Virus record (IMG/VR): IMGVR_UViG_3300024239_000015
Coordinates: 62,001-126,000 of that record
Direction: 5' to 3' (one strand)
Source: a virus
DNA length: 64,000 nt
This document shows, piece after piece, positions 1 through 64,000 of the stretch. Made by a program: the position numbers and the translations under genes. A model generated the notes under the pieces. That model saw only the letters and a list, made by a program, of their open reading frames with translations, did not search any database and was not told the DNA's origin. Numbering within the stretch: the stretch's first letter is position 1; every line of letters starts with the position of its first letter.

Positions 1-87
1 TTCGTTTTCTAACTGATTTAAGATTAAAGCGGTTTGTACTAAACGCACAAACGCTTTGTGGTCTTGATTTCTTTGTTCTTTCGTCAT
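1..87 (-). CDS. Hypothetical protein, partial (C-terminus off the window)
   Basis: An open frame starts with ATG at 87-85 and runs off the left edge; 29 codons are visible and begin MTKEQRNQDHK. An AAGGAAGAG ribosome binding site lies 4 bases upstream of the start. The visible part is polar then mildly helical. The rest of the gene is outside the window, so no function can be given. Confidence 0.7.
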   Translation of the reverse strand, partial: MTKEQRNQDHKAFVRLVQTALILNQLENE

Positions 88-112
88 AGTACTCTTCCTT
101 CTTTCTTATCGT

Positions 113-619
113 TTAACGAATTTCAATCACCACCGGAAGATGGTCTCTTAAGAAATCCAACAGAACAGGTAAAGACGCACGATTGTCCTGCCAATTTGGA
201 TTGCTTGGTTTGATTAACAGTTTCTTCACAAACTCTAAAGGAACTCCCCATTGCAGCGCTAAGTCACTATACCGCAGTCTCGACTCTTTGTAGTACCTAC
301 GGATAAATAGGTAAAGATCCAGGTGGAGATTCAGATTGGTAGTCTTGATTTCCCCTGGAGTTTCACTTTCACCCACGAGTACACGAAACGGAGCTAACGT
401 CGCTGAGAAGTCTACGAGCGTTTGAATACAATACCGTGTTTGGTAATACACGCTACGGTCTAACGCTAAACCACGGAGGTTCGTGATCTCTTTCTCTTCA
501 GTGTCGAGTTTCCTTGCTCGCTCTGCGTTGTCTTTACATGTCATTAGGTGTGACATCACAAAGATGGCGAGCCTACGCCTGAACTGAGGTTTCGTCTCGT
601 ACTCAATTTCTACTAACAT
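113..619 (-). CDS. Hypothetical protein, 168 aa
   Basis: I chose ATG 619 (MLVEIEYETK) over an earlier in-frame start because the upstream gene stops at 622 and the frame before it overlaps that gene. The N-terminal half is basic and helical. A stretch near residues 115-140 (RYSDLALQWGVPLEFVKKLL) could be a helix-turn-helix, but this is only a visual impression. It lies in a co-directional run of small genes. Family not recognised. Confidence 0.75.
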   Translation of the reverse strand: MLVEIEYETKPQFRRRLAIFVMSHLMTCKDNAERARKLDTEEKEITNLRGLALDRSVYYQTRYCIQTLVDFSATLAPFRVLVGESETPGEIKTTNLNLHLDLYLFIRRYYKESRLRYSDLALQWGVPLEFVKKLLIKPSNPNWQDNRASLPVLLDFLRDHLPVVIEIR

Positions 620-621
620 AC

Positions 622-1002
622 TTAATCCATTAACTTGATTACTAACACAGCCGCTCTGTGGGGGTTTGTCCAATGCCCGTCTTCGAACACTTCTAAGAAG
701 CACAATAGAAAACGACGACCATCTTTATACCGCACTTCTATTCTATCTTCTACTGGTATTTGAGTCGGGTAGTGGATGTTCAGCAGCACACGGCTAGAAG
801 AACTAACACAAAGAAGTCCTAAATAAGGTTCTTCGCCGTACGTACGTGTGATTTCAACTGAAGGAAACGCGATGGAGTCGCTGGTCAGTGAGGGTATCTG
901 ATCCAGTAACCAACTCGATACCTGGGACGGAATCCCGTGTTTTGTAACCACCGAAACTTCAAAGTTATCCGTCGAGAATACCTGATTTACAAAGTCTGTC
1001 AT
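622..1002 (-). CDS. Hypothetical protein, 126 aa
   Basis: ATG at 1002 is preceded by GGGAGACAAAAC. The start overlaps the stop of the upstream gene (ATGA at 999-1002), indicating translational coupling. The product looks soluble and beta-rich, with no membrane segment or recognised motif. Function unknown. Confidence 0.8.
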   Translation of the reverse strand: MTDFVNQVFSTDNFEVSVVTKHGIPSQVSSWLLDQIPSLTSDSIAFPSVEITRTYGEEPYLGLLCVSSSSRVLLNIHYPTQIPVEDRIEVRYKDGRRFLLCFLEVFEDGHWTNPHRAAVLVIKLMD

Positions 1003-1190
1003 GTTTTGTCTCCCAATGGAAGTGAGTTCCCTCTATTAGCTAACTTCCTGTACGTCTCTACCGCTAACGTCAGGTGTTTGTTTAACGCGTCGAACTTACG
1101 GTTTTTCCAGAGTTCATGTGCTTCAGAACCCGGAGCGATACACAGTTCCCCGTGTTGAGGGTGTTGGTAAGTGATAGTTGCTTTATTCAT
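999..1190 (-). CDS. Small hypothetical protein, 63 aa
   Basis: ATG at 1190 follows GGAGTAGCG, and the TAG of the upstream gene sits inside that ribosome binding site. The stop overlaps the next start by 4 bases. The product is polar with a helical middle. No recognised family. Confidence 0.75.
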   Translation of the reverse strand: MNKATITYQHPQHGELCIAPGSEAHELWKNRKFDALNKHLTLAVETYRKLANRGNSLPLGDKT

Positions 1191-1192
1191 CG

Positions 1193-1933
1193 CTACTCCG
1201 CTGGGATTAAGTCGATTGTGATTAACTTAAAGCTACCGTCTGCTGTTTGGATTCCACGTAAACCCATTTTCACCTCCCCTTTCTGTATACCTTCATACGC
1301 CGTCTGGGTGATTGGTTGTACGTGAGCTACATACGTGTGTGGATGTACGCGAGTAAGTTCTACTGTAGCCCCAACACGCTCAGGTTTAACTTCAAACGCA
1401 CGACGCTCCCATTCCTCGTCTGACATCTCAGGCGTGCGGATAGGGCGTCCGTATTCGGCGTGAAACGTTTTCTCTAAAGGAAATTCGTATTTCTCCAACT
1501 CCCGTGTAACGACATCTATCGGAATCCCCTTTGCTACAGCAAATCCGTTCAGATCACCTAACATTATCGTCGTGTACCCTTTTGGTAAGTAAGGGTCTAT
1601 CGCGACCGGTGTATCAAACATTTTGCTGCATTCCCATAACGCACGAGTGGCTTCTTTTACACCGTGTGTGTTTGCTAGGAATAGCAAAGTTGCTTCAGCG
1701 CCACCAGCGCGGATCGTAGTATCGGGGATAACCACACAGTAACCAATACCGTGATAGCATGCTCTGAGTATCGCGATAGGGTCGTGTTCTACAACAACGT
1801 CGATATGAAACCATTTCTGTGGTTTATGCCCTTCAGCGGTGGTTAAACACGCCCCTTTACGTAAGTTCGTCTGGGCGTACGTCGTGTCCGGCGGCGATTG
1901 AAATTTCCCGTACCACTTTAGTAAATGAAACAA
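1193..1933 (-). CDS. Hypothetical protein, 246 aa as read; N-terminus probably frameshifted
   Basis: As read the gene would have to start at TTG 1933, with no good ribosome binding site, inside the end of the upstream gene. The frame stays open upstream to about 2021 and encodes protein-like residues (NCYLVIDAFKGKQKFHV) without a start codon. Removing one T from the TTT at 2006-2008 would put ATG 2012 in frame, give 272 residues starting MVNCYLVIDAF, and also end the upstream gene at TAA 2004. The rest of the product is a soluble mixed alpha/beta protein of unknown family. Confidence 0.7.
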   Translation of the reverse strand: MFHLLKWYGKFQSPPDTTYAQTNLRKGACLTTAEGHKPQKWFHIDVVVEHDPIAILRACYHGIGYCVVIPDTTIRAGGAEATLLFLANTHGVKEATRALWECSKMFDTPVAIDPYLPKGYTTIMLGDLNGFAVAKGIPIDVVTRELEKYEFPLEKTFHAEYGRPIRTPEMSDEEWERRAFEVKPERVGATVELTRVHPHTYVAHVQPITQTAYEGIQKGEVKMGLRGIQTADGSFKLITIDLIPAE

Positions 1934-2406
1934 ACCCGCAGTGGTTTCGAATGGAACGTGAAATTTCTGCTTTCCCTTGAACGCATCGATGACAAGGTAG
2001 CAGTTAAACCATCGCGTTTACAAACTTCCCGCATCCGTCGCATCAGGTCACGTAAGTTACAGTCACACCCACCCATCACGTAGATAGTTCTACGCGCATA
2101 ACACGTGCGACACATCCGTGAGACTTCATACGCTAACTGATTCAGCTCCATATCAGTATACCGCCACAATTTTAACCGTGTGGTGTTTCTCCCAAGCTCC
2201 CCTCCTTTACGCGCCACACACATCGCAGGCATATACGTGAGAGCGTTCTGTAAACGCTGTTCCTGTACACGTCTCCATGGATTTGGAAACAGTAAACGAT
2301 GCGAGCAGCGTAGAAAATTAACCAGCAGAAAAACTGCACTTCCGAGTTCTTTACACACGCCCCACCATAGTTTTGCTTCCGTTTGTAACGTAGATGATAG
2401 CGTCAT
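1918..2406 (-). CDS. Cysteine-rich hypothetical protein, 162 aa as read
   Basis: ATG 2406 has GAAGGAG upstream and overlaps the stop of a 17-codon leader ORF (ATGA). The middle contains CRTCYARRTIYVMGGCDCN, a cluster of cysteines that could bind metal. The last 30 or so residues look unlike the rest. They may result from an extra T at 2006-2008; without it the protein would end at TAA 2004 after 133 residues. Family not recognised. Confidence 0.65.
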   Translation of the reverse strand: MTLSSTLQTEAKLWWGVCKELGSAVFLLVNFLRCSHRLLFPNPWRRVQEQRLQNALTYMPAMCVARKGGELGRNTTRLKLWRYTDMELNQLAYEVSRMCRTCYARRTIYVMGGCDCNLRDLMRRMREVCKRDGLTATLSSMRSRESRNFTFHSKPLRVCFIY

Positions 2407-2456
2407 TTCGAGTACTCCTTCGCACTATTCCGCAACATTTTAATTAAAGGCAGCAT
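2403..2456 (-). CDS. Possible 17-aa leader peptide
   Basis: ATG 2456 follows a strong GGAGG site (GGAGGTTTGT) and opens a 17-codon frame, MLPLIKMLRNSAKEYSK. Its TGA overlaps the ATG of the next gene. The strong site and coupled stop suggest a translated leader that feeds ribosomes into the cysteine-rich gene, but so short an ORF could be chance. Confidence 0.4.
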   Translation of the reverse strand: MLPLIKMLRNSAKEYSK

Positions 2457-2494
2457 ACAAACCTCCATCTAAACTTCCGCGAACTGTTGAAACA

Positions 2495-3067
2495 CTAACA
2501 TTTTTGTTGCTCCATTAAAAAGACCTCGAAGAATTCTAAGTCTTGTTTTTGTAAACGACATCGAACTTCAATATCTGCGGGATCTATAGGGTTTGGTCGT
2601 CGGGACTCATCAAACCCAAACATTTGTTTGTGGGAGGTGTGCGTCTTCCCAGTGAGGTATGTGAAGCTGTCGTAGTATTTTTCGCCAACACTAAAATAAA
2701 CGTGTGCTCCGTTGTCCCACCACTCCACTGGGAGCCCGCGGCGCCTGAGTACTTCCCCCACACTTAGCGCAAAGAGACCACAGTCACCACAATTCAAATA
2801 CCCATGCAAAGCAGCTTCAGTGAGGCTTACTTGCGCCCAGTTTAACCACGCTGGTGGTTTGAAATGCTCGTCGGCAACATCTTCGATGACCGCGCGATAC
2901 ATCACCCCATACCAAGCTAGAAAGCTTTCTGCGACTCTACGAAAGTAAAGCGCTTCATTTTGCAAGGTTGTTAGACGATCGATTAAACTGCCAAGTTCCC
3001 CGTTGTTTAAGTGAGTAAAACTTTCTGTACAAATACAGAACTTAAGACAAGATGATGTACACGCCAT
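2495..3067 (-). CDS. Papain-like or transglutaminase-like cysteine protein (tentative), 190 aa
   Basis: ATG 3067 is chosen over an upstream TTG because GAAGGA lies 8 bases before it. In the second half the motif NCGDCGLFALSVGEVL is followed about 25 residues later by AHVYF and then YYDSF. This Cys...His...Asp order is seen in papain-fold peptidases and transglutaminase-like proteins. The fold assignment is my inference and could be wrong. It is the first gene after a terminator at 3088-3117, so it may have its own promoter or depend on read-through. Confidence 0.65.
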   Translation of the reverse strand: MACTSSCLKFCICTESFTHLNNGELGSLIDRLTTLQNEALYFRRVAESFLAWYGVMYRAVIEDVADEHFKPPAWLNWAQVSLTEAALHGYLNCGDCGLFALSVGEVLRRRGLPVEWWDNGAHVYFSVGEKYYDSFTYLTGKTHTSHKQMFGFDESRRPNPIDPADIEVRCRLQKQDLEFFEVFLMEQQKC

Positions 3068-3087
3068 GTGATATTCCTTCGATGTCA

Positions 3088-3117
3088 AAAAAGAGGGAGT
3101 TTCGACTCCCTCTTTTT
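3088..3117 (-). terminator. Intrinsic terminator with four-base loop, both orientations
   Basis: A stem of at least 11 bp (AAAGAGGGAGT / ACTCCCTCTTT) closes the loop TTCG (CGAA on the minus strand). T-runs occur on both strands. It ends the minus-strand gene that stops at 3173. Confidence 0.85.
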
Positions 3118-3172
3118 ATTATTTTTAATTGGGGGTAAACTCTCCCCTCTCAGTGCTAACGGTTTGTTTCGA

Positions 3173-3496
3173 TCAGCCGAACGATTTTCGTGCGTCCGTT
3201 TCGTTATCAAACCAACGACACCCCCAGTACGAACAATCAACTGGGTTGAAATAGTTGATAAACCCGTCTTCGTGTTTCTTACTTACGGCATAGGCCAGAC
3301 ACGCTTCACGGAAGGTACGTCCTTCAGAAGTCCCCACCAGACTCGCTCCAGCGGACTGCCCGGTACATGCGTACCCTTCTACCCAAATCTCGTAGGTTTT
3401 TGATGGCATGTTATCGGACAATGTACTACGTTCCAATTCCAATGCATCTTCAACACCGCGATGTCTTTCTTTTAGTCGTCCCACTTTCTGGTTCAT
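3173..3496 (-). CDS. Hypothetical protein, 107 aa
   Basis: ATG 3496 is preceded by GGAGTGTTCGG. The product has a polar, charged N-terminus and a C-terminal part with FREACLAYAVSKKHEDGF and aromatic/cysteine residues (DCSYWGCRWF). No known family is recognised. It is the last gene before a strong terminator. Confidence 0.75.
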   Translation of the reverse strand: MNQKVGRLKERHRGVEDALELERSTLSDNMPSKTYEIWVEGYACTGQSAGASLVGTSEGRTFREACLAYAVSKKHEDGFINYFNPVDCSYWGCRWFDNETDARKSFG

Positions 3497-3525
3497 CCGA
3501 ACACTCCATTCGGTTTAGTGTTTAA

Positions 3526-4986
3526 TTACTCCGGTGAGAAACCCACACGAACCTTTTTCATTCTTCCTTCGAAGATTTCTGCTAAAGTACCAGCAGTCGC
3601 ACAGGACTCTGGTAACTCGTAATGGTTCACAACGCGTGTTGCCTCATGTGAGGTCAGCTCGCGGGTTTCTACCGCTTTGTAACAACGACCAGGACGTATC
3701 AGTGCTTGGTCTATTTTGTTACGCGTGGATAAGTTTGTGGTGATCACCAATTTGATCTTTTTAGAAGCGATACCCTGTAACTCGTTTAACAACATCGACA
3801 TCAGCTCATTACCGTCCTGCCCTTCTCTAGGCGCAAGTAACGTATCTACGTCTTCGAAGATCACCAACGTGTTATCTGGAATCGACATAAAGTACGCGGG
3901 AAACATTGCGTTACGTAAATGGTGCGTACCACCGATTTGTAACAGACGGTAACCTTTGCTGTCACCCGCGCGACAGATCTGTGCTAATAACGAACTCTTC
4001 CCAGTCCCGTAAGGACCTAACAGTAAGGTCATGTTTGCGTTAGACTGGAAGAAGCCCTCTATGTAAGCATCCACTCCACCGTCTAAGTAAGGGTAGTTGA
4101 CGTCGTGTGGTATGTTCTTTCCAGGAACAATCTCACGCGTGGTTACAGTACCCTTACCGTTACAGTCGATGTTCGTTAACAACGACAGCTTCACGGGCTG
4201 TTCAACTTCCCACTTCTTAAACCACTCGAGCTCTTGTAAGATCTTCGGCTGGTCCTTGCGTTCGAAGTAAGCCGCATACACAAACTTCGTCCCGTTAACG
4301 TTCACACGGATCGCAGACGTTAAGATTTCGTTGTCGCCATGAATGCGTTTGCGGTATGCGTTAAAACCAGGCAAGTCTTTATCGAACGAGTACTCGATCA
4401 CGTACTCTAAACTTTCGAGGTATTGTGCTATTTCCTCTACCGTCTCTAGGGTAAATTCTTGGCAGGCAAAACGTCTTTCCAAAAACCCCGTAGAAATACC
4501 ATTCGCCAAATGGTGTTCTACGATTCGAAGTACTCCAGTGATAGCACGTAGTGACATGATATCGGAGAACGTAGTGATTTGTAAGCGAGTGTGTGTCATT
4601 TCTGAAAAATCTCCGTTGAGATACGCTGTGAAAAAGAACCAAGGGTTGGTGAAACCCACATCGGCCATGTGTGATGTAGCCGCCGGTCTACTTTTGTCAA
4701 CTGTTTTAAGGTGCAGTGCAGTCGAGATACCAACGACAGGCGTTCCGGGTATAACTAAGAACGCTTTGCAGGTTAGGTCGATCCCTCCCAGTCTATTAAA
4801 ATCGAAATGATCAAAGTTGACGGGGACGGAGGGTAGACTTGAGACAGACCGCCTCAACGGAAGATTTTCTTTCGCGATCGGTTCTAATAAATCGGTCCAC
4901 TCGGCGTCGTAGCTTGCGAATTCCCAATTCGGCATCATGGGTCTTTCGATAGTTCTTCGTAGGGATTTCCACCCTGAAGGGTCCAT
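3526..4986 (-). CDS. AAA+ ATPase, tandem paralogue 1, 486 aa
   Basis: The C-terminal half is an AAA+ module: Walker A LLLGPYGTGKSS, Walker B LVIFEDVD, sensor-1-like LVITTNL and an RPGRCYK segment typical of BCS1/FtsH-like AAA proteins. The N-terminal about 280 residues form a domain shared with the neighbouring paralogue (RAITGVLRIVEHHLANG here, RAMTGVLRINEHHFANN there). The start at ATG 4986 (MDPSGWKS) has GAGGAG at the right distance; an ATG six bases earlier does not. Such ATPases remodel protein complexes, but the substrate is unknown. Confidence 0.85.
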   Translation of the reverse strand: MDPSGWKSLRRTIERPMMPNWEFASYDAEWTDLLEPIAKENLPLRRSVSSLPSVPVNFDHFDFNRLGGIDLTCKAFLVIPGTPVVGISTALHLKTVDKSRPAATSHMADVGFTNPWFFFTAYLNGDFSEMTHTRLQITTFSDIMSLRAITGVLRIVEHHLANGISTGFLERRFACQEFTLETVEEIAQYLESLEYVIEYSFDKDLPGFNAYRKRIHGDNEILTSAIRVNVNGTKFVYAAYFERKDQPKILQELEWFKKWEVEQPVKLSLLTNIDCNGKGTVTTREIVPGKNIPHDVNYPYLDGGVDAYIEGFFQSNANMTLLLGPYGTGKSSLLAQICRAGDSKGYRLLQIGGTHHLRNAMFPAYFMSIPDNTLVIFEDVDTLLAPREGQDGNELMSMLLNELQGIASKKIKLVITTNLSTRNKIDQALIRPGRCYKAVETRELTSHEATRVVNHYELPESCATAGTLAEIFEGRMKKVRVGFSPE

Positions 4987-5005
4987 ATGCATCTCCTCTA
5001 AATCG

Positions 5006-5029
5006 ACAGGGGAGGAAACCCTCCCCTGT
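5006..5029. terminator. GC-rich intergenic hairpin
   Basis: ACAGGGGAGG pairs perfectly with CCTCCCCTGT around a 4-base loop between the two AAA+ genes. There is no U-tract on the minus strand and no TATG, so it may attenuate transcription or protect an RNA end rather than terminate fully. Confidence 0.55.
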
Positions 5030-5037
5030 AGTTCTAA

Positions 5038-6414
5038 CTACACACGAAAGCCAGGGCCCGCGGTCAGCTCTGCAGCGTTTGGACCATCTAAAACATCCGC
5101 TAAACTTACGTTATCCCGAATGCGGTCTTCCGGTAAGTTTAACTCCGCAACAATCACCGCAGCTTGATCGCGCGTTAGGTGTTTGAATTGTTTCAATGCG
5201 TAACAACGACCCGGACGGAACAATGCCGGCTCTATCATTTTCGTGTTTTCTAAGTTCGTGGTGATTACAAACTTAACGTCGCGTACAGTCACTCCAGACA
5301 ACTCATTCAGTAACGTTGAGATGCTGGTGTTCCCTTCTTCACGTTTACCGATTAAGGTGTCAGCTTCTTCGATTAAGACTAGTGAGTTTTCTGGTATCTT
5401 CGTCAGATATGCATCAAACGCTGGGTGCGTCAACACTTTCTCACCGCAGAATTGGTAGATTTTCCGTTCGCCCGCACTACGACATAAGTGCCGCAACAAC
5501 GTAGACTTGCCTGTACCTGGAGGGCCGATCAGCAACAACAAGTTGTTTTTGTCGTCTAAGAACGATTCGGTAACGCCATCCAAACCGCCTTCCAGATATG
5601 GATAGAACATATCTTTCGGCGGATTGAAGTTTTCGTCCACGACACGAATTGTGATATCCGCTTCACCGTTTGGTGTAAACCCTACTACGTAATTTATCGT
5701 TGTTGGAGGAGTCGATTTGTATTGTTCCAAAAATGCGATGATCTTCGACTCTTTTACGTCGTGTCCGTCTGCAACGTAGCTCGCGTATCTGAGTTTTTCA
5801 GAACTCACCGAAATGTGAATTGCGGCAACCATGAACTTGTGACCTAGGTCGAGTTCTGTGATATAGAATGCATTGATTGCAAAGGAGTCGGCACCGGAAT
5901 CACGGCTTTCTACCAAGTAACCTAACTCTTTTAAGAACACCACCGTGGATTTAAGTGCTCCGCGGTTGTATCCTTTTTGTAGGTAATCAAAGTCGGTAAA
6001 CGCTGTGGATACGTTATTCGCGAAGTGATGTTCGTTGATACGTAACACACCCGTCATGGCACGTAAAGCGATAAGTTCTTCGGCGGTACGTACGAAGGCT
6101 AAGTTTTGAATAGTTTGCATGAGCTCTCCTAAGAGGTTTAAGTAATGAAATTTAAGTATATCCTCGTAGTCCGAGTTGGTGGGATCTACGAGAGTCGGTC
6201 GTGTTAAAATGATTTGGATGTCGTTACTGTGGCTGAACCTACACGCGGTATAGAGTGTTTCTACGTCGTATCGAGAGTATAACTCGATGTCTTCGCAAAA
6301 CACCGTTCCTGTGACCGCTTGGAGTAACCACCGCCACTGTTTGAAATCTCCCAGAGGGATGGTACGGTCGTAAACGATCTCCGGTATCAGCGGGTCGGCG
6401 TCCTCAGCGATCAT
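5038..6414 (-). CDS. AAA+ ATPase, tandem paralogue 2, 458 aa
   Basis: This has the same architecture as the next gene downstream: a shared N-terminal domain, then Walker A LLLIGPPGTGKST, Walker B LVLIEEADTL, sensor-1 FVITTNL and a second-region RPGRCYALK. ATG 6414 (MIAEDADP) is chosen because it overlaps the upstream TGA (ATGA) and follows GGGGA; an in-frame start at 6573 would overlap the neighbour by over 150 bases. The pair probably arose by duplication and may form a mixed ring, which is inference. Confidence 0.85.
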   Translation of the reverse strand: MIAEDADPLIPEIVYDRTIPLGDFKQWRWLLQAVTGTVFCEDIELYSRYDVETLYTACRFSHSNDIQIILTRPTLVDPTNSDYEDILKFHYLNLLGELMQTIQNLAFVRTAEELIALRAMTGVLRINEHHFANNVSTAFTDFDYLQKGYNRGALKSTVVFLKELGYLVESRDSGADSFAINAFYITELDLGHKFMVAAIHISVSSEKLRYASYVADGHDVKESKIIAFLEQYKSTPPTTINYVVGFTPNGEADITIRVVDENFNPPKDMFYPYLEGGLDGVTESFLDDKNNLLLLIGPPGTGKSTLLRHLCRSAGERKIYQFCGEKVLTHPAFDAYLTKIPENSLVLIEEADTLIGKREEGNTSISTLLNELSGVTVRDVKFVITTNLENTKMIEPALFRPGRCYALKQFKHLTRDQAAVIVAELNLPEDRIRDNVSLADVLDGPNAAELTAGPGFRV

Positions 6415-6842
6415 AAATCCCCCAGAATAATCGCTAGTTCCAAAGAGCGTTTGGTTGACTTCTGAGTGTTCGTAACGTATTCGAAGACCTGCTTGTCGTG
6501 GGGGGTGTTGAACGACTGTCTGTGGTTGTACCCCAAGTACAACGACGTACGATCTAGCACCGCAGGCGAGCAATACAACATCGTTGATCTGCGGTCTGGT
6601 ATGTACGCCAGAGGCTGTAGAAACGGAATCGTATCGGCAAACATTCCTGAGTAAGAGGGGTGCGCAACCGAAAACGGATGGTCTCCTACCTCACTATTCG
6701 CGTGTAGGTCTACAGAGAACATAGGAGCCACACAGAACAAGTCGGGTTGGACTGGGAGTTGTACTCCTTCTTTCAGTTGGGCAATCGTGCACACAGGACG
6801 TTCGTGCTCAAAGACCCACGCATGCACTGTTTTTATTTTCAT
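6411..6842 (-). CDS. Hypothetical protein, 143 aa, paralogue of next upstream gene
   Basis: ATG 6842 (MKIKTVHAW) overlaps the upstream stop (ATGA) and follows GGAGGGAGTT. It shares motifs with the 149-residue neighbour: LPVQPDLFCVAPMFSVD here and VVQPTLFSVAPLLCVD there, and a later Y-x-x-PAxL pattern. The two are therefore tandem paralogues, probably beta-rich. Function unknown; both are coupled to the AAA+ genes downstream. Confidence 0.8.
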   Translation of the reverse strand: MKIKTVHAWVFEHERPVCTIAQLKEGVQLPVQPDLFCVAPMFSVDLHANSEVGDHPFSVAHPSYSGMFADTIPFLQPLAYIPDRRSTMLYCSPAVLDRTSLYLGYNHRQSFNTPHDKQVFEYVTNTQKSTKRSLELAIILGDL

Positions 6843-7288
6843 AACTCCCTCCAAAGGGCTAATGCATTTAAAAGCCCAATGAGCGCCACTGTGGTGTCGA
6901 ATTCCAACCCATGCGGGTGGTCTACCACCAACGGGATAAACCCACCAGCTCTCGTCCACTCCCCACGGAGTTGTATGTACAAGTCTATGGGTTTAGGAGG
7001 GTGTACGTACGCAGTAGCACCAGACAACACTCCGTCTCTCCACGCGATGTGTTGTTGGAATAAAGACCTCCCTACTAGCATTGCAGGTTGGGTGTAGAAA
7101 ATACATTCGCTGTACTCGTCATACGCGGTGTTGTGTAGGTTAGGGTCTACGCACAGTAGCGGTGCGACAGAAAAGAGTGTGGGTTGTACCACACTCTGTC
7201 TGTTTGCTAAGTGTAAGACCACGTGATGGAACGGCTGTTCTTCCCCTCGCCGGTACTCGATGTGAGGCATAGCAAACATACAAGTCAC
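6839..7288 (-). CDS. Hypothetical protein, 149 aa, paralogue of next downstream gene
   Basis: GTG 7288 sits 7 bases after GGAGG; the ATG three codons later is too far from it, so I take GTG. It shares the QPxLFxVAP motif and general length with the downstream gene. No known domain is seen. It follows the HNH gene by 12 bases in the same operon. Confidence 0.75.
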   Translation of the reverse strand: MTCMFAMPHIEYRRGEEQPFHHVVLHLANRQSVVQPTLFSVAPLLCVDPNLHNTAYDEYSECIFYTQPAMLVGRSLFQQHIAWRDGVLSGATAYVHPPKPIDLYIQLRGEWTRAGGFIPLVVDHPHGLEFDTTVALIGLLNALALWREL

Positions 7289-7300
7289 TTTCTGGCCTCC

Positions 7301-8452
7301 TTACATTTTGTTCAATTGCAATAGCATCCGTTTTTGCTCTTCTGTTAAGTTTGACATCAGCTGGGAAATACTCAGGATCTGTCTAAACTCTGCTTCTGTG
7401 CTGCTTTGTTTAGTGACGTTGATGGAGTGACTACACACCACCGTATTGTCACGAGTATACCCTTTATTGGAGTCTAACCGTTCAATTGACAAGTAGTTCT
7501 CTGGAATACGACGTAAGCGAATGTCCTCTTCTGAAAACTGTGTCACTAAAGGTTGGCGTGTGTAGTAACACACATGACTACGCATCAGTGTGGTAAAGTC
7601 ATCAATCGTTAACGCAAACTCTAACTCACGACGCATCGCGTTACGCGCTTTGTTTAAGTAACGCTGTGCAACCATCATCGAGAACCTGACTTGTTCACTA
7701 CGTTCTTTATTCAACAGGTGTTGGAATTCGAGCTCATCCCGTAACTCATCGGAAAGCACCGTCGTGTCTTCTTCCACCACGTCTTGTTCTTCTACCGCGG
7801 ACGTCTGTTGCTCTTGGGCGATAGAAGGATTCACTTTCACCAACTCTTCTATTTTCTTACTGCCTAGTTTTTCTAACTGTAACGCCAAGCCACTCTTTGG
7901 CGCTTGACCAAACGTAGTTGACTCCCCGTGGAACTTTGTGGTGTCAGCCACTCTGTTTTCCTGCAAAGACGCTTTGTACTCGCTCATGTACCTCGCGATC
8001 AAATGCCATTCTCTGGAAGCCATCCGTTCGATGGGTACTGTATTCCACTTCCACATCACCGTCAAGCGAGTTCCCATTCCAGGCATGTTTTCCTGAGCGT
8101 AGGTTTGTGCTTCCTGGATGTAACTCGGAACCCAATGAATCAGCTGTAAATCAGTCATTGCTTCTTTCAGCTGACGGACGCTGTGGGCTGACATAAAGAA
8201 ATTATCGCTTTGTTTGTCGATAGCGATTTTGATGTGGTCGCGCCCAGCACGGATGAATTGTTCCAAGTCGCGACGTAGAAACGCACCCTCATTCAACGCA
8301 ATGGACGCTTGATGGTAACAGTCTTCTAATTCGACGATGGGTGTGAGTAGCCGCGCGTCTAACGCGCTAGTCATGTATTTCGCAAAGTCTTCTGTAGCAA
8401 ACATTTCGTGACTACGTAGTTCTACCTGAATCTTTTCTGCCAGGGTGGTCAT
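7301..8452 (-). CDS. HNH-fold nuclease-like protein with long N-terminal region, 383 aa
   Basis: The C-terminal part, roughly residues 285-360, looks like an HNH module: HVCYYTRQPL, then SIERLDSNKGYTRDN, TVVCSHSIN and TKQSSTEAEF. This matches the usual Cys - (D/E)R(I/L)D - GYT-x-(D/E)N - N-x-x-K order. The N-terminal about 250 residues are helical and charged, with an acidic patch (EEQDVVEEDTT). It might be a free-standing homing-type or processing nuclease. The usual second Cys of a CxxC pair is not obvious near the first. Confidence 0.7.
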   Translation of the reverse strand: MTTLAEKIQVELRSHEMFATEDFAKYMTSALDARLLTPIVELEDCYHQASIALNEGAFLRRDLEQFIRAGRDHIKIAIDKQSDNFFMSAHSVRQLKEAMTDLQLIHWVPSYIQEAQTYAQENMPGMGTRLTVMWKWNTVPIERMASREWHLIARYMSEYKASLQENRVADTTKFHGESTTFGQAPKSGLALQLEKLGSKKIEELVKVNPSIAQEQQTSAVEEQDVVEEDTTVLSDELRDELEFQHLLNKERSEQVRFSMMVAQRYLNKARNAMRRELEFALTIDDFTTLMRSHVCYYTRQPLVTQFSEEDIRLRRIPENYLSIERLDSNKGYTRDNTVVCSHSINVTKQSSTEAEFRQILSISQLMSNLTEEQKRMLLQLNKM

Positions 8453-8763
8453 TAGAGTACTCCTTGAATTTGTTTATTGATTTCGAACGTATTTGAATCG
8501 ACTGTGTAAGTCGTTTTGGGCTCTGACACCAAAGGCATCCAGTGGGCTGAGAAACTCCCCGTGGTGTAGCTACGCATTCCTCTACTGCCGGGACGATACA
8601 TAACGGTGAGTTTACCAGGACCAAACGAAGTGTGGAGTGGATGTTCTACCACCGTTAAGTGATCGGTTTCTGACGTGAAGGTTTGATCTACAAACACTTC
8701 GACAGTTTGTACGTCACCGTTCTGGCGCTGTGTCAATAAAAAGCTTTTGTAGTTTAATTGCAT
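8452..8763 (-). CDS. Small beta-rich protein, 103 aa
   Basis: ATG 8763 follows AAAGGAATTT, and the TAA overlaps the next start. The stretch GPGKLTVMYRPGS...TTGSF...PLVSEP resembles GEGLVTLLYDHSS...SGSF...PLIDQP in the gene at 9580-9876, so the two look like diverged paralogues on either side of the QueC-like gene. Function unknown. Confidence 0.75.
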   Translation of the reverse strand: MQLNYKSFLLTQRQNGDVQTVEVFVDQTFTSETDHLTVVEHPLHTSFGPGKLTVMYRPGSRGMRSYTTGSFSAHWMPLVSEPKTTYTVDSNTFEINKQIQGVL

Positions 8764-8782
8764 TTTTAAAATTCCTTTCTGG

Positions 8783-9580
8783 TTAACCGTACGTACTGGT
8801 GAGTGCGCAGTACTCGGCTTCTGAACTTATAGATGGGAACGGCGAGCGTATTAACTCACGAGCGTTCGATTCTTCGTATTTTTGTTCAAAATAAGCAGCG
8901 GACAGGTTTGCTTCTTCAGGGCGTTCTAATTGAGCATTCCACGCTTTGAGTCGTTTGATGTTGTGGTTCGTTACTCCCTTCGTGAGAAACGCAGCATCCA
9001 TACGACGACAGGGGGCGCAGTTCCCACAGCGATGGATAGTCTCTCGTTCTATAGGACACTCACACACCCACGTCGTTTCAAAGACGTTGTCTGGTGAGTC
9101 GCGTAAAATTTGTTCTTTGGACAGATAAGCCAAAGGAACTTCTAGAGGAAACTCCTCACCCCAACTCAGCTGCGACATCGCAGACCAAAGCTGTTTGATT
9201 ATAGGAAGTTTTCCTGTTTCTTCCATCAAATACCCGACTACTAACGCACTATGGCGTTCTGGGTTAAACGCCCGTGCGGCTGCAACTGCCCACGTCTGTG
9301 GTTGATTCCAGTGGGGTATTAGGCGGTCACCTTTCTTACAACAATTCCACCAGTCGAGCTCACACTCGTACTCCCGTACCGACCATGGATAGTCCTCTTT
9401 TTGCCTTATTGAAGCTAAGAACTTTTCTCTCACTTCTAACTCTTTCTTTTTCTTTAAGGGATGTACTGCCGTATGAACATACAAGACGTCAAACGGTTCT
9501 TTGTTTGAAACTAACTGACGCAGTATGTGCGTACTATCCATTCCACCACTGTACAAGACTAACTTTCTTTTCTCTGACAT
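8783..9580 (-). CDS. queC: QueC-like 7-cyano-7-deazaguanine synthase, 265 aa
   Basis: The N-terminal PP-loop SGGMDST binds ATP, and a C-terminal zinc site CECP...RCGNCAPC carries the four-cysteine pattern of QueC. QueC converts 7-carboxy-7-deazaguanine to preQ0. In phages this serves queuosine tRNA or, more often, 7-deazaguanine modification of DNA. ATG 9580 shares its A with the upstream TGA and has GGAGACC before it. No QueD, QueE, FolE or DpdA gene is seen here, so the rest of the pathway must lie elsewhere or come from the host. The middle is somewhat diverged, so another PP-loop substrate is possible. Confidence 0.8.
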   Translation of the reverse strand: MSEKRKLVLYSGGMDSTHILRQLVSNKEPFDVLYVHTAVHPLKKKKELEVREKFLASIRQKEDYPWSVREYECELDWWNCCKKGDRLIPHWNQPQTWAVAAARAFNPERHSALVVGYLMEETGKLPIIKQLWSAMSQLSWGEEFPLEVPLAYLSKEQILRDSPDNVFETTWVCECPIERETIHRCGNCAPCRRMDAAFLTKGVTNHNIKRLKAWNAQLERPEEANLSAAYFEQKYEESNARELIRSPFPSISSEAEYCALTSTYG

Positions 9581-9876
9581 CAAGGTCTCCTTTCTATTGC
9601 TATTGCGTTAATTCCCACCCAGTTCCACACGACGCCGGGTTGGTCGATTAAAGGTTTAAAACTTCCAGAGTGTTTTCCGCTCGAGTGGTCGTATAAAAGT
9701 GTCACCAAACCTTCTCCAAGGGCCGTAGCGACGTTTAAATTCTTTACGAGTACCGTATTAGTGTCTAACGATTCAAAACGCTTAGCGACCCGTACAGTGA
9801 GTTGTCTTCCTTTCCCATTGGGGTACCTGACGTCCAGTCGGATACTTTTGAGTTGTAGCGCTTTGAGTAATGCCAT
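9580..9876 (-). CDS. Small beta-rich protein, 98 aa
   Basis: It is coupled to the QueC-like gene by a one-base stop/start overlap. Its sequence pattern resembles the 103-residue protein at 8452-8763. No signal peptide or membrane segment is seen. Function unknown, but its placement suggests it may be co-expressed with the deazaguanine enzyme. Confidence 0.75.
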   Translation of the reverse strand: MALLKALQLKSIRLDVRYPNGKGRQLTVRVAKRFESLDTNTVLVKNLNVATALGEGLVTLLYDHSSGKHSGSFKPLIDQPGVVWNWVGINAIAIERRP

Positions 9877-9881
9877 GTCGC

Positions 9882-10241
9882 TTACTCAAAACGAATCCAG
9901 AAACGAACGATGTGGTACCTGAACAGATAATCGATACGTGTCCATTCTCCCGTATCTCCACGAGTGTCGTACACTCCGATGGGTTTTTGCGTCATCAGAA
10001 ATCCGTGAACGTGACCGACCCACACACGGACGACCCCCTCCAGTAACAAACGCGGTGGGTCGTATTCCGATCCCATAGCTAAGCAGTCTATTTCTGCTTT
10101 TACTTCGCTTACCCCTCTTTCTACCAACGTTACTGTAGCAGTTAACGTTCTTCCAGTGTCAATACCATACTTAAATAGTATCTGTTTTGCTTGATTCACC
10201 AGCTTCGAAAGTCGATGTACCTCAAACCTTTTTCTCAACAT
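9882..10241 (-). CDS. Hypothetical protein, 119 aa
   Basis: ATG 10241 follows AAGGAACACGAC. The N-terminus is basic and helical, and the rest is beta-rich with aromatic residues (VWVGHVHGFLM). It is the first gene after the hairpin at 10272-10292. Not recognised. Confidence 0.75.
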   Translation of the reverse strand: MLRKRFEVHRLSKLVNQAKQILFKYGIDTGRTLTATVTLVERGVSEVKAEIDCLAMGSEYDPPRLLLEGVVRVWVGHVHGFLMTQKPIGVYDTRGDTGEWTRIDYLFRYHIVRFWIRFE

Positions 10242-10271
10242 GTCGTGTTCCTTGTTTGTTGCCGCATAAAG

Positions 10272-10292
10272 CGAGGGAGTGAACCTCCCTCG
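10272..10292 (-). terminator. Hairpin terminator followed by TTTATGC
   Basis: CGAGGGAG pairs with CTCCCTCG around a 5-base loop. On the minus strand it is followed by CTTTATGC (TATGC at 10268-10264). It lies after the membrane protein gene ending at 10297. Confidence 0.75.
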
Positions 10293-10296
10293 TGTT

Positions 10297-10524
10297 TTAA
10301 TGTTTAACTCTGATGTGTCCTACCGTCAATCGTACTATCCACATAACAGGCCAGAGTAATATACACAAACAATACCCCCAACCTGTGTTTAAGTAGTAGT
10401 TGATCGTTCCGTAAGGCACACGACGATCGTACATACACCACCCAAAATACCAGTAGGTGACGAACTGGGATACCGCCACAATACCGTAAAGATAGAAAGC
10501 GAAACCCAACCAAACATCGATCAT
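10297..10524 (-). CDS. Small membrane protein, 75 aa
   Basis: Two hydrophobic segments (about residues 5-28 and 48-66) flank a polar loop with YDRRVPYGT. ATG 10524 follows AAGGGAG. The neighbour at 10573-10800 has the same length, topology and a YDPKVP loop, so the two are probably a duplicated pair. A role in the host inner membrane is likely; a holin-type role is possible but unsupported. Confidence 0.75.
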   Translation of the reverse strand: MIDVWLGFAFYLYGIVAVSQFVTYWYFGWCMYDRRVPYGTINYYLNTGWGYCLCILLWPVMWIVRLTVGHIRVKH

Positions 10525-10572
10525 CAGTAAACTCCCTTGTTAGAGTACATCACGATAATGTATGCCTGAAAC

Positions 10573-10800
10573 CTATTCCGTCTTGTTTCGGTAACGGTCT
10601 AAGTAGACGTCTAACACACCAAAAGAGATTAGTAGTGGCCATCCTAGTACAGCCGCTAAATCTAACCAGAAGTCTTTACGGGTACGTTGTGGAGGGACTT
10701 TAGGATCGTACGTCGCCCACCACACAAACCCAAAAAGTAAAGACCCCATCACCCAGATGAATCCAACCACCAGTAATAAAATCCAAAGTAAAGTGTACAT
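10573..10800 (-). CDS. Small membrane protein, 75 aa, likely paralogue of its neighbour
   Basis: A strong GGAGGTAAG precedes ATG 10800. The N-terminal hydrophobic segment (residues 1-28) and a second one (about 48-68) flank a loop with YDPKVPPQR, matching the loop of the gene at 10297-10524. Function unknown. Confidence 0.75.
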   Translation of the reverse strand: MYTLLWILLLVVGFIWVMGSLLFGFVWWATYDPKVPPQRTRKDFWLDLAAVLGWPLLISFGVLDVYLDRYRNKTE

Positions 10801-10818
10801 CTTACCTCCTTGCGGCTA

Positions 10819-11058
10819 TCACATGCTGAACGTAACACCACCGGAGTTTACGAAACATCCCAGCCCATTAGGAACGATCGAGTAGCTACCGTCACCGAAT
10901 TCCACTAAGTAATCCCCGACACGACCTACCCGTACAGGACCATTACCGTTGGACACTCGGACCACCGTAATACCTCCGTCGTCATCGATTTCGCGGACGT
11001 GCTCTCCTTTTCCTGCGTGAAATTTGTCAAAGTCAAACTCCCCAGTACACGGAGACAT
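10819..11058 (-). CDS. Small glycine-rich acidic protein, 79 aa as read; start probably frameshifted
   Basis: As read the gene starts at ATG 11058 with a poor ribosome binding site. A perfect site (GGAGCTGGT) precedes ATG 11105 right after the thymidylate synthase stop, but that ATG is one base out of frame. One extra A in the AAA at 11100-11102 would join them into a 95-residue protein starting MKSIQNQSDCCCGENTMSP. The C-terminal half (GDYLVEFGDGSYSIVP) looks like a compact beta domain. Function unknown. Confidence 0.65.
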   Translation of the reverse strand: MSPCTGEFDFDKFHAGKGEHVREIDDDGGITVVRVSNGNGPVRVGRVGDYLVEFGDGSYSIVPNGLGCFVNSGGVTFSM

Positions 11059-11114
11059 AGTATTTTCACCGCAGCAACAATCGGATTGGTTCTGAATACT
11101 TTCATACCAGCTCC

Positions 11115-12008
11115 TTAACTCGCCATCGGAAACACAACCGCAGGATGTGACGTGTAGTCCAGTAACTTAAAGTCATCGGGAGTCACCCAGTTCACGACGT
11201 CGTCCCACGTACGAATCTCCGGGTTAATCCACAGCTTCGGTGGGTTATAAGGCTGACGTTCCAGCATACCCGACTCGTGTAATACATCCAGCTGGTTAGC
11301 GTAAACGTGATAATTCACACTGCGGTGATACACACGTCCCGGTTCGTGGCCAGTGATCTGTGCCATCAGACGTAAGAACATATAACACTGAGGGATGTTT
11401 GACACACAGCCCAATAAGCTGTCGTTGCTCCGTTGTGTGGGGTGTAGGTGCAACACACCTTGCTCCAAACTGAATTGGAAACCATGCATACAAGGACGCA
11501 ACGCACCTAATTCAAATAAGCCCGGATTCCAATAGGTGACTATAAGTCCCCGATCGTCGATTCCCTTCTTCAAGTTGTCGTACACACGACGGAATAAGTC
11601 GATCGTCGTACCGTCGTGCTTAGGCCAGTTGGCCGCTACCGCACCGTACACCAAACCGATGTCGTCTTCACCTTTACGGTTCGGGTTGGCTAACCACGCT
11701 TTGGTTTCATTGGCGTTAGCGTCCCAGTTTGGAGTACCTAAAGCACGGAATTGAGCAGCGGAGGTAAACTGTTTGAAGTATCCCAAGAGCTCGGCAAACA
11801 TCCGTTTGATTCCTACTTTACGAATGGTCAGTAAAGGGAAGTCATCTGAAGCAGCGTCGATGTAAAAGTCTTGGTTGATCAGCTGGATACAATCGATGCC
11901 GGTGCGTTCGTTAGGGATACGCACACCGTAGTCTAATACGTCGTGTATCGACTGGATGTATTGCTGTTCAAACGAGATACTAAATGGATTAAGACGAGGA
12001 TTGGACAT
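11115..12008 (-). CDS. thyA: Thymidylate synthase family enzyme, 297 aa
   Basis: The family core is clear: LRPCMHGFQF with the catalytic Cys near residue 174, QRSNDSLLG with the phosphate-binding Arg-Ser and Asp, SNIPQCYMF with the Asn that selects dUMP over dCMP, the His/Tyr pair in NYHVYAN, and a C-terminal FPMAS resembling the usual end. The normally conserved GGD-x-H is replaced by SVNYH. It therefore acts on dUMP, as a thymidylate synthase or possibly a dUMP hydroxymethylase; sequence alone does not separate these. ATG 12008 follows GGAGATCC. Confidence 0.85.
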   Translation of the reverse strand: MSNPRLNPFSISFEQQYIQSIHDVLDYGVRIPNERTGIDCIQLINQDFYIDAASDDFPLLTIRKVGIKRMFAELLGYFKQFTSAAQFRALGTPNWDANANETKAWLANPNRKGEDDIGLVYGAVAANWPKHDGTTIDLFRRVYDNLKKGIDDRGLIVTYWNPGLFELGALRPCMHGFQFSLEQGVLHLHPTQRSNDSLLGCVSNIPQCYMFLRLMAQITGHEPGRVYHRSVNYHVYANQLDVLHESGMLERQPYNPPKLWINPEIRTWDDVVNWVTPDDFKLLDYTSHPAVVFPMAS

Positions 12009-12420
12009 TTGGATCTCCGATAGAAATAACTAAGGTTAAAGATTTTAAAGCTGGATCTTGGTCCGGTCTGTCCGCTAAAGCGTGGTAGTAAAAAGCCAGA
12101 ATTCCGGTTTGTTCGTTAAGCTGACTAACTTCCAGACGCATCAACGCTTCGATGTTTTTACATTGCCCTACAGCACGTAACATCGAAACCCGTTGGTTGC
12201 GCAGAGGGTTCTTCTGAATTAACGTCTGTACGCCTTGTTCTGAGTTTACTTGCCACTCAATCGACTCTACGTAAATTTCATTCACCACACCACACGCAAG
12301 CATTGGGTTGGTTGCCAACGCGATACCCAGGAGGTTGATCTGTTTCTTACCAGAATACCCTTCGAGTTGGATAGTAGTTCTTATGGTACTATCCGTCGTT
12401 TCAGTTTTCACTTTCTGCAT
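11989..12420 (-). CDS. Hypothetical protein, 143 aa
   Basis: ATG 12420 (MQKVKTETTDS) follows GAGGCCAGCCC and overlaps the upstream gene by 20 bases; a longer in-frame start would overlap by 137. The product alternates beta strands and polar loops, with no motif recognised. It overlaps the start of the thymidylate synthase gene and is probably co-translated with it. Confidence 0.7.
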   Translation of the reverse strand: MQKVKTETTDSTIRTTIQLEGYSGKKQINLLGIALATNPMLACGVVNEIYVESIEWQVNSEQGVQTLIQKNPLRNQRVSMLRAVGQCKNIEALMRLEVSQLNEQTGILAFYYHALADRPDQDPALKSLTLVISIGDPNVQSSS

Positions 12421-12934
12421 GGGCTGGCCTCTTAATGCGTTCAAAGAAGACTTCATAACCCGTATTAATGGGGTATTGTTGATACAGACCAGGAAACTCT
12501 TTAGAGTCGATACTGACGAGTATCTCGCCTTCGGCACTTTCTTGGCGGGTAATCACTATTGTTTCGAGACCCGAACACCCAGCACGCTGGAGTGTGAATT
12601 CGAATTCCAACGGTTGTCCGACGATCAACTCGATGTCCCACGTCACCGGTGCTGTTTTCTCAATTCCATGTACGATTAACTTACGTAACCACACCCGACC
12701 TAACGTATCGTTCGTGTATGGTGTTCCGCGAGGATGTAACTCTGGTCTGTTGGTTAACGTCAGTAGTGGAGCCGGTGTACCGAATTTCAAAGGAGCAGTA
12801 TAAAATGGCTTTTCACAGTAACACAGCCCACTGGTTTCAACTAAATACATTTTGTCAACCAGAAAATGTATTTGACTATTCGTACAAACGGCGGGGATGT
12901 ATACGCGCGAATCGCTTACTTCACTAGAGGACAT
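12401..12934 (-). CDS. Hypothetical beta-rich protein, 177 aa
   Basis: ATG 12934 follows AGGAGTTTTT. The product is beta-rich with scattered cysteines (LCYCEKP, RAGCSG) and no membrane segment. It is first in the run leading to thymidylate synthase, just after the terminator at 12957-12980. Not recognised. Confidence 0.75.
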   Translation of the reverse strand: MSSSEVSDSRVYIPAVCTNSQIHFLVDKMYLVETSGLCYCEKPFYTAPLKFGTPAPLLTLTNRPELHPRGTPYTNDTLGRVWLRKLIVHGIEKTAPVTWDIELIVGQPLEFEFTLQRAGCSGLETIVITRQESAEGEILVSIDSKEFPGLYQQYPINTGYEVFFERIKRPAHAESEN

Positions 12935-12956
12935 AAAAACTCCTAAAGCGGACAGA

Positions 12957-12980
12957 AAAGGAAGAGTTCACTCTTCCTTT
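12957..12980 (-). terminator. Intrinsic terminator
   Basis: AAAGGAAGAG pairs with CTCTTCCTTT around a 4-base loop, followed on the minus strand by a T-rich tract (TTTTCTG). It ends the pyrophosphohydrolase-type gene. Confidence 0.8.
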
Positions 12981-12994
12981 AAACCGCGGTTTAA

Positions 12995-14170
12995 TTAATC
13001 GTTAGCTGCTTCCATCGCAGTGTCTGCAGCTAACTCTTCACGTACTTCAGCAAGCTCTTCTTGACGGGCTTGCTCTTTTGCGCGCAGTGAATCGTACAAC
13101 GCATCTAACGGTTCCATCAGGTCAATGTAACCTACCTGGAAAGGTAAACGCAAACGGGTGATCACGTAACCAGACTCATCACTCACTGGACGTACGTCCA
13201 TGTTTACACCAGGCATGCCACTGCGCTGGTCCTGAGTTAAGTCACGCACTAAGTTGATCAACTGTGGAATCTTCGCTGCGTCAGGAGTGAAACTACCGTC
13301 GGCTTCTGCTTTGAAGTACAGTGACTTCAGAATACTGTCTACTGACTCAGGGATTTCAAAACCTAAACGCTCGATCAGGTTTGTTTCTGCGTTAAAGTCA
13401 GCAAACGCATTACCTTCACCGGAGTGAGCCGCTTCGACTTCAGCCATCTTGCTGTTGAACACATCAAACAGTTGGCGTAACGCACCAGCTGCTTGACTGG
13501 TGGCTTCCATCTGTGCGTACTCAGCATCGACTTGAGCAGAAGGACGGAAGGTAGGCTCTTTGAAGTTCACAGACTTCAACCATTTGCCTTCAGCGATCAT
13601 CTCACCGTTGAACAGCTGTTCTTTCGCACTGCGAGTAATCCAGAACGTCTGACCAAACAGTGTCTGTTGAATCTGATACGTTTCAACATTCAATGCTTCG
13701 TATTTCGCTTTGGTCTTTGCTGCGTCTTCTTCGTTACGATCGAACTTCGATACGTTGGATTGACACACTGCAGCTAAGTCTTCGTCTGCGTTCCAGCCTG
13801 CTAAATGCACACCACCGTACACAGTGAATAACACATCAGCGTAACCATCACGGATTTGGAACAGCGCGTGGGAGTATTCGGCATTCAGGTCTGGGTCAAA
13901 CTGGACATCTTCAGCGGACGGAGTAGTACCACTTTCTGGAGTGTGTTTTGCCCACACAGCGGCGATACGTTCTTTTTCTGCGATCACTTTAGGCTGTAAC
14001 TCAGCAGCGATAGCTAACCAATCGACCAGCTCTTTCATTTCAGAGTTGATGATCTTCTGTTGGTTTTGTAACACCTTAAAGTAGTTAGCGTCAGTGTGTG
14101 CTGCAGCAGCCACCTGACGTGCTTTACCAGCGATCGTGTTAATACCAGCAACTTGCATGAAATTTGACAT
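12995..14170 (-). CDS. MazG-like nucleotide pyrophosphohydrolase fused to unknown C-terminal domain, 391 aa
   Basis: The first about 175 residues resemble phage MazG/PRA-PH-type pyrophosphohydrolases: a helical start, then EYSHALFQIRDGYADVLFTV, GG-x-HLAGW and the SN-x-SKF signature. These enzymes hydrolyse (d)NTPs to monophosphates and may shape the nucleotide pool. The remaining about 210 residues are acidic and helical and have no recognised fold. The acidic metal ligands (E, D) in the central helices are present. The length is about twice that of stand-alone MazG-like phage proteins. ATG 14170 has AAGGAAG upstream. Confidence 0.7.
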   Translation of the reverse strand: MSNFMQVAGINTIAGKARQVAAAAHTDANYFKVLQNQQKIINSEMKELVDWLAIAAELQPKVIAEKERIAAVWAKHTPESGTTPSAEDVQFDPDLNAEYSHALFQIRDGYADVLFTVYGGVHLAGWNADEDLAAVCQSNVSKFDRNEEDAAKTKAKYEALNVETYQIQQTLFGQTFWITRSAKEQLFNGEMIAEGKWLKSVNFKEPTFRPSAQVDAEYAQMEATSQAAGALRQLFDVFNSKMAEVEAAHSGEGNAFADFNAETNLIERLGFEIPESVDSILKSLYFKAEADGSFTPDAAKIPQLINLVRDLTQDQRSGMPGVNMDVRPVSDESGYVITRLRLPFQVGYIDLMEPLDALYDSLRAKEQARQEELAEVREELAADTAMEAAND

Positions 14171-14225
14171 GGGTCTTTCTTCCTTTTCTCAGAGTGTGTT
14201 TTAGTAAAGTTTACAAAAAAATAGT

Positions 14226-14256
14226 ACTACGACACTAGATAGACTGGTGTCGTAGT
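14226..14256 (-). terminator. Intrinsic terminator
   Basis: A perfect 10-bp stem (ACTACGACAC / GTGTCGTAGT) with an 11-base loop is followed on the minus strand by ATTTTTTTG. It ends the run at 14265. Confidence 0.9.
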
Positions 14257-14264
14257 TTTTTATT

Positions 14265-14564
14265 TTAACGTAAGTGCTCGGGTACGCTGTCGATTTGACG
14301 GAGTGATTTCTGGTACTGTTGCTCGTGGAAATACTTCAGAGCTTCAGGTGTAGAAAGCCAACTTCCTAGCCCTTTAGTGTGTGTTGGTTGTTTCAGACTC
14401 CAATCGAGGGTTTCTTCGATAACGAAAAGTGGAAGTTCGGGTCTAGTAAACACGATTTTAAAACCGTGTTCTCCAGCTTTTAAAGTTTCTATACGACGGG
14501 GTTCTTCGGGAGGATCGGACATTAGCGCTGTCTTTACACTACGAGCGGTTTGATTCAATTTCAC
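14265..14564 (-). CDS. Hypothetical protein, 99 aa, GTG start
   Basis: GTG 14564 follows AGGGAGACTGAGTA and lies inside the 3' end of the small gene 14539-14685, so translation is probably coupled. The product is charged, with a short helical C-terminus. No family recognised. Confidence 0.7.
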   Translation of the reverse strand: MKLNQTARSVKTALMSDPPEEPRRIETLKAGEHGFKIVFTRPELPLFVIEETLDWSLKQPTHTKGLGSWLSTPEALKYFHEQQYQKSLRQIDSVPEHLR

Positions 14565-14685
14565 TACTCAGTCTCCCTTTATACACCGGTTGTCCCTTAC
14601 GAAACACGGTGACGTTCCACTGCGCTTTAGGTTGTACGGTAGGTTGGCTTAAACGTAATAAATGTTGGTGGAATTTGTTTAACAT
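14539..14685 (-). CDS. Small basic protein, 48 aa
   Basis: ATG 14685 has GAGGG upstream and lies 8 bases after the stop of the preceding gene. The 48 codons begin MLNKFHQHLLRLSQP and are basic throughout. The frame fills an otherwise empty 120-base gap and overlaps the next start, as is typical here. Function unknown. Confidence 0.65.
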   Translation of the reverse strand: MLNKFHQHLLRLSQPTVQPKAQWNVTVFRKGQPVYKGRLSSEIESNRS

Positions 14686-14692
14686 ACGCCCT

Positions 14693-14995
14693 CTATTGTC
14701 CTGCTGATTTTAAAACACACACATGCGCATAGCCTGCTTGCAACAGTCTTGAATGCGTGCTATTTTCGGATTGGTCTTCTACCGTGATCTTACTAAAGCT
14801 AAACGTCTCACACAGCCTTTTAAAGAACTCACACGCAAAGGTAGACGAGAGCCTTTGTTTACTCTTTAAACGCACCACAAGCTCTCCTACGCATGTTTCA
14901 AACGGTGGGAAGTCTACCCCACTCACCGCTTGTTCGACGTGCTCTGTAGACAGTGACTCTGGGAGGTCTCGTAAGTCAATTTTTAACTTTTTCAT
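14693..14995 (-). CDS. Hypothetical protein, 100 aa
   Basis: ATG 14995 (MKKLKIDLRDLPE) follows AAGGATACGGT; an earlier in-frame ATG at 15079 would reach through the hairpin into the next gene. The product is a mixed alpha/beta protein without known motifs. Confidence 0.7.
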   Translation of the reverse strand: MKKLKIDLRDLPESLSTEHVEQAVSGVDFPPFETCVGELVVRLKSKQRLSSTFACEFFKRLCETFSFSKITVEDQSENSTHSRLLQAGYAHVCVLKSAGQ

Positions 14996-15019
14996 ACCGT
15001 ATCCTTCTGTAAGAGGGCA

Positions 15020-15046
15020 TACGGAGGAGGACTCCCTCCATCCGTA
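15020..15046 (-). terminator. Hairpin with TATGCC at its 3' side
   Basis: Outer stem TACGGA/TCCGTA and inner stem GGAGG/CCTCC form a two-part hairpin. On the minus strand it runs directly into TATGCCC (TATGC at 15021-15017). It follows the gene ending at 15057. Confidence 0.65.
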
Positions 15047-15056
15047 CACCGTAAGC

Positions 15057-15746
15057 TTAAAGTGCTGGGTCTTCCTCATTGGCTAAGAAATACTCTGCGA
15101 TACTTTCTGGGGTATGACCTGCAGCAATGTACGTGTTGAGTTTGGCTTCATCCATATACACCACCGACAGTGACGTCTCTGGTGTGGCTCCTTGGTAGTT
15201 CGCACAGGCAAAGACCACACGGTCACTGGTGTCAAACTGAGCATACGTTTGTTGTAACGTATAGATCAACCAGCACACCCGACGGTAGAGTCGTAATGTA
15301 TTGTTCGCGATCGTCGCTTGCTCAGCAGAGGTGGTTTTCTTTGTGATCACGTGTAAACGACTGAGTACCCCAGCGAGTAAACACAACCCCGCCATCGAGT
15401 GCTGAGAGATTGGAAAGTGATCCACCCACTCCCCAGCGGTGTTCTTAAAGACTTGACGAACAGGGAACTGTGTGTTCAGCACAGGGTTGTTGTACCGTAC
15501 GTTTAAGTAAAGCGCTAACGCGTAACCACTGGGTAAACCCGCAATCGCGGTGGGGTCTAATGTTAAACCGTAAAACAAACTATTGGCATCAAGCGCCAAC
15601 TGTTTCAAGTCGTCATCCGTGCGGTCATACGTCAACAACTCTTCAAACAAAGTTTCGGTAGGTTGTTGGTATCCAGCTTCCGGCGGGACCGTAGGTAAAG
15701 TGACCCACGTTTTGAGTAACGGAACGATTCGAATTTCATAAGCCAT
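15057..15746 (-). CDS. Hypothetical protein, 229 aa
   Basis: ATG 15746 follows AAGGAGCTACCTG. The product is mostly helical, with a proline-rich N-terminus and a central hydrophobic helix (MAGLCLLAGVLSRLHVI) that could be buried rather than membrane-spanning. Its place between virion genes and nucleotide genes gives no firm clue. Not recognised. Confidence 0.75.
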   Translation of the reverse strand: MAYEIRIVPLLKTWVTLPTVPPEAGYQQPTETLFEELLTYDRTDDDLKQLALDANSLFYGLTLDPTAIAGLPSGYALALYLNVRYNNPVLNTQFPVRQVFKNTAGEWVDHFPISQHSMAGLCLLAGVLSRLHVITKKTTSAEQATIANNTLRLYRRVCWLIYTLQQTYAQFDTSDRVVFACANYQGATPETSLSVVYMDEAKLNTYIAAGHTPESIAEYFLANEEDPAL

Positions 15747-15825
15747 CAGGTAGCTCCTTGTAAAGGTAGTAGTTCTCTATAGTGATGATGTAGATCTGTT
15801 TTAAATTCCATCCGCACACAGCATA

Positions 15826-15849
15826 GAGGGAGGGTGTAACCCCTCCCTC
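15826..15849 (-). terminator. Hairpin terminator flanked by TATG on both sides
   Basis: GAGGGAGGG pairs with CCCTCCCTC. On the minus strand it is followed by TATGC (15825-15821), and on the plus strand by GTATG. It lies just after the prohead protease gene. Confidence 0.75.
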
Positions 15850-15860
15850 GTATGTCGTAC

Positions 15861-16601
15861 TTACCACGTATGGCTTCCAGAAACCTTCGCGACGTTTAGC
15901 GTAGCTTTTTGGTAACTCCCCACCGTTTCGTTCAGTAGACTCTGTGCTGACTCAAAGCCTAACCCTAAGGTGTGGACTTTCTTCTGAGCAGCCAGTAAGA
16001 CTTCCAATGGAACGTCTAAGTCCATACAGACCGATTCCAGTGCAGGAGATGCAAACTTATTCGCAGGACGTAACCCAGGTTCTGACACCCAATCCCACGT
16101 TAAGATCGTATCCAAGTACTTGATGCGCCGTACGTCATCGTCTCGTGTGAAACTACGAATACTAAACGCGACGTTCTGCTCTGGGTTAGACAACGCTTCC
16201 CGTAGCGCAGGACCCATTGGACCTGACGGTTTGACTTTCCCCATGATCAACACCGCACCGTTGTGCAAGTGTTTCTGTGAGTAGTCTAACCACACTTTAG
16301 AGATATGGTGAGAGATGTTCGTCTCTTCCAGGGTATGCACCCGCACCATGTAATCGTCGTACGTCATCCCAGGAGCACGTTTCGGATGGCCACACTCACC
16401 GGTGAGGTAGCCGTCTTGCACCCGACGCATAAACGCACTGGACTCCGCAAAGAGATGCAACGCCCCTTGCAATGCGTAGGTGTAGCCTACGGAGTTTGGG
16501 TACTCCAATGCACCGAGGATCACGGTGTAGTACCCTAAGTGGTCGGGCGTGAGCTGCCCTGCTTTATTCGTCCCATTTAAGGCCGTACATTGAAACTTCA
16601 T
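15861..16601 (-). CDS. Prohead (morphogenetic) protease, 246 aa
   Basis: The pattern fits herpes/T4-type capsid maturation proteases: an early GYLTGECGHPKR, His in NISHHISKVWLD near residue 97, then GKVKPSGPMGPALREAL and the nucleophile Ser in VAFSIRSF near residue 147. These proteases cleave scaffold, capsid and inner-body proteins during head assembly. In phiKZ the equivalent protein is gp175, which lies a few genes from the virion RNA polymerase as here. ATG 16601 follows AAGGAG. Confidence 0.8.
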   Translation of the reverse strand: MKFQCTALNGTNKAGQLTPDHLGYYTVILGALEYPNSVGYTYALQGALHLFAESSAFMRRVQDGYLTGECGHPKRAPGMTYDDYMVRVHTLEETNISHHISKVWLDYSQKHLHNGAVLIMGKVKPSGPMGPALREALSNPEQNVAFSIRSFTRDDDVRRIKYLDTILTWDWVSEPGLRPANKFASPALESVCMDLDVPLEVLLAAQKKVHTLGLGFESAQSLLNETVGSYQKATLNVAKVSGSHTW

Positions 16602-16603
16602 AC

Positions 16604-17335
16604 CTAAAACTCCTTGCTTTGTGGGGTATGCTCTAACGAGAGCAACGACACCTTTAACTTCTTACGCTTCGTGTACTCGTCTTTGGACAGCGTCTGCACG
16701 CTCACGTGGTCAGAGTCAAGATTCCAGAACGTATCGCTCTTTGCGCCTTTGACTTTGATCTCGTAGTAACCAGCCTCTACTTTTCGATCTGGAGACACCC
16801 AAAGCTCAGTACTGCATTCTAAGTACAAGGTAAACTCATACTGGAATTTCTGATCCCCAAATCGCTCCGTTTGGGTTTCATCCAACCAGAGCTTTCCAAT
16901 GACGTCAGGGGTGATGCTGTAGCGACGACGGTTGTACCCTACCAGCCAATGCTCGTTGGTTTTCACGACGTCACTTAAAAGCTTCACGTCAGGTTTCAGT
17001 GCTAAACGATACGGTAATGCGTAGATATAATACCCGCCTTTAAACCCGTCGTTCTCCCGATCCCCCCATAGAAAGTCCCACAGGACGTTTCCATACCCTA
17101 CTACACACTCTAGTACTGAGAGACTCACACAGACTCTCGGTAAGCTGGTGTCTTCAACGTTCGCTGAGCGTGCAGCCACACGAGGTGTAAACTCTTTGAT
17201 CCCACTGTCTTTGGAGATGTGCAGCATCACGGGGTGTTCAGCAGTGCGTTCCACAGGAGTCACTAAGTTACGTTTATCAGGAAACGTAATCTTCAGGAAT
17301 TGCTCCAGGTCTTTGTAGTCTTTCGTAAAGTCCAT
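16604..17335 (-). CDS. Conserved-type phage protein of unknown function, 243 aa
   Basis: A strong AGGAGG precedes ATG 17335. The middle has EFTPRVAARS, LPRVCVSLS and GGYYIYALP, and the C-terminus is beta-rich with EAGYYEIKVKGA. Its position between the protease and RNA polymerase genes suggests a head or inner-body role, but I do not recognise the family. Confidence 0.75.
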   Translation of the reverse strand: MDFTKDYKDLEQFLKITFPDKRNLVTPVERTAEHPVMLHISKDSGIKEFTPRVAARSANVEDTSLPRVCVSLSVLECVVGYGNVLWDFLWGDRENDGFKGGYYIYALPYRLALKPDVKLLSDVVKTNEHWLVGYNRRRYSITPDVIGKLWLDETQTERFGDQKFQYEFTLYLECSTELWVSPDRKVEAGYYEIKVKGAKSDTFWNLDSDHVSVQTLSKDEYTKRKKLKVSLLSLEHTPQSKEF

Positions 17336-17344
17336 TCGCTCCTC

Positions 17345-18067
17345 CTAAAGCCGTAGTAACTTTTCTGTCCCTTCCACACGCTCAGAAGGATTCACTAACG
17401 CACCGATTAAACCTTCATCGTAGTACGCACCCATCAACCGTGAAATCGTACTCGTCGCACTGTAGAGTACACTACTAAAAGGAACAAACTCGTAGTTGCG
17501 TTTCTCTAAGTCTGCTGGTGTTTCTAACGTGTGTCGCCAGTACTGCTTCTTATTCCCAGCCACACGCGTCATCACTGCAGCCATCAACTGAATTACAGTA
17601 CGGTCAGCCCCCAAACGAACCTTGTTGTACACGCCTGCACGACCGTACAAGTTACCTAAGTCAAACGGAGTGAAATACCAAGGCACATACCCAGAGGCAA
17701 TAAAGAAGTCAAAGATCTCATACGTGATGGTATCACGTACGATCACCTTGCGGGTAGGAAACACCACACTGTTGGGTGCAAAGTAAAACTCAATGTACTC
17801 CAGTTTCCCTTGGGTGTATCGACTACTCCCCGTAGGAGTGATCTCCACCAGTGTCGTGATTTTAGAGACCGCGTACGCGTCTCCAGACTGAAGCGCAAAA
17901 ACACCGAGGACGAAGGTCTCGTCCCCGAATGCTCCTAAGCCTTTCTCAAAGTACTTGGCTGGGACGTGTAACCGACACCCTGTGGTGGTGATCACACTCC
18001 CATCGTCCAACGTCTTCAACGTCTGGTTTACGCGCACTGCGTCTCGTTTGAGTGCGAGTAAATCCAT
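17345..18067 (-). CDS. Hypothetical protein, probably virion-related, 240 aa
   Basis: ATG 18067 follows GGAGTAACGTCGT. The protein has a beta-rich centre with many aromatic residues and a helical C-terminus. It belongs to the cluster between prohead protease and RNA polymerase, which in phiKZ-like phages encodes virion proteins; that role is inferred from place only. Confidence 0.75.
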   Translation of the reverse strand: MDLLALKRDAVRVNQTLKTLDDGSVITTTGCRLHVPAKYFEKGLGAFGDETFVLGVFALQSGDAYAVSKITTLVEITPTGSSRYTQGKLEYIEFYFAPNSVVFPTRKVIVRDTITYEIFDFFIASGYVPWYFTPFDLGNLYGRAGVYNKVRLGADRTVIQLMAAVMTRVAGNKKQYWRHTLETPADLEKRNYEFVPFSSVLYSATSTISRLMGAYYDEGLIGALVNPSERVEGTEKLLRL

Positions 18068-18073
18068 ACGACG

Positions 18074-19501
18074 TTACTCCAAGGTCGCAGTAAACATACC
18101 TGCTACAAACGCACAGACTTTCGCTACTAACGCACGGTAAGCGTTTTTACGGACGTCATCGTCTGGGTACTTTTCAGCAAAGGCGTCGATTGCACGGATA
18201 AACTCCAGTGCATCACTCCCATTGTAAAGTGTGTGACAGACGATTTGCTGTACGGCAAAGTAAGGACGTTTGATCAAGTCGTAGTCGCTGAACATCGCTA
18301 ACGCTTCATTTAAGTGGCGTAACAAGTTCTCTTCCAGTGACCCTTCACCTACGTTGGCTAATACCACGTCTTGCTCTTGTGCTTCATGACACACACGACG
18401 CATGACGTTGGAGATACTCTCTCGTAAGCGTTGTCCCATTTGGTCTTCTGACTGCGTAATGCGAGTTTTCTCATTCGCTAAGAACGTACGGGTTAACGTC
18501 TCGTTCTGTGCCAGTAACTCATTGCTGTCACGCACTTGAGTAGACAATGCTGACCCGATGATTGCATCTGCACTACCGCCATTGGCTAAGTAGTCTTCGT
18601 AGTGACGTGCGGATACTTCAATCACTAGCTGTCCTTCTGCATTTGCTGCAGCAGGGAAGTTGATCACCACACGGTCTGACTTCGCGTGGATGTCCTGCCG
18701 CTCAATCTCTGCAATGCAGTAGTACGCAGCAGCACTGAACAAATCCACCATCTGGTTGGTGTACTGAGCCATCGTAGACGCTACACCTTCTGCTGGTGTT
18801 TCATCTACTAAGTTACGTGCCATCAAGAACAACACCAACATCTCAGAGACGTTGACTTGGTTTAAGGCTAAACAGTTGACGATGTCACCTGACACGAAGT
18901 ACTTGTTGTACACGGACGTTAAGAAGTCAGCACCCTGTGCAGCTACGTGCTCTAACACCGTGTCGTCTAACACACCAGAGCCTGTGGCGATCAGTGCTTT
19001 GAGTTCGTCCTCACTGCGTGCTGGGAAGTTCTTAAAGCCCATCGCCATGGCTGTGCCTGGCTGGTACGTACGGGTAGCAACAGGACGAATCAGCTCATGT
19101 AGAGTGTCGTTTTGAAACACGTCAGCAGGACAGCACTCCACGATCACGTAAGGAGTCATCGGTACTTCTTTGACGTCAGCACTTACCGCTTCGTACACAG
19201 CGCGAATCTGTGGATTCACGACGTCTTTTGAAAACTTCAACTGGGCTTGTAAGCGTGCTTTGAAGTTTTCGATTTCGTGATTCAGCGTGTCGTCATGGTT
19301 CAGTGCACGTACGTCTTCGCCGTTAGTGACGGACTCGATATACATGCTGTCTTCCATGGCGATCTCTGCTTGTGACACAGGAGCACACGTTTCTAAAATA
19401 GCCGCAAGAGGAGTCTCTGGTAAAACACGGAGTACGATTCCACGTTCTTTCAGTTGCTCGTCGATACGCTGTGCGTTTTGTAATGCAATAGGACTAAGCA
19501 C
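18074..19501 (-). CDS. Hypothetical protein, probably virion-related, 475 aa
   Basis: GTG 19501 (VLSPIALQN) is chosen because GGAGG sits 6 bases before it; the in-frame ATG 19519 lies upstream of that site. The product is acidic and largely helical, with a polar central domain and no known catalytic motif. It overlaps the small gene upstream by 8 bases and lies in the virion/RNA polymerase cluster. Confidence 0.75.
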   Translation of the reverse strand: MLSPIALQNAQRIDEQLKERGIVLRVLPETPLAAILETCAPVSQAEIAMEDSMYIESVTNGEDVRALNHDDTLNHEIENFKARLQAQLKFSKDVVNPQIRAVYEAVSADVKEVPMTPYVIVECCPADVFQNDTLHELIRPVATRTYQPGTAMAMGFKNFPARSEDELKALIATGSGVLDDTVLEHVAAQGADFLTSVYNKYFVSGDIVNCLALNQVNVSEMLVLFLMARNLVDETPAEGVASTMAQYTNQMVDLFSAAAYYCIAEIERQDIHAKSDRVVINFPAAANAEGQLVIEVSARHYEDYLANGGSADAIIGSALSTQVRDSNELLAQNETLTRTFLANEKTRITQSEDQMGQRLRESISNVMRRVCHEAQEQDVVLANVGEGSLEENLLRHLNEALAMFSDYDLIKRPYFAVQQIVCHTLYNGSDALEFIRAIDAFAEKYPDDDVRKNAYRALVAKVCAFVAGMFTATLE

Positions 19502-19667
19502 GACGGACCTCCGGTGCAATGTGTTGATTCATACAAACGGCTACGTCATCTGCGACGTCGAGTGCGGTGGCCGAAGCCACCTCCTCTCCGCAGACGCCCA
19601 AAACCAGTTGCTGGGCAAGCTCCAGCGCGTTGGCTAGAATAGCCACATTACTGTATTGTTTATCCAC
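19494..19667 (-). CDS. Small acidic helical protein, 57 aa, GTG start
   Basis: GTG 19667 has GGAG upstream (GGAGTAGAAAAAA). The frame reads VDKQYSNVAILANALELAQQ and ends in TAG 19494, overlapping the next start by 8 bases. It fills the only gap between the RNA polymerase beta gene and the 475-residue gene. The product is alanine-rich and probably helical; function unknown. Confidence 0.7.
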   Translation of the reverse strand: MDKQYSNVAILANALELAQQLVLGVCGEEVASATALDVADDVAVCMNQHIAPEVRRA

Positions 19668-19683
19668 TTTTTTCTACTCCAGT

Positions 19684-22600
19684 TTAGCTGCGGTAAGCTT
19701 GAGCGGCTAACTCACCGATATGTTTTAAAAGGGTCGTCAAGGTCCCTTGTAATAAAGCAGACTCTACCATCCGTGCATTCACAGAACGGTAACTAAACTC
19801 TGCTCCTATCAAAGCACCAGACTCTGCCTTACGCTCGGTGTGGTACACCCCGCGTGTCACAGTTTTCATCTGATTACAGAAAACGATCTTATCGCCATCC
19901 GCTGAACCCAACGTAGAATCGATGTACACTTTGATCACGACTTTGTCGAGTTCTAAGTCTTCCACTCGTCCTGTAAGTGCGGCTTTCCCACCCCGTAACC
20001 GAGACTCTTTCGCACGCCGACGGTTTGCAGCGAGTACGATTTCTCGTAAAGACTCTGTCATGTCATCCACGTCCCCGTTGTACAGTACTTCCACACGCCC
20101 TACCTTTCCAGCGTATTTCGCTTTTGGAGCATTGCGTGCTAACGTACCAAGTTTCTCTAACGTTTGTTCGTCAAAGAGTCGAGTCCCTGCCGTAACAGAG
20201 TCTTCGATATAACACAGTACGTCATGAATGTCGAGTTCATCTCCAGGGTTGACGAGGTTCCTCACCCCTTGGGTAAAGTCCACAGAGAGCTCACGCACTT
20301 GTGTGGTGTTGGTTTCTAACTCTCTTGCGACTTCCGCAGAGATCACGTTGGAGTCTTCGTAGGTGGATGGTCCTTCCCACAACACGGTTTGTACCAGAGC
20401 ACCATTCATCCACGTGACTTGTTTTGGATTAAAGAAATCTCGTGTGAAGAACCCAGAGTTCCACATCACGATATCTCCCTCGCCGACGTCACTCCCTACG
20501 GTTAAGTCAGTGACTAAGTCGTGTGGTAGTGTCGTACCAGTCATCACTCCGTACTCACGTCCTAAAGGTACAGTTTCAGTCCCTAAGGCTGGATCGTCGT
20601 ACTGGATGACTAAAGACACAGGCGTGACTTCAGTGACCTTTCCTTTTCCTTTCGCGACCCAAGAGAACAACTCCCCTGTAGAATGAGCTAGGACAGTCTC
20701 GTAACCAGTCCGTACAGGTAACGCCCGATAGCCTTTTGCTGCAATTACGTGGCTCTGCTGTATATTTTGAAATGCGAGACGCGGACTTGCCTCACGATCT
20801 GAGAACGAGGTCGCTAACGCACACGCGCTCAAAATACTCGCTGTGTTCTCAGGATCAAACTCAGTCTTCGTTAACCCGTACAAGTCGTCTAGACGACTGT
20901 TTGGGGATAAGAAGGCGGTGACTCCTACCTCAGCGTTATCCACTGTGGCTTCTGAAACAATCCCTAAGTCCGTCTCGTGGAACTCACGGGTTCTACGCAC
21001 CAGACTACGTGACGTCCGCCCACCTGTACCTGAAAGAGTAATGTTCGATTGCTCTTTCAGGTTTTGGATGACGTTAGACTCCTCTACAATACTCACTGCG
21101 GTGTCGTTTTGTAAAGCCATCCAGACTGCGTTGGGGTTGATCTCCACTTTCGCTTTCGTAGTGTGTGGGTTTGTACGGTATTGCTTGATCCCTTTCACTA
21201 ACTCGTTGTACACCACTGCTGAGATCCGCTCATAGCCTTTCACACGACGATACCGTGCGTCAGATTCGTTTGGATGCTCGTCTGTAGTGAGTAACTCCGC
21301 ACTACGGAAGAGTAATTCAGGAAGCGTGGTAGGCTCTCCTAGGCGTTTTAAAACGTCTAGTGTAATCGGGTCAATAAACCCATCAAACAACGACACCAAC
21401 TCCCTCGTGTACCGTCCGCCTAAGCCCATGTTGTACATAATCGTTTCGTATACTTCTGGAGAGTCATACTCGTGGTAAGAGTACTTCTGCACTTCAGTAC
21501 TGAACCAGTTTAAGCTTGCTAATATAAGCATTGCTTTTGGATCATCAAAACGACTAAACACTAACGTCTGGTCTTTAAAGCGAATCGGAAACTCTTCAGG
21601 CTCTAACTCTAAGCGGGCACCACGAGTCACTACCCGAGGTTTGACTTTGAGGGACTGGATCAGTTGGGTTAAGCCCATACGGTGACCAAGCATAAACGCT
21701 AGAGGTATCTCTTTCCCTAAGTAAGAGACTTCAGCCATGTCAATCGGAGCTTTTGCACGATCTAACCCAAGGATGACTTCTAAGTGCTCCAGAGCTGTAC
21801 CGTCTTTTAACGACACAAAGCCTTGGGTGTCCATTAGTAACAAGTCACCTGTCTTGGTCAACCCACAAGGGAACTGACCGAGCTTCACGTGCTGGTCGTA
21901 CACGTCAGCACCAATCGCTTCTTTGAGTACACTGCTCTTAAAGACAAAGCGGTAGTTTTCGGTAGAGACCTCTTTAAAGGTTTTGCCTAGTGCACTATAG
22001 ACCCGAGGACAGACCTGCAAGTGGTCGAAGCTTTTACCGCGTGTGGTACGTAGTAAACTCGCTTGTTCCTTTTCAGTTACAGCAGAGACTAACCACTGGT
22101 TGTAGTCATACGCTTTCTTACTGCTACGATTCACAAACACTTTAGAGTAGTAACTACTCAACGCAACCCGGTAGGAATTCACTTTACGAATTGGATTGTC
22201 AGACCTTTGAATACGCATCCGGTACGTAGTTGACCCGGCTAAATATTCTCCACGTTCATTAATGATCGGTAATTTAAACCGCCACACCGAAGGGGCTCCG
22301 CCGATTGGGCTCAGTTTCACCGTGTGAATCTCGTACTCGTTGTACGCGTCTTTCACAGGTTCTATTTCATACCCAGTGACGTTTACACCAAAGTTCTGAG
22401 CGGAGAGCACCATCTGCGCAGTCCAGCGCGGGAGGGCGTAGTTGATTGACGTTTTGTGGAAATCTTCCAGTGTGGTTTCTAACATACTTTTGTCAAAGAT
22501 AAACGCACTGTCAGGAATACGTTTCTTCTTAAAGTGGGTCAGACGTTCTGGATCAATTTGCACTAAGTCGGCAAGTGTACCTTCTCCACGAGGGTTAGGA

Positions 22601-23790
22601 ATCTTTTTGTACGATTCACTCAACGCAATGGCACGTTTCTGCTCTGCTAAAGACAGTAACCCTTTCGCTGCTAAACGGTTGACGTGCTCCATGGGTTTAA
22701 CGTCCCACAGCGGTAAACTCTCTTCTGTGTCTTTTGGAGGCTCTACTGGAACCTCCGACGTCACAGTCTGGATACGTAAGGAGTTATCCGCAGGTAGCTC
22801 TGGTGTGTCTTCTGCTTCGTCTACGACTTCCGTAGGCGTTTGTAGTACAACCAGCTCCTCTCCGTTCTCGTCCTGTGTGGTAATGAGCTCTACACGCTCC
22901 CCTTGCGTCTGCAGTAACTGCAATTGCATCACAAAGCGATACAGTTGGATCTGTAACTCTTTAGGAGACGCTAATGCTTTCGGGTTACGTTCTGTAGGGT
23001 CTTTTCTCCAACTCCACAGTGTCCCTAAGTTTAATACCACGTAGCGACCTGAGAGTACAAACAGCAGGTTCACACGACTTAAGGTCGTTTCGTCCAACCC
23101 TTTGAGTAACTCGGAGTTGGACTCTTCTCCTAACCACGCCCAGAGCTCTGCTAAGAACAGCGTAAAGTCATTCGTTAACGGTTCTAACGTACTGCGATTG
23201 ACTGCTTTGCGGAAGTTACGTAACTGAGGTAAGCTTGGTAAAACCTCAGGCAGTTCCATCCGAATAAACTGATGGTGGTCTGGAAGTTTCTCTGCTGTAC
23301 TTTTTATAGTCGCCAGTAACGTATTGTACGTATTCCAGAACTCGTGATACCGTGTTAAAGGTACTACACGGTAGCGGTACATGTGCTGCAGTAACGCGTA
23401 GTTAAACACAGGCAACGCACGTGTGTCACGGGCTGGTACGTCTAACGACAGCAAGCGGCGGATGTTTCTTTCTTTACGCCGATACGCTTGAATCAAGCCA
23501 TCAGGAGACACCAGTTTCTTCACTGGGTTTCCTTCCAGTGTAGAGAGTGTTGCTACATGCTCTACCAGTATAGGACCGTTTCTCTTTTGGAAGAATACGT
23601 CTTTCTCTGTAGGACCTAACTCCAACTCACTGGTAGGGAGGTAATGCACCACGCTTTGGAGTGGGAGTTCGAAACTCTCCAGCGTATGAAACGCAGGTTG
23701 TTTAAATAAGGTATAGGTCCTTACCCCACGTTTGTAATAGAAATTATCAAACGTAAGGGCTTCTAAACCTAATTGAAGGAAATCTGACAT
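19684..23790 (-). CDS. DNA-directed RNA polymerase beta subunit (N-terminal and central parts), 1368 aa
   Basis: The C-terminus has the beta active-site signature GDKIVFCNQMK, with lysines 1301 and 1309 spaced 8 apart like the catalytic-region lysines of E. coli beta (GDK...K). Next comes EFSYRSVNARMVESALLQGT, matching the VLNPLGVPSRMNIGQ region, after which the protein ends. The last beta module is therefore missing and is supplied by 39397-40110. An earlier INERGEYLAGSTTYRM fits the beta lobe. In phiKZ-type phages this is a subunit of the RNA polymerase packaged in the virion and injected to transcribe early genes (gp178 counterpart). It lies 5 bases after the beta' gene. Confidence 0.88.
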   Translation of the reverse strand: MSDFLQLGLEALTFDNFYYKRGVRTYTLFKQPAFHTLESFELPLQSVVHYLPTSELELGPTEKDVFFQKRNGPILVEHVATLSTLEGNPVKKLVSPDGLIQAYRRKERNIRRLLSLDVPARDTRALPVFNYALLQHMYRYRVVPLTRYHEFWNTYNTLLATIKSTAEKLPDHHQFIRMELPEVLPSLPQLRNFRKAVNRSTLEPLTNDFTLFLAELWAWLGEESNSELLKGLDETTLSRVNLLFVLSGRYVVLNLGTLWSWRKDPTERNPKALASPKELQIQLYRFVMQLQLLQTQGERVELITTQDENGEELVVLQTPTEVVDEAEDTPELPADNSLRIQTVTSEVPVEPPKDTEESLPLWDVKPMEHVNRLAAKGLLSLAEQKRAIALSESYKKIPNPRGEGTLADLVQIDPERLTHFKKKRIPDSAFIFDKSMLETTLEDFHKTSINYALPRWTAQMVLSAQNFGVNVTGYEIEPVKDAYNEYEIHTVKLSPIGGAPSVWRFKLPIINERGEYLAGSTTYRMRIQRSDNPIRKVNSYRVALSSYYSKVFVNRSSKKAYDYNQWLVSAVTEKEQASLLRTTRGKSFDHLQVCPRVYSALGKTFKEVSTENYRFVFKSSVLKEAIGADVYDQHVKLGQFPCGLTKTGDLLLMDTQGFVSLKDGTALEHLEVILGLDRAKAPIDMAEVSYLGKEIPLAFMLGHRMGLTQLIQSLKVKPRVVTRGARLELEPEEFPIRFKDQTLVFSRFDDPKAMLILASLNWFSTEVQKYSYHEYDSPEVYETIMYNMGLGGRYTRELVSLFDGFIDPITLDVLKRLGEPTTLPELLFRSAELLTTDEHPNESDARYRRVKGYERISAVVYNELVKGIKQYRTNPHTTKAKVEINPNAVWMALQNDTAVSIVEESNVIQNLKEQSNITLSGTGGRTSRSLVRRTREFHETDLGIVSEATVDNAEVGVTAFLSPNSRLDDLYGLTKTEFDPENTASILSACALATSFSDREASPRLAFQNIQQSHVIAAKGYRALPVRTGYETVLAHSTGELFSWVAKGKGKVTEVTPVSLVIQYDDPALGTETVPLGREYGVMTGTTLPHDLVTDLTVGSDVGEGDIVMWNSGFFTRDFFNPKQVTWMNGALVQTVLWEGPSTYEDSNVISAEVARELETNTTQVRELSVDFTQGVRNLVNPGDELDIHDVLCYIEDSVTAGTRLFDEQTLEKLGTLARNAPKAKYAGKVGRVEVLYNGDVDDMTESLREIVLAANRRRAKESRLRGGKAALTGRVEDLELDKVVIKVYIDSTLGSADGDKIVFCNQMKTVTRGVYHTERKAESGALIGAEFSYRSVNARMVESALLQGTLTTLLKHIGELAAQAYRS

Positions 23791-23795
23791 TACGT

Positions 23796-25940
23796 TTACC
23801 TTCCTCGTTTCACAGGTTCCCCTGTGAGGTTATGTACAATCAAACTGACGGTGTCTCCGTTTGCGGTAATCCGCATCCGTCCGTCTAAGTCGATATAGTT
23901 GTTGCGTGACGACAACAACTTCTTAATTTCAGCATTCGCTTCATCGGACATCCAAATAGGCGAGCTACACATGTCTCCGTCGTTCGTAGTGTTCAGGTGG
24001 GTTCGCGACACCCTCCCCGTCAGAGTGCGTCTCACGGCGCTCTAAGACCGCTGTGAGATTTCCTCACAGACCAGACTATATCAATCCCTCTTCCGCTAGT
24101 GCAAAAGTAGGGTGTTCCCATTTCGGACTCGCTTGAGCCCTACACCTTGCTAAAGGGTTAGTCGTTGAGCACACTTCATGCTTTACCTTTTAGTCAGTAA
24201 AGTTTAGAAGCTTCGCGGCTGGTTGTGCATTGTTTACAGTCCTTAGCGGTGAGTCGTAACTCACGTTTTATTTCAGCATAGACCATCTTGACACTTTTGT
24301 ACACCTTTCGGAACCGTGACGTATGTCCTTTCGAACTCCGCTTTGGTAGCCAAGCTTTAGCAGTTTCCAGCATTAGAGAACTTACACACCACACATTACT
24401 GTATAGTGGGACTTTAGAAACGTTTATGTTTTAACTATTGTGTAAAACACGCACTCCAGTATTAGGAGATTGATTAAAACACACGTTTCTTCAAATCTGC
24501 CCCCAAGCGCGGATAGCGCAGAGGGTTAACTTTCAAACTTCCTATCCACGTTTGCGACCCATCTACAACGGGATAACGTGGAGCTATAGTCTCTGTGGGT
24601 TGCCATTCTTCGTTGAGTTGGACTAAACGTAAAGACTCGCTGGTGGTTCTCACGCGTACAAAGGAAGGATATACCGAACCATCGTCGGTGATCGGATATC
24701 GCGTGATTGAACACGTTAATGTATCGATCTTCGGTAGTAAAGAAACGTACAGTAGTTCCCCTAACGTAATGGGGTATACGTGTTCTTTAGAGAACCCTTC
24801 TGGTAACTCACGAATATCAGCAAAGAACTTAAAGACCCGATCTGTGCGATACACTAACCCTAAGTAGTAGTTCTCTACATACACGGGACGGTTGCGCAGC
24901 CGATGGATTTCAAACCGGTTGATGAGTTTCTCTAACCCAGGACGAGTCGTGAAGTCTTCGATGGTTTTAGAGTCGAGTTGCACGAGTTCTTTCTGTAGTG
25001 TTTTCTTGTTGGTTAACCAAACATCCGTTTCCCCACCAAAGATTCTACCCAGCCACCCTGTTTGTAAACAGTGGAGCGTATGTAGTACCGCACCACGGGA
25101 GAACTGCCACAACCCCATCTCTGTGTCATTCACACGAGGGGCATCGGGACTGCCCAATAAAGCAGACGTCAGTGTCATTGGCGTAATGACGTTCCGTGTG
25201 CCATGGAAGGTTTTGCGCGCACCCCACTTCCCTTGCAACCAGCCTCGTTTTCCAGATACCATCCGTTTGATGTACAAATAAATAGCCACAGCAGTTTTCT
25301 GGATGGCAATCCGTGCGTTGTCGTATAAAGGAGAGGTAGACGACTCTTTCGTGTCTTGTAAAGACAGTGTAGCGGCTAAGAGTTTCCGGTAGAGGTCATT
25401 GATTTCATCTTCGGTGGTTTTACCGGGTTTCTCTTCGTGGATGTCTCGTAAGCCAGCGGGAATCACCAAGTGATACCGCATCAACGATTTCGCTTTGTAA
25501 CGCTCTAACACAGCAATACGTTCTTTACGGATGTCAGAACCTTCCGTGTTCCACTGGATTTTCTGCCAGTGTTCCATAAAGAACTGATAGCCTGTTTGTC
25601 CGTTTAAGGGGTCAGAGGCTACAAAGTCTTTACTAGCGTCGTCCCATAAAGCGTAGGCTTTGCCTGCCATCACTTGGGCATAAAACGCACGAAGCTTGAT
25701 AAGCTCCATGTAGATCTCTGGGTGGAACACTGTGGTTTTGAGGTCGATGTAACTTTCTTTTAAGTCTCTCTCCTCAGAGCCTTGGCGTCCAAAGGTGACC
25801 AGTGAGAATAAGCCATCGGGATGGTACTCAGTCCCCGCAGCGTTGTGGGTATCTAACACACGCACAGGACGCATGTATTTCACCGACTCTGGGGTGAGTT
25901 GTTCTATCCCTATATTAAAGGGAAGGGTTTCAAGCCTCAT
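23796..25940 (-). CDS. RNA polymerase beta' N-terminal subunit, split by a group I intron; 544 aa after splicing
   Basis: Coding sequence is join(25940..24495, 23984..23796). Exon 1 (482 codons) contains KRGWLQGKWGARKTFHGTRN near residue 230, matching the GK-x-GRFR...LGKRVDYSGRSVI region of beta', and TRYPITDDGSVYP near 415. It ends ...RLGAD. Exon 2 (62 residues) begins NDGDMCSSPIWMSDEAN. Joined they give GAD-NDGD, aligning with the catalytic NADFDGD and keeping all three Mg-binding aspartates (482, 484, 486). Without splicing, exon 1 runs into LKKRVF and a stop, and neither piece has the full motif. The beta' C-terminal part (bridge helix, trigger loop) is not in the window. AGAGGAT precedes ATG 25940. 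Confidence 0.85.
23985..24494 (-). ncRNA. Group I self-splicing intron, about 510 nt, in RNA polymerase beta'
   Basis: The conserved core can be read on the minus strand. The P-like element AATGCTGGAAAC (24378-24367) and the Q-like element AACCAGCCGCGAAGC can form P4 (GCTGG/CCAGC). The R element is CTCAACGACTA (24170-24160) and the S element GATATAGTCT (24082-24073). A P6 extension (CTTTAC/GTAAAG), a P8 hairpin (GTAGGG/CCCTAC) and a P9 hairpin (CTGTGAG/CTCACAG) are also visible. The proposed 5' site follows a U (GCAGAT|TTGAAG) and the intron ends in G before AACGAC, as group I rules require. I could not confirm P1 or P10, so the exact ends could shift by a few bases. Confidence 0.88.
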
Positions 25941-25981
25941 TCTGTGTTAATCCTCTATAAAAGAAAGAGATGGAGACTGTG
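25941..25981. promoter_or_regulatory. Very short divergent intergenic region
   Basis: About 30-40 bases separate the beta' start (minus) from the tail protein start (plus). It contains AT-rich CTCTATAAAAG plus a ribosome binding site on each side. There is no room for two conventional promoters, so at least one must lie inside a coding sequence. No TATG is present. Confidence 0.4.
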
Positions 25982-28900
25982 ATGGTAAAGAAACTGGATA
26001 ACGTCGATGACTTTGACATTGACGACTTTGGGTTTGACGGAGACATGGATGATCCGTTTCGACCCAAGAGTGACCGAGAGATCGTAGCTGCTTTACCGAA
26101 AGATTTCTTAAGTGGTGTGAAGTCGTCTGTCACCGACCCAAGTTTTATGCGTCAGGTGTTACGCAAAGCGTTACCAAGTGGGTACAGTGACGCACTCGAC
26201 GTGGCAGACGACGTGGCGTACGCCGCCCAAGGGACGTACGATCACTTAGACCGTGAGCTTCGTCCAGCGGTCAAAGGATTGAAAGGGGCGCTTAAGCGAG
26301 TAAAAGCGTTAGCGACCCCCGTCCTACCCAAAGGGATAAGTGAGAAACTTGATAAATTACTCGAGTCAGAAGAAGAGTATAAAAGGCAGCAAACGGACTT
26401 TCGTGAAGAAGGAATTACGAAAGGGTTAGCGGAAATCTTTGCAGCGCAGACGAAGATTCAAAACGTCAAAGACCAAGACTCAGCAGACCGTGAAACCGTA
26501 CGGGACTTAGCAGAAGAGCAGCGTGCCAATACACAGCGTCAGCTACTCGCCAAAACAGCAGAAGGGATAGGCCACTTAGTTGGGTATCAAAACTCGATTG
26601 GTGTAAAGTTCCAACAAAAGTCATTAGAGCTACAGTACAGAACGTACTACGCCATCAAAGACTTGTTTGAATTAAACAAAGGCGCCGTCCCAGAGAACGT
26701 CAGTTTACTCCGTGGGATTTTAAAGAACACAGGTTTACCAGAAATCCAAAAGATCACCACCTCTGAGCAGATCAAACAAACCTTACAGGAAGGGTTGTTA
26801 GGCAAAGCGTACGAAGGGTTTGACGAGCACCGTCGGAAGTTCTTTGGTCGGTTCTTACAAAACGTCAGTGGGAAGATCAAAGAGTCAGGCAGCGCATTTG
26901 CGGAAGGGTTACGGGGTGGCAGCGATGCGTTAGAGTCGATCACCGATGGCGCTGAGATGCAAAAGGAGATGGGCGGGAGCTCAGCCAGCACTGCTGCTCA
27001 GATGGGCGGTATGTTTGTCGGTAGTATGTTAGGTAATAAAACCGCCAAAGCAATCAAGAAGATCACGTCTAAGATTCCTGGTGCGGATGAGAAACTGGAC
27101 AAGTACGGAGCGAAGTTAAGTTACTTGGTGTCCAACCGCGAAGGGTTGATGGAGAAGTTTGCACGGAACGACGAACAGCTTACGGAACGCGAGGGGATGC
27201 TCGGTAGCTTTGTGAACTGGGTAGGAGATCTGTTTAAAGACAGTATCCCACGGTATGGTTCTTACCAAGCCTTAGCCAAGACGGACACAGCGCAACTGAA
27301 CCAACCTGCAGTGTTTGATAACTTAGTCCGTAGCAGTATCGTCGAAGTTATCCCGACTTACTTAGCGAAGATCCTGCAATCGTTAGAAACATTCCGTACC
27401 GGACAGCCAGTGGATGAATTGCGTTACAATCACCAAACTGCAGAGTTTGTCTCGCGTCGTGACTTAACCGCAAAGATCCGTGAGCGTGCAATTACTGAGA
27501 CACAGTTAGGGACGTTGGATCGCCGTACCAACTCTCTGCTGGATGCTCTAGACCCAGAGAAACAACTGACAGAGAAAGAGCGGAAGAAAGTCCAAGCAGA
27601 ACTCGTGCGTCAAGCGCAGAGTAACAAACTGTTTGATCCAGAGACTTTAAGTGACTCGTGGAGACTGGAAGGCTCTTTAGGGAAAAAGACTGCAGAGAAA
27701 TTTAGTGGGTTGGTGGAGTCTAAGTTCAAACGGACGATCGATGGGAAGATTGATTACGACGACAAAGCCACACGGGATCTGTTAGTCAGTGCAAGTCGTT
27801 TGTACAACGAGTTATTGCAGTCTCTACCTGGGGATTTCAAGAACACTCAGATCTACGCAAACACCGGACTTAGAGACTTAGTGCGTGACACTGGGTTGAT
27901 TAAACGCAACGGAGACGATGAGTCTTACGACTTAAATGCGGTGACTGATCAATTCACTCAGTTTATCTCCGGGTCTCCTCGTGCGGTACCTCCCACTAGC
28001 GCTCCAATTACACCCAGTGTCGCTGCTGTACGTCAAGCACAGCAAGCGCAAACTCAACCGTTCTTTACACGCAACCCAGAGCCTATCTACGGCGCTACTA
28101 CACCCACCCAACCCTACCAGAACGCTTTTAGCGATAACGCTGTACAGCAGATCGTAGACGCGATAGAAGAGTCTTCTACTCGCGACTTACAAGTCTCTCA
28201 AACAGAGTCGTTAAAACAGATCGTGGAGTTGATCCAAGGCTTACCAGAACGCATGACGGTACTGACCGGAAATGTAACGGGTGGAGAGTCTGGTCCACAG
28301 ATGTCGAATCTGGAAAGAAACATCCGTGGTGGTTTGAAAGGTACTGCGAAAGGGTTATGGGGAGCCACTAAAGGGCTGTATAACTTTGGTGCTGGACTTC
28401 GGAACAAACTCTTTAAAGGAGCATGGTTCACTGGAAAATTTGGATGGAATCTCTTAACCAAAAAGGATAAAGAGAAAGACCAGCCGGATGACGTGTACGT
28501 ACCGGGGATGAAAGAGCCGATCTTACAGAAATGGAAGATGGCGCTAGGTTGGTACAAGGATGCCGAGACAGGAGAACCAATCTATTCGTTAAAAGACATC
28601 AAAGGTGTTGTACTCGATCGGTTTGATAAAGTAGTGTTATCTGCCGAAGACGCGAAGAACGCGTTCACGTCCGAAGGGAAGAGTTTACTGGATCGTGCAG
28701 TAAATCTTGCCAGAGGTCTGATTACAGGTCCTGGAGCTACGTTTGTAAAAACGATGTTCAAAAGCGTCACTAAACCTACTGAGTGGTTAAAGAACGGTCT
28801 GAAGTCAGCGTGGGCGTTTTACCACGCACACCAAGACATCTGTGTCAAAGGGGAAGAACCTACCGTGCGTCTTTACGCGAACTTAATGCGTAAAGGGTAC

Positions 28901-31900
28901 TACCACGACCAGCAGACACTGAAAACTATTTACTCCTTTAAAGACATCACAGGACCTGTGGTGGATAACTTTGGGAAAGTGGTGCTTTCCGTAGAGGACT
29001 TCCAAGCGGGCTTAGTCACGACTGACGGTAAACCACTGCGTACACCCGCGGAGCGTTTATACGCCATCGGGAAAAAAGGCGTAGGCTTAGCGGTTTCCGC
29101 TGGTAAGAAAGTATGGGAGCTTACGAAGAAAGCGCACGTCAAAACGTGGGGTTTACTCAAGAAAGGGTTAGGGTGGGTAGGTTCTGGCGTCAAAGGAAAC
29201 ATCGGTGTCTCGTTTGGGAGTCAGTCTGGCGACTCTGAAACGTTAGATCTGCAGTCCAAACAACTGGACGTCTTACTGCGTATCCATGACTTACTGATCC
29301 GTGGGTTTAAGTTTGAAGACGCTCCTTTAGGTGGGTATGGTGCAGCGGGTATCTTCGCAAAAGCCAAAGCCGCAGGAAAGAAAGCAGCAAGTAAACTCTC
29401 TGACGTAGAGATCTCCACCTTAGTCGATGACACCATGGATAAACTCAAGAAAATCGGTGTACCTGATGGGTATATCGAAAAACTGGAGAGTATCAAACAG
29501 GACATCGACTCTGCTGGCGGTTACAAAGAGTACCTGAAGGCTCAAAAGAAAAGCTTCTCTGAGAAACTCAAAGAACGCATTGCTGGAGAGGACAAACGGG
29601 AAAACTCGTGGGTGGACATTATCCGTGACCGTAAAGAAGCAGCGAAAGGGAAAATGACAGGGTGGAAAGATCGTGTCTTAGGAGACAAAGACAATCCATC
29701 GTGGTTAGGGAAGATTCTCTTTGCGATTGCTGGGTTAGGGACGTTGTTCACAACTGCCGTAGGAAAAGTCGTGAGTACACTAACGACGATGTGGGGAGGA
29801 GTGAAAGCGATTCGCGACACTGTACTCGCCACACAAGCTGCAGCTGGAGCAGCAGACTTACTGACTCCTGATGGGTTACCAGAAGGCGCGGACAAAAAAG
29901 GAAAGCTTCGTGCGAAAACGAAGCTAGGTCGTTTAGGTCAAGCGGCGTGGGGTGGGACCAAAGCTTTAGGACGCGGTGCGCTTAGTGTAGCGAAGTGGAC
30001 AGTAGGCATGCCTGCATTACTACTAGCACGGGGAGCACTCGGCTTAGGCGCGTTAGGTTTAGGCGCAGCAGCATCGATCCTAACGTCTCCTGTGGTTCTA
30101 GGCAGCCTTGCTGTTGGAGCTGTAGGGTATGGCGCTTATAAAGGCTATCGTGCGTTACGTGGCGAACTGAAGCCATTAGAGCGCTTACGCGCGGCAGAGT
30201 ACGGACGAGACCCTAACTCCATTGGTGACTTTGAAGACATCCGTGCGTTAGAAGAGAAACTCAGACCTCACTTGATCCTTTCTTCTAAGGGTCCTGCGTC
30301 GTTAGACAAAGAACTTCCATGGAAAGAACTCGTGGATATCTTTGGGATCGACACGAAAGACAAGACAGAAACGATGACGTGGGCCAACTGGTTCCAGTAC
30401 CGTTTTGCTCCTGTGTACTTACGGTGGGTGACGTTAGTACCTCAGTTCCAACCTGGGGTGACGTTAAGTGACCTCGACGGAAAACTCAAAGATTCCTTCA
30501 AGGTTCCTTACGCGGAGAAAGTCACGTGGCGTAAAGACGAAGCAGGGTATCCATACACGGTCGCTGCGGGTCCTTATGGTGAGAGTGACTCAGAGATGGG
30601 CGACTCTGTCGTTAAAGAGGAACTTACAGCACTCACTGCACTCTTTGGAGACGATGCTTTACGTGAGAAAGCCAAAGAGCGTTTAGCTGCTCAAGGCTCT
30701 GGCTCTGGGTCTTTAGGGTTTGTCGCTGGAATGAAAGACGGGATGCCTACAGCAGGCAGTGCGAAACTGGCTGAGTTCAGTGCACCACAACCGGGAAGAC
30801 AGAGTAACCTCAAAACGTACAAAGCGGGAGCTCTGGAGTACGTCACACCATCTACCCTACCGAACTCTGTGAACACCAAATTCACAGACACACTCACGAA
30901 TGAATTCGGACAGCGCAACAACAACATCGATGACTTTGCGGCAGTGCGTCTGAAAACGTACGGGTTGGTGACGTTAGAGGTAGAGAAAGTCAACAGCGTG
31001 TTAGCGCTAGAGTCTGACGTCTTACAGCAAGTGGTGTACAACGCAGCAGGTAGAGCAGAGTTGGTCAAAGACCCCATGCATTACCTGATGCTGTACGCGT
31101 CTCACTTTGGGGTAAACACGGAGAACCCAGACCAACGTACCGAGTGGTTGTACTGGTTCCAGTACCGGTTTACTCCGGTGTTACTGAACTTTATCGCCGC
31201 AGTGAAGCGAATTGACAAAAACGCAGAACCACGTAGTGCGTCTACGAAGTTTAGTAAAGGACGGTTACACGAGATCGCCAAAGCGATTGCGTCCTCTACG
31301 ACTGTGGTGGAGAAGAAACCTACGTCTGTGTGGTCAGTGTACGCTGTAGCGTTCCCAGGTTACGCGATGAACGAACACGCAGCGTCAGTGGATGTCCACT
31401 TAGCAGCACTGAAGAAAGATGCTGAAGAAGTCGTGTATCAAACACCAGGAAGCTTACGTGCGAGTAACCTGAAGGGAGACCGTGAGGTTAAACTCAAGAC
31501 AACCTACACAGCGACCGGTGGGGTTCCTGATGTCTTTAAACCGGGGAATACCGCAGGGTTAGGACAAAGTGGGATCTTCCCAAGCAGTGGGAAGTCAGGT
31601 CAACCGATAGCTCCGTTTATGGCAGGTAGTGGTGCTGGGTATCTGGAGTTACCGAACCCCAAAGGAGACGGTACGCCAGAAGCCTACGCTGCTTTACTCA
31701 AAGCCGCAGCAGAAGCCGCTGGGATTGAACCGGGAATCCTAGAGACGTTTGCAAAGATTGAATCGTCGTTTAGAACCAAGGTGAGAAATCCAGAAAGCTC
31801 TGCAACGGGTTTATTCCAGTTCACTAACCAGACGTGGAAGGAACAGCTGGGGAAGCATGCTGCTACGTACGGGATTCCAAAAGACGCAAGTCCCACAGAC

Positions 31901-32761
31901 CCGAAAGCTTCAGCGCTGCTTGCAGCAGAATACATCAAAGCGAACCGTGCTCAATTAGAGTCGAAGATAGGACGTAAAGCATCTTTGAACGATATCTACT
32001 TAGCGCATCACTTTGGTGTGGGCGGAGCGAGTAAGTTACTCAATAGCTCTCCGATGGAAGATGGTGTAAAAGTTCTACCTGCAGCTGCGGGTGCGAATCC
32101 TTCTGTGTTCTTGGAAGGGAATCGTCATCGTAGTGTGGCTGAGGTACTGGCGTATATCGACAAGAAAGTCAAAGGAAACGTTCCTGCGTTCTTTGACGAC
32201 TCTGCGGTAGGACAACCTACACTCATAGCAACAGCGCAGCAAAGCTTTGCAGCGGATGCACCAGCGACTCCTGCAGAAGTCAAACGGTTGCAAAGCTTGG
32301 GGATCTACGATCAAGCTGCGAAACAACTCGTCACGCCACGCACAGCAGAATTGGTGCAAGTCCAACCCTCTGCAGCCAGTGGCGGGTTTAACGCTGTCCC
32401 TCGTGGAATCGCAGCAGCACCAGCCACTACAGTAGCCGCAGGAGAGCAACTGAGCGCAGTACAACGCATGGCTCAGGAGAAACGGACGCAAGCTGCACAA
32501 ACCCAGCAGCAAGCCAGACACGTCCAACAACTCCAACACACAACCATGGCACAAACGGTAGACTACGCGAAACGGACAACGGAAGCGACCGAGCTTACAG
32601 CGTCCACACTTCAGCGTATAGAAAAACTACTCTCGGTATTCCAACCCAAGGAGCCCGTACAAACCAAACCAGATGAGCCCAGTAGCAACACCAACTTAGC
32701 TCAGCAACGGTTTGCAAGTAAAGCACCACAACCGGTTGTGAAGACCACACGGGACGTTTAG
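25982..32761 (+). CDS. Giant tail protein with C-terminal lytic transglycosylase domain, about 2259 aa
   Basis: Residues about 1900-2025 form an SLT-type transglycosylase: GILETFAKIESSFRTKVRN with the catalytic Glu, then SATGLFQFTNQTWKE and YLAHHFGVGGASKLL. It would cut peptidoglycan during infection. Upstream are two copies of a repeat with YSLKDIKGVVLDRFDKVVLS (about 855) and YSFKDITGPVVDNFGKVVLS (about 980). Glycine/alanine-rich hydrophobic segments lie near 1245-1395. Two WFQYRF-x-P repeats lie near 1470 and 1725. Size, domain and location match phiKZ gp181. ATG 25982 has GGAG 6 bases before it; ATG 25970 is an alternative. Confidence 0.85.
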   Translation: MVKKLDNVDDFDIDDFGFDGDMDDPFRPKSDREIVAALPKDFLSGVKSSVTDPSFMRQVLRKALPSGYSDALDVADDVAYAAQGTYDHLDRELRPAVKGLKGALKRVKALATPVLPKGISEKLDKLLESEEEYKRQQTDFREEGITKGLAEIFAAQTKIQNVKDQDSADRETVRDLAEEQRANTQRQLLAKTAEGIGHLVGYQNSIGVKFQQKSLELQYRTYYAIKDLFELNKGAVPENVSLLRGILKNTGLPEIQKITTSEQIKQTLQEGLLGKAYEGFDEHRRKFFGRFLQNVSGKIKESGSAFAEGLRGGSDALESITDGAEMQKEMGGSSASTAAQMGGMFVGSMLGNKTAKAIKKITSKIPGADEKLDKYGAKLSYLVSNREGLMEKFARNDEQLTEREGMLGSFVNWVGDLFKDSIPRYGSYQALAKTDTAQLNQPAVFDNLVRSSIVEVIPTYLAKILQSLETFRTGQPVDELRYNHQTAEFVSRRDLTAKIRERAITETQLGTLDRRTNSLLDALDPEKQLTEKERKKVQAELVRQAQSNKLFDPETLSDSWRLEGSLGKKTAEKFSGLVESKFKRTIDGKIDYDDKATRDLLVSASRLYNELLQSLPGDFKNTQIYANTGLRDLVRDTGLIKRNGDDESYDLNAVTDQFTQFISGSPRAVPPTSAPITPSVAAVRQAQQAQTQPFFTRNPEPIYGATTPTQPYQNAFSDNAVQQIVDAIEESSTRDLQVSQTESLKQIVELIQGLPERMTVLTGNVTGGESGPQMSNLERNIRGGLKGTAKGLWGATKGLYNFGAGLRNKLFKGAWFTGKFGWNLLTKKDKEKDQPDDVYVPGMKEPILQKWKMALGWYKDAETGEPIYSLKDIKGVVLDRFDKVVLSAEDAKNAFTSEGKSLLDRAVNLARGLITGPGATFVKTMFKSVTKPTEWLKNGLKSAWAFYHAHQDICVKGEEPTVRLYANLMRKGYYHDQQTLKTIYSFKDITGPVVDNFGKVVLSVEDFQAGLVTTDGKPLRTPAERLYAIGKKGVGLAVSAGKKVWELTKKAHVKTWGLLKKGLGWVGSGVKGNIGVSFGSQSGDSETLDLQSKQLDVLLRIHDLLIRGFKFEDAPLGGYGAAGIFAKAKAAGKKAASKLSDVEISTLVDDTMDKLKKIGVPDGYIEKLESIKQDIDSAGGYKEYLKAQKKSFSEKLKERIAGEDKRENSWVDIIRDRKEAAKGKMTGWKDRVLGDKDNPSWLGKILFAIAGLGTLFTTAVGKVVSTLTTMWGGVKAIRDTVLATQAAAGAADLLTPDGLPEGADKKGKLRAKTKLGRLGQAAWGGTKALGRGALSVAKWTVGMPALLLARGALGLGALGLGAAASILTSPVVLGSLAVGAVGYGAYKGYRALRGELKPLERLRAAEYGRDPNSIGDFEDIRALEEKLRPHLILSSKGPASLDKELPWKELVDIFGIDTKDKTETMTWANWFQYRFAPVYLRWVTLVPQFQPGVTLSDLDGKLKDSFKVPYAEKVTWRKDEAGYPYTVAAGPYGESDSEMGDSVVKEELTALTALFGDDALREKAKERLAAQGSGSGSLGFVAGMKDGMPTAGSAKLAEFSAPQPGRQSNLKTYKAGALEYVTPSTLPNSVNTKFTDTLTNEFGQRNNNIDDFAAVRLKTYGLVTLEVEKVNSVLALESDVLQQVVYNAAGRAELVKDPMHYLMLYASHFGVNTENPDQRTEWLYWFQYRFTPVLLNFIAAVKRIDKNAEPRSASTKFSKGRLHEIAKAIASSTTVVEKKPTSVWSVYAVAFPGYAMNEHAASVDVHLAALKKDAEEVVYQTPGSLRASNLKGDREVKLKTTYTATGGVPDVFKPGNTAGLGQSGIFPSSGKSGQPIAPFMAGSGAGYLELPNPKGDGTPEAYAALLKAAAEAAGIEPGILETFAKIESSFRTKVRNPESSATGLFQFTNQTWKEQLGKHAATYGIPKDASPTDPKASALLAAEYIKANRAQLESKIGRKASLNDIYLAHHFGVGGASKLLNSSPMEDGVKVLPAAAGANPSVFLEGNRHRSVAEVLAYIDKKVKGNVPAFFDDSAVGQPTLIATAQQSFAADAPATPAEVKRLQSLGIYDQAAKQLVTPRTAELVQVQPSAASGGFNAVPRGIAAAPATTVAAGEQLSAVQRMAQEKRTQAAQTQQQARHVQQLQHTTMAQTVDYAKRTTEATELTASTLQRIEKLLSVFQPKEPVQTKPDEPSSNTNLAQQRFASKAPQPVVKTTRDV

Positions 32762-32762
32762 C

Positions 32763-32784
32763 AGGGAGGGCTTCGGCCCTCCCT
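32763..32784 (+). terminator. Hairpin with UUCG tetraloop
   Basis: AGGGAGGGC pairs perfectly with GCCCTCCCT around TTCG, directly after the tail protein stop. It is followed by CTATTCTGTG with no long T-run. Confidence 0.75.
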
Positions 32785-32820
32785 CTATTCTGTGTAATTT
32801 AAACCACAGGGGTTTCCAGC

Positions 32821-34800
32821 ATGGAATTCAAACGCGACGCGAATTGGGTGCGTCAATCTTTTCTTTTGCCTCGTCGGGGGATAGATGCGGTAGACGCAGT
32901 ACGTCGTACGTATTCAAACGGCTATCGGAAGTTCACAGACACGACACTCGGTGGGAACTTTGCGATTAACTCCCCGTATCAATTTACACCTTTTGCTGAC
33001 ATTCCAGAGAAACGAATCCACACGAACCTTTCTTTACCAATGGGCCGGTGGTACTCAGAGGTTATTGACGATAACAGTATTCACGTCCATTTACGGTTTG
33101 GTGTAGCCCAGTACAACAGCTGGACGAGTTTCTTTGGAAACTTCTACTCTCCTGAACTGTCACGCTTGGCGCGTACAGGACGAGGGACTGGGTTGTTCTA
33201 CACGTTAGGTAAACTAGCAGGCTACGTGGTAGCCTTACCTTTTATAGCGCCGATTCTGATTGGTCAGGTCATTAAGTTCTTAGTGAACAAACCCAGTACG
33301 AAGTTTTATTACTTAAAACCCACCATGCCTTTGTACTGGAACGCAGTGACGATGATCACGAACTACATGGCTGCAAATATGGGGTTTATCCAAGGCCAAG
33401 GCTTTGAGGATTACCAGAAAGACTCTATAGGACTTACCGCCCAGGACATCGCTGATCGTAACTTTCTATTACCGGATACGTTCCGCGCGGACGGTGGAAT
33501 CGATATCTACCGGATTGCGACTAAAGCACAACGTTTAGCGGATCAACAAAACAAAGCACTCGCGAAGATGCGCGAAGAAGCGGGGAGCGTACAAGACTTA
33601 CGTGATCGTTTTGTGAAATACCAAAACACAGAACGAACGGACGTTCCTGAAGGAAACCGTCTGGCGGATTATCTGGATAAATACCTTGGAATGTCAAGTA
33701 CCGCACCCGAGGGGGATAAAGTCGTTGAGGTTCCCAACGACGCAGGTAAAGCAACTGAGGGGGTTCCCACCAAAGTCTTCACAGAACCCAGCGAAGATGT
33801 AAGCTCGTATTACGGAGACTTTGATCCAACCGGACAGAAAGGAAAAGAAGACCCAGGGCTTGTAGACTTCTTGATCGCAGAAGCGCGGGATGGTGCTCAG
33901 TTTATCACCTTCCGGGTTGCAGACCCTGGTGAAGTCGGTGAGAGTTTCTCCAGTACGGTGAAAGACTCCGATATCTCCGGTACGATCAACAGTATTTCTC
34001 AAGGTGCACGTAACTCACGCTTTACGTTTGCGAACGGTAACTTAGACGATGGCATTATCGCCACTACCGTCAAAGGGATTGTGGGAGCAGTTACTGACGT
34101 CGTGGCTGGCTTGGCAGACTCGTTAAGTATTTCCGGGTTAGCGTCATTGGCCGGTAATGCCATGGTAGACATTCCTAAACACTGGGATCAATCTACAGCA
34201 AACTTACCTAAAGCAACGTACACCATCGAGCTACGTACACCGTATGGAAACGACCTTTCACGATACCAAGACTTGTTAGTACCGTTAGCGTTCTTACTAG
34301 CAGGAGCACTACCGTTATCCGCAGGTCCAAGTTCGTTCACTTCTCCTTTCTTGTGTGAGCTGTTCTGTAAAGGCAGACATCAATTCAGATTAGGAATGAT
34401 TGACTCATTGGACATCCGTCGGGGGACGGGCAACTTAGGGTGGACACAAGACTCTAAACCGTTAGGGATTGACATTACGGTAAGTTTTGTGGATATGTCA
34501 AGTATCATCCACATGCCACTGACCACGATGTTTAAACCATGGGAGCCGTTCACACCAGGTGGTATACAGCGGATGTTTACTGCGGATGAATCTGCATTCT
34601 CGAACTACATGGCTGTACTGTGTAGCTTGGGCCTATCAGAACAAATCTACGCGTGGTCTGGTCGGTTAAAACGTAACTACTACCGTCAAGTACTGAACTA
34701 CAACAGTTGGTTCAACAAAGCGCACTTTGCGAACTGGGCCTTTGGAACCTTCCCAGGACAACTGATGTCACTCTTTGCTGAGAACACCAACCGTCCGTAA
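32821..34800 (+). CDS. Virion structural protein, probably tail/baseplate, 659 aa
   Basis: ATG 32821 begins MEFKRDANWVRQS. A hydrophobic stretch near residue 135 (LAGYVVALPFIAPILIGQV) and a second near 490 (PLAFLLAGALPLSAG) are embedded in a soluble, beta-rich protein. It follows the transglycosylase tail protein on the same strand, as gp182 follows gp181 in phiKZ. The structural role is inferred from order and size; no enzymatic motif is seen. Confidence 0.75.
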   Translation: MEFKRDANWVRQSFLLPRRGIDAVDAVRRTYSNGYRKFTDTTLGGNFAINSPYQFTPFADIPEKRIHTNLSLPMGRWYSEVIDDNSIHVHLRFGVAQYNSWTSFFGNFYSPELSRLARTGRGTGLFYTLGKLAGYVVALPFIAPILIGQVIKFLVNKPSTKFYYLKPTMPLYWNAVTMITNYMAANMGFIQGQGFEDYQKDSIGLTAQDIADRNFLLPDTFRADGGIDIYRIATKAQRLADQQNKALAKMREEAGSVQDLRDRFVKYQNTERTDVPEGNRLADYLDKYLGMSSTAPEGDKVVEVPNDAGKATEGVPTKVFTEPSEDVSSYYGDFDPTGQKGKEDPGLVDFLIAEARDGAQFITFRVADPGEVGESFSSTVKDSDISGTINSISQGARNSRFTFANGNLDDGIIATTVKGIVGAVTDVVAGLADSLSISGLASLAGNAMVDIPKHWDQSTANLPKATYTIELRTPYGNDLSRYQDLLVPLAFLLAGALPLSAGPSSFTSPFLCELFCKGRHQFRLGMIDSLDIRRGTGNLGWTQDSKPLGIDITVSFVDMSSIIHMPLTTMFKPWEPFTPGGIQRMFTADESAFSNYMAVLCSLGLSEQIYAWSGRLKRNYYRQVLNYNSWFNKAHFANWAFGTFPGQLMSLFAENTNRP

Positions 34801-34811
34801 ACCAAAAAAAG

Positions 34812-34836
34812 AGAGAGAGGGGACTCCCCTCTCTCT
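34812..34836. terminator. Convergent terminator hairpin
   Basis: AGAGAGAGGGG pairs with CCCCTCTCTCT around a 3-base loop. On the minus strand it is followed by TTTTTTTGG; on the plus strand by TATGC (34836-34840). It serves both the plus gene ending at 34800 and the minus gene ending at 34835. Confidence 0.85.
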
Positions 34837-35239
34837 ATGCTCGCTGACGCACCACAGCAATGTACTGACGGTTGTCGAGCAAACACCCTACTGGGTTTTG
34901 ATTACACAAAAGAGAGTACCCTTCTGAGAAAGGCTGCCACGGGTAGTCGTCTACCGTAATAGGACGGAAGTCGAAATGCCCAATCAGTGCGGTAGTCAGT
35001 GTCTCCACGTACCCTCTATACCACAATAAGAATTTCTTACGATCGAACTCTGCGGAGTGCGGTAGTAAACGCCAGTACTCTTGGTAGTCGTACGGGTATC
35101 TCAGAATCACCAAGTAACCACCGGGGGTTTTGAGTGCCGCGTTGGTAATGTATTCAAATGTCGCTACGTGTAGCTCACCACACGAGATCTTTAGGCTCTG
35201 TGTGGGCGTTGATAGCTTTTCTATGCTAAAATCGCTCAT
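34835..35239 (-). CDS. Hypothetical protein, 134 aa
   Basis: The start MSDFSIEKLS lies 25 bases downstream of TATGC and a hairpin. The product is a soluble alpha/beta protein with aromatic-rich stretches (YPYDYQEYWRLL). It stands between virion-type genes, but no function can be assigned. Confidence 0.75.
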   Translation of the reverse strand: MSDFSIEKLSTPTQSLKISCGELHVATFEYITNAALKTPGGYLVILRYPYDYQEYWRLLPHSAEFDRKKFLLWYRGYVETLTTALIGHFDFRPITVDDYPWQPFSEGYSLLCNQNPVGCLLDNRQYIAVVRQRA

Positions 35240-35268
35240 AGGCTCTCCTGTTGCGTTTAAACGGCATA

Positions 35269-35288
35269 CAGGGAGCCGAAGCCCCCTG
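35269..35288 (-). terminator. Hairpin followed by TATGCC
   Basis: CAGGGGGC and GCTCCCTG pair with one mismatch around a UUCG loop on the minus strand. TATGCC (35268-35263) follows at once. Confidence 0.7.
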
Positions 35289-35290
35289 TG

Positions 35291-36367
35291 CTACCGTGTC
35301 AACCCCCATTGGACTAACTGAGGGTAGAATTTCTTTCCTAAAATTTGAATGTCTTGCAGGGTGTAGCTCTTTGCACAAAGGACTGGGACTAAGTACTCAG
35401 GGTCTAACCCGTTGAGCGCAGGTGTGGTGTGTGACAACAACACAATACTGGCGTCACGAGAGATCCTAGAGAAAGGAGCTAACGCAGGAACGTCCACACC
35501 GTTTCGTTTAGTCAGCGTCCACGTGGGTTGCACCAACCCTAACGTCTCCACCAAGTACGCTTTGAGTGCAGCGTAGTCGGCAGGTTTCGTACGAGGAGGA
35601 AACCGATACCCAGCCAGTAGAAACATCACCGCGTCAGGCATTTTAGCGATGACTGCTTCTGCGCCAATGTACTCTATTACTTTTCGTAAAGATGCTAAGT
35701 CGCAGCGAAGAACAATCGATTGCAGAGAAGCAATCAAACGTTGCTTTGCGAGCTCTTTGTCTTTGACTTGGTTCATGATCTCATCGATGGCGTCTGGTAC
35801 GCCCAGCTCTAACGCTTCGGTCAGTAATGCACCGAAGGCAGAGTCTTTTGCGATGTCACTGACCACACCACCTAAGGCGTCATTCCCAGTCAATCGCGCT
35901 AAGGCTTTAAACACCCCCATGGCATTGTCGGTACGTGCAGTATCCCACACGCTGTACGTCTGCCCTGCTTTGTTAACAAGTTCCCCTACGCCAGGAAACC
36001 CAGCCAACTTTAACGCGCTACTGATCGCGTCTGACTTGACTTTTGCACTGACCGATTCAATCCCACCGATACTCGTACCTAGACTCCGGTCAAAGACGCG
36101 TAACGCTTCAGAGGTGTTTAACCCCACACCGTTCTCGCCAATCTTCACCATCCGACTTAAGTCTTTAAGGTTCAGATCACTCGTAGAGAATCCCGCTTTG
36201 GCTTTATCCAGTAAACTACTACTGGCATCCCCCGTCGTGGTTTTGATCTTCGAGAGCGTCTCCTGTGGGGTGACGCCAGAGGGGTCTACTGTCAGTAATG
36301 AGTCGTCTGGTCCACTTTGGAAAAAACCACCCAACACTCCTTGGATGGCTGTACTTAGATCTGCCAT
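35291..36367 (-). CDS. Virion-type structural protein, 358 aa
   Basis: ATG 36367 (MADLSTAIQG) is chosen because the in-frame start at 36403 lies inside the upstream gene. The N-terminal 200 residues are alanine/glycine-rich and helical with repeated small hydrophobics, and the C-terminus is more globular. This composition is common in tail or baseplate proteins of large myophages, so the structural role is an inference. Confidence 0.65.
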   Translation of the reverse strand: MADLSTAIQGVLGGFFQSGPDDSLLTVDPSGVTPQETLSKIKTTTGDASSSLLDKAKAGFSTSDLNLKDLSRMVKIGENGVGLNTSEALRVFDRSLGTSIGGIESVSAKVKSDAISSALKLAGFPGVGELVNKAGQTYSVWDTARTDNAMGVFKALARLTGNDALGGVVSDIAKDSAFGALLTEALELGVPDAIDEIMNQVKDKELAKQRLIASLQSIVLRCDLASLRKVIEYIGAEAVIAKMPDAVMFLLAGYRFPPRTKPADYAALKAYLVETLGLVQPTWTLTKRNGVDVPALAPFSRISRDASIVLLSHTTPALNGLDPEYLVPVLCAKSYTLQDIQILGKKFYPQLVQWGLTR

Positions 36368-36395
36368 ACGTACCGTACCTTTGTGGCTAAATTGT

Positions 36396-37079
36396 CTATA
36401 CAATCACTCCCGTGGCTTGTCCTAGCTGTTCCAGCTGCTCTTGCCATTGTTGACTTTGCTGTAAAGACGCTAACCCTTCAATCCGTACTGAGTACAACCC
36501 TTTGGTGTAGGGTTTGTTCTCTTGTCCTGCTCCTAAGAGCGCATCGACTTCCGTGGCATTTAACCGAAGTCTCGACACCACGTCATCCAAGTCTTGGGTG
36601 ATATACGTATCTTTAGTAGACAGTGACGTAACGTAGTAGTCAATCACAGGCCCTCTGTGTTTTGGAACGTACGCAGGTTCTTCTCGCACAGTTTCTGTTC
36701 CATACCCTCCGCCGAAGTCTTTAAACTCCAACGAGTGACTGGTCCACTTTTTCTCCCCGTGTCTGCGGATCTCTAACGTAATCCGCATATCCACTACTTT
36801 GTGTAAGAGCAAGATCTTCTCTAACGTCTTCCACGTCATGTCGTTTCTTGCAATCGCTTTCGTGAGGTTTCCCTGTGCGCTGGAGCGATCCTTAGTGGTT
36901 TGGTTAATCCCGACGACAGGATTGCTTAAGTAGTCTCTCATGTAGTTGAAATACACGGAGGGAGTTGTCCCTAAGTCTAACATAAGCTTACGAGCTAATT
37001 TTGCAAGTACTCCTTTTGCAGCACGCATGCCTTTATCGGAGCTTTGTAAGAGCGGGTTGATATTCGAGTCTTTTGACAT
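36396..37079 (-). CDS. Virion-type protein, 227 aa
   Basis: AAGGAAGG precedes ATG 37079. The N-terminus is helical and basic (KGVLAKLARKLMLDLG), then YMRDYLSNPVVGINQTTKDRSS, and the C-terminus is glutamine-rich. It is adjacent to the 358-residue gene and is probably in the same structural group. No specific family recognised. Confidence 0.7.
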   Translation of the reverse strand: MSKDSNINPLLQSSDKGMRAAKGVLAKLARKLMLDLGTTPSVYFNYMRDYLSNPVVGINQTTKDRSSAQGNLTKAIARNDMTWKTLEKILLLHKVVDMRITLEIRRHGEKKWTSHSLEFKDFGGGYGTETVREEPAYVPKHRGPVIDYYVTSLSTKDTYITQDLDDVVSRLRLNATEVDALLGAGQENKPYTKGLYSVRIEGLASLQQSQQWQEQLEQLGQATGVIV

Positions 37080-37106
37080 TGTACCTTCCTTCTTCAGATT
37101 CTTATT

Positions 37107-37580
37107 TTAAGTGCGGTACACGATGCAATCGATGTACTGTTTTAAGTCTTGCCAGAGTACAGCGCCTGCACGGAACGTGTACTCGTCTTCGTTCGGTAAG
37201 TGACGGAAGATCTCTTCGAGTAACACACAGAGTGTCCGGTGTGCGTCAGTTCGATTCAGTAAGACGCGTCCTGCACAGAAATATTGATACATACTTTTCT
37301 CTGTTAAAGCGCTGTCTAACGTGAGCATTGGAACGAATCGTTCTGGGTTACGTTCTAACCACAGACGGTATCGATCGAGTTCTTCCAAGAGTTGTGTAAT
37401 ATCTAACGTGCGTGTAATGAGCATAATACCACGACACGCGTCGTGGTTCTCATTGACAGGGAAGTCTTTGTATAGAGCAAGCCATTGACGCATCCCTTGA
37501 AGAGAGTAGCGTTTGTACGGCTCGTTGAGAAACTCGGTAAGCTTGCGCTTGTACCACCAGCGTTTAGCGGCCTGAATCAT
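37107..37580 (-). CDS. Hypothetical basic helical protein, 157 aa
   Basis: ATG 37580 (MIQAAKRWWYKRK) follows GGAAACTAT. An earlier in-frame start would cross the divergent promoter region. The protein is helical with Trp/Tyr/Arg-rich segments (RWWYKRKL, RYSLQGMRQWLALY). No known family. Confidence 0.7.
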   Translation of the reverse strand: MIQAAKRWWYKRKLTEFLNEPYKRYSLQGMRQWLALYKDFPVNENHDACRGIMLITRTLDITQLLEELDRYRLWLERNPERFVPMLTLDSALTEKSMYQYFCAGRVLLNRTDAHRTLCVLLEEIFRHLPNEDEYTFRAGAVLWQDLKQYIDCIVYRT

Positions 37581-37658
37581 ATAGTTTCCTATACTGTCGT
37601 TGTTATTGTCAAAACAATAATATATGTCTGTTTTTATTTCTGTTCGTGAGGTGTGGTT
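37581..37658. promoter_or_regulatory. AT-rich divergent control region with palindrome
   Basis: Between two divergent genes lies TTATTGT-caaa-ACAATAA (37603-37620), a 7-bp perfect inverted repeat in AT-rich DNA, followed by TATATG (TATG at 37623-37626). It may be an operator or a hairpin near a phage promoter. The TATG matches the short late-promoter motif reported for phiKZ, but so short a match is weak evidence. Confidence 0.5.
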
Positions 37659-38105
37659 ATGAGTTCCACGATGATTCCACAAGACCCAGCTGCACTGCTG
37701 AAGTGGACCCGTGAGATGCGGGTGAAAGCGGTCAATAATATCGTTCCTGAAGGTCAGTTCCCTGACGACCCGAAAATGCTTCGAGTGATGGCGGGCTTTT
37801 TAGACGGAATCGACAAACAAGTCCAAACCACACAACGGATGGAGCAGGATAACCAGAACGCTCAAGCCGACCGTGAGATCGCTGCACAGTCCGCACGGAT
37901 CGTCGATCAGATTCGCCGTGAAGCCAAAGGGAACCCATTTGCTGCTGGCTCCGATTACGTCCCTGCTGGGGTGCGTTCAAAAGCTGAAGCCGATGAGTCA
38001 CAACTCCCAGAGATCGAGGTGGTGCCAGGGCAGATGGACATCACACCAGCGGCAATGACTCACGACGAGTTTATGGACCAGATGGAAGCGCAAAGAGAAG
38101 GGTGA
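37659..38105 (+). CDS. Hypothetical protein, 148 aa; possible small-terminase-like
   Basis: ATG 37659 follows TGAGGTGTGGTT. The protein is charged and helical (ALLKWTREMRVKAVNNI, then FLDGIDKQVQTTQRMEQDNQ), with an acidic C-terminal tail. The general pattern of basic helical start, LDG-x-D and coiled-coil middle recalls small terminase subunits of some large phages, but I cannot confirm it. It is a single plus-strand gene bounded by minus-strand genes. Confidence 0.7.
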   Translation: MSSTMIPQDPAALLKWTREMRVKAVNNIVPEGQFPDDPKMLRVMAGFLDGIDKQVQTTQRMEQDNQNAQADREIAAQSARIVDQIRREAKGNPFAAGSDYVPAGVRSKAEADESQLPEIEVVPGQMDITPAAMTHDEFMDQMEAQREG

Positions 38106-38119
38106 CCCCCCTTCTCTTT
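38092..38119. terminator. Convergent terminator containing both stop codons
   Basis: AAAGAGAAGGG pairs perfectly with CCCTTCTCTTT around a 6-base loop. The plus-strand TGA lies in the loop and the minus-strand TAA overlaps its edge. The plus strand continues into TATGCC (38119-38124). Confidence 0.8.
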
Positions 38120-38861
38120 ATGCCGTCTGAGAAGCCATCAGCAGTGAGAAGTGTTTTACGTCTTCAAACCGCCATGCTGCGTGCTCACAGAGCATCAACT
38201 CAAAACACCCCCAGATCTTGATTGACTCTCCGTACAGTTGCTCGTCTTCGTTGTTTGGATCTAACTGCACCGCTTGGGTGTTGTCACGTATCTTTGGAAC
38301 GATAAACGTCACGTGCTGTAGTTTCGTTGCATCCAACGCTTTGGGGTAGTGGAGTTTCAACCACTCTGCGTAGTCGTACAACACCACCACGTTGTAGTGC
38401 TGTAAAGCAATACAGACTGGATCGAGTTTCTGTGGGCTGTAGTTCACCACAGTGACTTTACGTACGTTTGGAAACAACACCTGAAGGATCTTCACGTACT
38501 CGTCTTTCTCGTCTTCTTGAAGCCGGTAAGGCCAGACGTTTAAGTCGATGTCGTAGATATACTCCCCAGCAGTTTGCTCACGTTTAGACGTTTCTAAACA
38601 GATCTCCTCAAACAAGAAATCTGCAAACGCTGTAGGACCACTTGCTTGTAAAGTTTGGACGTTTCGTGCTTGGTACGCCGCACGGTAGTCTTCTTTACGA
38701 AACGTACGACTTTGAAACTCGTCATTGTCACGAATGAAATACGTCGTACGCAGTAGCCGCCCTGCGGTTTCAGGACAGAGTAAAGACACCGTAGCGATGC
38801 GTGTGTCTAAAAGCGCATCGATCGGAATCAAGTACCGACTTTCTGAGGTAGGGTTTAACAT
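38118..38861 (-). CDS. Hypothetical protein, 247 aa
   Basis: GGAGACGTGAT precedes ATG 38861, which is coupled to the upstream TGA. The product is a mixed alpha/beta protein with repeated hydrophobic strands (VRKVTVVNYS, YNVVVLYDYAEWL) that could form a Rossmann-like core. No motif establishes a function. Confidence 0.75.
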   Translation of the reverse strand: MLNPTSESRYLIPIDALLDTRIATVSLLCPETAGRLLRTTYFIRDNDEFQSRTFRKEDYRAAYQARNVQTLQASGPTAFADFLFEEICLETSKREQTAGEYIYDIDLNVWPYRLQEDEKDEYVKILQVLFPNVRKVTVVNYSPQKLDPVCIALQHYNVVVLYDYAEWLKLHYPKALDATKLQHVTFIVPKIRDNTQAVQLDPNNEDEQLYGESIKIWGCFELMLCEHAAWRFEDVKHFSLLMASQTA

Positions 38862-38862
38862 A

Positions 38863-39387
38863 TCACGTCTCCATCAAGTCATCGGTAAAGACCACACGTG
38901 GACCTAACGACAAAGCACACAACGTCAACGCCCATGGGTTTTGTGCAAAGAGCTCAGTCAAGTACTCCCGTGACGGTAAGGAGCTTAACGTCCCTTGATC
39001 CAACACGCCACCTGTAGGTTCACCTGCACTGCGGCTATGTGGAGCTAAGCCTGCAACAAAGTGGGCTTGTAGTGTATTCCACTGAACATCAGAGATCTCT
39101 AACTGGATACGCGATTGTGCGTGGAGTTTAAACACCCAGTCCCACGCGTCTTGGTCGTTGATCTTCCTTACGACCAACTGGAAGTGGTCTTTGTGTAACA
39201 CCGTAGGAAGACTCCACACGCCTTGTATCCACTCGATACGTAACACGACGTCAGAGTCAACAGACTTACGTATCTCTGTTGGGCGAGTAGACCCTTCTGG
39301 TGGAGGCACAACGTCTAAGGTCTGCGCAGAGAGACTGGCGTTTCGTGCCACGGCTTTTAAGTATTCTGAAGCTAAACGTTCTGACAC
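38863..39387 (-). CDS. Hypothetical protein, 174 aa, GTG start
   Basis: GTG 39387 follows AGGAGTCTCCA and is the best start. The protein contains a tryptophan-rich centre (RIEWIQGVWSLP, DAWDWVFKLHAQ). It lies directly downstream of the RNA polymerase beta C-terminal gene. Not recognised. Confidence 0.7.
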   Translation of the reverse strand: MSERLASEYLKAVARNASLSAQTLDVVPPPEGSTRPTEIRKSVDSDVVLRIEWIQGVWSLPTVLHKDHFQLVVRKINDQDAWDWVFKLHAQSRIQLEISDVQWNTLQAHFVAGLAPHSRSAGEPTGGVLDQGTLSSLPSREYLTELFAQNPWALTLCALSLGPRVVFTDDLMET

Positions 39388-39396
39388 TGGAGACTC

Positions 39397-40110
39397 CTAC
39401 GAGTGAGGTAAGTTTGAACTTAAGTGCATACCTCGTAAGTACGCATTCAAACTTAAAGTGGATTTCACGTGCGTGTTTGCATCGAGGATAGGTTGCAAGC
39501 TTGCACCTCCACGTTCGATGATCTCACGCTCAAATGCGTTGAGTGCCTTCTGGTCACCCCCACGGACTTTGATCGCTTCGATGATTGTGTTCTCTAACCC
39601 TTGAGCGTAGAACACCTGGAGCTCTGTGTAGGTCATGGCTGAGCCTTTGGAGTCCCCAGTAGGCTGTCCAGTCAAGTCATCGATCACCGAGGTATCCGTT
39701 GGGATACTTTGCTTTCCATCTAACGTCTGTGCTTGACGACGTACCGCTAGTGGGAGTACAGGGTACTTGATGGGTGTTAAGTATCGCTGTCCAGTGGACT
39801 CATCAGTCGTCCACACACGTTGGTAGATAGGAACGTTAAGCTCATCAGCGAGTTTCAGTAAACCGTCCATGCGGATCTTCGAGTCTTTGAGGTTCGGTAC
39901 GAAGAATGGAAGGATAAACTCAGAGAGCACCGCAGTGGGGGTGTCTCTACCTCGTTCTATACTCGCTACCATGGCTTCAAATTTCTCTTCAGGAAGTTTA
40001 CGAAGCTCTTGAAGGTACGCGTTTAAGTTTTGCTCCCCTTGTTCGATCTTTGGGAAGTACTCTGCAAGGACCGCAATGAATTTCTCTCTACGCGCTTCGA
40101 AGTCTGTCAT
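39397..40110 (-). CDS. RNA polymerase beta subunit, C-terminal module, 237 aa
   Basis: The segment LTGQPTGDSKGSAMTYTELQ, followed by GLENTIIEAIKVRGGD and ending near LRGMHLSSNL, lines up with the E. coli beta C-terminus ([20 protein letters not shown], then AAYTLQEMLTVKSDD, ending near IRSLGINIEL). The 1368-residue beta gene stops just before this module. In phiKZ the virion polymerase beta is likewise split, with the C-terminal piece (gp149) encoded apart from gp178. It should assemble with 19684-23790 and beta'. ATG 40110 follows GAGAGAGG. Confidence 0.72.
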   Translation of the reverse strand: MTDFEARREKFIAVLAEYFPKIEQGEQNLNAYLQELRKLPEEKFEAMVASIERGRDTPTAVLSEFILPFFVPNLKDSKIRMDGLLKLADELNVPIYQRVWTTDESTGQRYLTPIKYPVLPLAVRRQAQTLDGKQSIPTDTSVIDDLTGQPTGDSKGSAMTYTELQVFYAQGLENTIIEAIKVRGGDQKALNAFEREIIERGGASLQPILDANTHVKSTLSLNAYLRGMHLSSNLPHS

Positions 40111-40609
40111 GGGAGCCTCTCTCTTTAAAGCCAGCTTTTAAACGTCTGGAATAGTACCGTTTTGGAGTCGTTTCGATCCGTACCGTCCGTACACGACGAC
40201 GCAGTTCAAAACAACGATCACGCATGTCTTTCGTGCCAGTGGATTGACCGTCCCAGAACACCAACACCACACCTACACGTTCTGCGAGTTGTTGGTTACG
40301 GATAAAGCCTGCCGCTTTACCGTGTTTGTCCCAGTCGGCGTCAATGGCTGTAAAGGTGTAGCCGTGATCTGCACAGTAGTCTTCGATCATGCTATCGATT
40401 CCAGGAGCACCGCCTGAGTAGAACTCAAAAGGACGTCCTGGGTAGAGCTCTTTGAGTTCGTTGACGTAATGGACGAATCGTTCACTGAAGAAATCGTAGT
40501 TGTCGTACTGACGACAGCCTACAACTGCAATACGTAGTGGGTCAATCCCTACGTCACTTAATGCGTGCAGACGTTCGGCGGCATCGAAATTGACTTCATC
40601 GTCTCTCAT
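40088..40609 (-). CDS. SLOG-fold (DUF2493-like) nucleotide-binding protein, 173 aa
   Basis: The pattern AVVGCRQYDN, then YSGGAPGIDSMIEDYC, DWDKHGKAAGFIRNQQ and VVFWDGQSTGTKDM is typical of the YspA/DUF2493 branch of SLOG proteins, thought to bind nucleotides or their derivatives. ATG 40609 overlaps the upstream TGA (ATGA). The last residues overlap the next gene by 23 bases. An extra A near 40136-40139 would give a shorter end (RRLKSWL) and a cleaner junction, but this is uncertain. Confidence 0.75.
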   Translation of the reverse strand: MRDDEVNFDAAERLHALSDVGIDPLRIAVVGCRQYDNYDFFSERFVHYVNELKELYPGRPFEFYSGGAPGIDSMIEDYCADHGYTFTAIDADWDKHGKAAGFIRNQQLAERVGVVLVFWDGQSTGTKDMRDRCFELRRRVRTVRIETTPKRYYSRRLKAGFKERGSHDRLRSA

Positions 40610-40899
40610 ACGCCGTCTCCGTAACTGCGTGCTATGATCCATAACACGTTTTCGGAGAACCGATCAAACCATTGTTCGAAGGTCACGTTGTGGATCAGTT
40701 CGATGCGGTAGACTAAAGAATCAGTGTCGCCAAACAACCGACACAGCTCAGAGGACAGCCACTGGTTGAGTTCACGGAGTTCTTTGTGGGGATCGCCCAG
40801 CGCGTGATCGCTGTGGTGGAAATTCTGCAGTAAAGCCGCTGAAAACTTCGGAGTCTTGGCTCCGAGTGCGGCAATGGTTTTATGCTTCATTGTTGCCAT
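40606..40899 (-). CDS. Hypothetical protein, 97 aa
   Basis: ATG 40899 follows AGGAATAATAATAAC. The protein is helical, with a His-rich stretch (FHHSDHALGDPH) and a hydrophobic C-terminal helix. It is coupled to the SLOG gene. Function unknown. Confidence 0.7.
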   Translation of the reverse strand: MATMKHKTIAALGAKTPKFSAALLQNFHHSDHALGDPHKELRELNQWLSSELCRLFGDTDSLVYRIELIHNVTFEQWFDRFSENVLWIIARSYGDGV

Positions 40900-40933
40900 G
40901 TTATTATTATTCCTAAAAAAGACGTACAGGAAG

Positions 40934-40951
40934 GAGGGAGCGCACTCCCTC
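40934..40951 (-). terminator. Hairpin after the RecA-like gene
   Basis: GAGGGAG pairs with CTCCCTC around a 4-base loop. It is followed on the minus strand by CTTCCTGTACG, without a long T-run. Confidence 0.6.
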
Positions 40952-40962
40952 GTTCACTGTCG

Positions 40963-42378
40963 TTACATCCAGTACGGTTTGTACTTACCTGCTCTGACAC
41001 GCAGTAAGTCTAACGTCGATAAAAAGTGCTGTGGATGATTCTGTTCTTCAAACGTCCAGAATCCACGGGTCTGTAGTAAGTCTTCCCACTTGTAGCCCAT
41101 TTTCAGTAAATCAGCGTACAGTGTTTCTGGAGGACACCACAGGTCTTGGTATTGATCAAACGCCACGTAACGCATCTGCGCAAGCTCAGAGGTGATCTGA
41201 AGTGCACGACGTAACTCAGGGGTTTCATCGATCTTTCCGCGTACCGTAGTCCGTTGGAGTTTCACGTCAGGCAGAAAGACCACACTATAACTCTTGTCGT
41301 GTCCCGACAAACCAAAGCGGAACGTGTCGCTGGTGGCTGCGTCGTGGTTCTTGATATAGTAGAACTCTGACAGACCGATCAGGATACCTTCTGACTGAGA
41401 GGCCAGTAAATGAAACGGTGAACCCGTAGGACCGTACTTCCCACGTAAATTCTGGATCGTCATTTCCTGTAAGTCAGTCGAATCGGGGTTATCGTCGTAC
41501 TTGTCCCGTGGGAACTCAGGTGCTTTGGTGGTTTTGTTTTTCAGCGGTGACGTACCGTACACGTACCAGAGGTTGTTCGTTAGAAAGAAAAAGTTGTTCG
41601 GTACTTTCTTAAACTTCAAACTGGACTTTAAGAACGCAAGCTTCTGCTGTACAGGAGCATATGGGTCTAACTGAATGTTGTCATCTACGTGAGCCGTCAG
41701 GATCATGTTAATCCCGCTAGAGGCGGTGAGTACAGGCAGCTCGTTCAGCATCTGCCATTTGTTCATCGCCCCCCGCATCGACTCCATATTTCGACCTGAC
41801 GTACCGATGGTGTTTTTCTCTTGGATTTCTTCCATCTGAGAAGTCGTGAACTGTGACAGGGAGTCGATCTCTACGTTGGATGGGAAGTACGTTTTAAACG
41901 GAACGCCTTTGGAGTCCACAAACGGCGTCGTGTACTTGACTTCTTTCGCAGGAGCGTTTTGTTTGTCTTCTCCGTACTTCCGGATCTCTTCGTACCACTT
42001 GTCACCAATCATCACGTCCCCTGCAGTCAGTAAGAAACGATCTTCTGCTTGCAGGTCGTGTCCTTGTAAGTTTTCAAACCGTCGAGCGAGCTGGTGAGTA
42101 CGGTTCATACTGGCAGAGATCTCGGTGTCGTACAGCATCGCTTCTGAAGGGCTATACCGATCGATCACAGTGAGGTTCATTGACCGTGCCAGTAATGACT
42201 TACCGACGTTGCCACGACCACCGACTCCAGTAACCGGTGCCAAACCACCGTTGAGTACCATCTCTCCTTTCGAGCCGAGTTGGTACGAGCCTGTAGGGAT
42301 GTCGAGCAAACACCCTAAGTTAGGCATAGGACGAATATCAGGAGCAGGTTGAAATCTGTTTTTAAATGCTAAAGCCAT
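40963..42378 (-). CDS. RecA/UvsX-like ATPase of jumbo phages, 471 aa
   Basis: A RecA-type N-terminus shows LLDIPTGSYQLGSKGEM and NGGLAPVTGVGGRGNVGKSL (Walker A G-x-x-N-V-G-K-S), then YDTEIS and EIDSLSQF, with MILTAHVDD as a likely later strand. The C-terminal half is a long extension of unknown fold. phiKZ-type phages carry a similar RecA-like protein two or three genes from the beta C-terminal gene, as here. It probably acts in recombination or DNA repair. ATG 42378 follows AAAGGAAG. Confidence 0.7.
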   Translation of the reverse strand: MALAFKNRFQPAPDIRPMPNLGCLLDIPTGSYQLGSKGEMVLNGGLAPVTGVGGRGNVGKSLLARSMNLTVIDRYSPSEAMLYDTEISASMNRTHQLARRFENLQGHDLQAEDRFLLTAGDVMIGDKWYEEIRKYGEDKQNAPAKEVKYTTPFVDSKGVPFKTYFPSNVEIDSLSQFTTSQMEEIQEKNTIGTSGRNMESMRGAMNKWQMLNELPVLTASSGINMILTAHVDDNIQLDPYAPVQQKLAFLKSSLKFKKVPNNFFFLTNNLWYVYGTSPLKNKTTKAPEFPRDKYDDNPDSTDLQEMTIQNLRGKYGPTGSPFHLLASQSEGILIGLSEFYYIKNHDAATSDTFRFGLSGHDKSYSVVFLPDVKLQRTTVRGKIDETPELRRALQITSELAQMRYVAFDQYQDLWCPPETLYADLLKMGYKWEDLLQTRGFWTFEEQNHPQHFLSTLDLLRVRAGKYKPYWM

Positions 42379-42484
42379 CGCAGTGTGCTTCCTTTGAGAA
42401 TTGAGTACATTAAATGAGTGGGTATGGAATTTTTAATTCTATGTTAATTCATAAAAACCAGCAGACCAAAAGGCGGTGTGTACC
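42379..42484. promoter_or_regulatory. AT-rich divergent control region
   Basis: This separates the minus-strand RecA-like gene from a plus-strand gene. It is AT-rich around 42425-42460 with two TATG sites on the plus strand (42423-42426 and 42440-42443). Promoters on both strands are expected here; the exact sites are not determined. Confidence 0.45.
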
Positions 42485-43294
42485 ATGTTTGCAAACTTAA
42501 ACGATTTACAATTTCAGCATGAGGTGTTAGCCCTCGAAGCGTTAGCGGTTCACCGACCGAACATTGGGATGGTGGAAAAACTGGGTACGATGGTCGATTC
42601 TGTCAGTAATCAGATCGCTGACTCGTTACGTGGTTTGATACTACCGGTTGGCGCGATCGACTTCGTACCGGCTTTACGTGAAGTGCAGAAACACAAGTAC
42701 GTGGACTTATCTCCAGTGCAATTACCGATCCCTGCAGGGTTGTCTGCTCCTTTAGTCCCTTACGGTCAGTTGCTCCTGCGTGCTCAAGAGCTATCCATGA
42801 GTATCTTGGATGACACCTTAGAGCCATTCCAGAAGTTTGTAGGGGAGGCATTGAACAATCCTGAGAAATTAGGCAGTAGTGTTTTACGTGCACAAAACCA
42901 TCCAAAAGAAATAAAGGACTTGCAGAACAAACTGAAAGACGTATTTCGTAATGGCACGAAAGCCACACGTCCTTACAGTGAAGTCATTCGTAACAACAAC
43001 GACTGGGTAGAACTCAAAGACATCTGCACGACGTTAAAACGCAACGCAGACCGTCAGAGTCCAAAAGACTTTGCTGACACCGTCACTGAGTTAGACCAAC
43101 AACTGCGTACGTTGATCAAACGGATTCGAGACACCAACGAGCAGTACCGCCCTTCTCCTGAAGTGGTGAAACAACTGGCAGATCTCTCCTACACATTAGC
43201 AGAGCAAGTCAGTTTCTACAGTGTGGTGAACACGCTGATCGCTTCGTACCTGAAAGCTGTAGAAGACGCTGTGGATGTGATCAAAAAACTGTAA
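42485..43294 (+). CDS. Virion-type helical protein, 269 aa
   Basis: ATG 42485 (MFANLNDLQF) has AAAAGGCGG upstream; a GTG three codons earlier is less well placed. The protein is almost wholly helical with coiled-coil-like stretches (EIKDLQNKLKDVFRN, ELDQQLRTLIKRIRDTN). In phiKZ a structural protein gene lies next to the RecA-like gene in the same way. Structural role inferred. Confidence 0.7.
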   Translation: MFANLNDLQFQHEVLALEALAVHRPNIGMVEKLGTMVDSVSNQIADSLRGLILPVGAIDFVPALREVQKHKYVDLSPVQLPIPAGLSAPLVPYGQLLLRAQELSMSILDDTLEPFQKFVGEALNNPEKLGSSVLRAQNHPKEIKDLQNKLKDVFRNGTKATRPYSEVIRNNNDWVELKDICTTLKRNADRQSPKDFADTVTELDQQLRTLIKRIRDTNEQYRPSPEVVKQLADLSYTLAEQVSFYSVVNTLIASYLKAVEDAVDVIKKL

Positions 43295-43305
43295 ACAAAC
43301 ATACG

Positions 43306-43325
43306 AGGGAGGCCGAAGCCTCCCT
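43306..43325. terminator. Convergent hairpin with TATG on both flanks
   Basis: AGGGAGGC pairs with GCCTCCCT around CGAA (UUCG on the minus strand). The plus strand continues into GTATGC (TATG 43327-43330) and the minus strand into CGTATG (43303-43300). It separates converging transcripts. Confidence 0.75.
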
Positions 43326-43416
43326 GTATGCTGTAAATTCGTTTGTTACGAATGCAACTCACGAACATGTTCCCTTTCTGACGTCCTATCACTTTTAACC
43401 ACAGCCTGTGTATACA

Positions 43417-43827
43417 CTACCTGCCTAAAAAGTTTAACACGGCACCGATATCAGCACGTAAGTCAGATTCTCTTCCATACCGCAAATGACTGGAGGTATG
43501 GTTAAGAATCTCTTGGATCAATGCATCTCTTTCGAGGTGCTGGATGTCCAATGCCCCACGCGGCCATAAACGGTCCGTGAAAGCTAGGGCCGGGAAGACT
43601 AAAGCTGTAGTACGATCAGCGAGTCCAAAAGTCCGGTTTAGCTGCTCAAGCTCCTCGTTGTCTACTCCGATTCGCTTGGTTAACTCGTCAGTGGTGGGTG
43701 CCCCGTAGTCCTTCAGGTATCGGTAGAGCGTTACGACAAATAACAGACGTTTACTAGCCGTGCTTGCAATTAACTCCCACAGGAAGCCGATCACGGCTCG
43801 TACACATTTCCGAATTGCTGTAAACAT
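43417..43827 (-). CDS. Hypothetical protein, 136 aa, amphipathic N-terminus
   Basis: AAAGGTCTTAGTT precedes ATG 43827. The first about 35 residues are hydrophobic and basic (RKCVRAVIGFLWELIAS, KRLLFVVTLY) and could associate with membrane. The rest is charged and helical. The 122 bases downstream (43295-43416) hold only the convergent hairpin. Function unknown. Confidence 0.7.
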   Translation of the reverse strand: MFTAIRKCVRAVIGFLWELIASTASKRLLFVVTLYRYLKDYGAPTTDELTKRIGVDNEELEQLNRTFGLADRTTALVFPALAFTDRLWPRGALDIQHLERDALIQEILNHTSSHLRYGRESDLRADIGAVLNFLGR

Positions 43828-43829
43828 AA

Positions 43830-45365
43830 CTAAGACCTTTCAACATAGAGGTTACTGACCATCGAGGCGTAGATACCTACATCCTCTCCCGCACTCAGTA
43901 CAAGGTAATACCTGAACCCCACGCTAGACTCACGACGGGTGACTAACGTCAGCGTAGGAGACTCTGCAGTTAAAGCAGACAGTGCGTTACGAGACGGGGT
44001 GTCTAACCCAAGGGTGAGGATCACGTTGGCTTCTTTCTTACCTGCACCTAAGTCATACCCTACAGGTAGGGTAAGTGACTTCAGAGTTTGAGCAATCGTC
44101 TTGCGTAAAACGCAGACTGACTTGCCTTTTTTCTCTTCGTGCTCATAGAAATAACTCGTTACATCGGTATACACCGTGTACGGGTCTTGGATGGACTCCT
44201 TAGACAAAAACGTATCTAAGACGCCCTGTAGGTGCGCTAGATTAGAGATCGCGTCAAATACCTTTCTAGGCGGTCTAGCGTGCCACGTCAGTTGTTTCTG
44301 ATCGATGGTGTACAGGTCATTAAAGTGATCTGCTTTGACCACGTAATCCATCTGGTGGTCTTTTAAGTCTTGGTAGACTGAAGCGGTGAACACATTCGCT
44401 AAGTAGACTTTCACTACGTCAAGTTGTGTGGTACGGGAGATTTTCGTTTGGTATTCCCGCAGTTGTTCTAAGACAGGTTCTGGTTCTTTTAAGTACACCA
44501 CAGCGTATGCTTGGTCTGACATCCGTTTGCCGTCGTACTCGTTGTCTGCAGTAGACTGTCCTAAGTGATACACGTGACGGCCGTCGGTGCTTTTCGCCAC
44601 GTCGGTGTTCATCACAAAGTACCAACGGTTTAACGAGAATAAACGATTGTACTCTGCTTTAGGAGCCCAGTAGCCAGCAGGAGGAGAGACTTCTTCATGT
44701 ACCTCACCCGCTCTGTCTTTTTGACTGAGGATCACCGCGCGGGTCGCGTTACGGTCAGCGAGTTTATTCCCTACAGACGTTGCGTGTCCTTTCACCCAGT
44801 TCCACGTGACTTTCGTACCACTACTTTCTAACGTCGACGTAGAGGCTAAAAGCTGACGCCACGCATCGGCATTTGGCATCGGCTCGCCGTCTCGTTTAAA
44901 GTCGGCAGCAATCCATTTCTTTGACCACTCCCGCATCCCTTCTACGACGTACTTGGAATCGGTGTACACCGTTAAGCTTTCTACGTGGTCGACTTTACAG
45001 GTGTAGTTGATCGCATTTAAAGCAGCGTGGACTTCTGCTGCGTTGTTGGAAGCCACACCTAGTGCCCCCCATGAATCGACGTACGTCGTAGCGAGGACTT
45101 GAGTACCCCGTCCTCCTTCTTGTTTAGAGAGCGTAGAGTACCCTTTGTCGGTCACGACACCTTCTCGTTCTGGAGCGAGTTCTTTGTTCGCTAAACGCGT
45201 GGTGTACTGAGTGTTGTTTAAGTCAAAGTGGTAGCCATGAAACCCCCAGCCACACGGACCAGGGTTTGGACGCGCACCACCATCGGTGTATAACACCACA
45301 CCACACCGAGGGGTGGTTTCTACTACTGCTGCAGCTGCGTCTGGAGTCTTTTTCTTTTTAGCCAT
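43830..45365 (-). CDS. RNase HI domain fused to unknown C-terminal domain, 511 aa
   Basis: Residues about 20-215 form an RNase HI. The four acidic ligands are visible: LYTDGGARPNPG (D), NNAAEVHAAL (E), VYTDSKYVVEG (D) and GNKLADRNA (D), with the His loop WVKGHA. It degrades RNA in RNA-DNA hybrids, for example replication primers. The C-terminal about 290 residues are beta-rich and unrecognised, making it much longer than the usual 155 residues. phiKZ also encodes an RNase H in this part of its genome. AAGGTTTCC precedes ATG 45365. Confidence 0.88.
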   Translation of the reverse strand: MAKKKKTPDAAAAVVETTPRCGVVLYTDGGARPNPGPCGWGFHGYHFDLNNTQYTTRLANKELAPEREGVVTDKGYSTLSKQEGGRGTQVLATTYVDSWGALGVASNNAAEVHAALNAINYTCKVDHVESLTVYTDSKYVVEGMREWSKKWIAADFKRDGEPMPNADAWRQLLASTSTLESSGTKVTWNWVKGHATSVGNKLADRNATRAVILSQKDRAGEVHEEVSPPAGYWAPKAEYNRLFSLNRWYFVMNTDVAKSTDGRHVYHLGQSTADNEYDGKRMSDQAYAVVYLKEPEPVLEQLREYQTKISRTTQLDVVKVYLANVFTASVYQDLKDHQMDYVVKADHFNDLYTIDQKQLTWHARPPRKVFDAISNLAHLQGVLDTFLSKESIQDPYTVYTDVTSYFYEHEEKKGKSVCVLRKTIAQTLKSLTLPVGYDLGAGKKEANVILTLGLDTPSRNALSALTAESPTLTLVTRRESSVGFRYYLVLSAGEDVGIYASMVSNLYVERS

Positions 45366-45390
45366 TTTAGGGAAACCTTAGTTACGTGCA

Positions 45391-45426
45391 AAAGTACGAC
45401 TACACCATTACGCGTAGTCGTACTTT
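45391..45426 (-). terminator. Intrinsic terminator
   Basis: AAAGTACGACTAC pairs with GTAGTCGTACTTT (13 bp) with T-runs on both strands. It ends the spanin pair. Confidence 0.9.
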
Positions 45427-45427
45427 T

Positions 45428-45883
45428 TTAGGGGGTGCAATCCACAGGGTCTTGTTGTAACGCAGTGACCATTCGGTTGTAAGAGTCTACTTGCGTTTGA
45501 ATCGATTCGATGTGTTTAAACAACACGTCTTGGATTTCAGTCTCAGTCATGTCGTCAGTGATCTCATCGTCAGGTAACACCAGTGTAAGTTCTGGGACTT
45601 TAGGACGAGGAGGACACTTAGGGAGTTCGTTTGACTCTAGCTTGAAGGTCACGTTTAAGTAGTTGATATACCCAGTTAAGTACTGCTGGTAACCCACAAG
45701 GTCGTCTCTCCAGTGAGTGACGTTCGTAAGAAACGCAGCTGGGTCTTTGGACCGGTATTGATTGTAGTCGTGAGGGATCGAAAACGGAATCAACGACGTG
45801 TTGAGTTCAGGAGATGAAACGCCGGGTGACACACACCCAGCGAGCAGTAGTAAAACGATAGCGAGGTTAGATCGCTTTTTCAT
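45428..45883 (-). CDS. Outer-membrane lipoprotein, probable o-spanin, 151 aa
   Basis: The N-terminus KKRSNLAIVLLLLAGC is a lipoprotein signal with lipobox LAGC. The mature part is acidic and helical with a proline-rich centre (PPRPKVPEL). It overlaps the end of the upstream inner-membrane gene by 4 bases. This arrangement fits a two-component spanin, which fuses inner and outer membranes at lysis. It is longer than most o-spanins, so another envelope role is possible. Confidence 0.65.
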   Translation of the reverse strand: MKKRSNLAIVLLLLAGCVSPGVSSPELNTSLIPFSIPHDYNQYRSKDPAAFLTNVTHWRDDLVGYQQYLTGYINYLNVTFKLESNELPKCPPRPKVPELTLVLPDDEITDDMTETEIQDVLFKHIESIQTQVDSYNRMVTALQQDPVDCTP

Positions 45884-46368
45884 TCTGTGTCTCCTTTATC
45901 ACGGATCGTTTCTAACCGATCTTTCACACGTTCGTTGGTGGGTTTCTTGGCTGGAGGATCAGACTTAGGTGTGGGAGCACGGCACGTCTGTGTTAATGTA
46001 TCGAGTTGTTTTTTGGTTTCAGCGTGACGTTCTTTTTCGTTAAAGTAATTCAGCTGGGAGATCTCATAGTCTTTGCGCAGCGCCTGCAGTTGGGACTCAA
46101 CCAGCAAGCGTTGTAAGTAGTCTTCAGAGTGGTACCGTCCTACAGGCTGCCCTTTGTCTTTTTCTTCAGGCTTAGTCAGCTGGGACTGATCGTAGAAATA
46201 CGTAGCTGCATAGGACGAGACGACGATTAAAAGAATCAACACCCACGACAGAAAAGAAGGACGTCGTCCTTCGGGGTGTTGGATGATCTCTTCGATCTTT
46301 TTCTTGAGTATATCAAGTGTATAAGGACCGAGAGACTTCAGTAGAGCGATAAGCATTTGTCCAAACAC
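45880..46368 (-). CDS. Probable inner-membrane spanin (i-spanin), 162 aa, GTG start
   Basis: GTG 46368 follows GGAGGTCATTCCT. A single membrane segment (FLSWVLILLIVVSSYAATYF, about residues 38-58) is followed by a long charged coiled-coil (LVESQLQALRKDYEISQLNY). That is the type-II topology of i-spanins. It overlaps the lipoprotein gene, its presumed partner. Confidence 0.65.
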   Translation of the reverse strand: MFGQMLIALLKSLGPYTLDILKKKIEEIIQHPEGRRPSFLSWVLILLIVVSSYAATYFYDQSQLTKPEEKDKGQPVGRYHSEDYLQRLLVESQLQALRKDYEISQLNYFNEKERHAETKKQLDTLTQTCRAPTPKSDPPAKKPTNERVKDRLETIRDKGDTE

Positions 46369-46432
46369 AGGAATGACCTCCGTAACATATGAACGAAACT
46401 AAAGCATGCTATACCTAAGAAGGAGAGCAGTC
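46369..46432. promoter_or_regulatory. Divergent control region
   Basis: This 64-base spacer lies between the spanin start (minus) and a virion gene start (plus). It holds the palindrome CATATG (TATG 46388-46391 on the plus strand) and the ribosome binding sites of both genes. Promoter placement is not certain. Confidence 0.4.
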
Positions 46433-47734
46433 ATGTACATTTTAAGAGGTTTTGTAACAATGCCGGCGTTGATGAACAACGCGGTAGGACAGAACTCCCC
46501 GATTGGTGAACTCGAACCCCAGCAAGAAACCTACTCCAGAGAGCGTGGGGTTTATGCGAATAACACCTACCCAGACGTCCGTTTAGTGTCGTTTCGTTCT
46601 GAGGATACCACAGGGTTGATCCCCGTGAACACACTCCACCAGAACAAAGCGTTGATGATGTCGCAGTGGCTGTACGCGAGATCGCTTGCGGGGCAGATCT
46701 CAGAGGATAAAACGGATACGCTTTTAGCAATGCGTAGTTACTTCGTTTTAGAAGCAGAAGAGATCGACCTAGGAGACACCGTCACCAATGGTCAGTACTG
46801 GTTTCCTTCATGGGTATCGTACAAAGCGTTAGGGGCTCCTGACAACGAAGTGCGGTTGTGGTACCACAACGCAAGCTTCGCTGCGCAATATGACTACTAC
46901 GACATTATCGTGGTTCCACCGATTGTAGACCCAGAAGCATTCCACACTGGAGTAGCGGCTGTAGATCAGTTACTGGACGAGTACTTACAGTCTGAACACA
47001 TGGCGCGTGCACAATTAGCGCGTGCGGGTACGCCACCAACGTACCAACCGTCGTATGAATTCGATTGGGTGAATCCAAACGACGCTACGTACCGTCGTCG
47101 TACAAACTGGGTGGTGTTGGTGTACGGAATTCGTGGGAATAACGATGACCTGATCAAAGAGAAGATTGCTGATCACCTGCTAGACGCTTCAGCGTACGAC
47201 CGCGATGCATGGGAGACTATTTTCCCTGAGATCTTTATCCCTACGGAATACTACATCGTTCCTGCATGGAACCGCTACGCGTTACCAGAGCTTACACTGA
47301 CGGCTGGGATTTACTCTCCAAGTATTCCACAAGCGGAATTACCACAGTACCAAGCGTTGTTTGTGGACTACGCAACACCACACATTCTAGCACAGAACGA
47401 GATCATCGGCTCAAGCTGGAAAGGGTTGTCGTTTGTGTCCGTAGGACATCACCGTAACCGAAATGGGCTGTATCGTTTAACGGATCAATGGCCTGATTAC
47501 GTCAACATCCCGGTGAATTCTTTGGATTACAACCGAATCTCTCCTGCTACACGCAGCTGGATTAACCAACTCTTTACTGCGTTTATCTACGCAGAACAAA
47601 ACGCAGGGACTCTGCAACTCCCAGAAGGGTATACGTTGATTGACCGAAACGGAGTGTTCTACGTGAGTTTCAACCGCGATCAGATCAAGTACCTGATTGC
47701 ACGCAAAGATAGCTTACCAGACCCAGTGGTGTAA
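46433..47734 (+). CDS. Virion-type structural protein, 433 aa
   Basis: ATG 46433 (MYILRGFVTM) follows AAGGAGAGCAGTC; an ATG nine codons earlier lacks a site. The protein is beta-rich and aromatic, with many Tyr/Trp/Asn residues, typical of baseplate or fibre-attachment proteins. It is followed 3 bases later by another structural-type gene. No motif proves the function. Confidence 0.7.
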   Translation: MYILRGFVTMPALMNNAVGQNSPIGELEPQQETYSRERGVYANNTYPDVRLVSFRSEDTTGLIPVNTLHQNKALMMSQWLYARSLAGQISEDKTDTLLAMRSYFVLEAEEIDLGDTVTNGQYWFPSWVSYKALGAPDNEVRLWYHNASFAAQYDYYDIIVVPPIVDPEAFHTGVAAVDQLLDEYLQSEHMARAQLARAGTPPTYQPSYEFDWVNPNDATYRRRTNWVVLVYGIRGNNDDLIKEKIADHLLDASAYDRDAWETIFPEIFIPTEYYIVPAWNRYALPELTLTAGIYSPSIPQAELPQYQALFVDYATPHILAQNEIIGSSWKGLSFVSVGHHRNRNGLYRLTDQWPDYVNIPVNSLDYNRISPATRSWINQLFTAFIYAEQNAGTLQLPEGYTLIDRNGVFYVSFNRDQIKYLIARKDSLPDPVV

Positions 47735-47737
47735 AGA

Positions 47738-48367
47738 ATGGCGTTAACTCCCACCATAGGACTTAAGGGGCGGTACACACTCGCCGCCCCTTACGACACG
47801 TTAGTGTTACCTACCGGACTGTATGAGTGTATAGCAGTACGGAAGTTTGAAGACTTACTGGTACTGACCGTAGACGTCTTCGCGGACTACTACGAACCGT
47901 ATGGGTTACTCCAAAGTGACTACCAAGCCGATAATCGAAACGGTGCAAGTATCGTCACTTTTGTGGATGTGAATGACAACTACGTGTATGTACCGGATAC
48001 GTATATCCTCTCGATTCCGTCGATGGATAACGTCGCGTATCAACACGTGGTGATCTCTTTAAGTTTAGGTCCTTTCCCTGAATACGTAGGGCTTACAGAC
48101 TTAAGTACAAAACTTAAAGAACTCACAGAAACGACCATCGGTGTAGACACCACGCCTTTAGTGCACGTCGCTCCTACCCGAAACGTGATGCCTAGTGCAC
48201 TCCACGAAGGGATGGAAGTCGCTCGTACTAACCGAATCGTCGGGAGCCAAACTGAACGTGCCAAACGGATTGCGTTAGAAGCACAGTTGGTGGCAGCACG
48301 CGCAGAGATCGCGGCACTACAGCAGATCTTAGTCGATAATGGCTTAGTGGTAGACGTTCCGGATTAA
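47738..48367 (+). CDS. Virion-type protein, 209 aa
   Basis: It begins MALTPTIGLKGRYTLAAPYD right after the previous stop, so it is probably translated by coupling. The N-terminal about 115 residues are beta-rich and the C-terminal helix (RAKRIALEAQLVAARAEIAA) is a likely coiled coil. Together with the 433-residue gene it forms a small plus-strand structural operon; role inferred. Confidence 0.7.
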   Translation: MALTPTIGLKGRYTLAAPYDTLVLPTGLYECIAVRKFEDLLVLTVDVFADYYEPYGLLQSDYQADNRNGASIVTFVDVNDNYVYVPDTYILSIPSMDNVAYQHVVISLSLGPFPEYVGLTDLSTKLKELTETTIGVDTTPLVHVAPTRNVMPSALHEGMEVARTNRIVGSQTERAKRIALEAQLVAARAEIAALQQILVDNGLVVDVPD

Positions 48368-48376
48368 CCACCGCAT

Positions 48377-48399
48377 AAAGGGAGCTTCGCGCTCCCTTT
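48377..48399. terminator. Hairpin followed by TTTTATG
   Basis: AAAGGGAGC pairs with GCTCCCTTT around a 5-base loop. The plus strand runs into TATG (48400-48403) and the minus strand into TATGC (48377-48373). Confidence 0.75.
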
Positions 48400-48419
48400 T
48401 ATGTCGTCTTAGAAAAAAA

Positions 48420-48441
48420 GGTGGGAGGGATAACTCCCACC
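48420..48441 (-). terminator. Intrinsic terminator of the SbcC-like gene
   Basis: GGTGGGAG pairs with CTCCCACC; on the minus strand it is followed by TTTTTTTCT. Confidence 0.85.
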
Positions 48442-48482
48442 AAGGCTAACACTCTAAGGAAGATGACGTGTTGCTCATTACG

Positions 48483-50936
48483 TCATACTATTTTAAAGTT
48501 GAGGTTCTCACCGGGCTTCACTAACGCACCACTCGTGTCCAGTACGTTGACTTCCGCATTCGTAAGCGCTCCATGACTAGAGGCGAAGTGAGACACTAAA
48601 AACACCTGAGGGATTCGTTTGAGTTCTAAAAGCGTACGGATGTACGCAAACAAACGATCTCGGTGTGTTTGGTGGAAACTGTGTCCTACCTCGTCTAAGA
48701 ACCACGGGACGTTTTTCCCTCCTAACGCAATCGACATAAACGCAAAGTTAATGACTTCCCGTTGGCCTCGTGAGCCATACGCGATGTCCGGTACGATGTG
48801 ATCAAGTTGAGAACTCACCATAGGGAACAAATAGTCAAGCTCCGTGTCGTTCACAGAAGGTAAGGAGAGTTTCAGCGGTACCGTCCAGATCTGGTGGATG
48901 ATCTGGTTGAGTGAATTCACGAATACCCCTAAGTACCCTAAAAGCTGCTCAGCAATAATCCCTTCGGTAGGAGAGAGTTGTTTGAGTAAACACTGTCCTG
49001 CTTCTAGGTCGGACTGGTACTGCGCAATAGACGCTTCTAGGTGATGCACGACACTGTCTTTGGCATCACTGCGTGCAAGTTCTTGACGAATCTCTGTCAC
49101 CAAACTCTGTAAGCGATCTACGTCATGCGACAATGCTTCGTTGTACGCCGCATCACTTAAGTGTGACATACACTGCTTCAGTTCGGTCAGTGTGCCCTGT
49201 AACTCTTTCTGTAAACGTAACGCATGACTGTACACCCGGTACTCGTCTTCCGCAGCACGGAGTTCCTGCGTTAAACGCTCTAGGAGCACTTTAGAGCTCG
49301 TGTGCTCGTGTTCCAGCTCTACCATACGCCGTTTGAGCGTTTCTAAGCCTCCTTGGCCCACAGAGCGTTTAGCGTGGATCGTCTCTGTAAGGATTGCGTG
49401 ATTCTGACTGGTACGAAACACGTACTCGTCTTGGTCTAACGTCCTTAGGTACAATGAGAGTTTCCCTACTAAAGACTTAGGCGATTCCGCCAGCTGGATA
49501 TCGTCTGGGTCAATGTCGTGAAACACACGAGCAAGCTTTGGGTGTTGACGTCGTGTAGAGAGAACTTCCACGTAGAGGTCTCGGTAGGTGGCGTACTCGG
49601 TTAAGTACGTGGTTACGCGTTCGTGTTGAAGTTGTAACCGTTCGAGTTCTGTCAACGTAGTGGTGAGTTGTTGTTCCAGTACGGCTTGTTCTGTAGGGGC
49701 TACACCGGGAATAAACACGTGCTTACACTCAGGGCACTCTACAGTAGAATGATTCTGAATGTGCCGTAGTTGTAGCCTAAGCTGTTGCTCCAACGCCGTA
49801 AGGCGGTTGATCTCACTTTGCAAAGCCTGTGCGGTTTCTCTGGCTTGCTGTACACGCGCATTGTTGTACGTGGTCTTGTTTGGGTTTTGTGGGAGTCGTA
49901 GGTATAACTCATCCAAACTTTGCTGAGCTTTGAAAAGCTCCGCTTTCACTAACGCGTACTCTTGCAGCGACGTAAGGTCTGCAAAAAACCCAGACGGACT
50001 GAATGTTTCTAGTTCCACTTCAAGTTGTTTGAGTTCTTTTTCCAGTAGCTCCAGGGGTCGCTCATCCGCGTGACTAAACGGAGTCAGTAAAGAGTCCAGT
50101 CGTTCGAATTCTCGTCGTTGTTCTCCTAGAACGTACTCACAATGCCGGAGTTGACTTTTCAGCTCAGCAATCACGGTGTCGTGGTGTCGCCCTTCGGTGT
50201 AAAGACGAGGGACGGATTGCAGCTCACGGTTTAACCGTTGGATCGTTTCGTTGTGGCGTTTAACGTCACGCACTAAAAGACTGTACTCTGGTGTAGTAGG
50301 ATTCTTCGCAGAGAGTAACTCATGAATCTTTTTGGTCAAGGTACTCAGTTCCAGTTTACGTTCTTCTACTACAGCTGCAGAGAGTCGCGTAGAGAGTTCT
50401 TCTGTGAGTTTGACTTCAGCGAGCTTTAATGCTCCTTGTAAATTCCTGACCCGTGTAGCGAGTTCTTTATGGATGCGTAACCCATAGGTGACGTCAACGT
50501 CAGAAAGTTTAGTGAGCCACTCTCGACGCTTCTGAGCAGGGAGGTCAGTAAAAAGGATTAACCCCATGGCGATGTTGTGGGTTTCTGGGGTGTAATCTAA
50601 AAGCTCTATCAACCGCGTACGGATCACGGTTGCGTTTCCTATAATCGGTTCGTCGTCGTTGATCTGTAGAGAGTGGGTCTGCCCTTTTCGAAAGTCACTT
50701 CGAATGGTGTAAAACGTCCCTTCTTTCTCATAGACTTTTTCTTCAAATCCTTTACCTTTGACGTAGTCTCCAGGAGAAGCAGGGAACGGAGCTAATGCAT
50801 ACAACAACGTGGTTTTCCCAGAACCGTTATTTCCTAACAGTAACTGTAAAGGAGACTCTGGCGTATAGTGGACTTCTGTCGTCCCACCGCCTAATAAACG
50901 TGCATTGTGCACAAACGTAGCTTTGACTAAACGCAT
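48483..50936 (-). CDS. SbcC/Rad50/gp46-like ATPase, 817 aa
   Basis: Walker A is GNNGSGKTT (about residue 34). Long coiled coils flank a zinc-hook ECPECKH near residue 400. The C-terminal lobe has an ABC signature-like YGSRGQREVINFAF, Walker B VPWFLDEVG and the His switch VSHFASSHG. Such proteins pair with an SbcD/gp47 nuclease to process DNA ends; no partner gene is seen in the window. I chose ATG 50936 (MRLVKATFVH) because homologues start like this, and the extra 14 codons upstream lack a ribosome site. Confidence 0.85.
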   Translation of the reverse strand: MRLVKATFVHNARLLGGGTTEVHYTPESPLQLLLGNNGSGKTTLLYALAPFPASPGDYVKGKGFEEKVYEKEGTFYTIRSDFRKGQTHSLQINDDEPIIGNATVIRTRLIELLDYTPETHNIAMGLILFTDLPAQKRREWLTKLSDVDVTYGLRIHKELATRVRNLQGALKLAEVKLTEELSTRLSAAVVEERKLELSTLTKKIHELLSAKNPTTPEYSLLVRDVKRHNETIQRLNRELQSVPRLYTEGRHHDTVIAELKSQLRHCEYVLGEQRREFERLDSLLTPFSHADERPLELLEKELKQLEVELETFSPSGFFADLTSLQEYALVKAELFKAQQSLDELYLRLPQNPNKTTYNNARVQQARETAQALQSEINRLTALEQQLRLQLRHIQNHSTVECPECKHVFIPGVAPTEQAVLEQQLTTTLTELERLQLQHERVTTYLTEYATYRDLYVEVLSTRRQHPKLARVFHDIDPDDIQLAESPKSLVGKLSLYLRTLDQDEYVFRTSQNHAILTETIHAKRSVGQGGLETLKRRMVELEHEHTSSKVLLERLTQELRAAEDEYRVYSHALRLQKELQGTLTELKQCMSHLSDAAYNEALSHDVDRLQSLVTEIRQELARSDAKDSVVHHLEASIAQYQSDLEAGQCLLKQLSPTEGIIAEQLLGYLGVFVNSLNQIIHQIWTVPLKLSLPSVNDTELDYLFPMVSSQLDHIVPDIAYGSRGQREVINFAFMSIALGGKNVPWFLDEVGHSFHQTHRDRLFAYIRTLLELKRIPQVFLVSHFASSHGALTNAEVNVLDTSGALVKPGENLNFKIV

Positions 50937-51021
50937 GAAAACAGTGTCCCTGTGTGGTTGACGTTTTATGGGTACCATTGTATAGGTAGGTATTGTATTT
51001 TAAAACCCAAGGTGGGACGGT
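50937..51021. promoter_or_regulatory. Divergent control region
   Basis: It separates the SbcC-like gene (minus) from the spike gene (plus). It contains TTTTATGG (TATG 50967-50970) and the AT-rich TATTGTATTTTAAAA just before the spike ribosome site. A plus-strand phage promoter is plausible. Confidence 0.4.
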
Positions 51022-52089
51022 ATGTCTGAAAAAGACTTTAGTAAATACGACTTTGACTCCTTTGCGTTCTTTGACGTTGGGATAGTCCACGACAACAAAC
51101 CTCGAAGCACAAACAACATTTTTGCAACACCGATCTCGGTGTTTCCATTTGCGTCGAGTAAACTGACACGTGAGTCTGCGAAGGTAGAAGCTAAAGGGGT
51201 GGATGCGTTAGGAACCGCGTACAGCACGAGTGCAGAAACCGTGAACGCCCAAGAGTACAGATGGCTCCCTACGGGATTCCAAACCACAGCGCCTGACGTA
51301 CGTAAAGGGGAGCGGGTGTTTCTGTATCGGTACGCCGACACCGATGAATACTTTTGGGTGTCCAGTCAGTTAGACCGCAGCTACCGTCGTTTAGAAACGG
51401 GTGCGTTTATGTTCCAAGCCGATCCCAACGCGGATGACAAAGACGAGTGGAGTGAGGAGAACTGTTACACCTTTACCGTCTCTACGCACGATGGACACAT
51501 TACGCTTACCACCAGTCAGAAGAACAAAGAACCGTTTGGGTACGTGATGCAACTGAACACCAAAGACGGGATCTTTACACTGACGGATAACGAGCAGAAT
51601 CTCATCCAGTTAGTCAGCGCAGAACAGTTGATTGTGTTGAAGAACAAAAACGGAACGTACTTCGCAGTCGATAAAGACGACTTAAAAGGGTATGCTCCGC
51701 AGAATATCTACTTTAAAGCAGAAACCCTCGTGGAGTTTCTGTGTAAGAACTTCGTGCTTAAAGCGTCTGAGGACATCACCTTTGAAACGAAAGTATGGAC
51801 GGTGAACGCCAGTGAGAGTATCTCGTTTGATACACAGACGTTTAACTGGAAAGCACAGACGACGAATATTGACTCCCCAACGATTAATATCAAAGGGAAT
51901 ATCTTCCACGAAGGGAATCAAACCACAAGTGGCACCATGGGAGTCGGTGGGGCTACTACGTTGGGCGGTGGGGTCTCCGTCTCTGGCAGCATGACCAATA
52001 ACGGAAAAGACGTGGGGTCCGGACACAAACACACAGGGTCCGCTACCGCACCGAGTGGTCCGGTTTCACCGACAGGTACACCGGTTTAA
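51022..52089 (+). CDS. Baseplate central spike protein, 355 aa
   Basis: After an N-terminal OB-like part, residues about 210-310 form short repeats suited to a triple-stranded beta-helix (FKAETLVEFLCK, FVLKASEDITFETK, INIKGNIFHEGN). The C-terminus is glycine/serine/threonine-rich and has GHKHTGS, an H-x-H motif like the iron-binding tip of P2 gpV-type spikes. It would form the membrane-piercing tip of the contractile tail. AAGGTGGGACGGT precedes the ATG. Confidence 0.75.
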   Translation: MSEKDFSKYDFDSFAFFDVGIVHDNKPRSTNNIFATPISVFPFASSKLTRESAKVEAKGVDALGTAYSTSAETVNAQEYRWLPTGFQTTAPDVRKGERVFLYRYADTDEYFWVSSQLDRSYRRLETGAFMFQADPNADDKDEWSEENCYTFTVSTHDGHITLTTSQKNKEPFGYVMQLNTKDGIFTLTDNEQNLIQLVSAEQLIVLKNKNGTYFAVDKDDLKGYAPQNIYFKAETLVEFLCKNFVLKASEDITFETKVWTVNASESISFDTQTFNWKAQTTNIDSPTINIKGNIFHEGNQTTSGTMGVGGATTLGGGVSVSGSMTNNGKDVGSGHKHTGSATAPSGPVSPTGTPV

Positions 52090-52111
52090 CCAAAAAAAAA
52101 GAGAGGGCATA

Positions 52112-52141
52112 CAGAGGAGAGAGCGTTTGCTCTCTCCTCTG
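52112..52141. terminator. Strong convergent hairpin with TATG on both sides
   Basis: A perfect 13-bp stem (CAGAGGAGAGAGC / GCTCTCTCCTCTG) closes GTTT. The minus strand continues into TATGCCCTCTC and then a T-run; the plus strand into TGCTTTATGCC. Confidence 0.85.
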
Positions 52142-52145
52142 TGCT

Positions 52146-52604
52146 TTATGCCTTTCCTACTTGCTCACGCAAACGCTTTTCGATTTCTTCCAGCGTATGG
52201 GGGAGTTTGTAGTGGTCTTTTAGAATCCTCGCCCAGGTGGGTAGGTGTTCAATTTCGGGGGTGGCTTTGAACTGTTCTCCGTAGCAGTCGCATTCAATCC
52301 AAAGCGCTAACTTTTTGTTCTGTAGCGCTAAAGAGTAAACGATAAAGCTTAGGAAGATCCCTACCCACATCAACTCAGTAGGGAAGTCAACAACCACCTG
52401 TAAACCCACAGACCACAGACAGCCTAAGAGTACAGTTAAGTACCAATGCAAGACGTGTCTGTACTCGTGTGCGTGGACTCCAGGATCGTTTTGATACTTG
52501 GGGTCTATACGCACGACGAAGCCGTTGGCTTTACCACCCGCGTTTTCTAACTCAGTGTATCGGAGCACCGTCGGGAACGGTGTCCACTTCAGTTGTAGGC
52601 TCAT
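52146..52604 (-). CDS. Membrane protein with HExxH-like motif, 152 aa
   Basis: HAHEYRHVLHWY near residue 45 has the HExxH zinc-protease pattern, followed by a hydrophobic region with one or two membrane segments and a possible third ligand in WIECDCYGEQ. This order fits small membrane metallopeptidase-like proteins; activity is not proven. The start overlaps the previous gene by 53 bases, and both frames look protein-like. GAGGTTACTGCTG precedes ATG 52604. Confidence 0.65.
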   Translation of the reverse strand: MSLQLKWTPFPTVLRYTELENAGGKANGFVVRIDPKYQNDPGVHAHEYRHVLHWYLTVLLGCLWSVGLQVVVDFPTELMWVGIFLSFIVYSLALQNKKLALWIECDCYGEQFKATPEIEHLPTWARILKDHYKLPHTLEEIEKRLREQVGKA

Positions 52605-53661
52605 CAGCAGTAACCTCTTCGGTAGGGGCGGTAGCAGCAGCTAAACGCGTTTTGTAGTCATGGAGTAAACCAGAGACGTCAAAACGTCCTAAGTGCTGGT
52701 TTAACACCGCGGTTAACCAGAATTGCAATTGTGCATACGATTCGTTTGGCGTACCGTCTACCGTGGAGACTTTGAGTTGTGGTGACTCTTCGTCAGAGAT
52801 AAACACGTTCAGCAACGCAAGTACCGTCGCGCCTGTGTCGTTGCGTTGTAAGCTCACTTGCATACCGATGTGGACTAAACCAGAGTCATCCGCACTGCAG
52901 GCAGGACGGCTGATCTGTACGCGATCGCCTACGAACAGTACTTTGGTTTTTTCGATACCACAGCACCACAAACCTAAGTTCACCAACGCTTCGATGTTCG
53001 TGGCTTGTGAGTGGTACGCAGACACACTGATAAAGTAGCGTTGCTCGCCGGCTTGGACTAACACAAAACGGTTGGCTTCTGGATTGTACACACCAAGCTC
53101 CGCTGTTAAGATCTCTTCTGCAACGTCCAGTGTTGGGTAGTCACGTGCGAAGATCTTAAACCCCGCTACACCTTTTTTGGTGTTGCCTTGCTCGTCTGCG
53201 GTTTCACCAGGTAAGTCCACCAAAGTTGGTTGAGCCTTCACGGTGTCTGGTAGTAACAGAGGGGTACCCCCATACAGACCTGTGAAGTTTACGTCGTTAT
53301 GGACGTAACCTAACACTTTACGTGCGACGTACACCGCGTAATGTGGTAAGTAACCCAACGCGTGACCGTTGACGTCTACGTCTTGGTTTAGATACGTTGC
53401 GTAGCAAGGTTCCTGACCGAATTCGAAGAAAGCCCCGACCGTGACCTTACAACCGAAACGGGGTTCTAGTTCTTTTTCTAAGTCGGCCGATACAACCGTA
53501 CCCACTTCGGTTTCGTCGTTGAAGTTAAAGGCGGCTGGGATGCTACGTTCGTCGATTACGGTCTCACCGTCTTTTTCTGTCTGCACAGAGGTGGTTAGAT
53601 GTACAACCACAAATGGTTTAGCAGGTTCAAACGTAGTGTAGTTTAAAAATAAAGATTCCAT
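52552..53661 (-). CDS. Hypothetical protein, 369 aa
   Basis: GGAGCTTTTTTA precedes ATG 53661. The protein is beta-rich and soluble and ends in an acidic Thr/Glu/Pro tail. It contains cysteines in LWCCGIEK and SRPACSADD. The length and even composition suggest a real abundant product, but I recognise no family. Confidence 0.75.
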   Translation of the reverse strand: MESLFLNYTTFEPAKPFVVVHLTTSVQTEKDGETVIDERSIPAAFNFNDETEVGTVVSADLEKELEPRFGCKVTVGAFFEFGQEPCYATYLNQDVDVNGHALGYLPHYAVYVARKVLGYVHNDVNFTGLYGGTPLLLPDTVKAQPTLVDLPGETADEQGNTKKGVAGFKIFARDYPTLDVAEEILTAELGVYNPEANRFVLVQAGEQRYFISVSAYHSQATNIEALVNLGLWCCGIEKTKVLFVGDRVQISRPACSADDSGLVHIGMQVSLQRNDTGATVLALLNVFISDEESPQLKVSTVDGTPNESYAQLQFWLTAVLNQHLGRFDVSGLLHDYKTRLAAATAPTEEVTADEPTTEVDTVPDGAPIH

Positions 53662-53707
53662 TAAAAAAGCTCCAATGCCTGGGGTTAGTTGAACAAAGTA
53701 TTACGCT

Positions 53708-54397
53708 TTATTTGTTTTTTCTTACTCGGGTCATGTACGTGCTCACGCCTTCGTTAGCCGCGTGTAGAAAAAGTTCCCTGTTGGTGCGGTGAGTAAAGTG
53801 TCGGTAGTGGATCACTAATTCACCGATCCCAGAAATCGCCCTTAAACGATTAATCAACATTTCGGATGGTTTATAACCCACGGCTCTCAACCTACGCTCT
53901 ATTCGTTTTTTACACGACTGAGCATCCACCAGACACAATTCGACCGGTTCGTGTTGCGTCACGTCGCCGTCCAGAGTCTGTGTTTTTACCCCCAGATGCA
54001 GGCGCTGCATCGCCACCCATGGAACCAGAGAAACGATGAGTTCCTCGTTCGGTTTCAACTGAGCAATCAATAGGTTGATTTTTGCCACAAAATCACCATA
54101 CGCTTTGGTCGGTTTGTTTTCCGGGAGACCTTTAAACACGGCGGTTAGATACGTGGCTAGTCGTTTTGTGTTAGCGAGCGCTTTCTCTGTAGGTTGAGTT
54201 TCTTCCACCGATAAAATACATACGAGGGTGGCAGGATGGTAGTGTTTAAGGTTTCCTCCCACACGCAACCACACGTGGTGTGTCCAATCGGTTAACTCGG
54301 GTGTATTCACTCGAACCCCTACGTCACCAGAACGTAAAATTTGTACTCTGGAACCTCTAGGGACGAGTGCTAGGGTGGTCTGTTCTACAGTAGTCAT
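53708..54397 (-). CDS. Hypothetical protein, 229 aa
   Basis: ATG 54397 (MTTVEQTTLAL) follows GGAGGAGTTTGAG, inside which the upstream gene stops. The first third is beta-rich and the rest helical and basic (KKRIERRLRAVGYKPSEM). No motif recognised. Confidence 0.7.
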   Translation of the reverse strand: MTTVEQTTLALVPRGSRVQILRSGDVGVRVNTPELTDWTHHVWLRVGGNLKHYHPATLVCILSVEETQPTEKALANTKRLATYLTAVFKGLPENKPTKAYGDFVAKINLLIAQLKPNEELIVSLVPWVAMQRLHLGVKTQTLDGDVTQHEPVELCLVDAQSCKKRIERRLRAVGYKPSEMLINRLRAISGIGELVIHYRHFTHRTNRELFLHAANEGVSTYMTRVRKNK

Positions 54398-54398
54398 C

Positions 54399-54890
54399 TC
54401 AAACTCCTCCTTTGGTTTTAGGACGAGCAACCTCTAACAAAAAGCGAAGGTACGACTCGTACTTAAACTTAACGCCTGCGAACTCTTTGGACCAGAACTG
54501 CGTGGGGCCTTCGAAATTCGCTGGGGTTTTCTCCCAGTGTAATAATTCCACATCGGAGTACGAACGTTCGTTTTTCACACGACACATTAAAGAGAGGAGT
54601 TTTGTGGTATTACCGGGACGGTTACGTCGATAGTACACACGTGGCGTTAAAGCGCCTCCAATAACGTAGGAGCACGTATCTGCAGCTAACCAATACTTAG
54701 GTAGCTCTTTTTTAAAGAACGACTCTAATTGCGTTACAGAGCTTTCTACGTCAAGTTTAGGACTGTACAGAAAGAGCAGTGCTCCATCTGCGTCTGTGAA
54801 CAGGATGGCTCCGTGCGGACAATCCCATAGGACGTGGTCAGAAACCACTGTACCGTCTGGGTAGTCGGTACGATTTGGATTTAAAGGCAT
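54399..54890 (-). CDS. Hypothetical protein, 163 aa
   Basis: AAGGAACTACTAATC precedes ATG 54890. The product is mixed alpha/beta with conserved-looking VLWDCPHGAILFTDADGALL and a basic C-terminus. It is first in the run after the hairpin at 54913-54937. Function unknown. Confidence 0.7.
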   Translation of the reverse strand: MPLNPNRTDYPDGTVVSDHVLWDCPHGAILFTDADGALLFLYSPKLDVESSVTQLESFFKKELPKYWLAADTCSYVIGGALTPRVYYRRNRPGNTTKLLSLMCRVKNERSYSDVELLHWEKTPANFEGPTQFWSKEFAGVKFKYESYLRFLLEVARPKTKGGV

Positions 54891-54912
54891 GATTAGTAGT
54901 TCCTTTTGTTAG

Positions 54913-54937
54913 CCTAGGGAGGGGAAACCTCCCTAGG
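54913..54937. terminator. GC-rich intergenic hairpin
   Basis: CCTAGGGAGG pairs perfectly with CCTCCCTAGG around GGAAA. No U-tract or TATG follows, so it may be a weak terminator or an RNA-stability element. Confidence 0.6.
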
Positions 54938-54953
54938 GAACTGGAGTAATGGG

Positions 54954-55937
54954 TTAAGCGATCAGTTGTTGGATGATCGAGTCTAACAATTCATCTGGGA
55001 AGCGCTGTTCTGGAGCGGTAGCTTGGTAATACAGCGTCTCGTAATTAGCTCGAACAACCTCCGGAACGACACCCAAAGGCAGTAACCGTAAATAAACATA
55101 ACCGCAGTCATCAGCGGTCCCACCACCAACTATTAGAGTGACATTTACTTTATCGGCCTGGAGCTGGTAAATCACCTTACCTTCTTGCTGACGGAGGGTC
55201 TCGTTAAACAGACTAAGACGTCTGTTTAAACCTTCTACGAGTTTGGCAACTACTTCGAACTCACTGGAACTAGGGACAGAAATCCACAACGGTCTGATCC
55301 CTAGTAAGACCACGCGGTTTTTTACTTCAGTCTCGGGTTTTGAATTTGAGGGTGTAGGACCGACATAGCAGTAATGTGGAGTGGGGTCGCGTACTACCCA
55401 ATACCGACTACCCGCAACGTCTACGTATTTCGTTCCAGTACCACACAGAAATTCCTGAGTCGGAGCTACGTCAAACAACCTCCAATGTACCAAGCTAGAC
55501 CTTGTATCAAAGACGTTGGATGTTGCAGTGTTTTGTATTACGGTGTCTAACGTTGGACGTAGATCTCGCTGCTCACCGAAAATACTCTCACTGATCGGAG
55601 TATACACTAAGTGCACACCTTTCTCTAAAAGTTCTTGGTCTCCTTCGTACATACGGTCTGGAGTATGTAGAAAGTGATGTTCCACCGTCCAATCGAACTG
55701 AATTACCGCAATGTAGTTTAACGGCGCATCAGCTTTGTTGATGTACTGGACTTTGAAGTGTTGTAAGTCCTTTGAGAGCAGATCTTCCCGTAGTTCGGGG
55801 GGTGTGTTACGTAACAGATCCATGAACGTCGTAAACATTCCGTTGTCAGTTTTCTTCTCGATTCGTTCGAAGAACTCTAATGCCGTTGGGTAGCCGACGT
55901 TGTTTACAAATTGACTTAGTTGGATGTCTTGGCGCAT
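54954..55937 (-). CDS. Hypothetical protein, 327 aa
   Basis: ATG 55937 follows GGGGGCTTT and overlaps the end of the upstream membrane protein gene by 22 bases. The protein is soluble and mixed alpha/beta, with HHFLHTPDRMYEG and a glycine-rich LIVGGGTADDCGYVYL. No catalytic motif is certain. Confidence 0.7.
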   Translation of the reverse strand: MRQDIQLSQFVNNVGYPTALEFFERIEKKTDNGMFTTFMDLLRNTPPELREDLLSKDLQHFKVQYINKADAPLNYIAVIQFDWTVEHHFLHTPDRMYEGDQELLEKGVHLVYTPISESIFGEQRDLRPTLDTVIQNTATSNVFDTRSSLVHWRLFDVAPTQEFLCGTGTKYVDVAGSRYWVVRDPTPHYCYVGPTPSNSKPETEVKNRVVLLGIRPLWISVPSSSEFEVVAKLVEGLNRRLSLFNETLRQQEGKVIYQLQADKVNVTLIVGGGTADDCGYVYLRLLPLGVVPEVVRANYETLYYQATAPEQRFPDELLDSIIQQLIA

Positions 55938-56563
55938 AAAGCCCCCATTTGTTCGGTGCTTAAAAAGATGGTCGACTTACCTCTAGTTAATTGCCGGATT
56001 CTTTCGTTGTTGAGAATCACACCTGGCCACTCCGTCGTGTGCAGATCGTGATAAAAGTTACCTGCGTTAATCGCGCTTTGGTAATCAAACAACAACAAAG
56101 ACAACCTAGCGTGATCTAGAGTAGTCCACGTCTTCTCGAATTCCTGGATGTCTTTGATCAGTATTGACATACGGTACTGGTATTGACTGACCGCGGATAA
56201 CGTAGCCTGCTGGTCTAACAAAACCGTCAGTACCGTTTTTAAGTACTTCTGTGGGTTGGTTTCGTTTGACAACAACACATTAAGGAGTGAAGTCGCGTAA
56301 GGATCACGCATCAACCGACCGGTGTATGCGTTGTAATAGTACTCTAACGGGACTGGGTGTTTAGCTGGCTCCTGAACCACCTCGCTTTCGCAAACCTCTG
56401 AAGTAGGTGGTGTTCCTGCTAAGGTCTTGTAATCGTCAAACGAGAGACTCCCGGATTCTTTCTTCGCGTCCTCTAAACTCTTACGAGCGCGGATGGCCAT
56501 GAACAGACATACGAGTAGGAAGACCGTTCCTGCAATAAAACCCAACCAATCTAAGTAACGCAT
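55916..56563 (-). CDS. Membrane-anchored protein, 215 aa
   Basis: One N-terminal membrane segment (LGFIAGTVFLLVCLFMAI) is followed by a basic stop-transfer (RARKS) and a mainly helical soluble domain, so the bulk is probably cytoplasmic. GGAGGTGTAAG precedes ATG 56563. Function unknown. Confidence 0.75.
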   Translation of the reverse strand: MRYLDWLGFIAGTVFLLVCLFMAIRARKSLEDAKKESGSLSFDDYKTLAGTPPTSEVCESEVVQEPAKHPVPLEYYYNAYTGRLMRDPYATSLLNVLLSNETNPQKYLKTVLTVLLDQQATLSAVSQYQYRMSILIKDIQEFEKTWTTLDHARLSLLLFDYQSAINAGNFYHDLHTTEWPGVILNNERIRQLTRGKSTIFLSTEQMGALCAKTSN

Positions 56564-56564
56564 C

Positions 56565-57017
56565 TTACACCTCCAAAAAGTCTGTACTCTGTGGAGTGAA
56601 CCGTTCTGGCTCGTCGCTAAACACCACTTGGTACAACCAGGTGTTCATCCACTGTTGTGTGTTTAAGTGCGGTAATACACTCACGCACTCTGGATCTAAA
56701 GGAACCAACGACACCGTGGTGTCAAAGTCCCCTTCACTCCAGAACTCGTGTAACGACGCTGGGATCTCTAACACACCCCCTTTATCCAGGATTAAGTGTT
56801 GATCTCTCAGTAACTCTACAATCCGTTCTAACACCAACCCAGGGTGGTTAAATTCACCGTCTTCATTACGGGGGGTAAGGATCACTAAGTCAGGTAGCTC
56901 GTAGTCTTTCAGTCCTACGGTATAACCGCCAATCGCTTCATACACGGCTACAGCGTAGCCGTTCTCCTGCACACAGCGTTCTAACTCTAACGCTTCTTTT
57001 TCACTGACAGTCATTTT
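56565..57017 (-). CDS. Hypothetical protein, 150 aa
   Basis: ATG 57017 (MTVSEKEALELE) follows AAGGAGTGGTAAA, within which the upstream gene stops. The protein is acidic and soluble, with no recognised motif. Confidence 0.7.
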   Translation of the reverse strand, partial: KMTVSEKEALELERCVQENGYAVAVYEAIGGYTVGLKDYELPDLVILTPRNEDGEFNHPGLVLERIVELLRDQHLILDKGGVLEIPASLHEFWSEGDFDTTVSLVPLDPECVSVLPHLNTQQWMNTWLYQVVFSDEPERFTPQSTDFLEV

Positions 57018-57220
57018 ACCACTCCTTTTTGTTCGGTACACGACCACACGACTTTTTTATCTCTCAGCCCGTACAACGGCGTGGCATCTACTGCATGTCG
57101 GTGTTCTTTAGCAATCGCGTTGCACTCAGTAAGCGAGCTGGTGTGAATTACTACAGTGCTACTGGAATTGCCATCTGTGTTGACTAGGAAAATAGTTAAT
57201 ATTAAAATCCACGTACTCAT
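57011..57220 (-). CDS. Small exported protein, 69 aa
   Basis: The first about 15 residues (STWILILTIFLVNT) are hydrophobic, like a signal peptide or short anchor. The mature part has two cysteines (SLTECNAIAKE, VVWSCTEQ) that could form a disulphide in the periplasm. AAGGAGAGTACCC precedes ATG 57220. Confidence 0.65.
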   Translation of the reverse strand: MSTWILILTIFLVNTDGNSSSTVVIHTSSLTECNAIAKEHRHAVDATPLYGLRDKKVVWSCTEQKGVVK

Positions 57221-57251
57221 GGGTACTCTCCTTTTTTTTGTTTAGTTGTTA

Positions 57252-57638
57252 CTAACGAGGTACGAACACGTCGTCTAATGACAATCCTGTTTCCGCTAGT
57301 ATGCCTGCTTTGGTTTTCACTTCGAAAATCCATTCATCGGGAATGGGTAGTGTTAGGGGGTGGACAAACCGACGACCGAACGTCATCAAACAGTACGTAT
57401 CGAATTGAAACTCAGCGGAGTTCCAGACCCCCTCGCGTTCTAAGGTTTTCTCCCCTTCAAGGATCTTCTTCACGATCCCTTTTGCAAAAGGCGTGCAGCG
57501 AGGAAGCATTTTCTTTAAATACCGACACAACCACGTAGGACGGTCAAACGAAAGCTTAGCTTGCTTGGTGTTTTCATACGCGATGTGTTGTGCTAACAGA
57601 GTCGTGGTTAACAACTCTTTGGTGTTCAGTTTGCTCAC
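57252..57638 (-). CDS. Hypothetical protein, 128 aa, GTG start
   Basis: GTG 57638 follows AAAGGACTTTACGAC and overlaps the upstream TGA (GTGA). The product is helical with basic patches. Function unknown. Confidence 0.7.
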   Translation of the reverse strand: MSKLNTKELLTTTLLAQHIAYENTKQAKLSFDRPTWLCRYLKKMLPRCTPFAKGIVKKILEGEKTLEREGVWNSAEFQFDTYCLMTFGRRFVHPLTLPIPDEWIFEVKTKAGILAETGLSLDDVFVPR

Positions 57639-58036
57639 GTCGTAAAGTCCTTTAAAGGTAAACGTGTTCCGGTGTGGGACAAGTTATCACGAAACACCAA
57701 CACCTCCACACTCCACTCCAACTGAATCAGTGAGTGTTTGGTGATTGTCGGTACGTAATACGCCACACCGTAACGTTTTGCTAAAAATGCTGCGGAGTCT
57801 GGTAATGGGTAGTTAGGGTCTTCCATCAACACAAACCCATTTGGGAGGGGTCCTAAAAGCACACCTCCTAATTCAAGGTTGATTTTGGAATAGAGGACTT
57901 CAGAAGAAACCACTGGCAATTCCGTTTGTTTTCGTAGGTTCTCCGAGCTCACGTTTGGGTTGTGTGCCAGTAAATAGACCGGCACTTTCAACTGGCGTAG
58001 GAAGTTGTCTACTATAGCTAATTCACGTACTGTCAT
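57635..58036 (-). CDS. Hypothetical protein, 133 aa
   Basis: ATG 58036 (MTVRELAIVDNF) follows AAAGGATAACCGA; an in-frame start at 58099 would overlap the neighbour. Mixed alpha/beta protein with no recognised motif. Confidence 0.7.
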   Translation of the reverse strand: MTVRELAIVDNFLRQLKVPVYLLAHNPNVSSENLRKQTELPVVSSEVLYSKINLELGGVLLGPLPNGFVLMEDPNYPLPDSAAFLAKRYGVAYYVPTITKHSLIQLEWSVEVLVFRDNLSHTGTRLPLKDFTT

Positions 58037-58040
58037 TCGG

Positions 58041-58508
58041 TTATCCTTTTTGTGGGGAATCGTCAAACAACTCAGCGATCCACTTGGGTTGGTTTTCAAG
58101 TGGTGGGGTTACAAATTCTACCGGTAGGTTTAAGAACGCAGCAAACTGTTCGGAGTCCGACTTCACGATCCCTAAAGCCACTAACGTCTCACCTAACATT
58201 ACACGCACCTCTTGTGGGTCGGTGGTATATAAAACCTTAGCGATGTGGTATTGTTCTTCGGTGGCGTCGTTCGTACGTACGTCAGATGCGAGGTCGTACG
58301 CAAACTCGAAGTAACGGTCAGCGACAGTCTGTTCGAGCGTCTTCAATGCCGACAGGATGTAACGCCTCATTCTGAACAGATATTGGCTCTGCAATTCTTT
58401 TAGTCGAGCTTCTTCACGAGACTTCTTTGTGAACAACCCACTGCCGAATAACCCTAAGGTACGGGTCGCTGTATTGTTTACTCTTTGGTGGTTAGGTTTG
58501 CGTTTCAT
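58041..58508 (-). CDS. Hypothetical protein, 155 aa
   Basis: AAGGAAATTGTTCGA precedes ATG 58508, which overlaps the upstream stop by 4 bases. The N-terminus is very basic (MKRKPNHQRVNN) and the rest is helical and charged. Function unknown. Confidence 0.7.
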   Translation of the reverse strand: MKRKPNHQRVNNTATRTLGLFGSGLFTKKSREEARLKELQSQYLFRMRRYILSALKTLEQTVADRYFEFAYDLASDVRTNDATEEQYHIAKVLYTTDPQEVRVMLGETLVALGIVKSDSEQFAAFLNLPVEFVTPPLENQPKWIAELFDDSPQKG

Positions 58509-59236
58509 TCGAACAATTTCCTTATTGGTAGTTTGTGGAAGTGTAAGAGGTGTTTCATTTCCTCTTCGGTGTATTCTTTCTCACACAACACGACTAAACT
58601 GAGGTTCTGTGTGTTGATGCGGTACAGACGGGACTTATCCACGCGTTCACTTACTCGCGTTTGGTACACGTGGTCAGGTGTGTTTAATACTCCAACTTCA
58701 ATAATTTGGAATTCCAAACTACGTATCGCTCGTCTGAGGTACGCGTGATCTTCTTCTGCAATCACGTAAGGTACTAGATCTTCTTCTACTGTTATGTAGG
58801 GAAAAGCGTTCCGCGATACTTGTTCGTACAACTCGTTCTCTAACTCTTTGAGAGGACGATACATTTCACAAAGGTTCTCTCCGTATTCAAATTCATACCA
58901 ACGGTGTGCGGTTCTGTAATGGCTACCGTCGTCCTTCTCGACAGGTTTGGTTGCTGAGAAAATAGACAGCGCCATACGACGACTATTCACACCAGAGACG
59001 TACTCGGCGGTAGAGAGTTTCTGACACTCAGGACAAAGCATACAACCGATGTCCTCTCCTAATGACTTCAGTTGTCTTTGCTCGGACTGTCGTTCTTGAT
59101 GGCTTTCTAAAATGAATGCTTTAATGCAGCATGAAGGGTAACCGTAATAGATACCACGGTAGACCCAATTTATCAAACGCCAAGCGCCTAATTGTGAAGC
59201 ATTTACTTTTAATTGGTTTAATTCGATTTCATTCAT
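58505..59236 (-). CDS. GYPxCC-motif cysteine protein, 243 aa
   Basis: Near residue 30 is IYYGYPSCCIKAF, followed by GCMLCPECQKLS about 35 residues later. The paired CC and CxxC would suit a zinc or iron-sulphur site, and the GYP-x-CC pattern recurs in several uncharacterised phage and bacterial proteins. The C-terminal half is charged and helical. First gene after the terminator at 59314-59335. Biochemical role unknown. Confidence 0.7.
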   Translation of the reverse strand: MNEIELNQLKVNASQLGAWRLINWVYRGIYYGYPSCCIKAFILESHQERQSEQRQLKSLGEDIGCMLCPECQKLSTAEYVSGVNSRRMALSIFSATKPVEKDDGSHYRTAHRWYEFEYGENLCEMYRPLKELENELYEQVSRNAFPYITVEEDLVPYVIAEEDHAYLRRAIRSLEFQIIEVGVLNTPDHVYQTRVSERVDKSRLYRINTQNLSLVVLCEKEYTEEEMKHLLHFHKLPIRKLFE

Positions 59237-59313
59237 GGGAACCTCGATGTCTTAGAGTTGACTTGTCCCAACGATGATATATACCTGTATTTAATTCCAT
59301 AGGGACAAAAAAA
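59237..59313 (-). promoter_or_regulatory. Possible promoter region
   Basis: Between a strong terminator and the start of the GYPxCC gene lies AT-rich sequence containing, on the minus strand, GGAATTAAAT and GGTATATATCATC. A promoter is expected here because transcription must restart after the terminator. The exact element is not determined. Confidence 0.35.
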
Positions 59314-59335
59314 AGAGGAGACCGAAGTCTCCTCT
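59314..59335 (-). terminator. Intrinsic terminator with UUCG loop
   Basis: On the minus strand AGAGGAGAC-TTCG-GTCTCCTCT is followed by TTTTTTTTG. This is a textbook terminator for the run that ends at 59346. Confidence 0.92.
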
Positions 59336-59345
59336 ACGCACATCA

Positions 59346-59690
59346 CTAAAAGAACACATCCGTCGTGTAGTCAATACGAATCGATAAACGTACCGGAGAC
59401 ACTCCCTCGGCTGTCTGCGCGTACATCACTGGCTCTCCTTCTAACGTGAGGGAGATTGTGTTGTGTTCTCTTTTCAACTTCACCCAAACAACCAGAGTAT
59501 GTACGCCATCGCCACTCTTTGCCACGATTTTCAAACCGATCGGTTTATACCCTACGACCAACCCGTTGTACGTATCGCATTGAACGACGTTGGGTTGGCC
59601 TAACGGAGTATTTATTAGTTCGGTCGATACAACCGTCAGTAGGTTAACGTCTTCTGCCAAAGCAGAGACTGAATTGAAAGTGATGTTCAT
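59346..59690 (-). CDS. Small beta-rich protein, 114 aa
   Basis: AGGAGACCAGA precedes ATG 59690. The protein is made of alternating strands and ends SIRIDYTTDVFF, which resembles the corrected end of its upstream neighbour (see 59644-60021). The two may be paralogues. Function unknown. Confidence 0.7.
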   Translation of the reverse strand: MNITFNSVSALAEDVNLLTVVSTELINTPLGQPNVVQCDTYNGLVVGYKPIGLKIVAKSGDGVHTLVVWVKLKREHNTISLTLEGEPVMYAQTAEGVSPVRLSIRIDYTTDVFF

Positions 59691-60021
59691 TCTGGTCTCC
59701 TAGTTTTGTGGTACGAACACCCAATCCGTCGTTAGTCGTAAAAAACATCTCTGGGACCGGCGTGCCAACAACAGGACGACAAAGTATTTGTACTCTGCTC
59801 ACTTCCTGTCGCTTGCTATTCACAGTGAGTTCAAAGTCGGCTGTGTGAGTTTCACCGCGATAGTCCACCATAGCACGAATCTGCAACACGTCACCATCGT
59901 TAGCAACCAAAGGAAGCGGCGTTTGGATTCTGAGCACAGGTATGTTCGATACTTCTGTGCTAGGATTTCTGGGAGTCAGTAACTCCATAGAAAAACGTTT
60001 TAAATCTACTTTTACATTCAT
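59644..60021 (-). CDS. Small beta-rich protein, 125 aa as read; end probably frameshifted
   Basis: AAGGGTAACTAAACT precedes ATG 60021. As read it overlaps the next gene by 47 bases and ends in a string unlike the rest (HHFQFSLCFGRRR). One fewer T in the T6 run (A6 at 59740-59745) would end the protein at TAG 59700 as ...MFLRLTTDWVFVPQN, 106 residues, just before the next ribosome site. That end resembles its neighbour's. Function unknown. Confidence 0.65.
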   Translation of the reverse strand: MNVKVDLKRFSMELLTPRNPSTEVSNIPVLRIQTPLPLVANDGDVLQIRAMVDYRGETHTADFELTVNSKRQEVSRVQILCRPVVGTPVPEMFFTTNDGLGVRTTKLGDQNEHHFQFSLCFGRRR

Positions 60022-60024
60022 AGT

Positions 60025-60558
60025 TTAGTTACCCTTCTGCTGTGCTAGAATCTCGGATTCCTTGGTAAACCAATTTAGGGTGTTTGTTTTCTCTATGACT
60101 TCAGAGATCGGGCGTGACGGTAGGTCATTAAACATCTCTTTGCATAACAACACAGTACCGCGAAAGACACGATCCACACTGACAAACACCAACGGCCCTT
60201 CTCGGTGATGGAACCGGATCTCTTTCTGCTCCCACCCGTGTAGGTGAAATAAACCGACTGGACTTAACTGGAAAAGTTCCACGTCTGTCAGTAAGGCTCT
60301 CGGTAGAGGGAGATATGCCGGGTATTGCAAGATCGGACGCATTGTCTGTTTGTGTTTACGGTCCTTCGCTCTGTCTTTTACCAGCTGAGCGTAACGTTCT
60401 TTGCGAAGGTTTGTGTTAAACTTACGAGCGTGCCGTTTCACACGTCTGAGGAGTAACTCCCTTTGACTTTCGTGGTAGTTCTCCTCTACTAAAGAGAGTA
60501 GTTCTTTATACCGTTCTATAGATAGGACTACTAGCTGAGGATTTGGATTTACGTTCAT
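60025..60558 (-). CDS. Basic hypothetical protein, 177 aa
   Basis: The N-terminal half is strongly basic and helical (RELLLRRVKRHARKFNTNLR), and a later part has LPRALLTDVELFQLSP. The charge suggests nucleic acid binding. No family recognised. Confidence 0.7.
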   Translation of the reverse strand: MNVNPNPQLVVLSIERYKELLSLVEENYHESQRELLLRRVKRHARKFNTNLRKERYAQLVKDRAKDRKHKQTMRPILQYPAYLPLPRALLTDVELFQLSPVGLFHLHGWEQKEIRFHHREGPLVFVSVDRVFRGTVLLCKEMFNDLPSRPISEVIEKTNTLNWFTKESEILAQQKGN

Positions 60559-60562
60559 TCGT

Positions 60563-60916
60563 TTATTGCTCCTTAATTACAGCAGCTTTGAGTACCGGTT
60601 CAACTGTTAGCTTCACATCGGCCTGCGAGGCATTCTGGCCAGCCGATAGAAAAGAAGCAGCACCGCCAGCGACAATGAAGTTAGTTACGTCACTGGGTAC
60701 TGGAATCACGCTAAATGTGTACACGAAAGGAGTTTTCTTTCCTTGGTGCTCTAATTCACCGTGAAGATAGCCTAACTCAAAAACTGGTATTACCAGCGGG
60801 AGTTGAGTTTGATAGTGCACCACTAATGATTCTTCGGGAATCCTGCGGGCGCCTATCTTTTCGTCAACCATTACGACCGCAAAACTATCAACGGTTATTT
60901 CTACCTTCTGGTTCAT
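60563..60916 (-). CDS. Small beta-rich protein, 117 aa
   Basis: ATG 60916 overlaps the upstream exonuclease stop by 4 bases. Beta-strand pattern with a small-residue stretch (IVAGGAASFLSAGQNASQ). Like several neighbours it starts MN-x-K and is of similar size. Function unknown. Confidence 0.7.
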   Translation of the reverse strand: MNQKVEITVDSFAVVMVDEKIGARRIPEESLVVHYQTQLPLVIPVFELGYLHGELEHQGKKTPFVYTFSVIPVPSDVTNFIVAGGAASFLSAGQNASQADVKLTVEPVLKAAVIKEQ

Positions 60917-61773
60917 TCTGGATTCCCATTAGGACGCAACGCCCTTGCAAAGCCGTACACGTATGGGTTTAAGTCTTCCTGTCCGTCGGGTTGAGGTTTT
61001 AACTTAAAGCCATTGCGGAGTGCTAACTCGCGGATTTGGTCATTCGTCCACTGGAACGCCACACCAGCCGCTTTGAGTTGTCTCAAGATAAAACTCACGT
61101 ACTTGATCTGGTGGAAACAATCGTGCAGGGAGTCGTGAGGCTCTCCTTCGAAAGTTAAAGTTTTCTTCGGGTTGATTCCAAAGAGATACCCTACTTCTAC
61201 GACAGTACGGACGTCGAGTTCTTTAAAGAACTTCCATGGCAGTGGTACACCAGAGACTTCAAACGCATTCGCGAGTATCCCTAAATCAAACCGAGCGCCG
61301 TTCCCCCAGAGGACGGCGTCTTTGCCGATTTCATTCAGGAACACCGCAACGAGGTGAAGCGCATCTTCTAACTCTAACCCGTTCTCTAACGTACGAGATA
61401 ACGGAAGACGTGTAGTATCGGGTTGTCTTAACCACCACGCTACAGTACCACCGTTTATTTTTAAACCCGCTTTGAGTAAGCTGTCTAAACGAATCGGCAC
61501 TTTTAAGAACAGACCAGACTCTCCTGTAAAGCGATTAAACTGCACTAAGGAGATCTCTACAAACGCAGCTTGTGAGCTCAGTCCTAACGTCTCGATGTCC
61601 ACCATGACGTCTTTCCAGTCGAACTGTGCGACTTCTCCTTTAAGGAGCATGTGTAGCCCTTCAAAGAAGTTTTCGTGGTACCACTTGTCTGTCTTGAGTT
61701 GGATACAGACTTCGTCCTTTTGGAAGTTCCGTGTCTGTAGGTTCAAACGGGGGTGTTGGGTTGCTTCACTCAC
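60913..61773 (-). CDS. DEDD-type 3'-5' exonuclease, 286 aa
   Basis: Exo I is MVDIETLGL (Asp59, Glu61), Exo II includes WGNGARFDLGIL, and Exo III is HDSLHDCFHQ with the His typical of the DEDDh group. This layout fits phage exonucleases related to exodeoxyribonuclease VIII or RNase-T-like enzymes. The substrate, DNA or RNA, is not settled by sequence. It overlaps the downstream gene by 4 bases. Confidence 0.8.
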   Translation of the reverse strand: MSEATQHPRLNLQTRNFQKDEVCIQLKTDKWYHENFFEGLHMLLKGEVAQFDWKDVMVDIETLGLSSQAAFVEISLVQFNRFTGESGLFLKVPIRLDSLLKAGLKINGGTVAWWLRQPDTTRLPLSRTLENGLELEDALHLVAVFLNEIGKDAVLWGNGARFDLGILANAFEVSGVPLPWKFFKELDVRTVVEVGYLFGINPKKTLTFEGEPHDSLHDCFHQIKYVSFILRQLKAAGVAFQWTNDQIRELALRNGFKLKPQPDGQEDLNPYVYGFARALRPNGNPE

Positions 61774-62245
61774 GGGTGGTCTCCTGTATAGGTTTTAACA
61801 CTACTGGGCTGAATTTAATCAGTCGAGTAGCTTTATTTTCATAGAGCTCCGTGTCAAGTAACAACACGAACGAACCATCGGTTTGTTTTGCAAGTACCGC
61901 CTGAAAAGGAGAGAAGGACTCCCCTTTCAAGATCTTACTTTTCGAATAACCGATAAGTGCTCCCATGGCGGTAGCGGACAAAGTGAAACACGTGTGGTTG
62001 AATGGAGTGAGGCCAAACCGAGGAATAGCAGCTTGAACAAACTCTTTGACTAAACCATCGGCTGTGTCGGTCTCTTCGTACTCTAAAGCAACGGTTTCTT
62101 TCAGCTGAATATCGTGGTCTCCTACTAAAGGGGTAACGAACACCCCTTGATACACGAAGGGTTGGTCTTCTTCAAGTAACCGACGACGAAGCATATCCGC
62201 TTCGCTAAAGTCTTTGTTCTTAGTGATGGATACGACGTTGTCCAT
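61766..62245 (-). CDS. Hypothetical protein, 159 aa
   Basis: ATG 62245 (MDNVVSITKNKD) follows GGAGGCGAGTAGA, in which the upstream TAG lies. An in-frame ATG at 62281 would overlap the neighbour by 35 bases. Mixed alpha/beta protein, immediately upstream of the exonuclease gene. Not recognised. Confidence 0.7.
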   Translation of the reverse strand: MDNVVSITKNKDFSEADMLRRRLLEEDQPFVYQGVFVTPLVGDHDIQLKETVALEYEETDTADGLVKEFVQAAIPRFGLTPFNHTCFTLSATAMGALIGYSKSKILKGESFSPFQAVLAKQTDGSFVLLLDTELYENKATRLIKFSPVVLKPIQETTRE

Positions 62246-62246
62246 T

Positions 62247-62600
62247 CTACTCGCCTCCGCGATAAGTGTACTCAACAGCAAGTTTGAACTTGACCTCTAC
62301 GGGCACAAATTCCAACCCATCGGGCGTAGCGATTGTAAATCCAAGTGGGTCGCCTACCCATTCTAAAAATAAACTACCTGTCCATTTATTGGCTTTGATC
62401 ATCAACGTGGGATCACAAAAACACAACTGGACGTTGTAAAGTCCAGTGACTCGTAAACTTACGGCTTGGTGATCCGACCACCCTTGAGTGAATAACTCTA
62501 GAGAAAGATCTAGAGGAGTCCCATCGAGCATACAGACAGCGAGGTCAGTGATTTGTGCATGTGCTGCGGTTACTTTCAGATCGGTAATTTTGATGTTCAT
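62247..62600 (-). CDS. Small beta-rich protein, 117 aa
   Basis: It begins MNIKITDLKV and is beta-rich with cysteines (LCFCDPT). The ribosome binding site is part of a run of nine G residues on the minus strand (62606-62614). It resembles several neighbours in size and start. Function unknown. Confidence 0.7.
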   Translation of the reverse strand: MNIKITDLKVTAAHAQITDLAVCMLDGTPLDLSLELFTQGWSDHQAVSLRVTGLYNVQLCFCDPTLMIKANKWTGSLFLEWVGDPLGFTIATPDGLEFVPVEVKFKLAVEYTYRGGE

Positions 62601-62620
62601 TTAAACCCCCCCCCTTTGGA

Positions 62621-63148
62621 TCACCAACGATCGGCTATGCTTTTGACCATGACTAACCACTGTTTACGGTACGTTTGTGAAACGATTTGATACGCCAAAC
62701 GTTCATAATACTTCGGTTTATCTGTAGAAAGAAACACGGTATCAAAGTGGTGTCTACAGTGGTCTTCTAAAGTCCTCACTAGCAATTTCCCTACTCCAGA
62801 ACGCTGCCACTGCCACGCTACGCAAAGTTGGTTCAACGAAACGCACTCTGCATCAAACGCACAAGGACTGGCGTTAAGAAAGCCGATCAATACCCCATTG
62901 TCAACGTACACCCCAAGCGTTACACTTTTAGGACGAGTTAGGTCTTCTAGAAAGCGATCAAAGTACTCATTAGCTACAGCACGATTAGTGAGTGTCGTTT
63001 GGTGTGCGCCTAGAAAGATTTCTACAACGCGTTGATGGTCTGTTCCTTCTATGACAGCCACGTAACAGGACGTTGTGTCCGTATCCCGTAAGACGTGCTG
63101 AGTTTGGTGCGCGTCGCTCATTAGGTCCTTCAGTTCAGGTGTGCTCAT
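62621..63148 (-). CDS. GNAT-family N-acetyltransferase, 175 aa
   Basis: The acetyl-CoA motif is LCVAWQWQRSGVGKLLVRTL near residue 115 (Q/R-x-x-G-x-G/A), preceded by GVLIGFLNAS and followed by VFLSTDKPKYYERL, as in GNAT enzymes. The substrate is unknown; phage GNATs can modify host proteins or small molecules. It overlaps the upstream stop by 4 bases. Confidence 0.8.
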   Translation of the reverse strand: MSTPELKDLMSDAHQTQHVLRDTDTTSCYVAVIEGTDHQRVVEIFLGAHQTTLTNRAVANEYFDRFLEDLTRPKSVTLGVYVDNGVLIGFLNASPCAFDAECVSLNQLCVAWQWQRSGVGKLLVRTLEDHCRHHFDTVFLSTDKPKYYERLAYQIVSQTYRKQWLVMVKSIADRW

Positions 63149-63417
63149 GTTGGTTCCTTTTCTGGTTCAGAAAGTGACTTTAGCCAGTTGATGAATTTCT
63201 CACGCTCCCATCTCGGACTTCCTCCCAATTTAAAATCTGGGAGAGGCACTGCCGTAATATTCCCGCGAGAGTCCCTAAGTGGCACGTAGTCAGGGTGTTC
63301 CGGAGAGTACCGCATCCTCTCCAGAGTACGACGACTAACGCTTAGAAGACGGTATATGTCAGACAGTGTTAAGTACCTCGGTATTTCCCAAGATACACCA
63401 CCGGAAATAATCATCAT
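63145..63417 (-). CDS. AlpA/excisionase-like winged-helix DNA-binding protein, 90 aa
   Basis: YLTLSDIYRLLSVSRRTLER is the typical helix-turn-helix start of AlpA/Xis-type regulators, and the later LGGSPRW...FINWLKSL matches the usual end. It probably binds DNA as a small regulator. The ATG at 63417 overlaps the upstream stop; the next codon is also ATG. Confidence 0.75.
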   Translation of the reverse strand: MMIISGGVSWEIPRYLTLSDIYRLLSVSRRTLERMRYSPEHPDYVPLRDSRGNITAVPLPDFKLGGSPRWEREKFINWLKSLSEPEKEPT

Positions 63418-63719
63418 TCTACCACCGCCTCGTATAGGTTAAAGGTAATGACCGGCTCTACGCTCCGGTCGGTTAAACGCTCGCTGATGTAACAGAACGG
63501 TCCGTTGTCTGGGTGGTCTAACCACACCACGAGGTTGTTGTTCTCAAAGAAACTCAGCGCTTCGTAATAGTTTCCACGGCTAGGCCAGACGTGGGAGATG
63601 GGTAGTTGTGTGGACAACTGCTTCACTAACGGGTTCAGCGTTTTAAAGTGCGCTCGAAGTACCGCGTCTGTCGTAGGAGAGACGGTGGTACCGATTTTGA
63701 TGTCGACGTATTCGTACAT
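63414..63719 (-). CDS. Hypothetical protein, 101 aa
   Basis: It begins MYEYVDIKIGTTVSPTTD and is coupled to the regulator gene. Mixed alpha/beta, soluble. No recognised motif. Confidence 0.7.
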   Translation of the reverse strand: MYEYVDIKIGTTVSPTTDAVLRAHFKTLNPLVKQLSTQLPISHVWPSRGNYYEALSFFENNNLVVWLDHPDNGPFCYISERLTDRSVEPVITFNLYEAVVE

Positions 63720-63722
63720 GGT

Positions 63723-64000
63723 TCAATCCTCTTCTTCCCAATCGATGCAAGCGGTCGCTACACGAACCGATTCATCGCCACTGTATGGGGTGACCAATGA
63801 ACACTGCAACCACACCCGGTCTTTAGGGGCGCAATAAGGACTATCAAAACAGACGTACGTTTGTCTCCAGGTCAACAAAGGAGCATGGCAGTTGTTCTTC
63901 ACATCCATTGCTTGGGTTATTTTCCACTCAACGCGATGCTGGTGTTTGTGTTGTGGGTTGCGTGTTTCCCAAACGTTACAGACCGCAAAGAAAGTTTCTG
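63723..64000 (-). CDS. Hypothetical protein, partial (N-terminus off the window)
   Basis: The frame is open from the right edge to TAA/TGA at 63723, so the first in-frame ATG at 63908 is probably internal. The edge portion reads ETFFAVCNVWETRNPQHKH. The protein has several cysteines and aromatic residues and a very acidic end. Function unknown. Confidence 0.65.
   Translation of the reverse strand, partial: ETFFAVCNVWETRNPQHKHQHRVEWKITQAMDVKNNCHAPLLTWRQTYVCFDSPYCAPKDRVWLQCSLVTPYSGDESVRVATACIDWEEED

Follow-up and report, generated by a model that had tools for sequence, protein, structure and literature searches.

Two adjacent AAA+ ATPase genes, AAA1 and AAA2, in the 64,000-nucleotide stretch of giant-phage DNA that we analysed (the window) are certain paralogues by sequence, and they are probably of the BCS1 type, not a new type of machine, as judged from the predicted fold, the order of the Walker B acidic residues and the missing canonical pore-loop motif. 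The best explanation, to which we give an even chance, is that they form a probably soluble BCS1-type pair within the classical AAA+ ATPases, derived from a tandem duplication, that grips or moves folded proteins. The preliminary description had suggested a paired machine not known to its author; however, a 2021 jumbo phage survey, in the part of its text available to us, already reports BCS1-type ATPases in jumbo phages (PMC7824862; its set may not include phiKZ gp208 or the window sequences).

Two small genes, s1 and s2, accompany the ATPase genes (Table 1). Both are coding genes; the frame of each is the best of six by codon usage, clearly for s1 (0.19 bits per codon) and weakly for s2 (0.05 bits per codon). 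The program-listed ORFs of 511 aa and 182 aa are over-extended, because the codon usage of the extensions fits the frame of the upstream gene. For AAA2, an alternative ATG at 4986 is better spaced and would give a protein of 486 aa. All four genes had been described as translationally linked. ATGA overlaps are present at the s1–s2 and s2–AAA1 junctions, and these three genes are apparently translated together; by contrast, a 45-nt gap that contains a hairpin lies between AAA1 and AAA2, and a separate GAGGAG site serves AAA2. A 71-nt fragment with this hairpin has a predicted folding energy of -28.8 kcal/mol (z -3.49), equalled by 1 of 200 shuffles. The hairpin downstream of the cluster was assigned to the + strand in the scan, and a T run ends its (-) strand reading too. 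The same region holds another duplicated pair of small genes (8455-8763 and 9583-9876).

Table 1. Features of the ATPase cluster, in window coordinates.
Feature	Position	Strand	Description
s1	6839..7288	-	Orphan protein, 149 aa; GTG start preceded by AAGGAGG
s2	6411..6842	-	Orphan protein, 143 aa; ATG overlaps s1 stop (ATGA)
AAA1	5038..6414	-	BCS1-type AAA+ ATPase (probable), 458 aa; ATG overlaps s2 stop (ATGA)
AAA2	3526..4992	-	AAA+ ATPase paralogous to AAA1, 488 aa
Hairpin in AAA1/AAA2 gap	4999..5036	-	10-bp stem, 4-nt loop; inverted repeat I2; no T run after it
Terminator-like hairpin downstream of cluster	3088..3117		13 bp, full complementarity

Over 360 aa, a stretch that takes in the ATPase core as well as the middle domain, AAA1 and AAA2 are 35% identical, which bears out their proposed paralogy. 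They are sisters in the tree (support 99/92), and by sequence the pair arose through tandem duplication within this phiKZ-like phage lineage. Searches for closer relatives of the phage found only contigs with identical proteins, and hence no intermediate sequences. The catalytic residues are intact in both ATPases, and their retention despite an identity of only 35–41% argues for selection on both. The best PHROG for each is phrog_14322; among the Pfam matches listed (for AAA1, the best 25 of 34), PF00004 exceeded the cut-off for both proteins and NACHT for AAA1 only. A third AAA gene of the record (G000:C1:154 kb) matches AAA1 weakly. Our search of the open-access literature for paralogues in jumbo phages found no paper. 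Two adjacent same-strand members of the AAA family also occur in Siatvirus (Klebsiella phage KpLz-2_45), where they group separately in the tree (100/96) and are divided by a 114-aa ORF; a search of this phage gave no s1 or s2 match. Contig G007 carries a pair identical to the Siatvirus pair in the tree, plus a further copy elsewhere on the contig.

The small proteins had likewise been called paralogues. What stands is a common block of 15 residues, VQPxLFxVAPxxxVD, with 10 of 15 identical; the statistics are marginal. BLASTP of s1 against s2 gave 24.3 bits (E 5e-4), 8 of 5000 shuffles matched the local score, and phmmer among the ORFs of the examined loci picked up the other member of the pair only with E values of 0.45 and 0.24. 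Of 3160 window gene pairs s1/s2 ranked 5th at E 7.9e-4, a level that some 2.5 pairs should reach by chance; this ranking used the over-extended 182-aa form of s2. Adjacency (79 neighbour pairs in the window) helps the case for s1/s2 paralogy but does not prove it, and on these sequence comparisons we regard that paralogy as marginal. Neither protein matched a family in PHROGs, Pfam, NCBIfam or PADLOC; tblastn against phages and plasmids gave no relative other than identical copies, and viral contigs yielded a single contig with identical proteins. Scans of genome contigs gave 47 pattern matches in a run with confirmation against s2 only and 36 in a run with s1 alone, and none of them held up; these scans, like those of the viral contigs, which were divided in the same way, rely on short exact or near-exact peptide matching that distant relatives may escape. 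A search of solved structures returned a single match (E 0.84), and an AF2 model of s2 was discarded at mean pLDDT 30. We also rejected paralogy to the small proteins flanking QueC, as the profile of that pair reached s2 at E 5.5 and s1 not at all within E 10.

In other phages, s1 and s2 clustered with nothing across 93 ATPase loci and matched none of 16 whole records, in a search run without a positive control. Most loci seen have one ATPase gene, and no four-gene neighbourhood was conserved among the loci examined, a result that the preliminary description had named as counting against its proposal; a new conserved four-gene machine is therefore not supported. The idea that an ATPase and its partner were duplicated as a unit is not supported either, because the order s-s-ATPase-ATPase needs two separate tandem duplications and no relatives of s1 or s2 were found. 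The lack of s1/s2 matches beside the ATPase in these other loci, together with an s1/s2 similarity near the chance level of the window and the second duplicated small-gene pair nearby, is consistent with AAA1 and AAA2 being partly redundant duplicates, and s1 and s2 unrelated orphans that merely share the operon. The preservation of catalytic residues in two such divergent copies argues against this explanation, which we consider rather unlikely.

The assignment to the BCS1 type draws on structure and sequence. In a Foldseek search with the predicted model of AAA1 (mean pLDDT 77; residues 1-107 lie outside the modelled part), BCS1 chains took ranks 1-10 (best E 9.4e-14), aligned over nearly the full model length, and Bacillus subtilis YjoB, a cellular protein, was the first match outside BCS1. 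VIA-align paired 263 residues (model 138-449) with BCS1 8t14 at an rmsd of 6.0, and in most other rows about 180-200 residues of the ATPase core only. YjoB had the top VIA-align Z (15.8), BCS1 scored 14.8 and proteasomal and p97 chains were level with or above BCS1, a tie by the tool's own note. The Pfam model for the BCS1 N-terminal domain was absent from the family matches listed (at most 25 per list).

Sequence scores by themselves do not separate BCS1 from Cdc48, AFG2 and proteasomal ATPases, and so we give the best explanation no more than an even chance. A profile of 64 phage family members scored AFG2 at 66.5 bits over two domains, BCS1 at 60.8 and the single-domain proteasomal Rpt6 at 57.3; per domain, BCS1 reached 60.2 bits in one domain versus 33.3 and 30.8 for AFG2. 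As single queries, AAA1 preferred Cdc48 (37.6 bits) to BCS1 (34.8 bits), and AAA2 preferred AFG2 (E 2.5e-9) to BCS1 (7e-6). The Walker lysine, the Walker B glutamate, the sensor asparagine and both finger arginines are invariant in 64/64 members, 43-49 residues separate the Walker lysine from the Walker B glutamate, and 61/64 members have a C-terminal GF motif. The Walker B acidic pair is E-D in 63 of the 64, including AAA2, and E-E in AAA1; in the alignment from which this criterion was chosen, E-D is the order of BCS1, whereas AFG2 has D-E. An Ar-phi-G motif between the Walker motifs, which we took as the canonical pore loop on the basis of the phage-profile alignment, occurs in none of the 64, and the AFG2 segment YLGET/YVGES is absent from the phage alignment, where BCS1 needs no insertion. 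For BCS1 itself, published work still names a pore loop 1 in contact with cargo. Two other assignments were rejected. For a MoxR-vWA chaperone pair, none of five neighbours scanned matched the vWA family, and the ATPases had no further family over the cut-off among the matches listed; for a defence system, the PADLOC matches of AAA1 and AAA2 (best mad8, E 1.6e-6) span little beyond the P-loop.

Mitochondrial BCS1 gave the best Foldseek matches, and the window ATPases share with it the lack of a canonical pore-loop motif and, except in AAA1, the E-D Walker B pair. They may differ from it in the C-terminal lid, which seems short by eye in the AAA1 model; BCS1 is a heptamer, and a ring is predicted for them too. 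They also lack a clear N-terminal transmembrane helix. The hydropathy threshold for such a helix is 1.6. The highest 19-residue values are 0.98 in AAA1 and a borderline 1.58 in AAA2 (residue 77), s1 (1.42) and s2 (1.04) also fall below the threshold, and only 1/64 family members reaches it. With no clear transmembrane helix in AAA1 or AAA2, a role like that of mitochondrial BCS1 is unsupported. This result also weighs against a membrane-proximal translocase that moves folded proteins for virion assembly, an explanation that agrees with the BCS1-like predicted fold and follows what the 2021 survey, as far as its available text goes, proposed for phage BCS1; we judge it quite improbable.

Genes near the ATPase elsewhere point in another direction. 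A gp47/SbcD-like gene lies 0-375 bp downstream in 30/93 loci, and upstream are a late sigma factor (32 loci), a UvsW-like helicase (30) and a UvsY-like mediator (26), with cluster names taken from one representative each; the sigma cluster lies upstream although it was labelled as downstream, owing to an overlap of its frame with the ATPase's stop-to-stop frame. In phiKZ, a DprA-like recombination mediator precedes gp208, and Vibrio phages have genes for DNA polymerase and clamp loader, or for primase/helicase, close to the ATPase gene. Such neighbours are not what one would predict for a chaperone; they would be expected if the ATPase ring remodelled recombination or replication protein complexes, with duplicated copies for different steps. 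However, the 30 loci look like one broad T4-like lineage, not 30 independent cases; the T4-like cluster mixes in genes for tail tube, capsid and sigma; no such neighbour is annotated at several jumbo loci, where most genes are "hypothetical"; and in the window the gene preceding s1 matches an HNH endonuclease, with the UvsX-like and SbcC-like genes more than 30 kb from the cluster. We therefore consider this remodelling role unlikely.

For the soluble BCS1-type pair, the function is most likely ATP-driven handling of folded proteins. AAA1 and AAA2, singly or together, would form a ring in which, by analogy with the folded-cargo mechanism set out in the accessible text of work on BCS1 (PMC12219900, PMC11143374), a wide vestibule, bounded by the beta-rich middle domain on one side and the AAA ring on the other, would open and close with ATP binding and hydrolysis, such that folded proteins would be gripped, moved or released, not threaded via a canonical pore loop. 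The two ATPases may each serve a cargo of their own, or may have specialised as the two kinds of subunit in a mixed ring. From gene order, the simplest reading of s1 and s2 would be as cargo, adaptors or regulators particular to this lineage, and a role as adaptors is possible. Very improbable, in our estimate, is a more specific version in which a soluble mixed AAA1/AAA2 ring, with s1 and s2 as cargo adaptors, transfers folded proteins through a barrier made of protein, like the phage nucleus shell, and not through a lipid membrane.

The phiKZ gp208/phrog_14322 family, and jumbo-phage BCS1 as far as the survey's available text describes it (PMC7824862), have the same layout of middle domain and AAA domain as the window pair; gp208 sediments with high-molecular-weight fractions, according to the part of that report available (PMC10914614). 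Most loci seen have a single gene of the family, whereas in the window two stand in tandem, and their products carry N-terminal extensions of about 107 and 140 residues. The local ATPase duplication is unusual, and the ATPase type is one already reported in giant phages. As these proteins have no clear membrane anchor, there is reason not to transfer the mitochondrial role to them directly. BCS1-type ATPases are widespread among large phages, and our search of the open-access literature found no tested function for any of them. The separate tandem pairs in two lineages, here and in Siatvirus, suggest that the function can be divided or elaborated, and they offer paired genes with which to test it.

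AAA1 and AAA2, the two AAA+ ATPases, are 35% identical across 360 residues (E 2e-62), which is the strongest match among the 3160 pairs of genes in the window. They were also sisters in a phylogenetic tree (support 99/92), confirming the proposal in the preliminary description that they are paralogues. The adjacent ATPase pair of Klebsiella Siatvirus phages formed its own pair (100/96), so the two tandem duplications look independent of each other in this sequence tree, which has 41 rows (39 different), long branches and 11 of 36 forks open. Relatives were found in phiKZ, PA1C, Phabio, FLC9, ME3, CBB, Vibrio phages and T4-like contigs. ATPase matches were present in 91 of the 92 records scanned, with many of the loci being short fragments; apart from the loci of the window phage itself, L049 was the one locus there with an adjacent pair, and the Siatvirus locus (L109) was added later.

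The virus record containing the window is 233,377 bp long. We read the virus as phiKZ-like because the window holds genes that match multi-subunit RNA polymerase families of PHROG, and because a structural protein has matches in 270 phage records, several of the 15 listed being jumbo phages. The minus-strand gene order is an HNH-type gene, s1 and s2 (encoding the two small proteins), AAA1 and AAA2; the last four are all present at 100% identity in a 116-kb contig. Codon usage favours the annotated frame for these four genes (weakly for s2), and indicates that the longer ORFs of a mechanical ORF list are over-extended. s1 starts with GTG, preceded by AAGGAGG. Translational linkage, proposed for all four genes, is supported by ATGA overlaps of the s2 ATG with the s1 stop and of the AAA1 ATG with the s2 stop, but AAA2 follows a 45-nt gap and has its own GAGGAG site. 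The gap contains a strong hairpin, perhaps setting the ratio of AAA1 to AAA2 products.

Likeness between s1 and s2 is confined to one 15-residue block. Their match was the top of 214 comparisons with window ORFs, and its score was equalled by 8 of 5000 shuffles; however, it ranked only fifth among the 3160 gene pairs, at a level where ~2.5 pairs are expected. The two small proteins, described as paralogues, are possibly so. No relatives of s1 or s2 were found in family libraries, phages, plasmids or genome contigs, in viral contigs besides identical copies, or in 16 whole phage records searched without a positive control, and by these searches both are orphans. If s1 and s2 are paralogous, the order s-s-AAA-AAA would mean two separate tandem duplications, contrary to the suggestion that one two-gene unit of ATPase and partner was duplicated. 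A new conserved four-gene machine is likewise unsupported: we conclude that AAA1/AAA2 is a real tandem duplication within a known phage ATPase family, beside two orphan genes.

Duplication of small genes is better supported for the two proteins flanking the QueC-type gene, likely paralogues by sequence (E 1.2e-5, second of the 3160 pairs), than for s1/s2. Two adjacent 75-aa proteins are alike by eye (pair E 0.0031). Both the window phage and Pseudomonas phage PA1C have a QueC-type gene no more than a few kb from an ATPase gene.

Features near the ATPase genes of the window and of related loci
Feature	Location	Position	Strand
Strong hairpin between AAA1 and AAA2, without a T run	window	4999-5036	
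Small protein, 103 aa, flanking QueC	window	8455-8763	-
QueC-type deazaguanine gene	window	8783-9583	
Small protein, 98 aa, flanking QueC	window	9583-9876	-
75-aa protein with hydrophobic stretches	window	10300-10524	-
75-aa protein with hydrophobic stretches	window	10576-10800	-
QueC-type deazaguanine gene	L114 (Pseudomonas phage PA1C ATPase locus)	7070-7807	
Putative peptidase	L062 (T4-like ATPase locus)	10960-13107	

Sequence scores against solved structures were not decisive as to the class of ATPase. A 64-sequence profile scored AFG2 at 66.5 bits over two domains, BCS1 at 60.8 and proteasomal Rpt6 at 57.3; per domain, BCS1 scored 60.2, and AFG2 33.3 and 30.8. As single queries, AAA1 scored Cdc48 above BCS1, and AAA2 scored AFG2 above BCS1. 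The predicted fold of AAA1 (pLDDT 77; under 50 for residues 1-107) points to BCS1, which filled Foldseek ranks 1-10, followed by YjoB. With VIA-align, BCS1 tied with YjoB, proteasomal and p97 chains; for BCS1 8t14, 263 residues were paired, extending into the middle domain, with an rmsd of 6.0. In both proteins, the residues of the Walker motifs, sensor and arginine fingers are intact. As in BCS1, none of the 64 family members carries an Ar-phi-G pore-loop motif, and 63 have the E-D order in Walker B; 61 have a C-terminal GF motif (AAA1 residues 455-456). By hydropathy, AAA1 has no transmembrane helix, and the peak in AAA2 is borderline at 1.58; one of the 64 members reached 1.6.

Some gene neighbourhoods suggest a rival role for the ATPase, in recombination or replication. 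Of 93 loci, 30, which all appear to be T4-like, have a gp47-like gene downstream; a gp46-like gene is within range in 21 of these 30. Late sigma, UvsW-like and UvsY-like genes lie upstream in similar numbers of loci. The phiKZ ATPase gene comes after a DprA-like mediator; however, other jumbo phage loci have no recombination or replication neighbours as annotated. In L062 and 15 further T4-like loci, a putative peptidase (~716 aa; similar by eye to vWA; phrog_459 in the single representative that was scanned) is encoded ~3.4 kb downstream of the ATPase.

Passages of two papers (PMC12219900, PMC11143374) describe BCS1 as a heptamer with a wide vestibule that holds the folded Rieske protein, and propose concerted action. 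phiKZ gp208 is found in high-molecular-weight fractions on sedimentation, according to a passage of PMC10914614. We infer ring formation, stoichiometry, cargo and any s1/s2 role; by analogy to BCS1, the phage ATPases would probably form rings, and these rings would probably move or release folded proteins.
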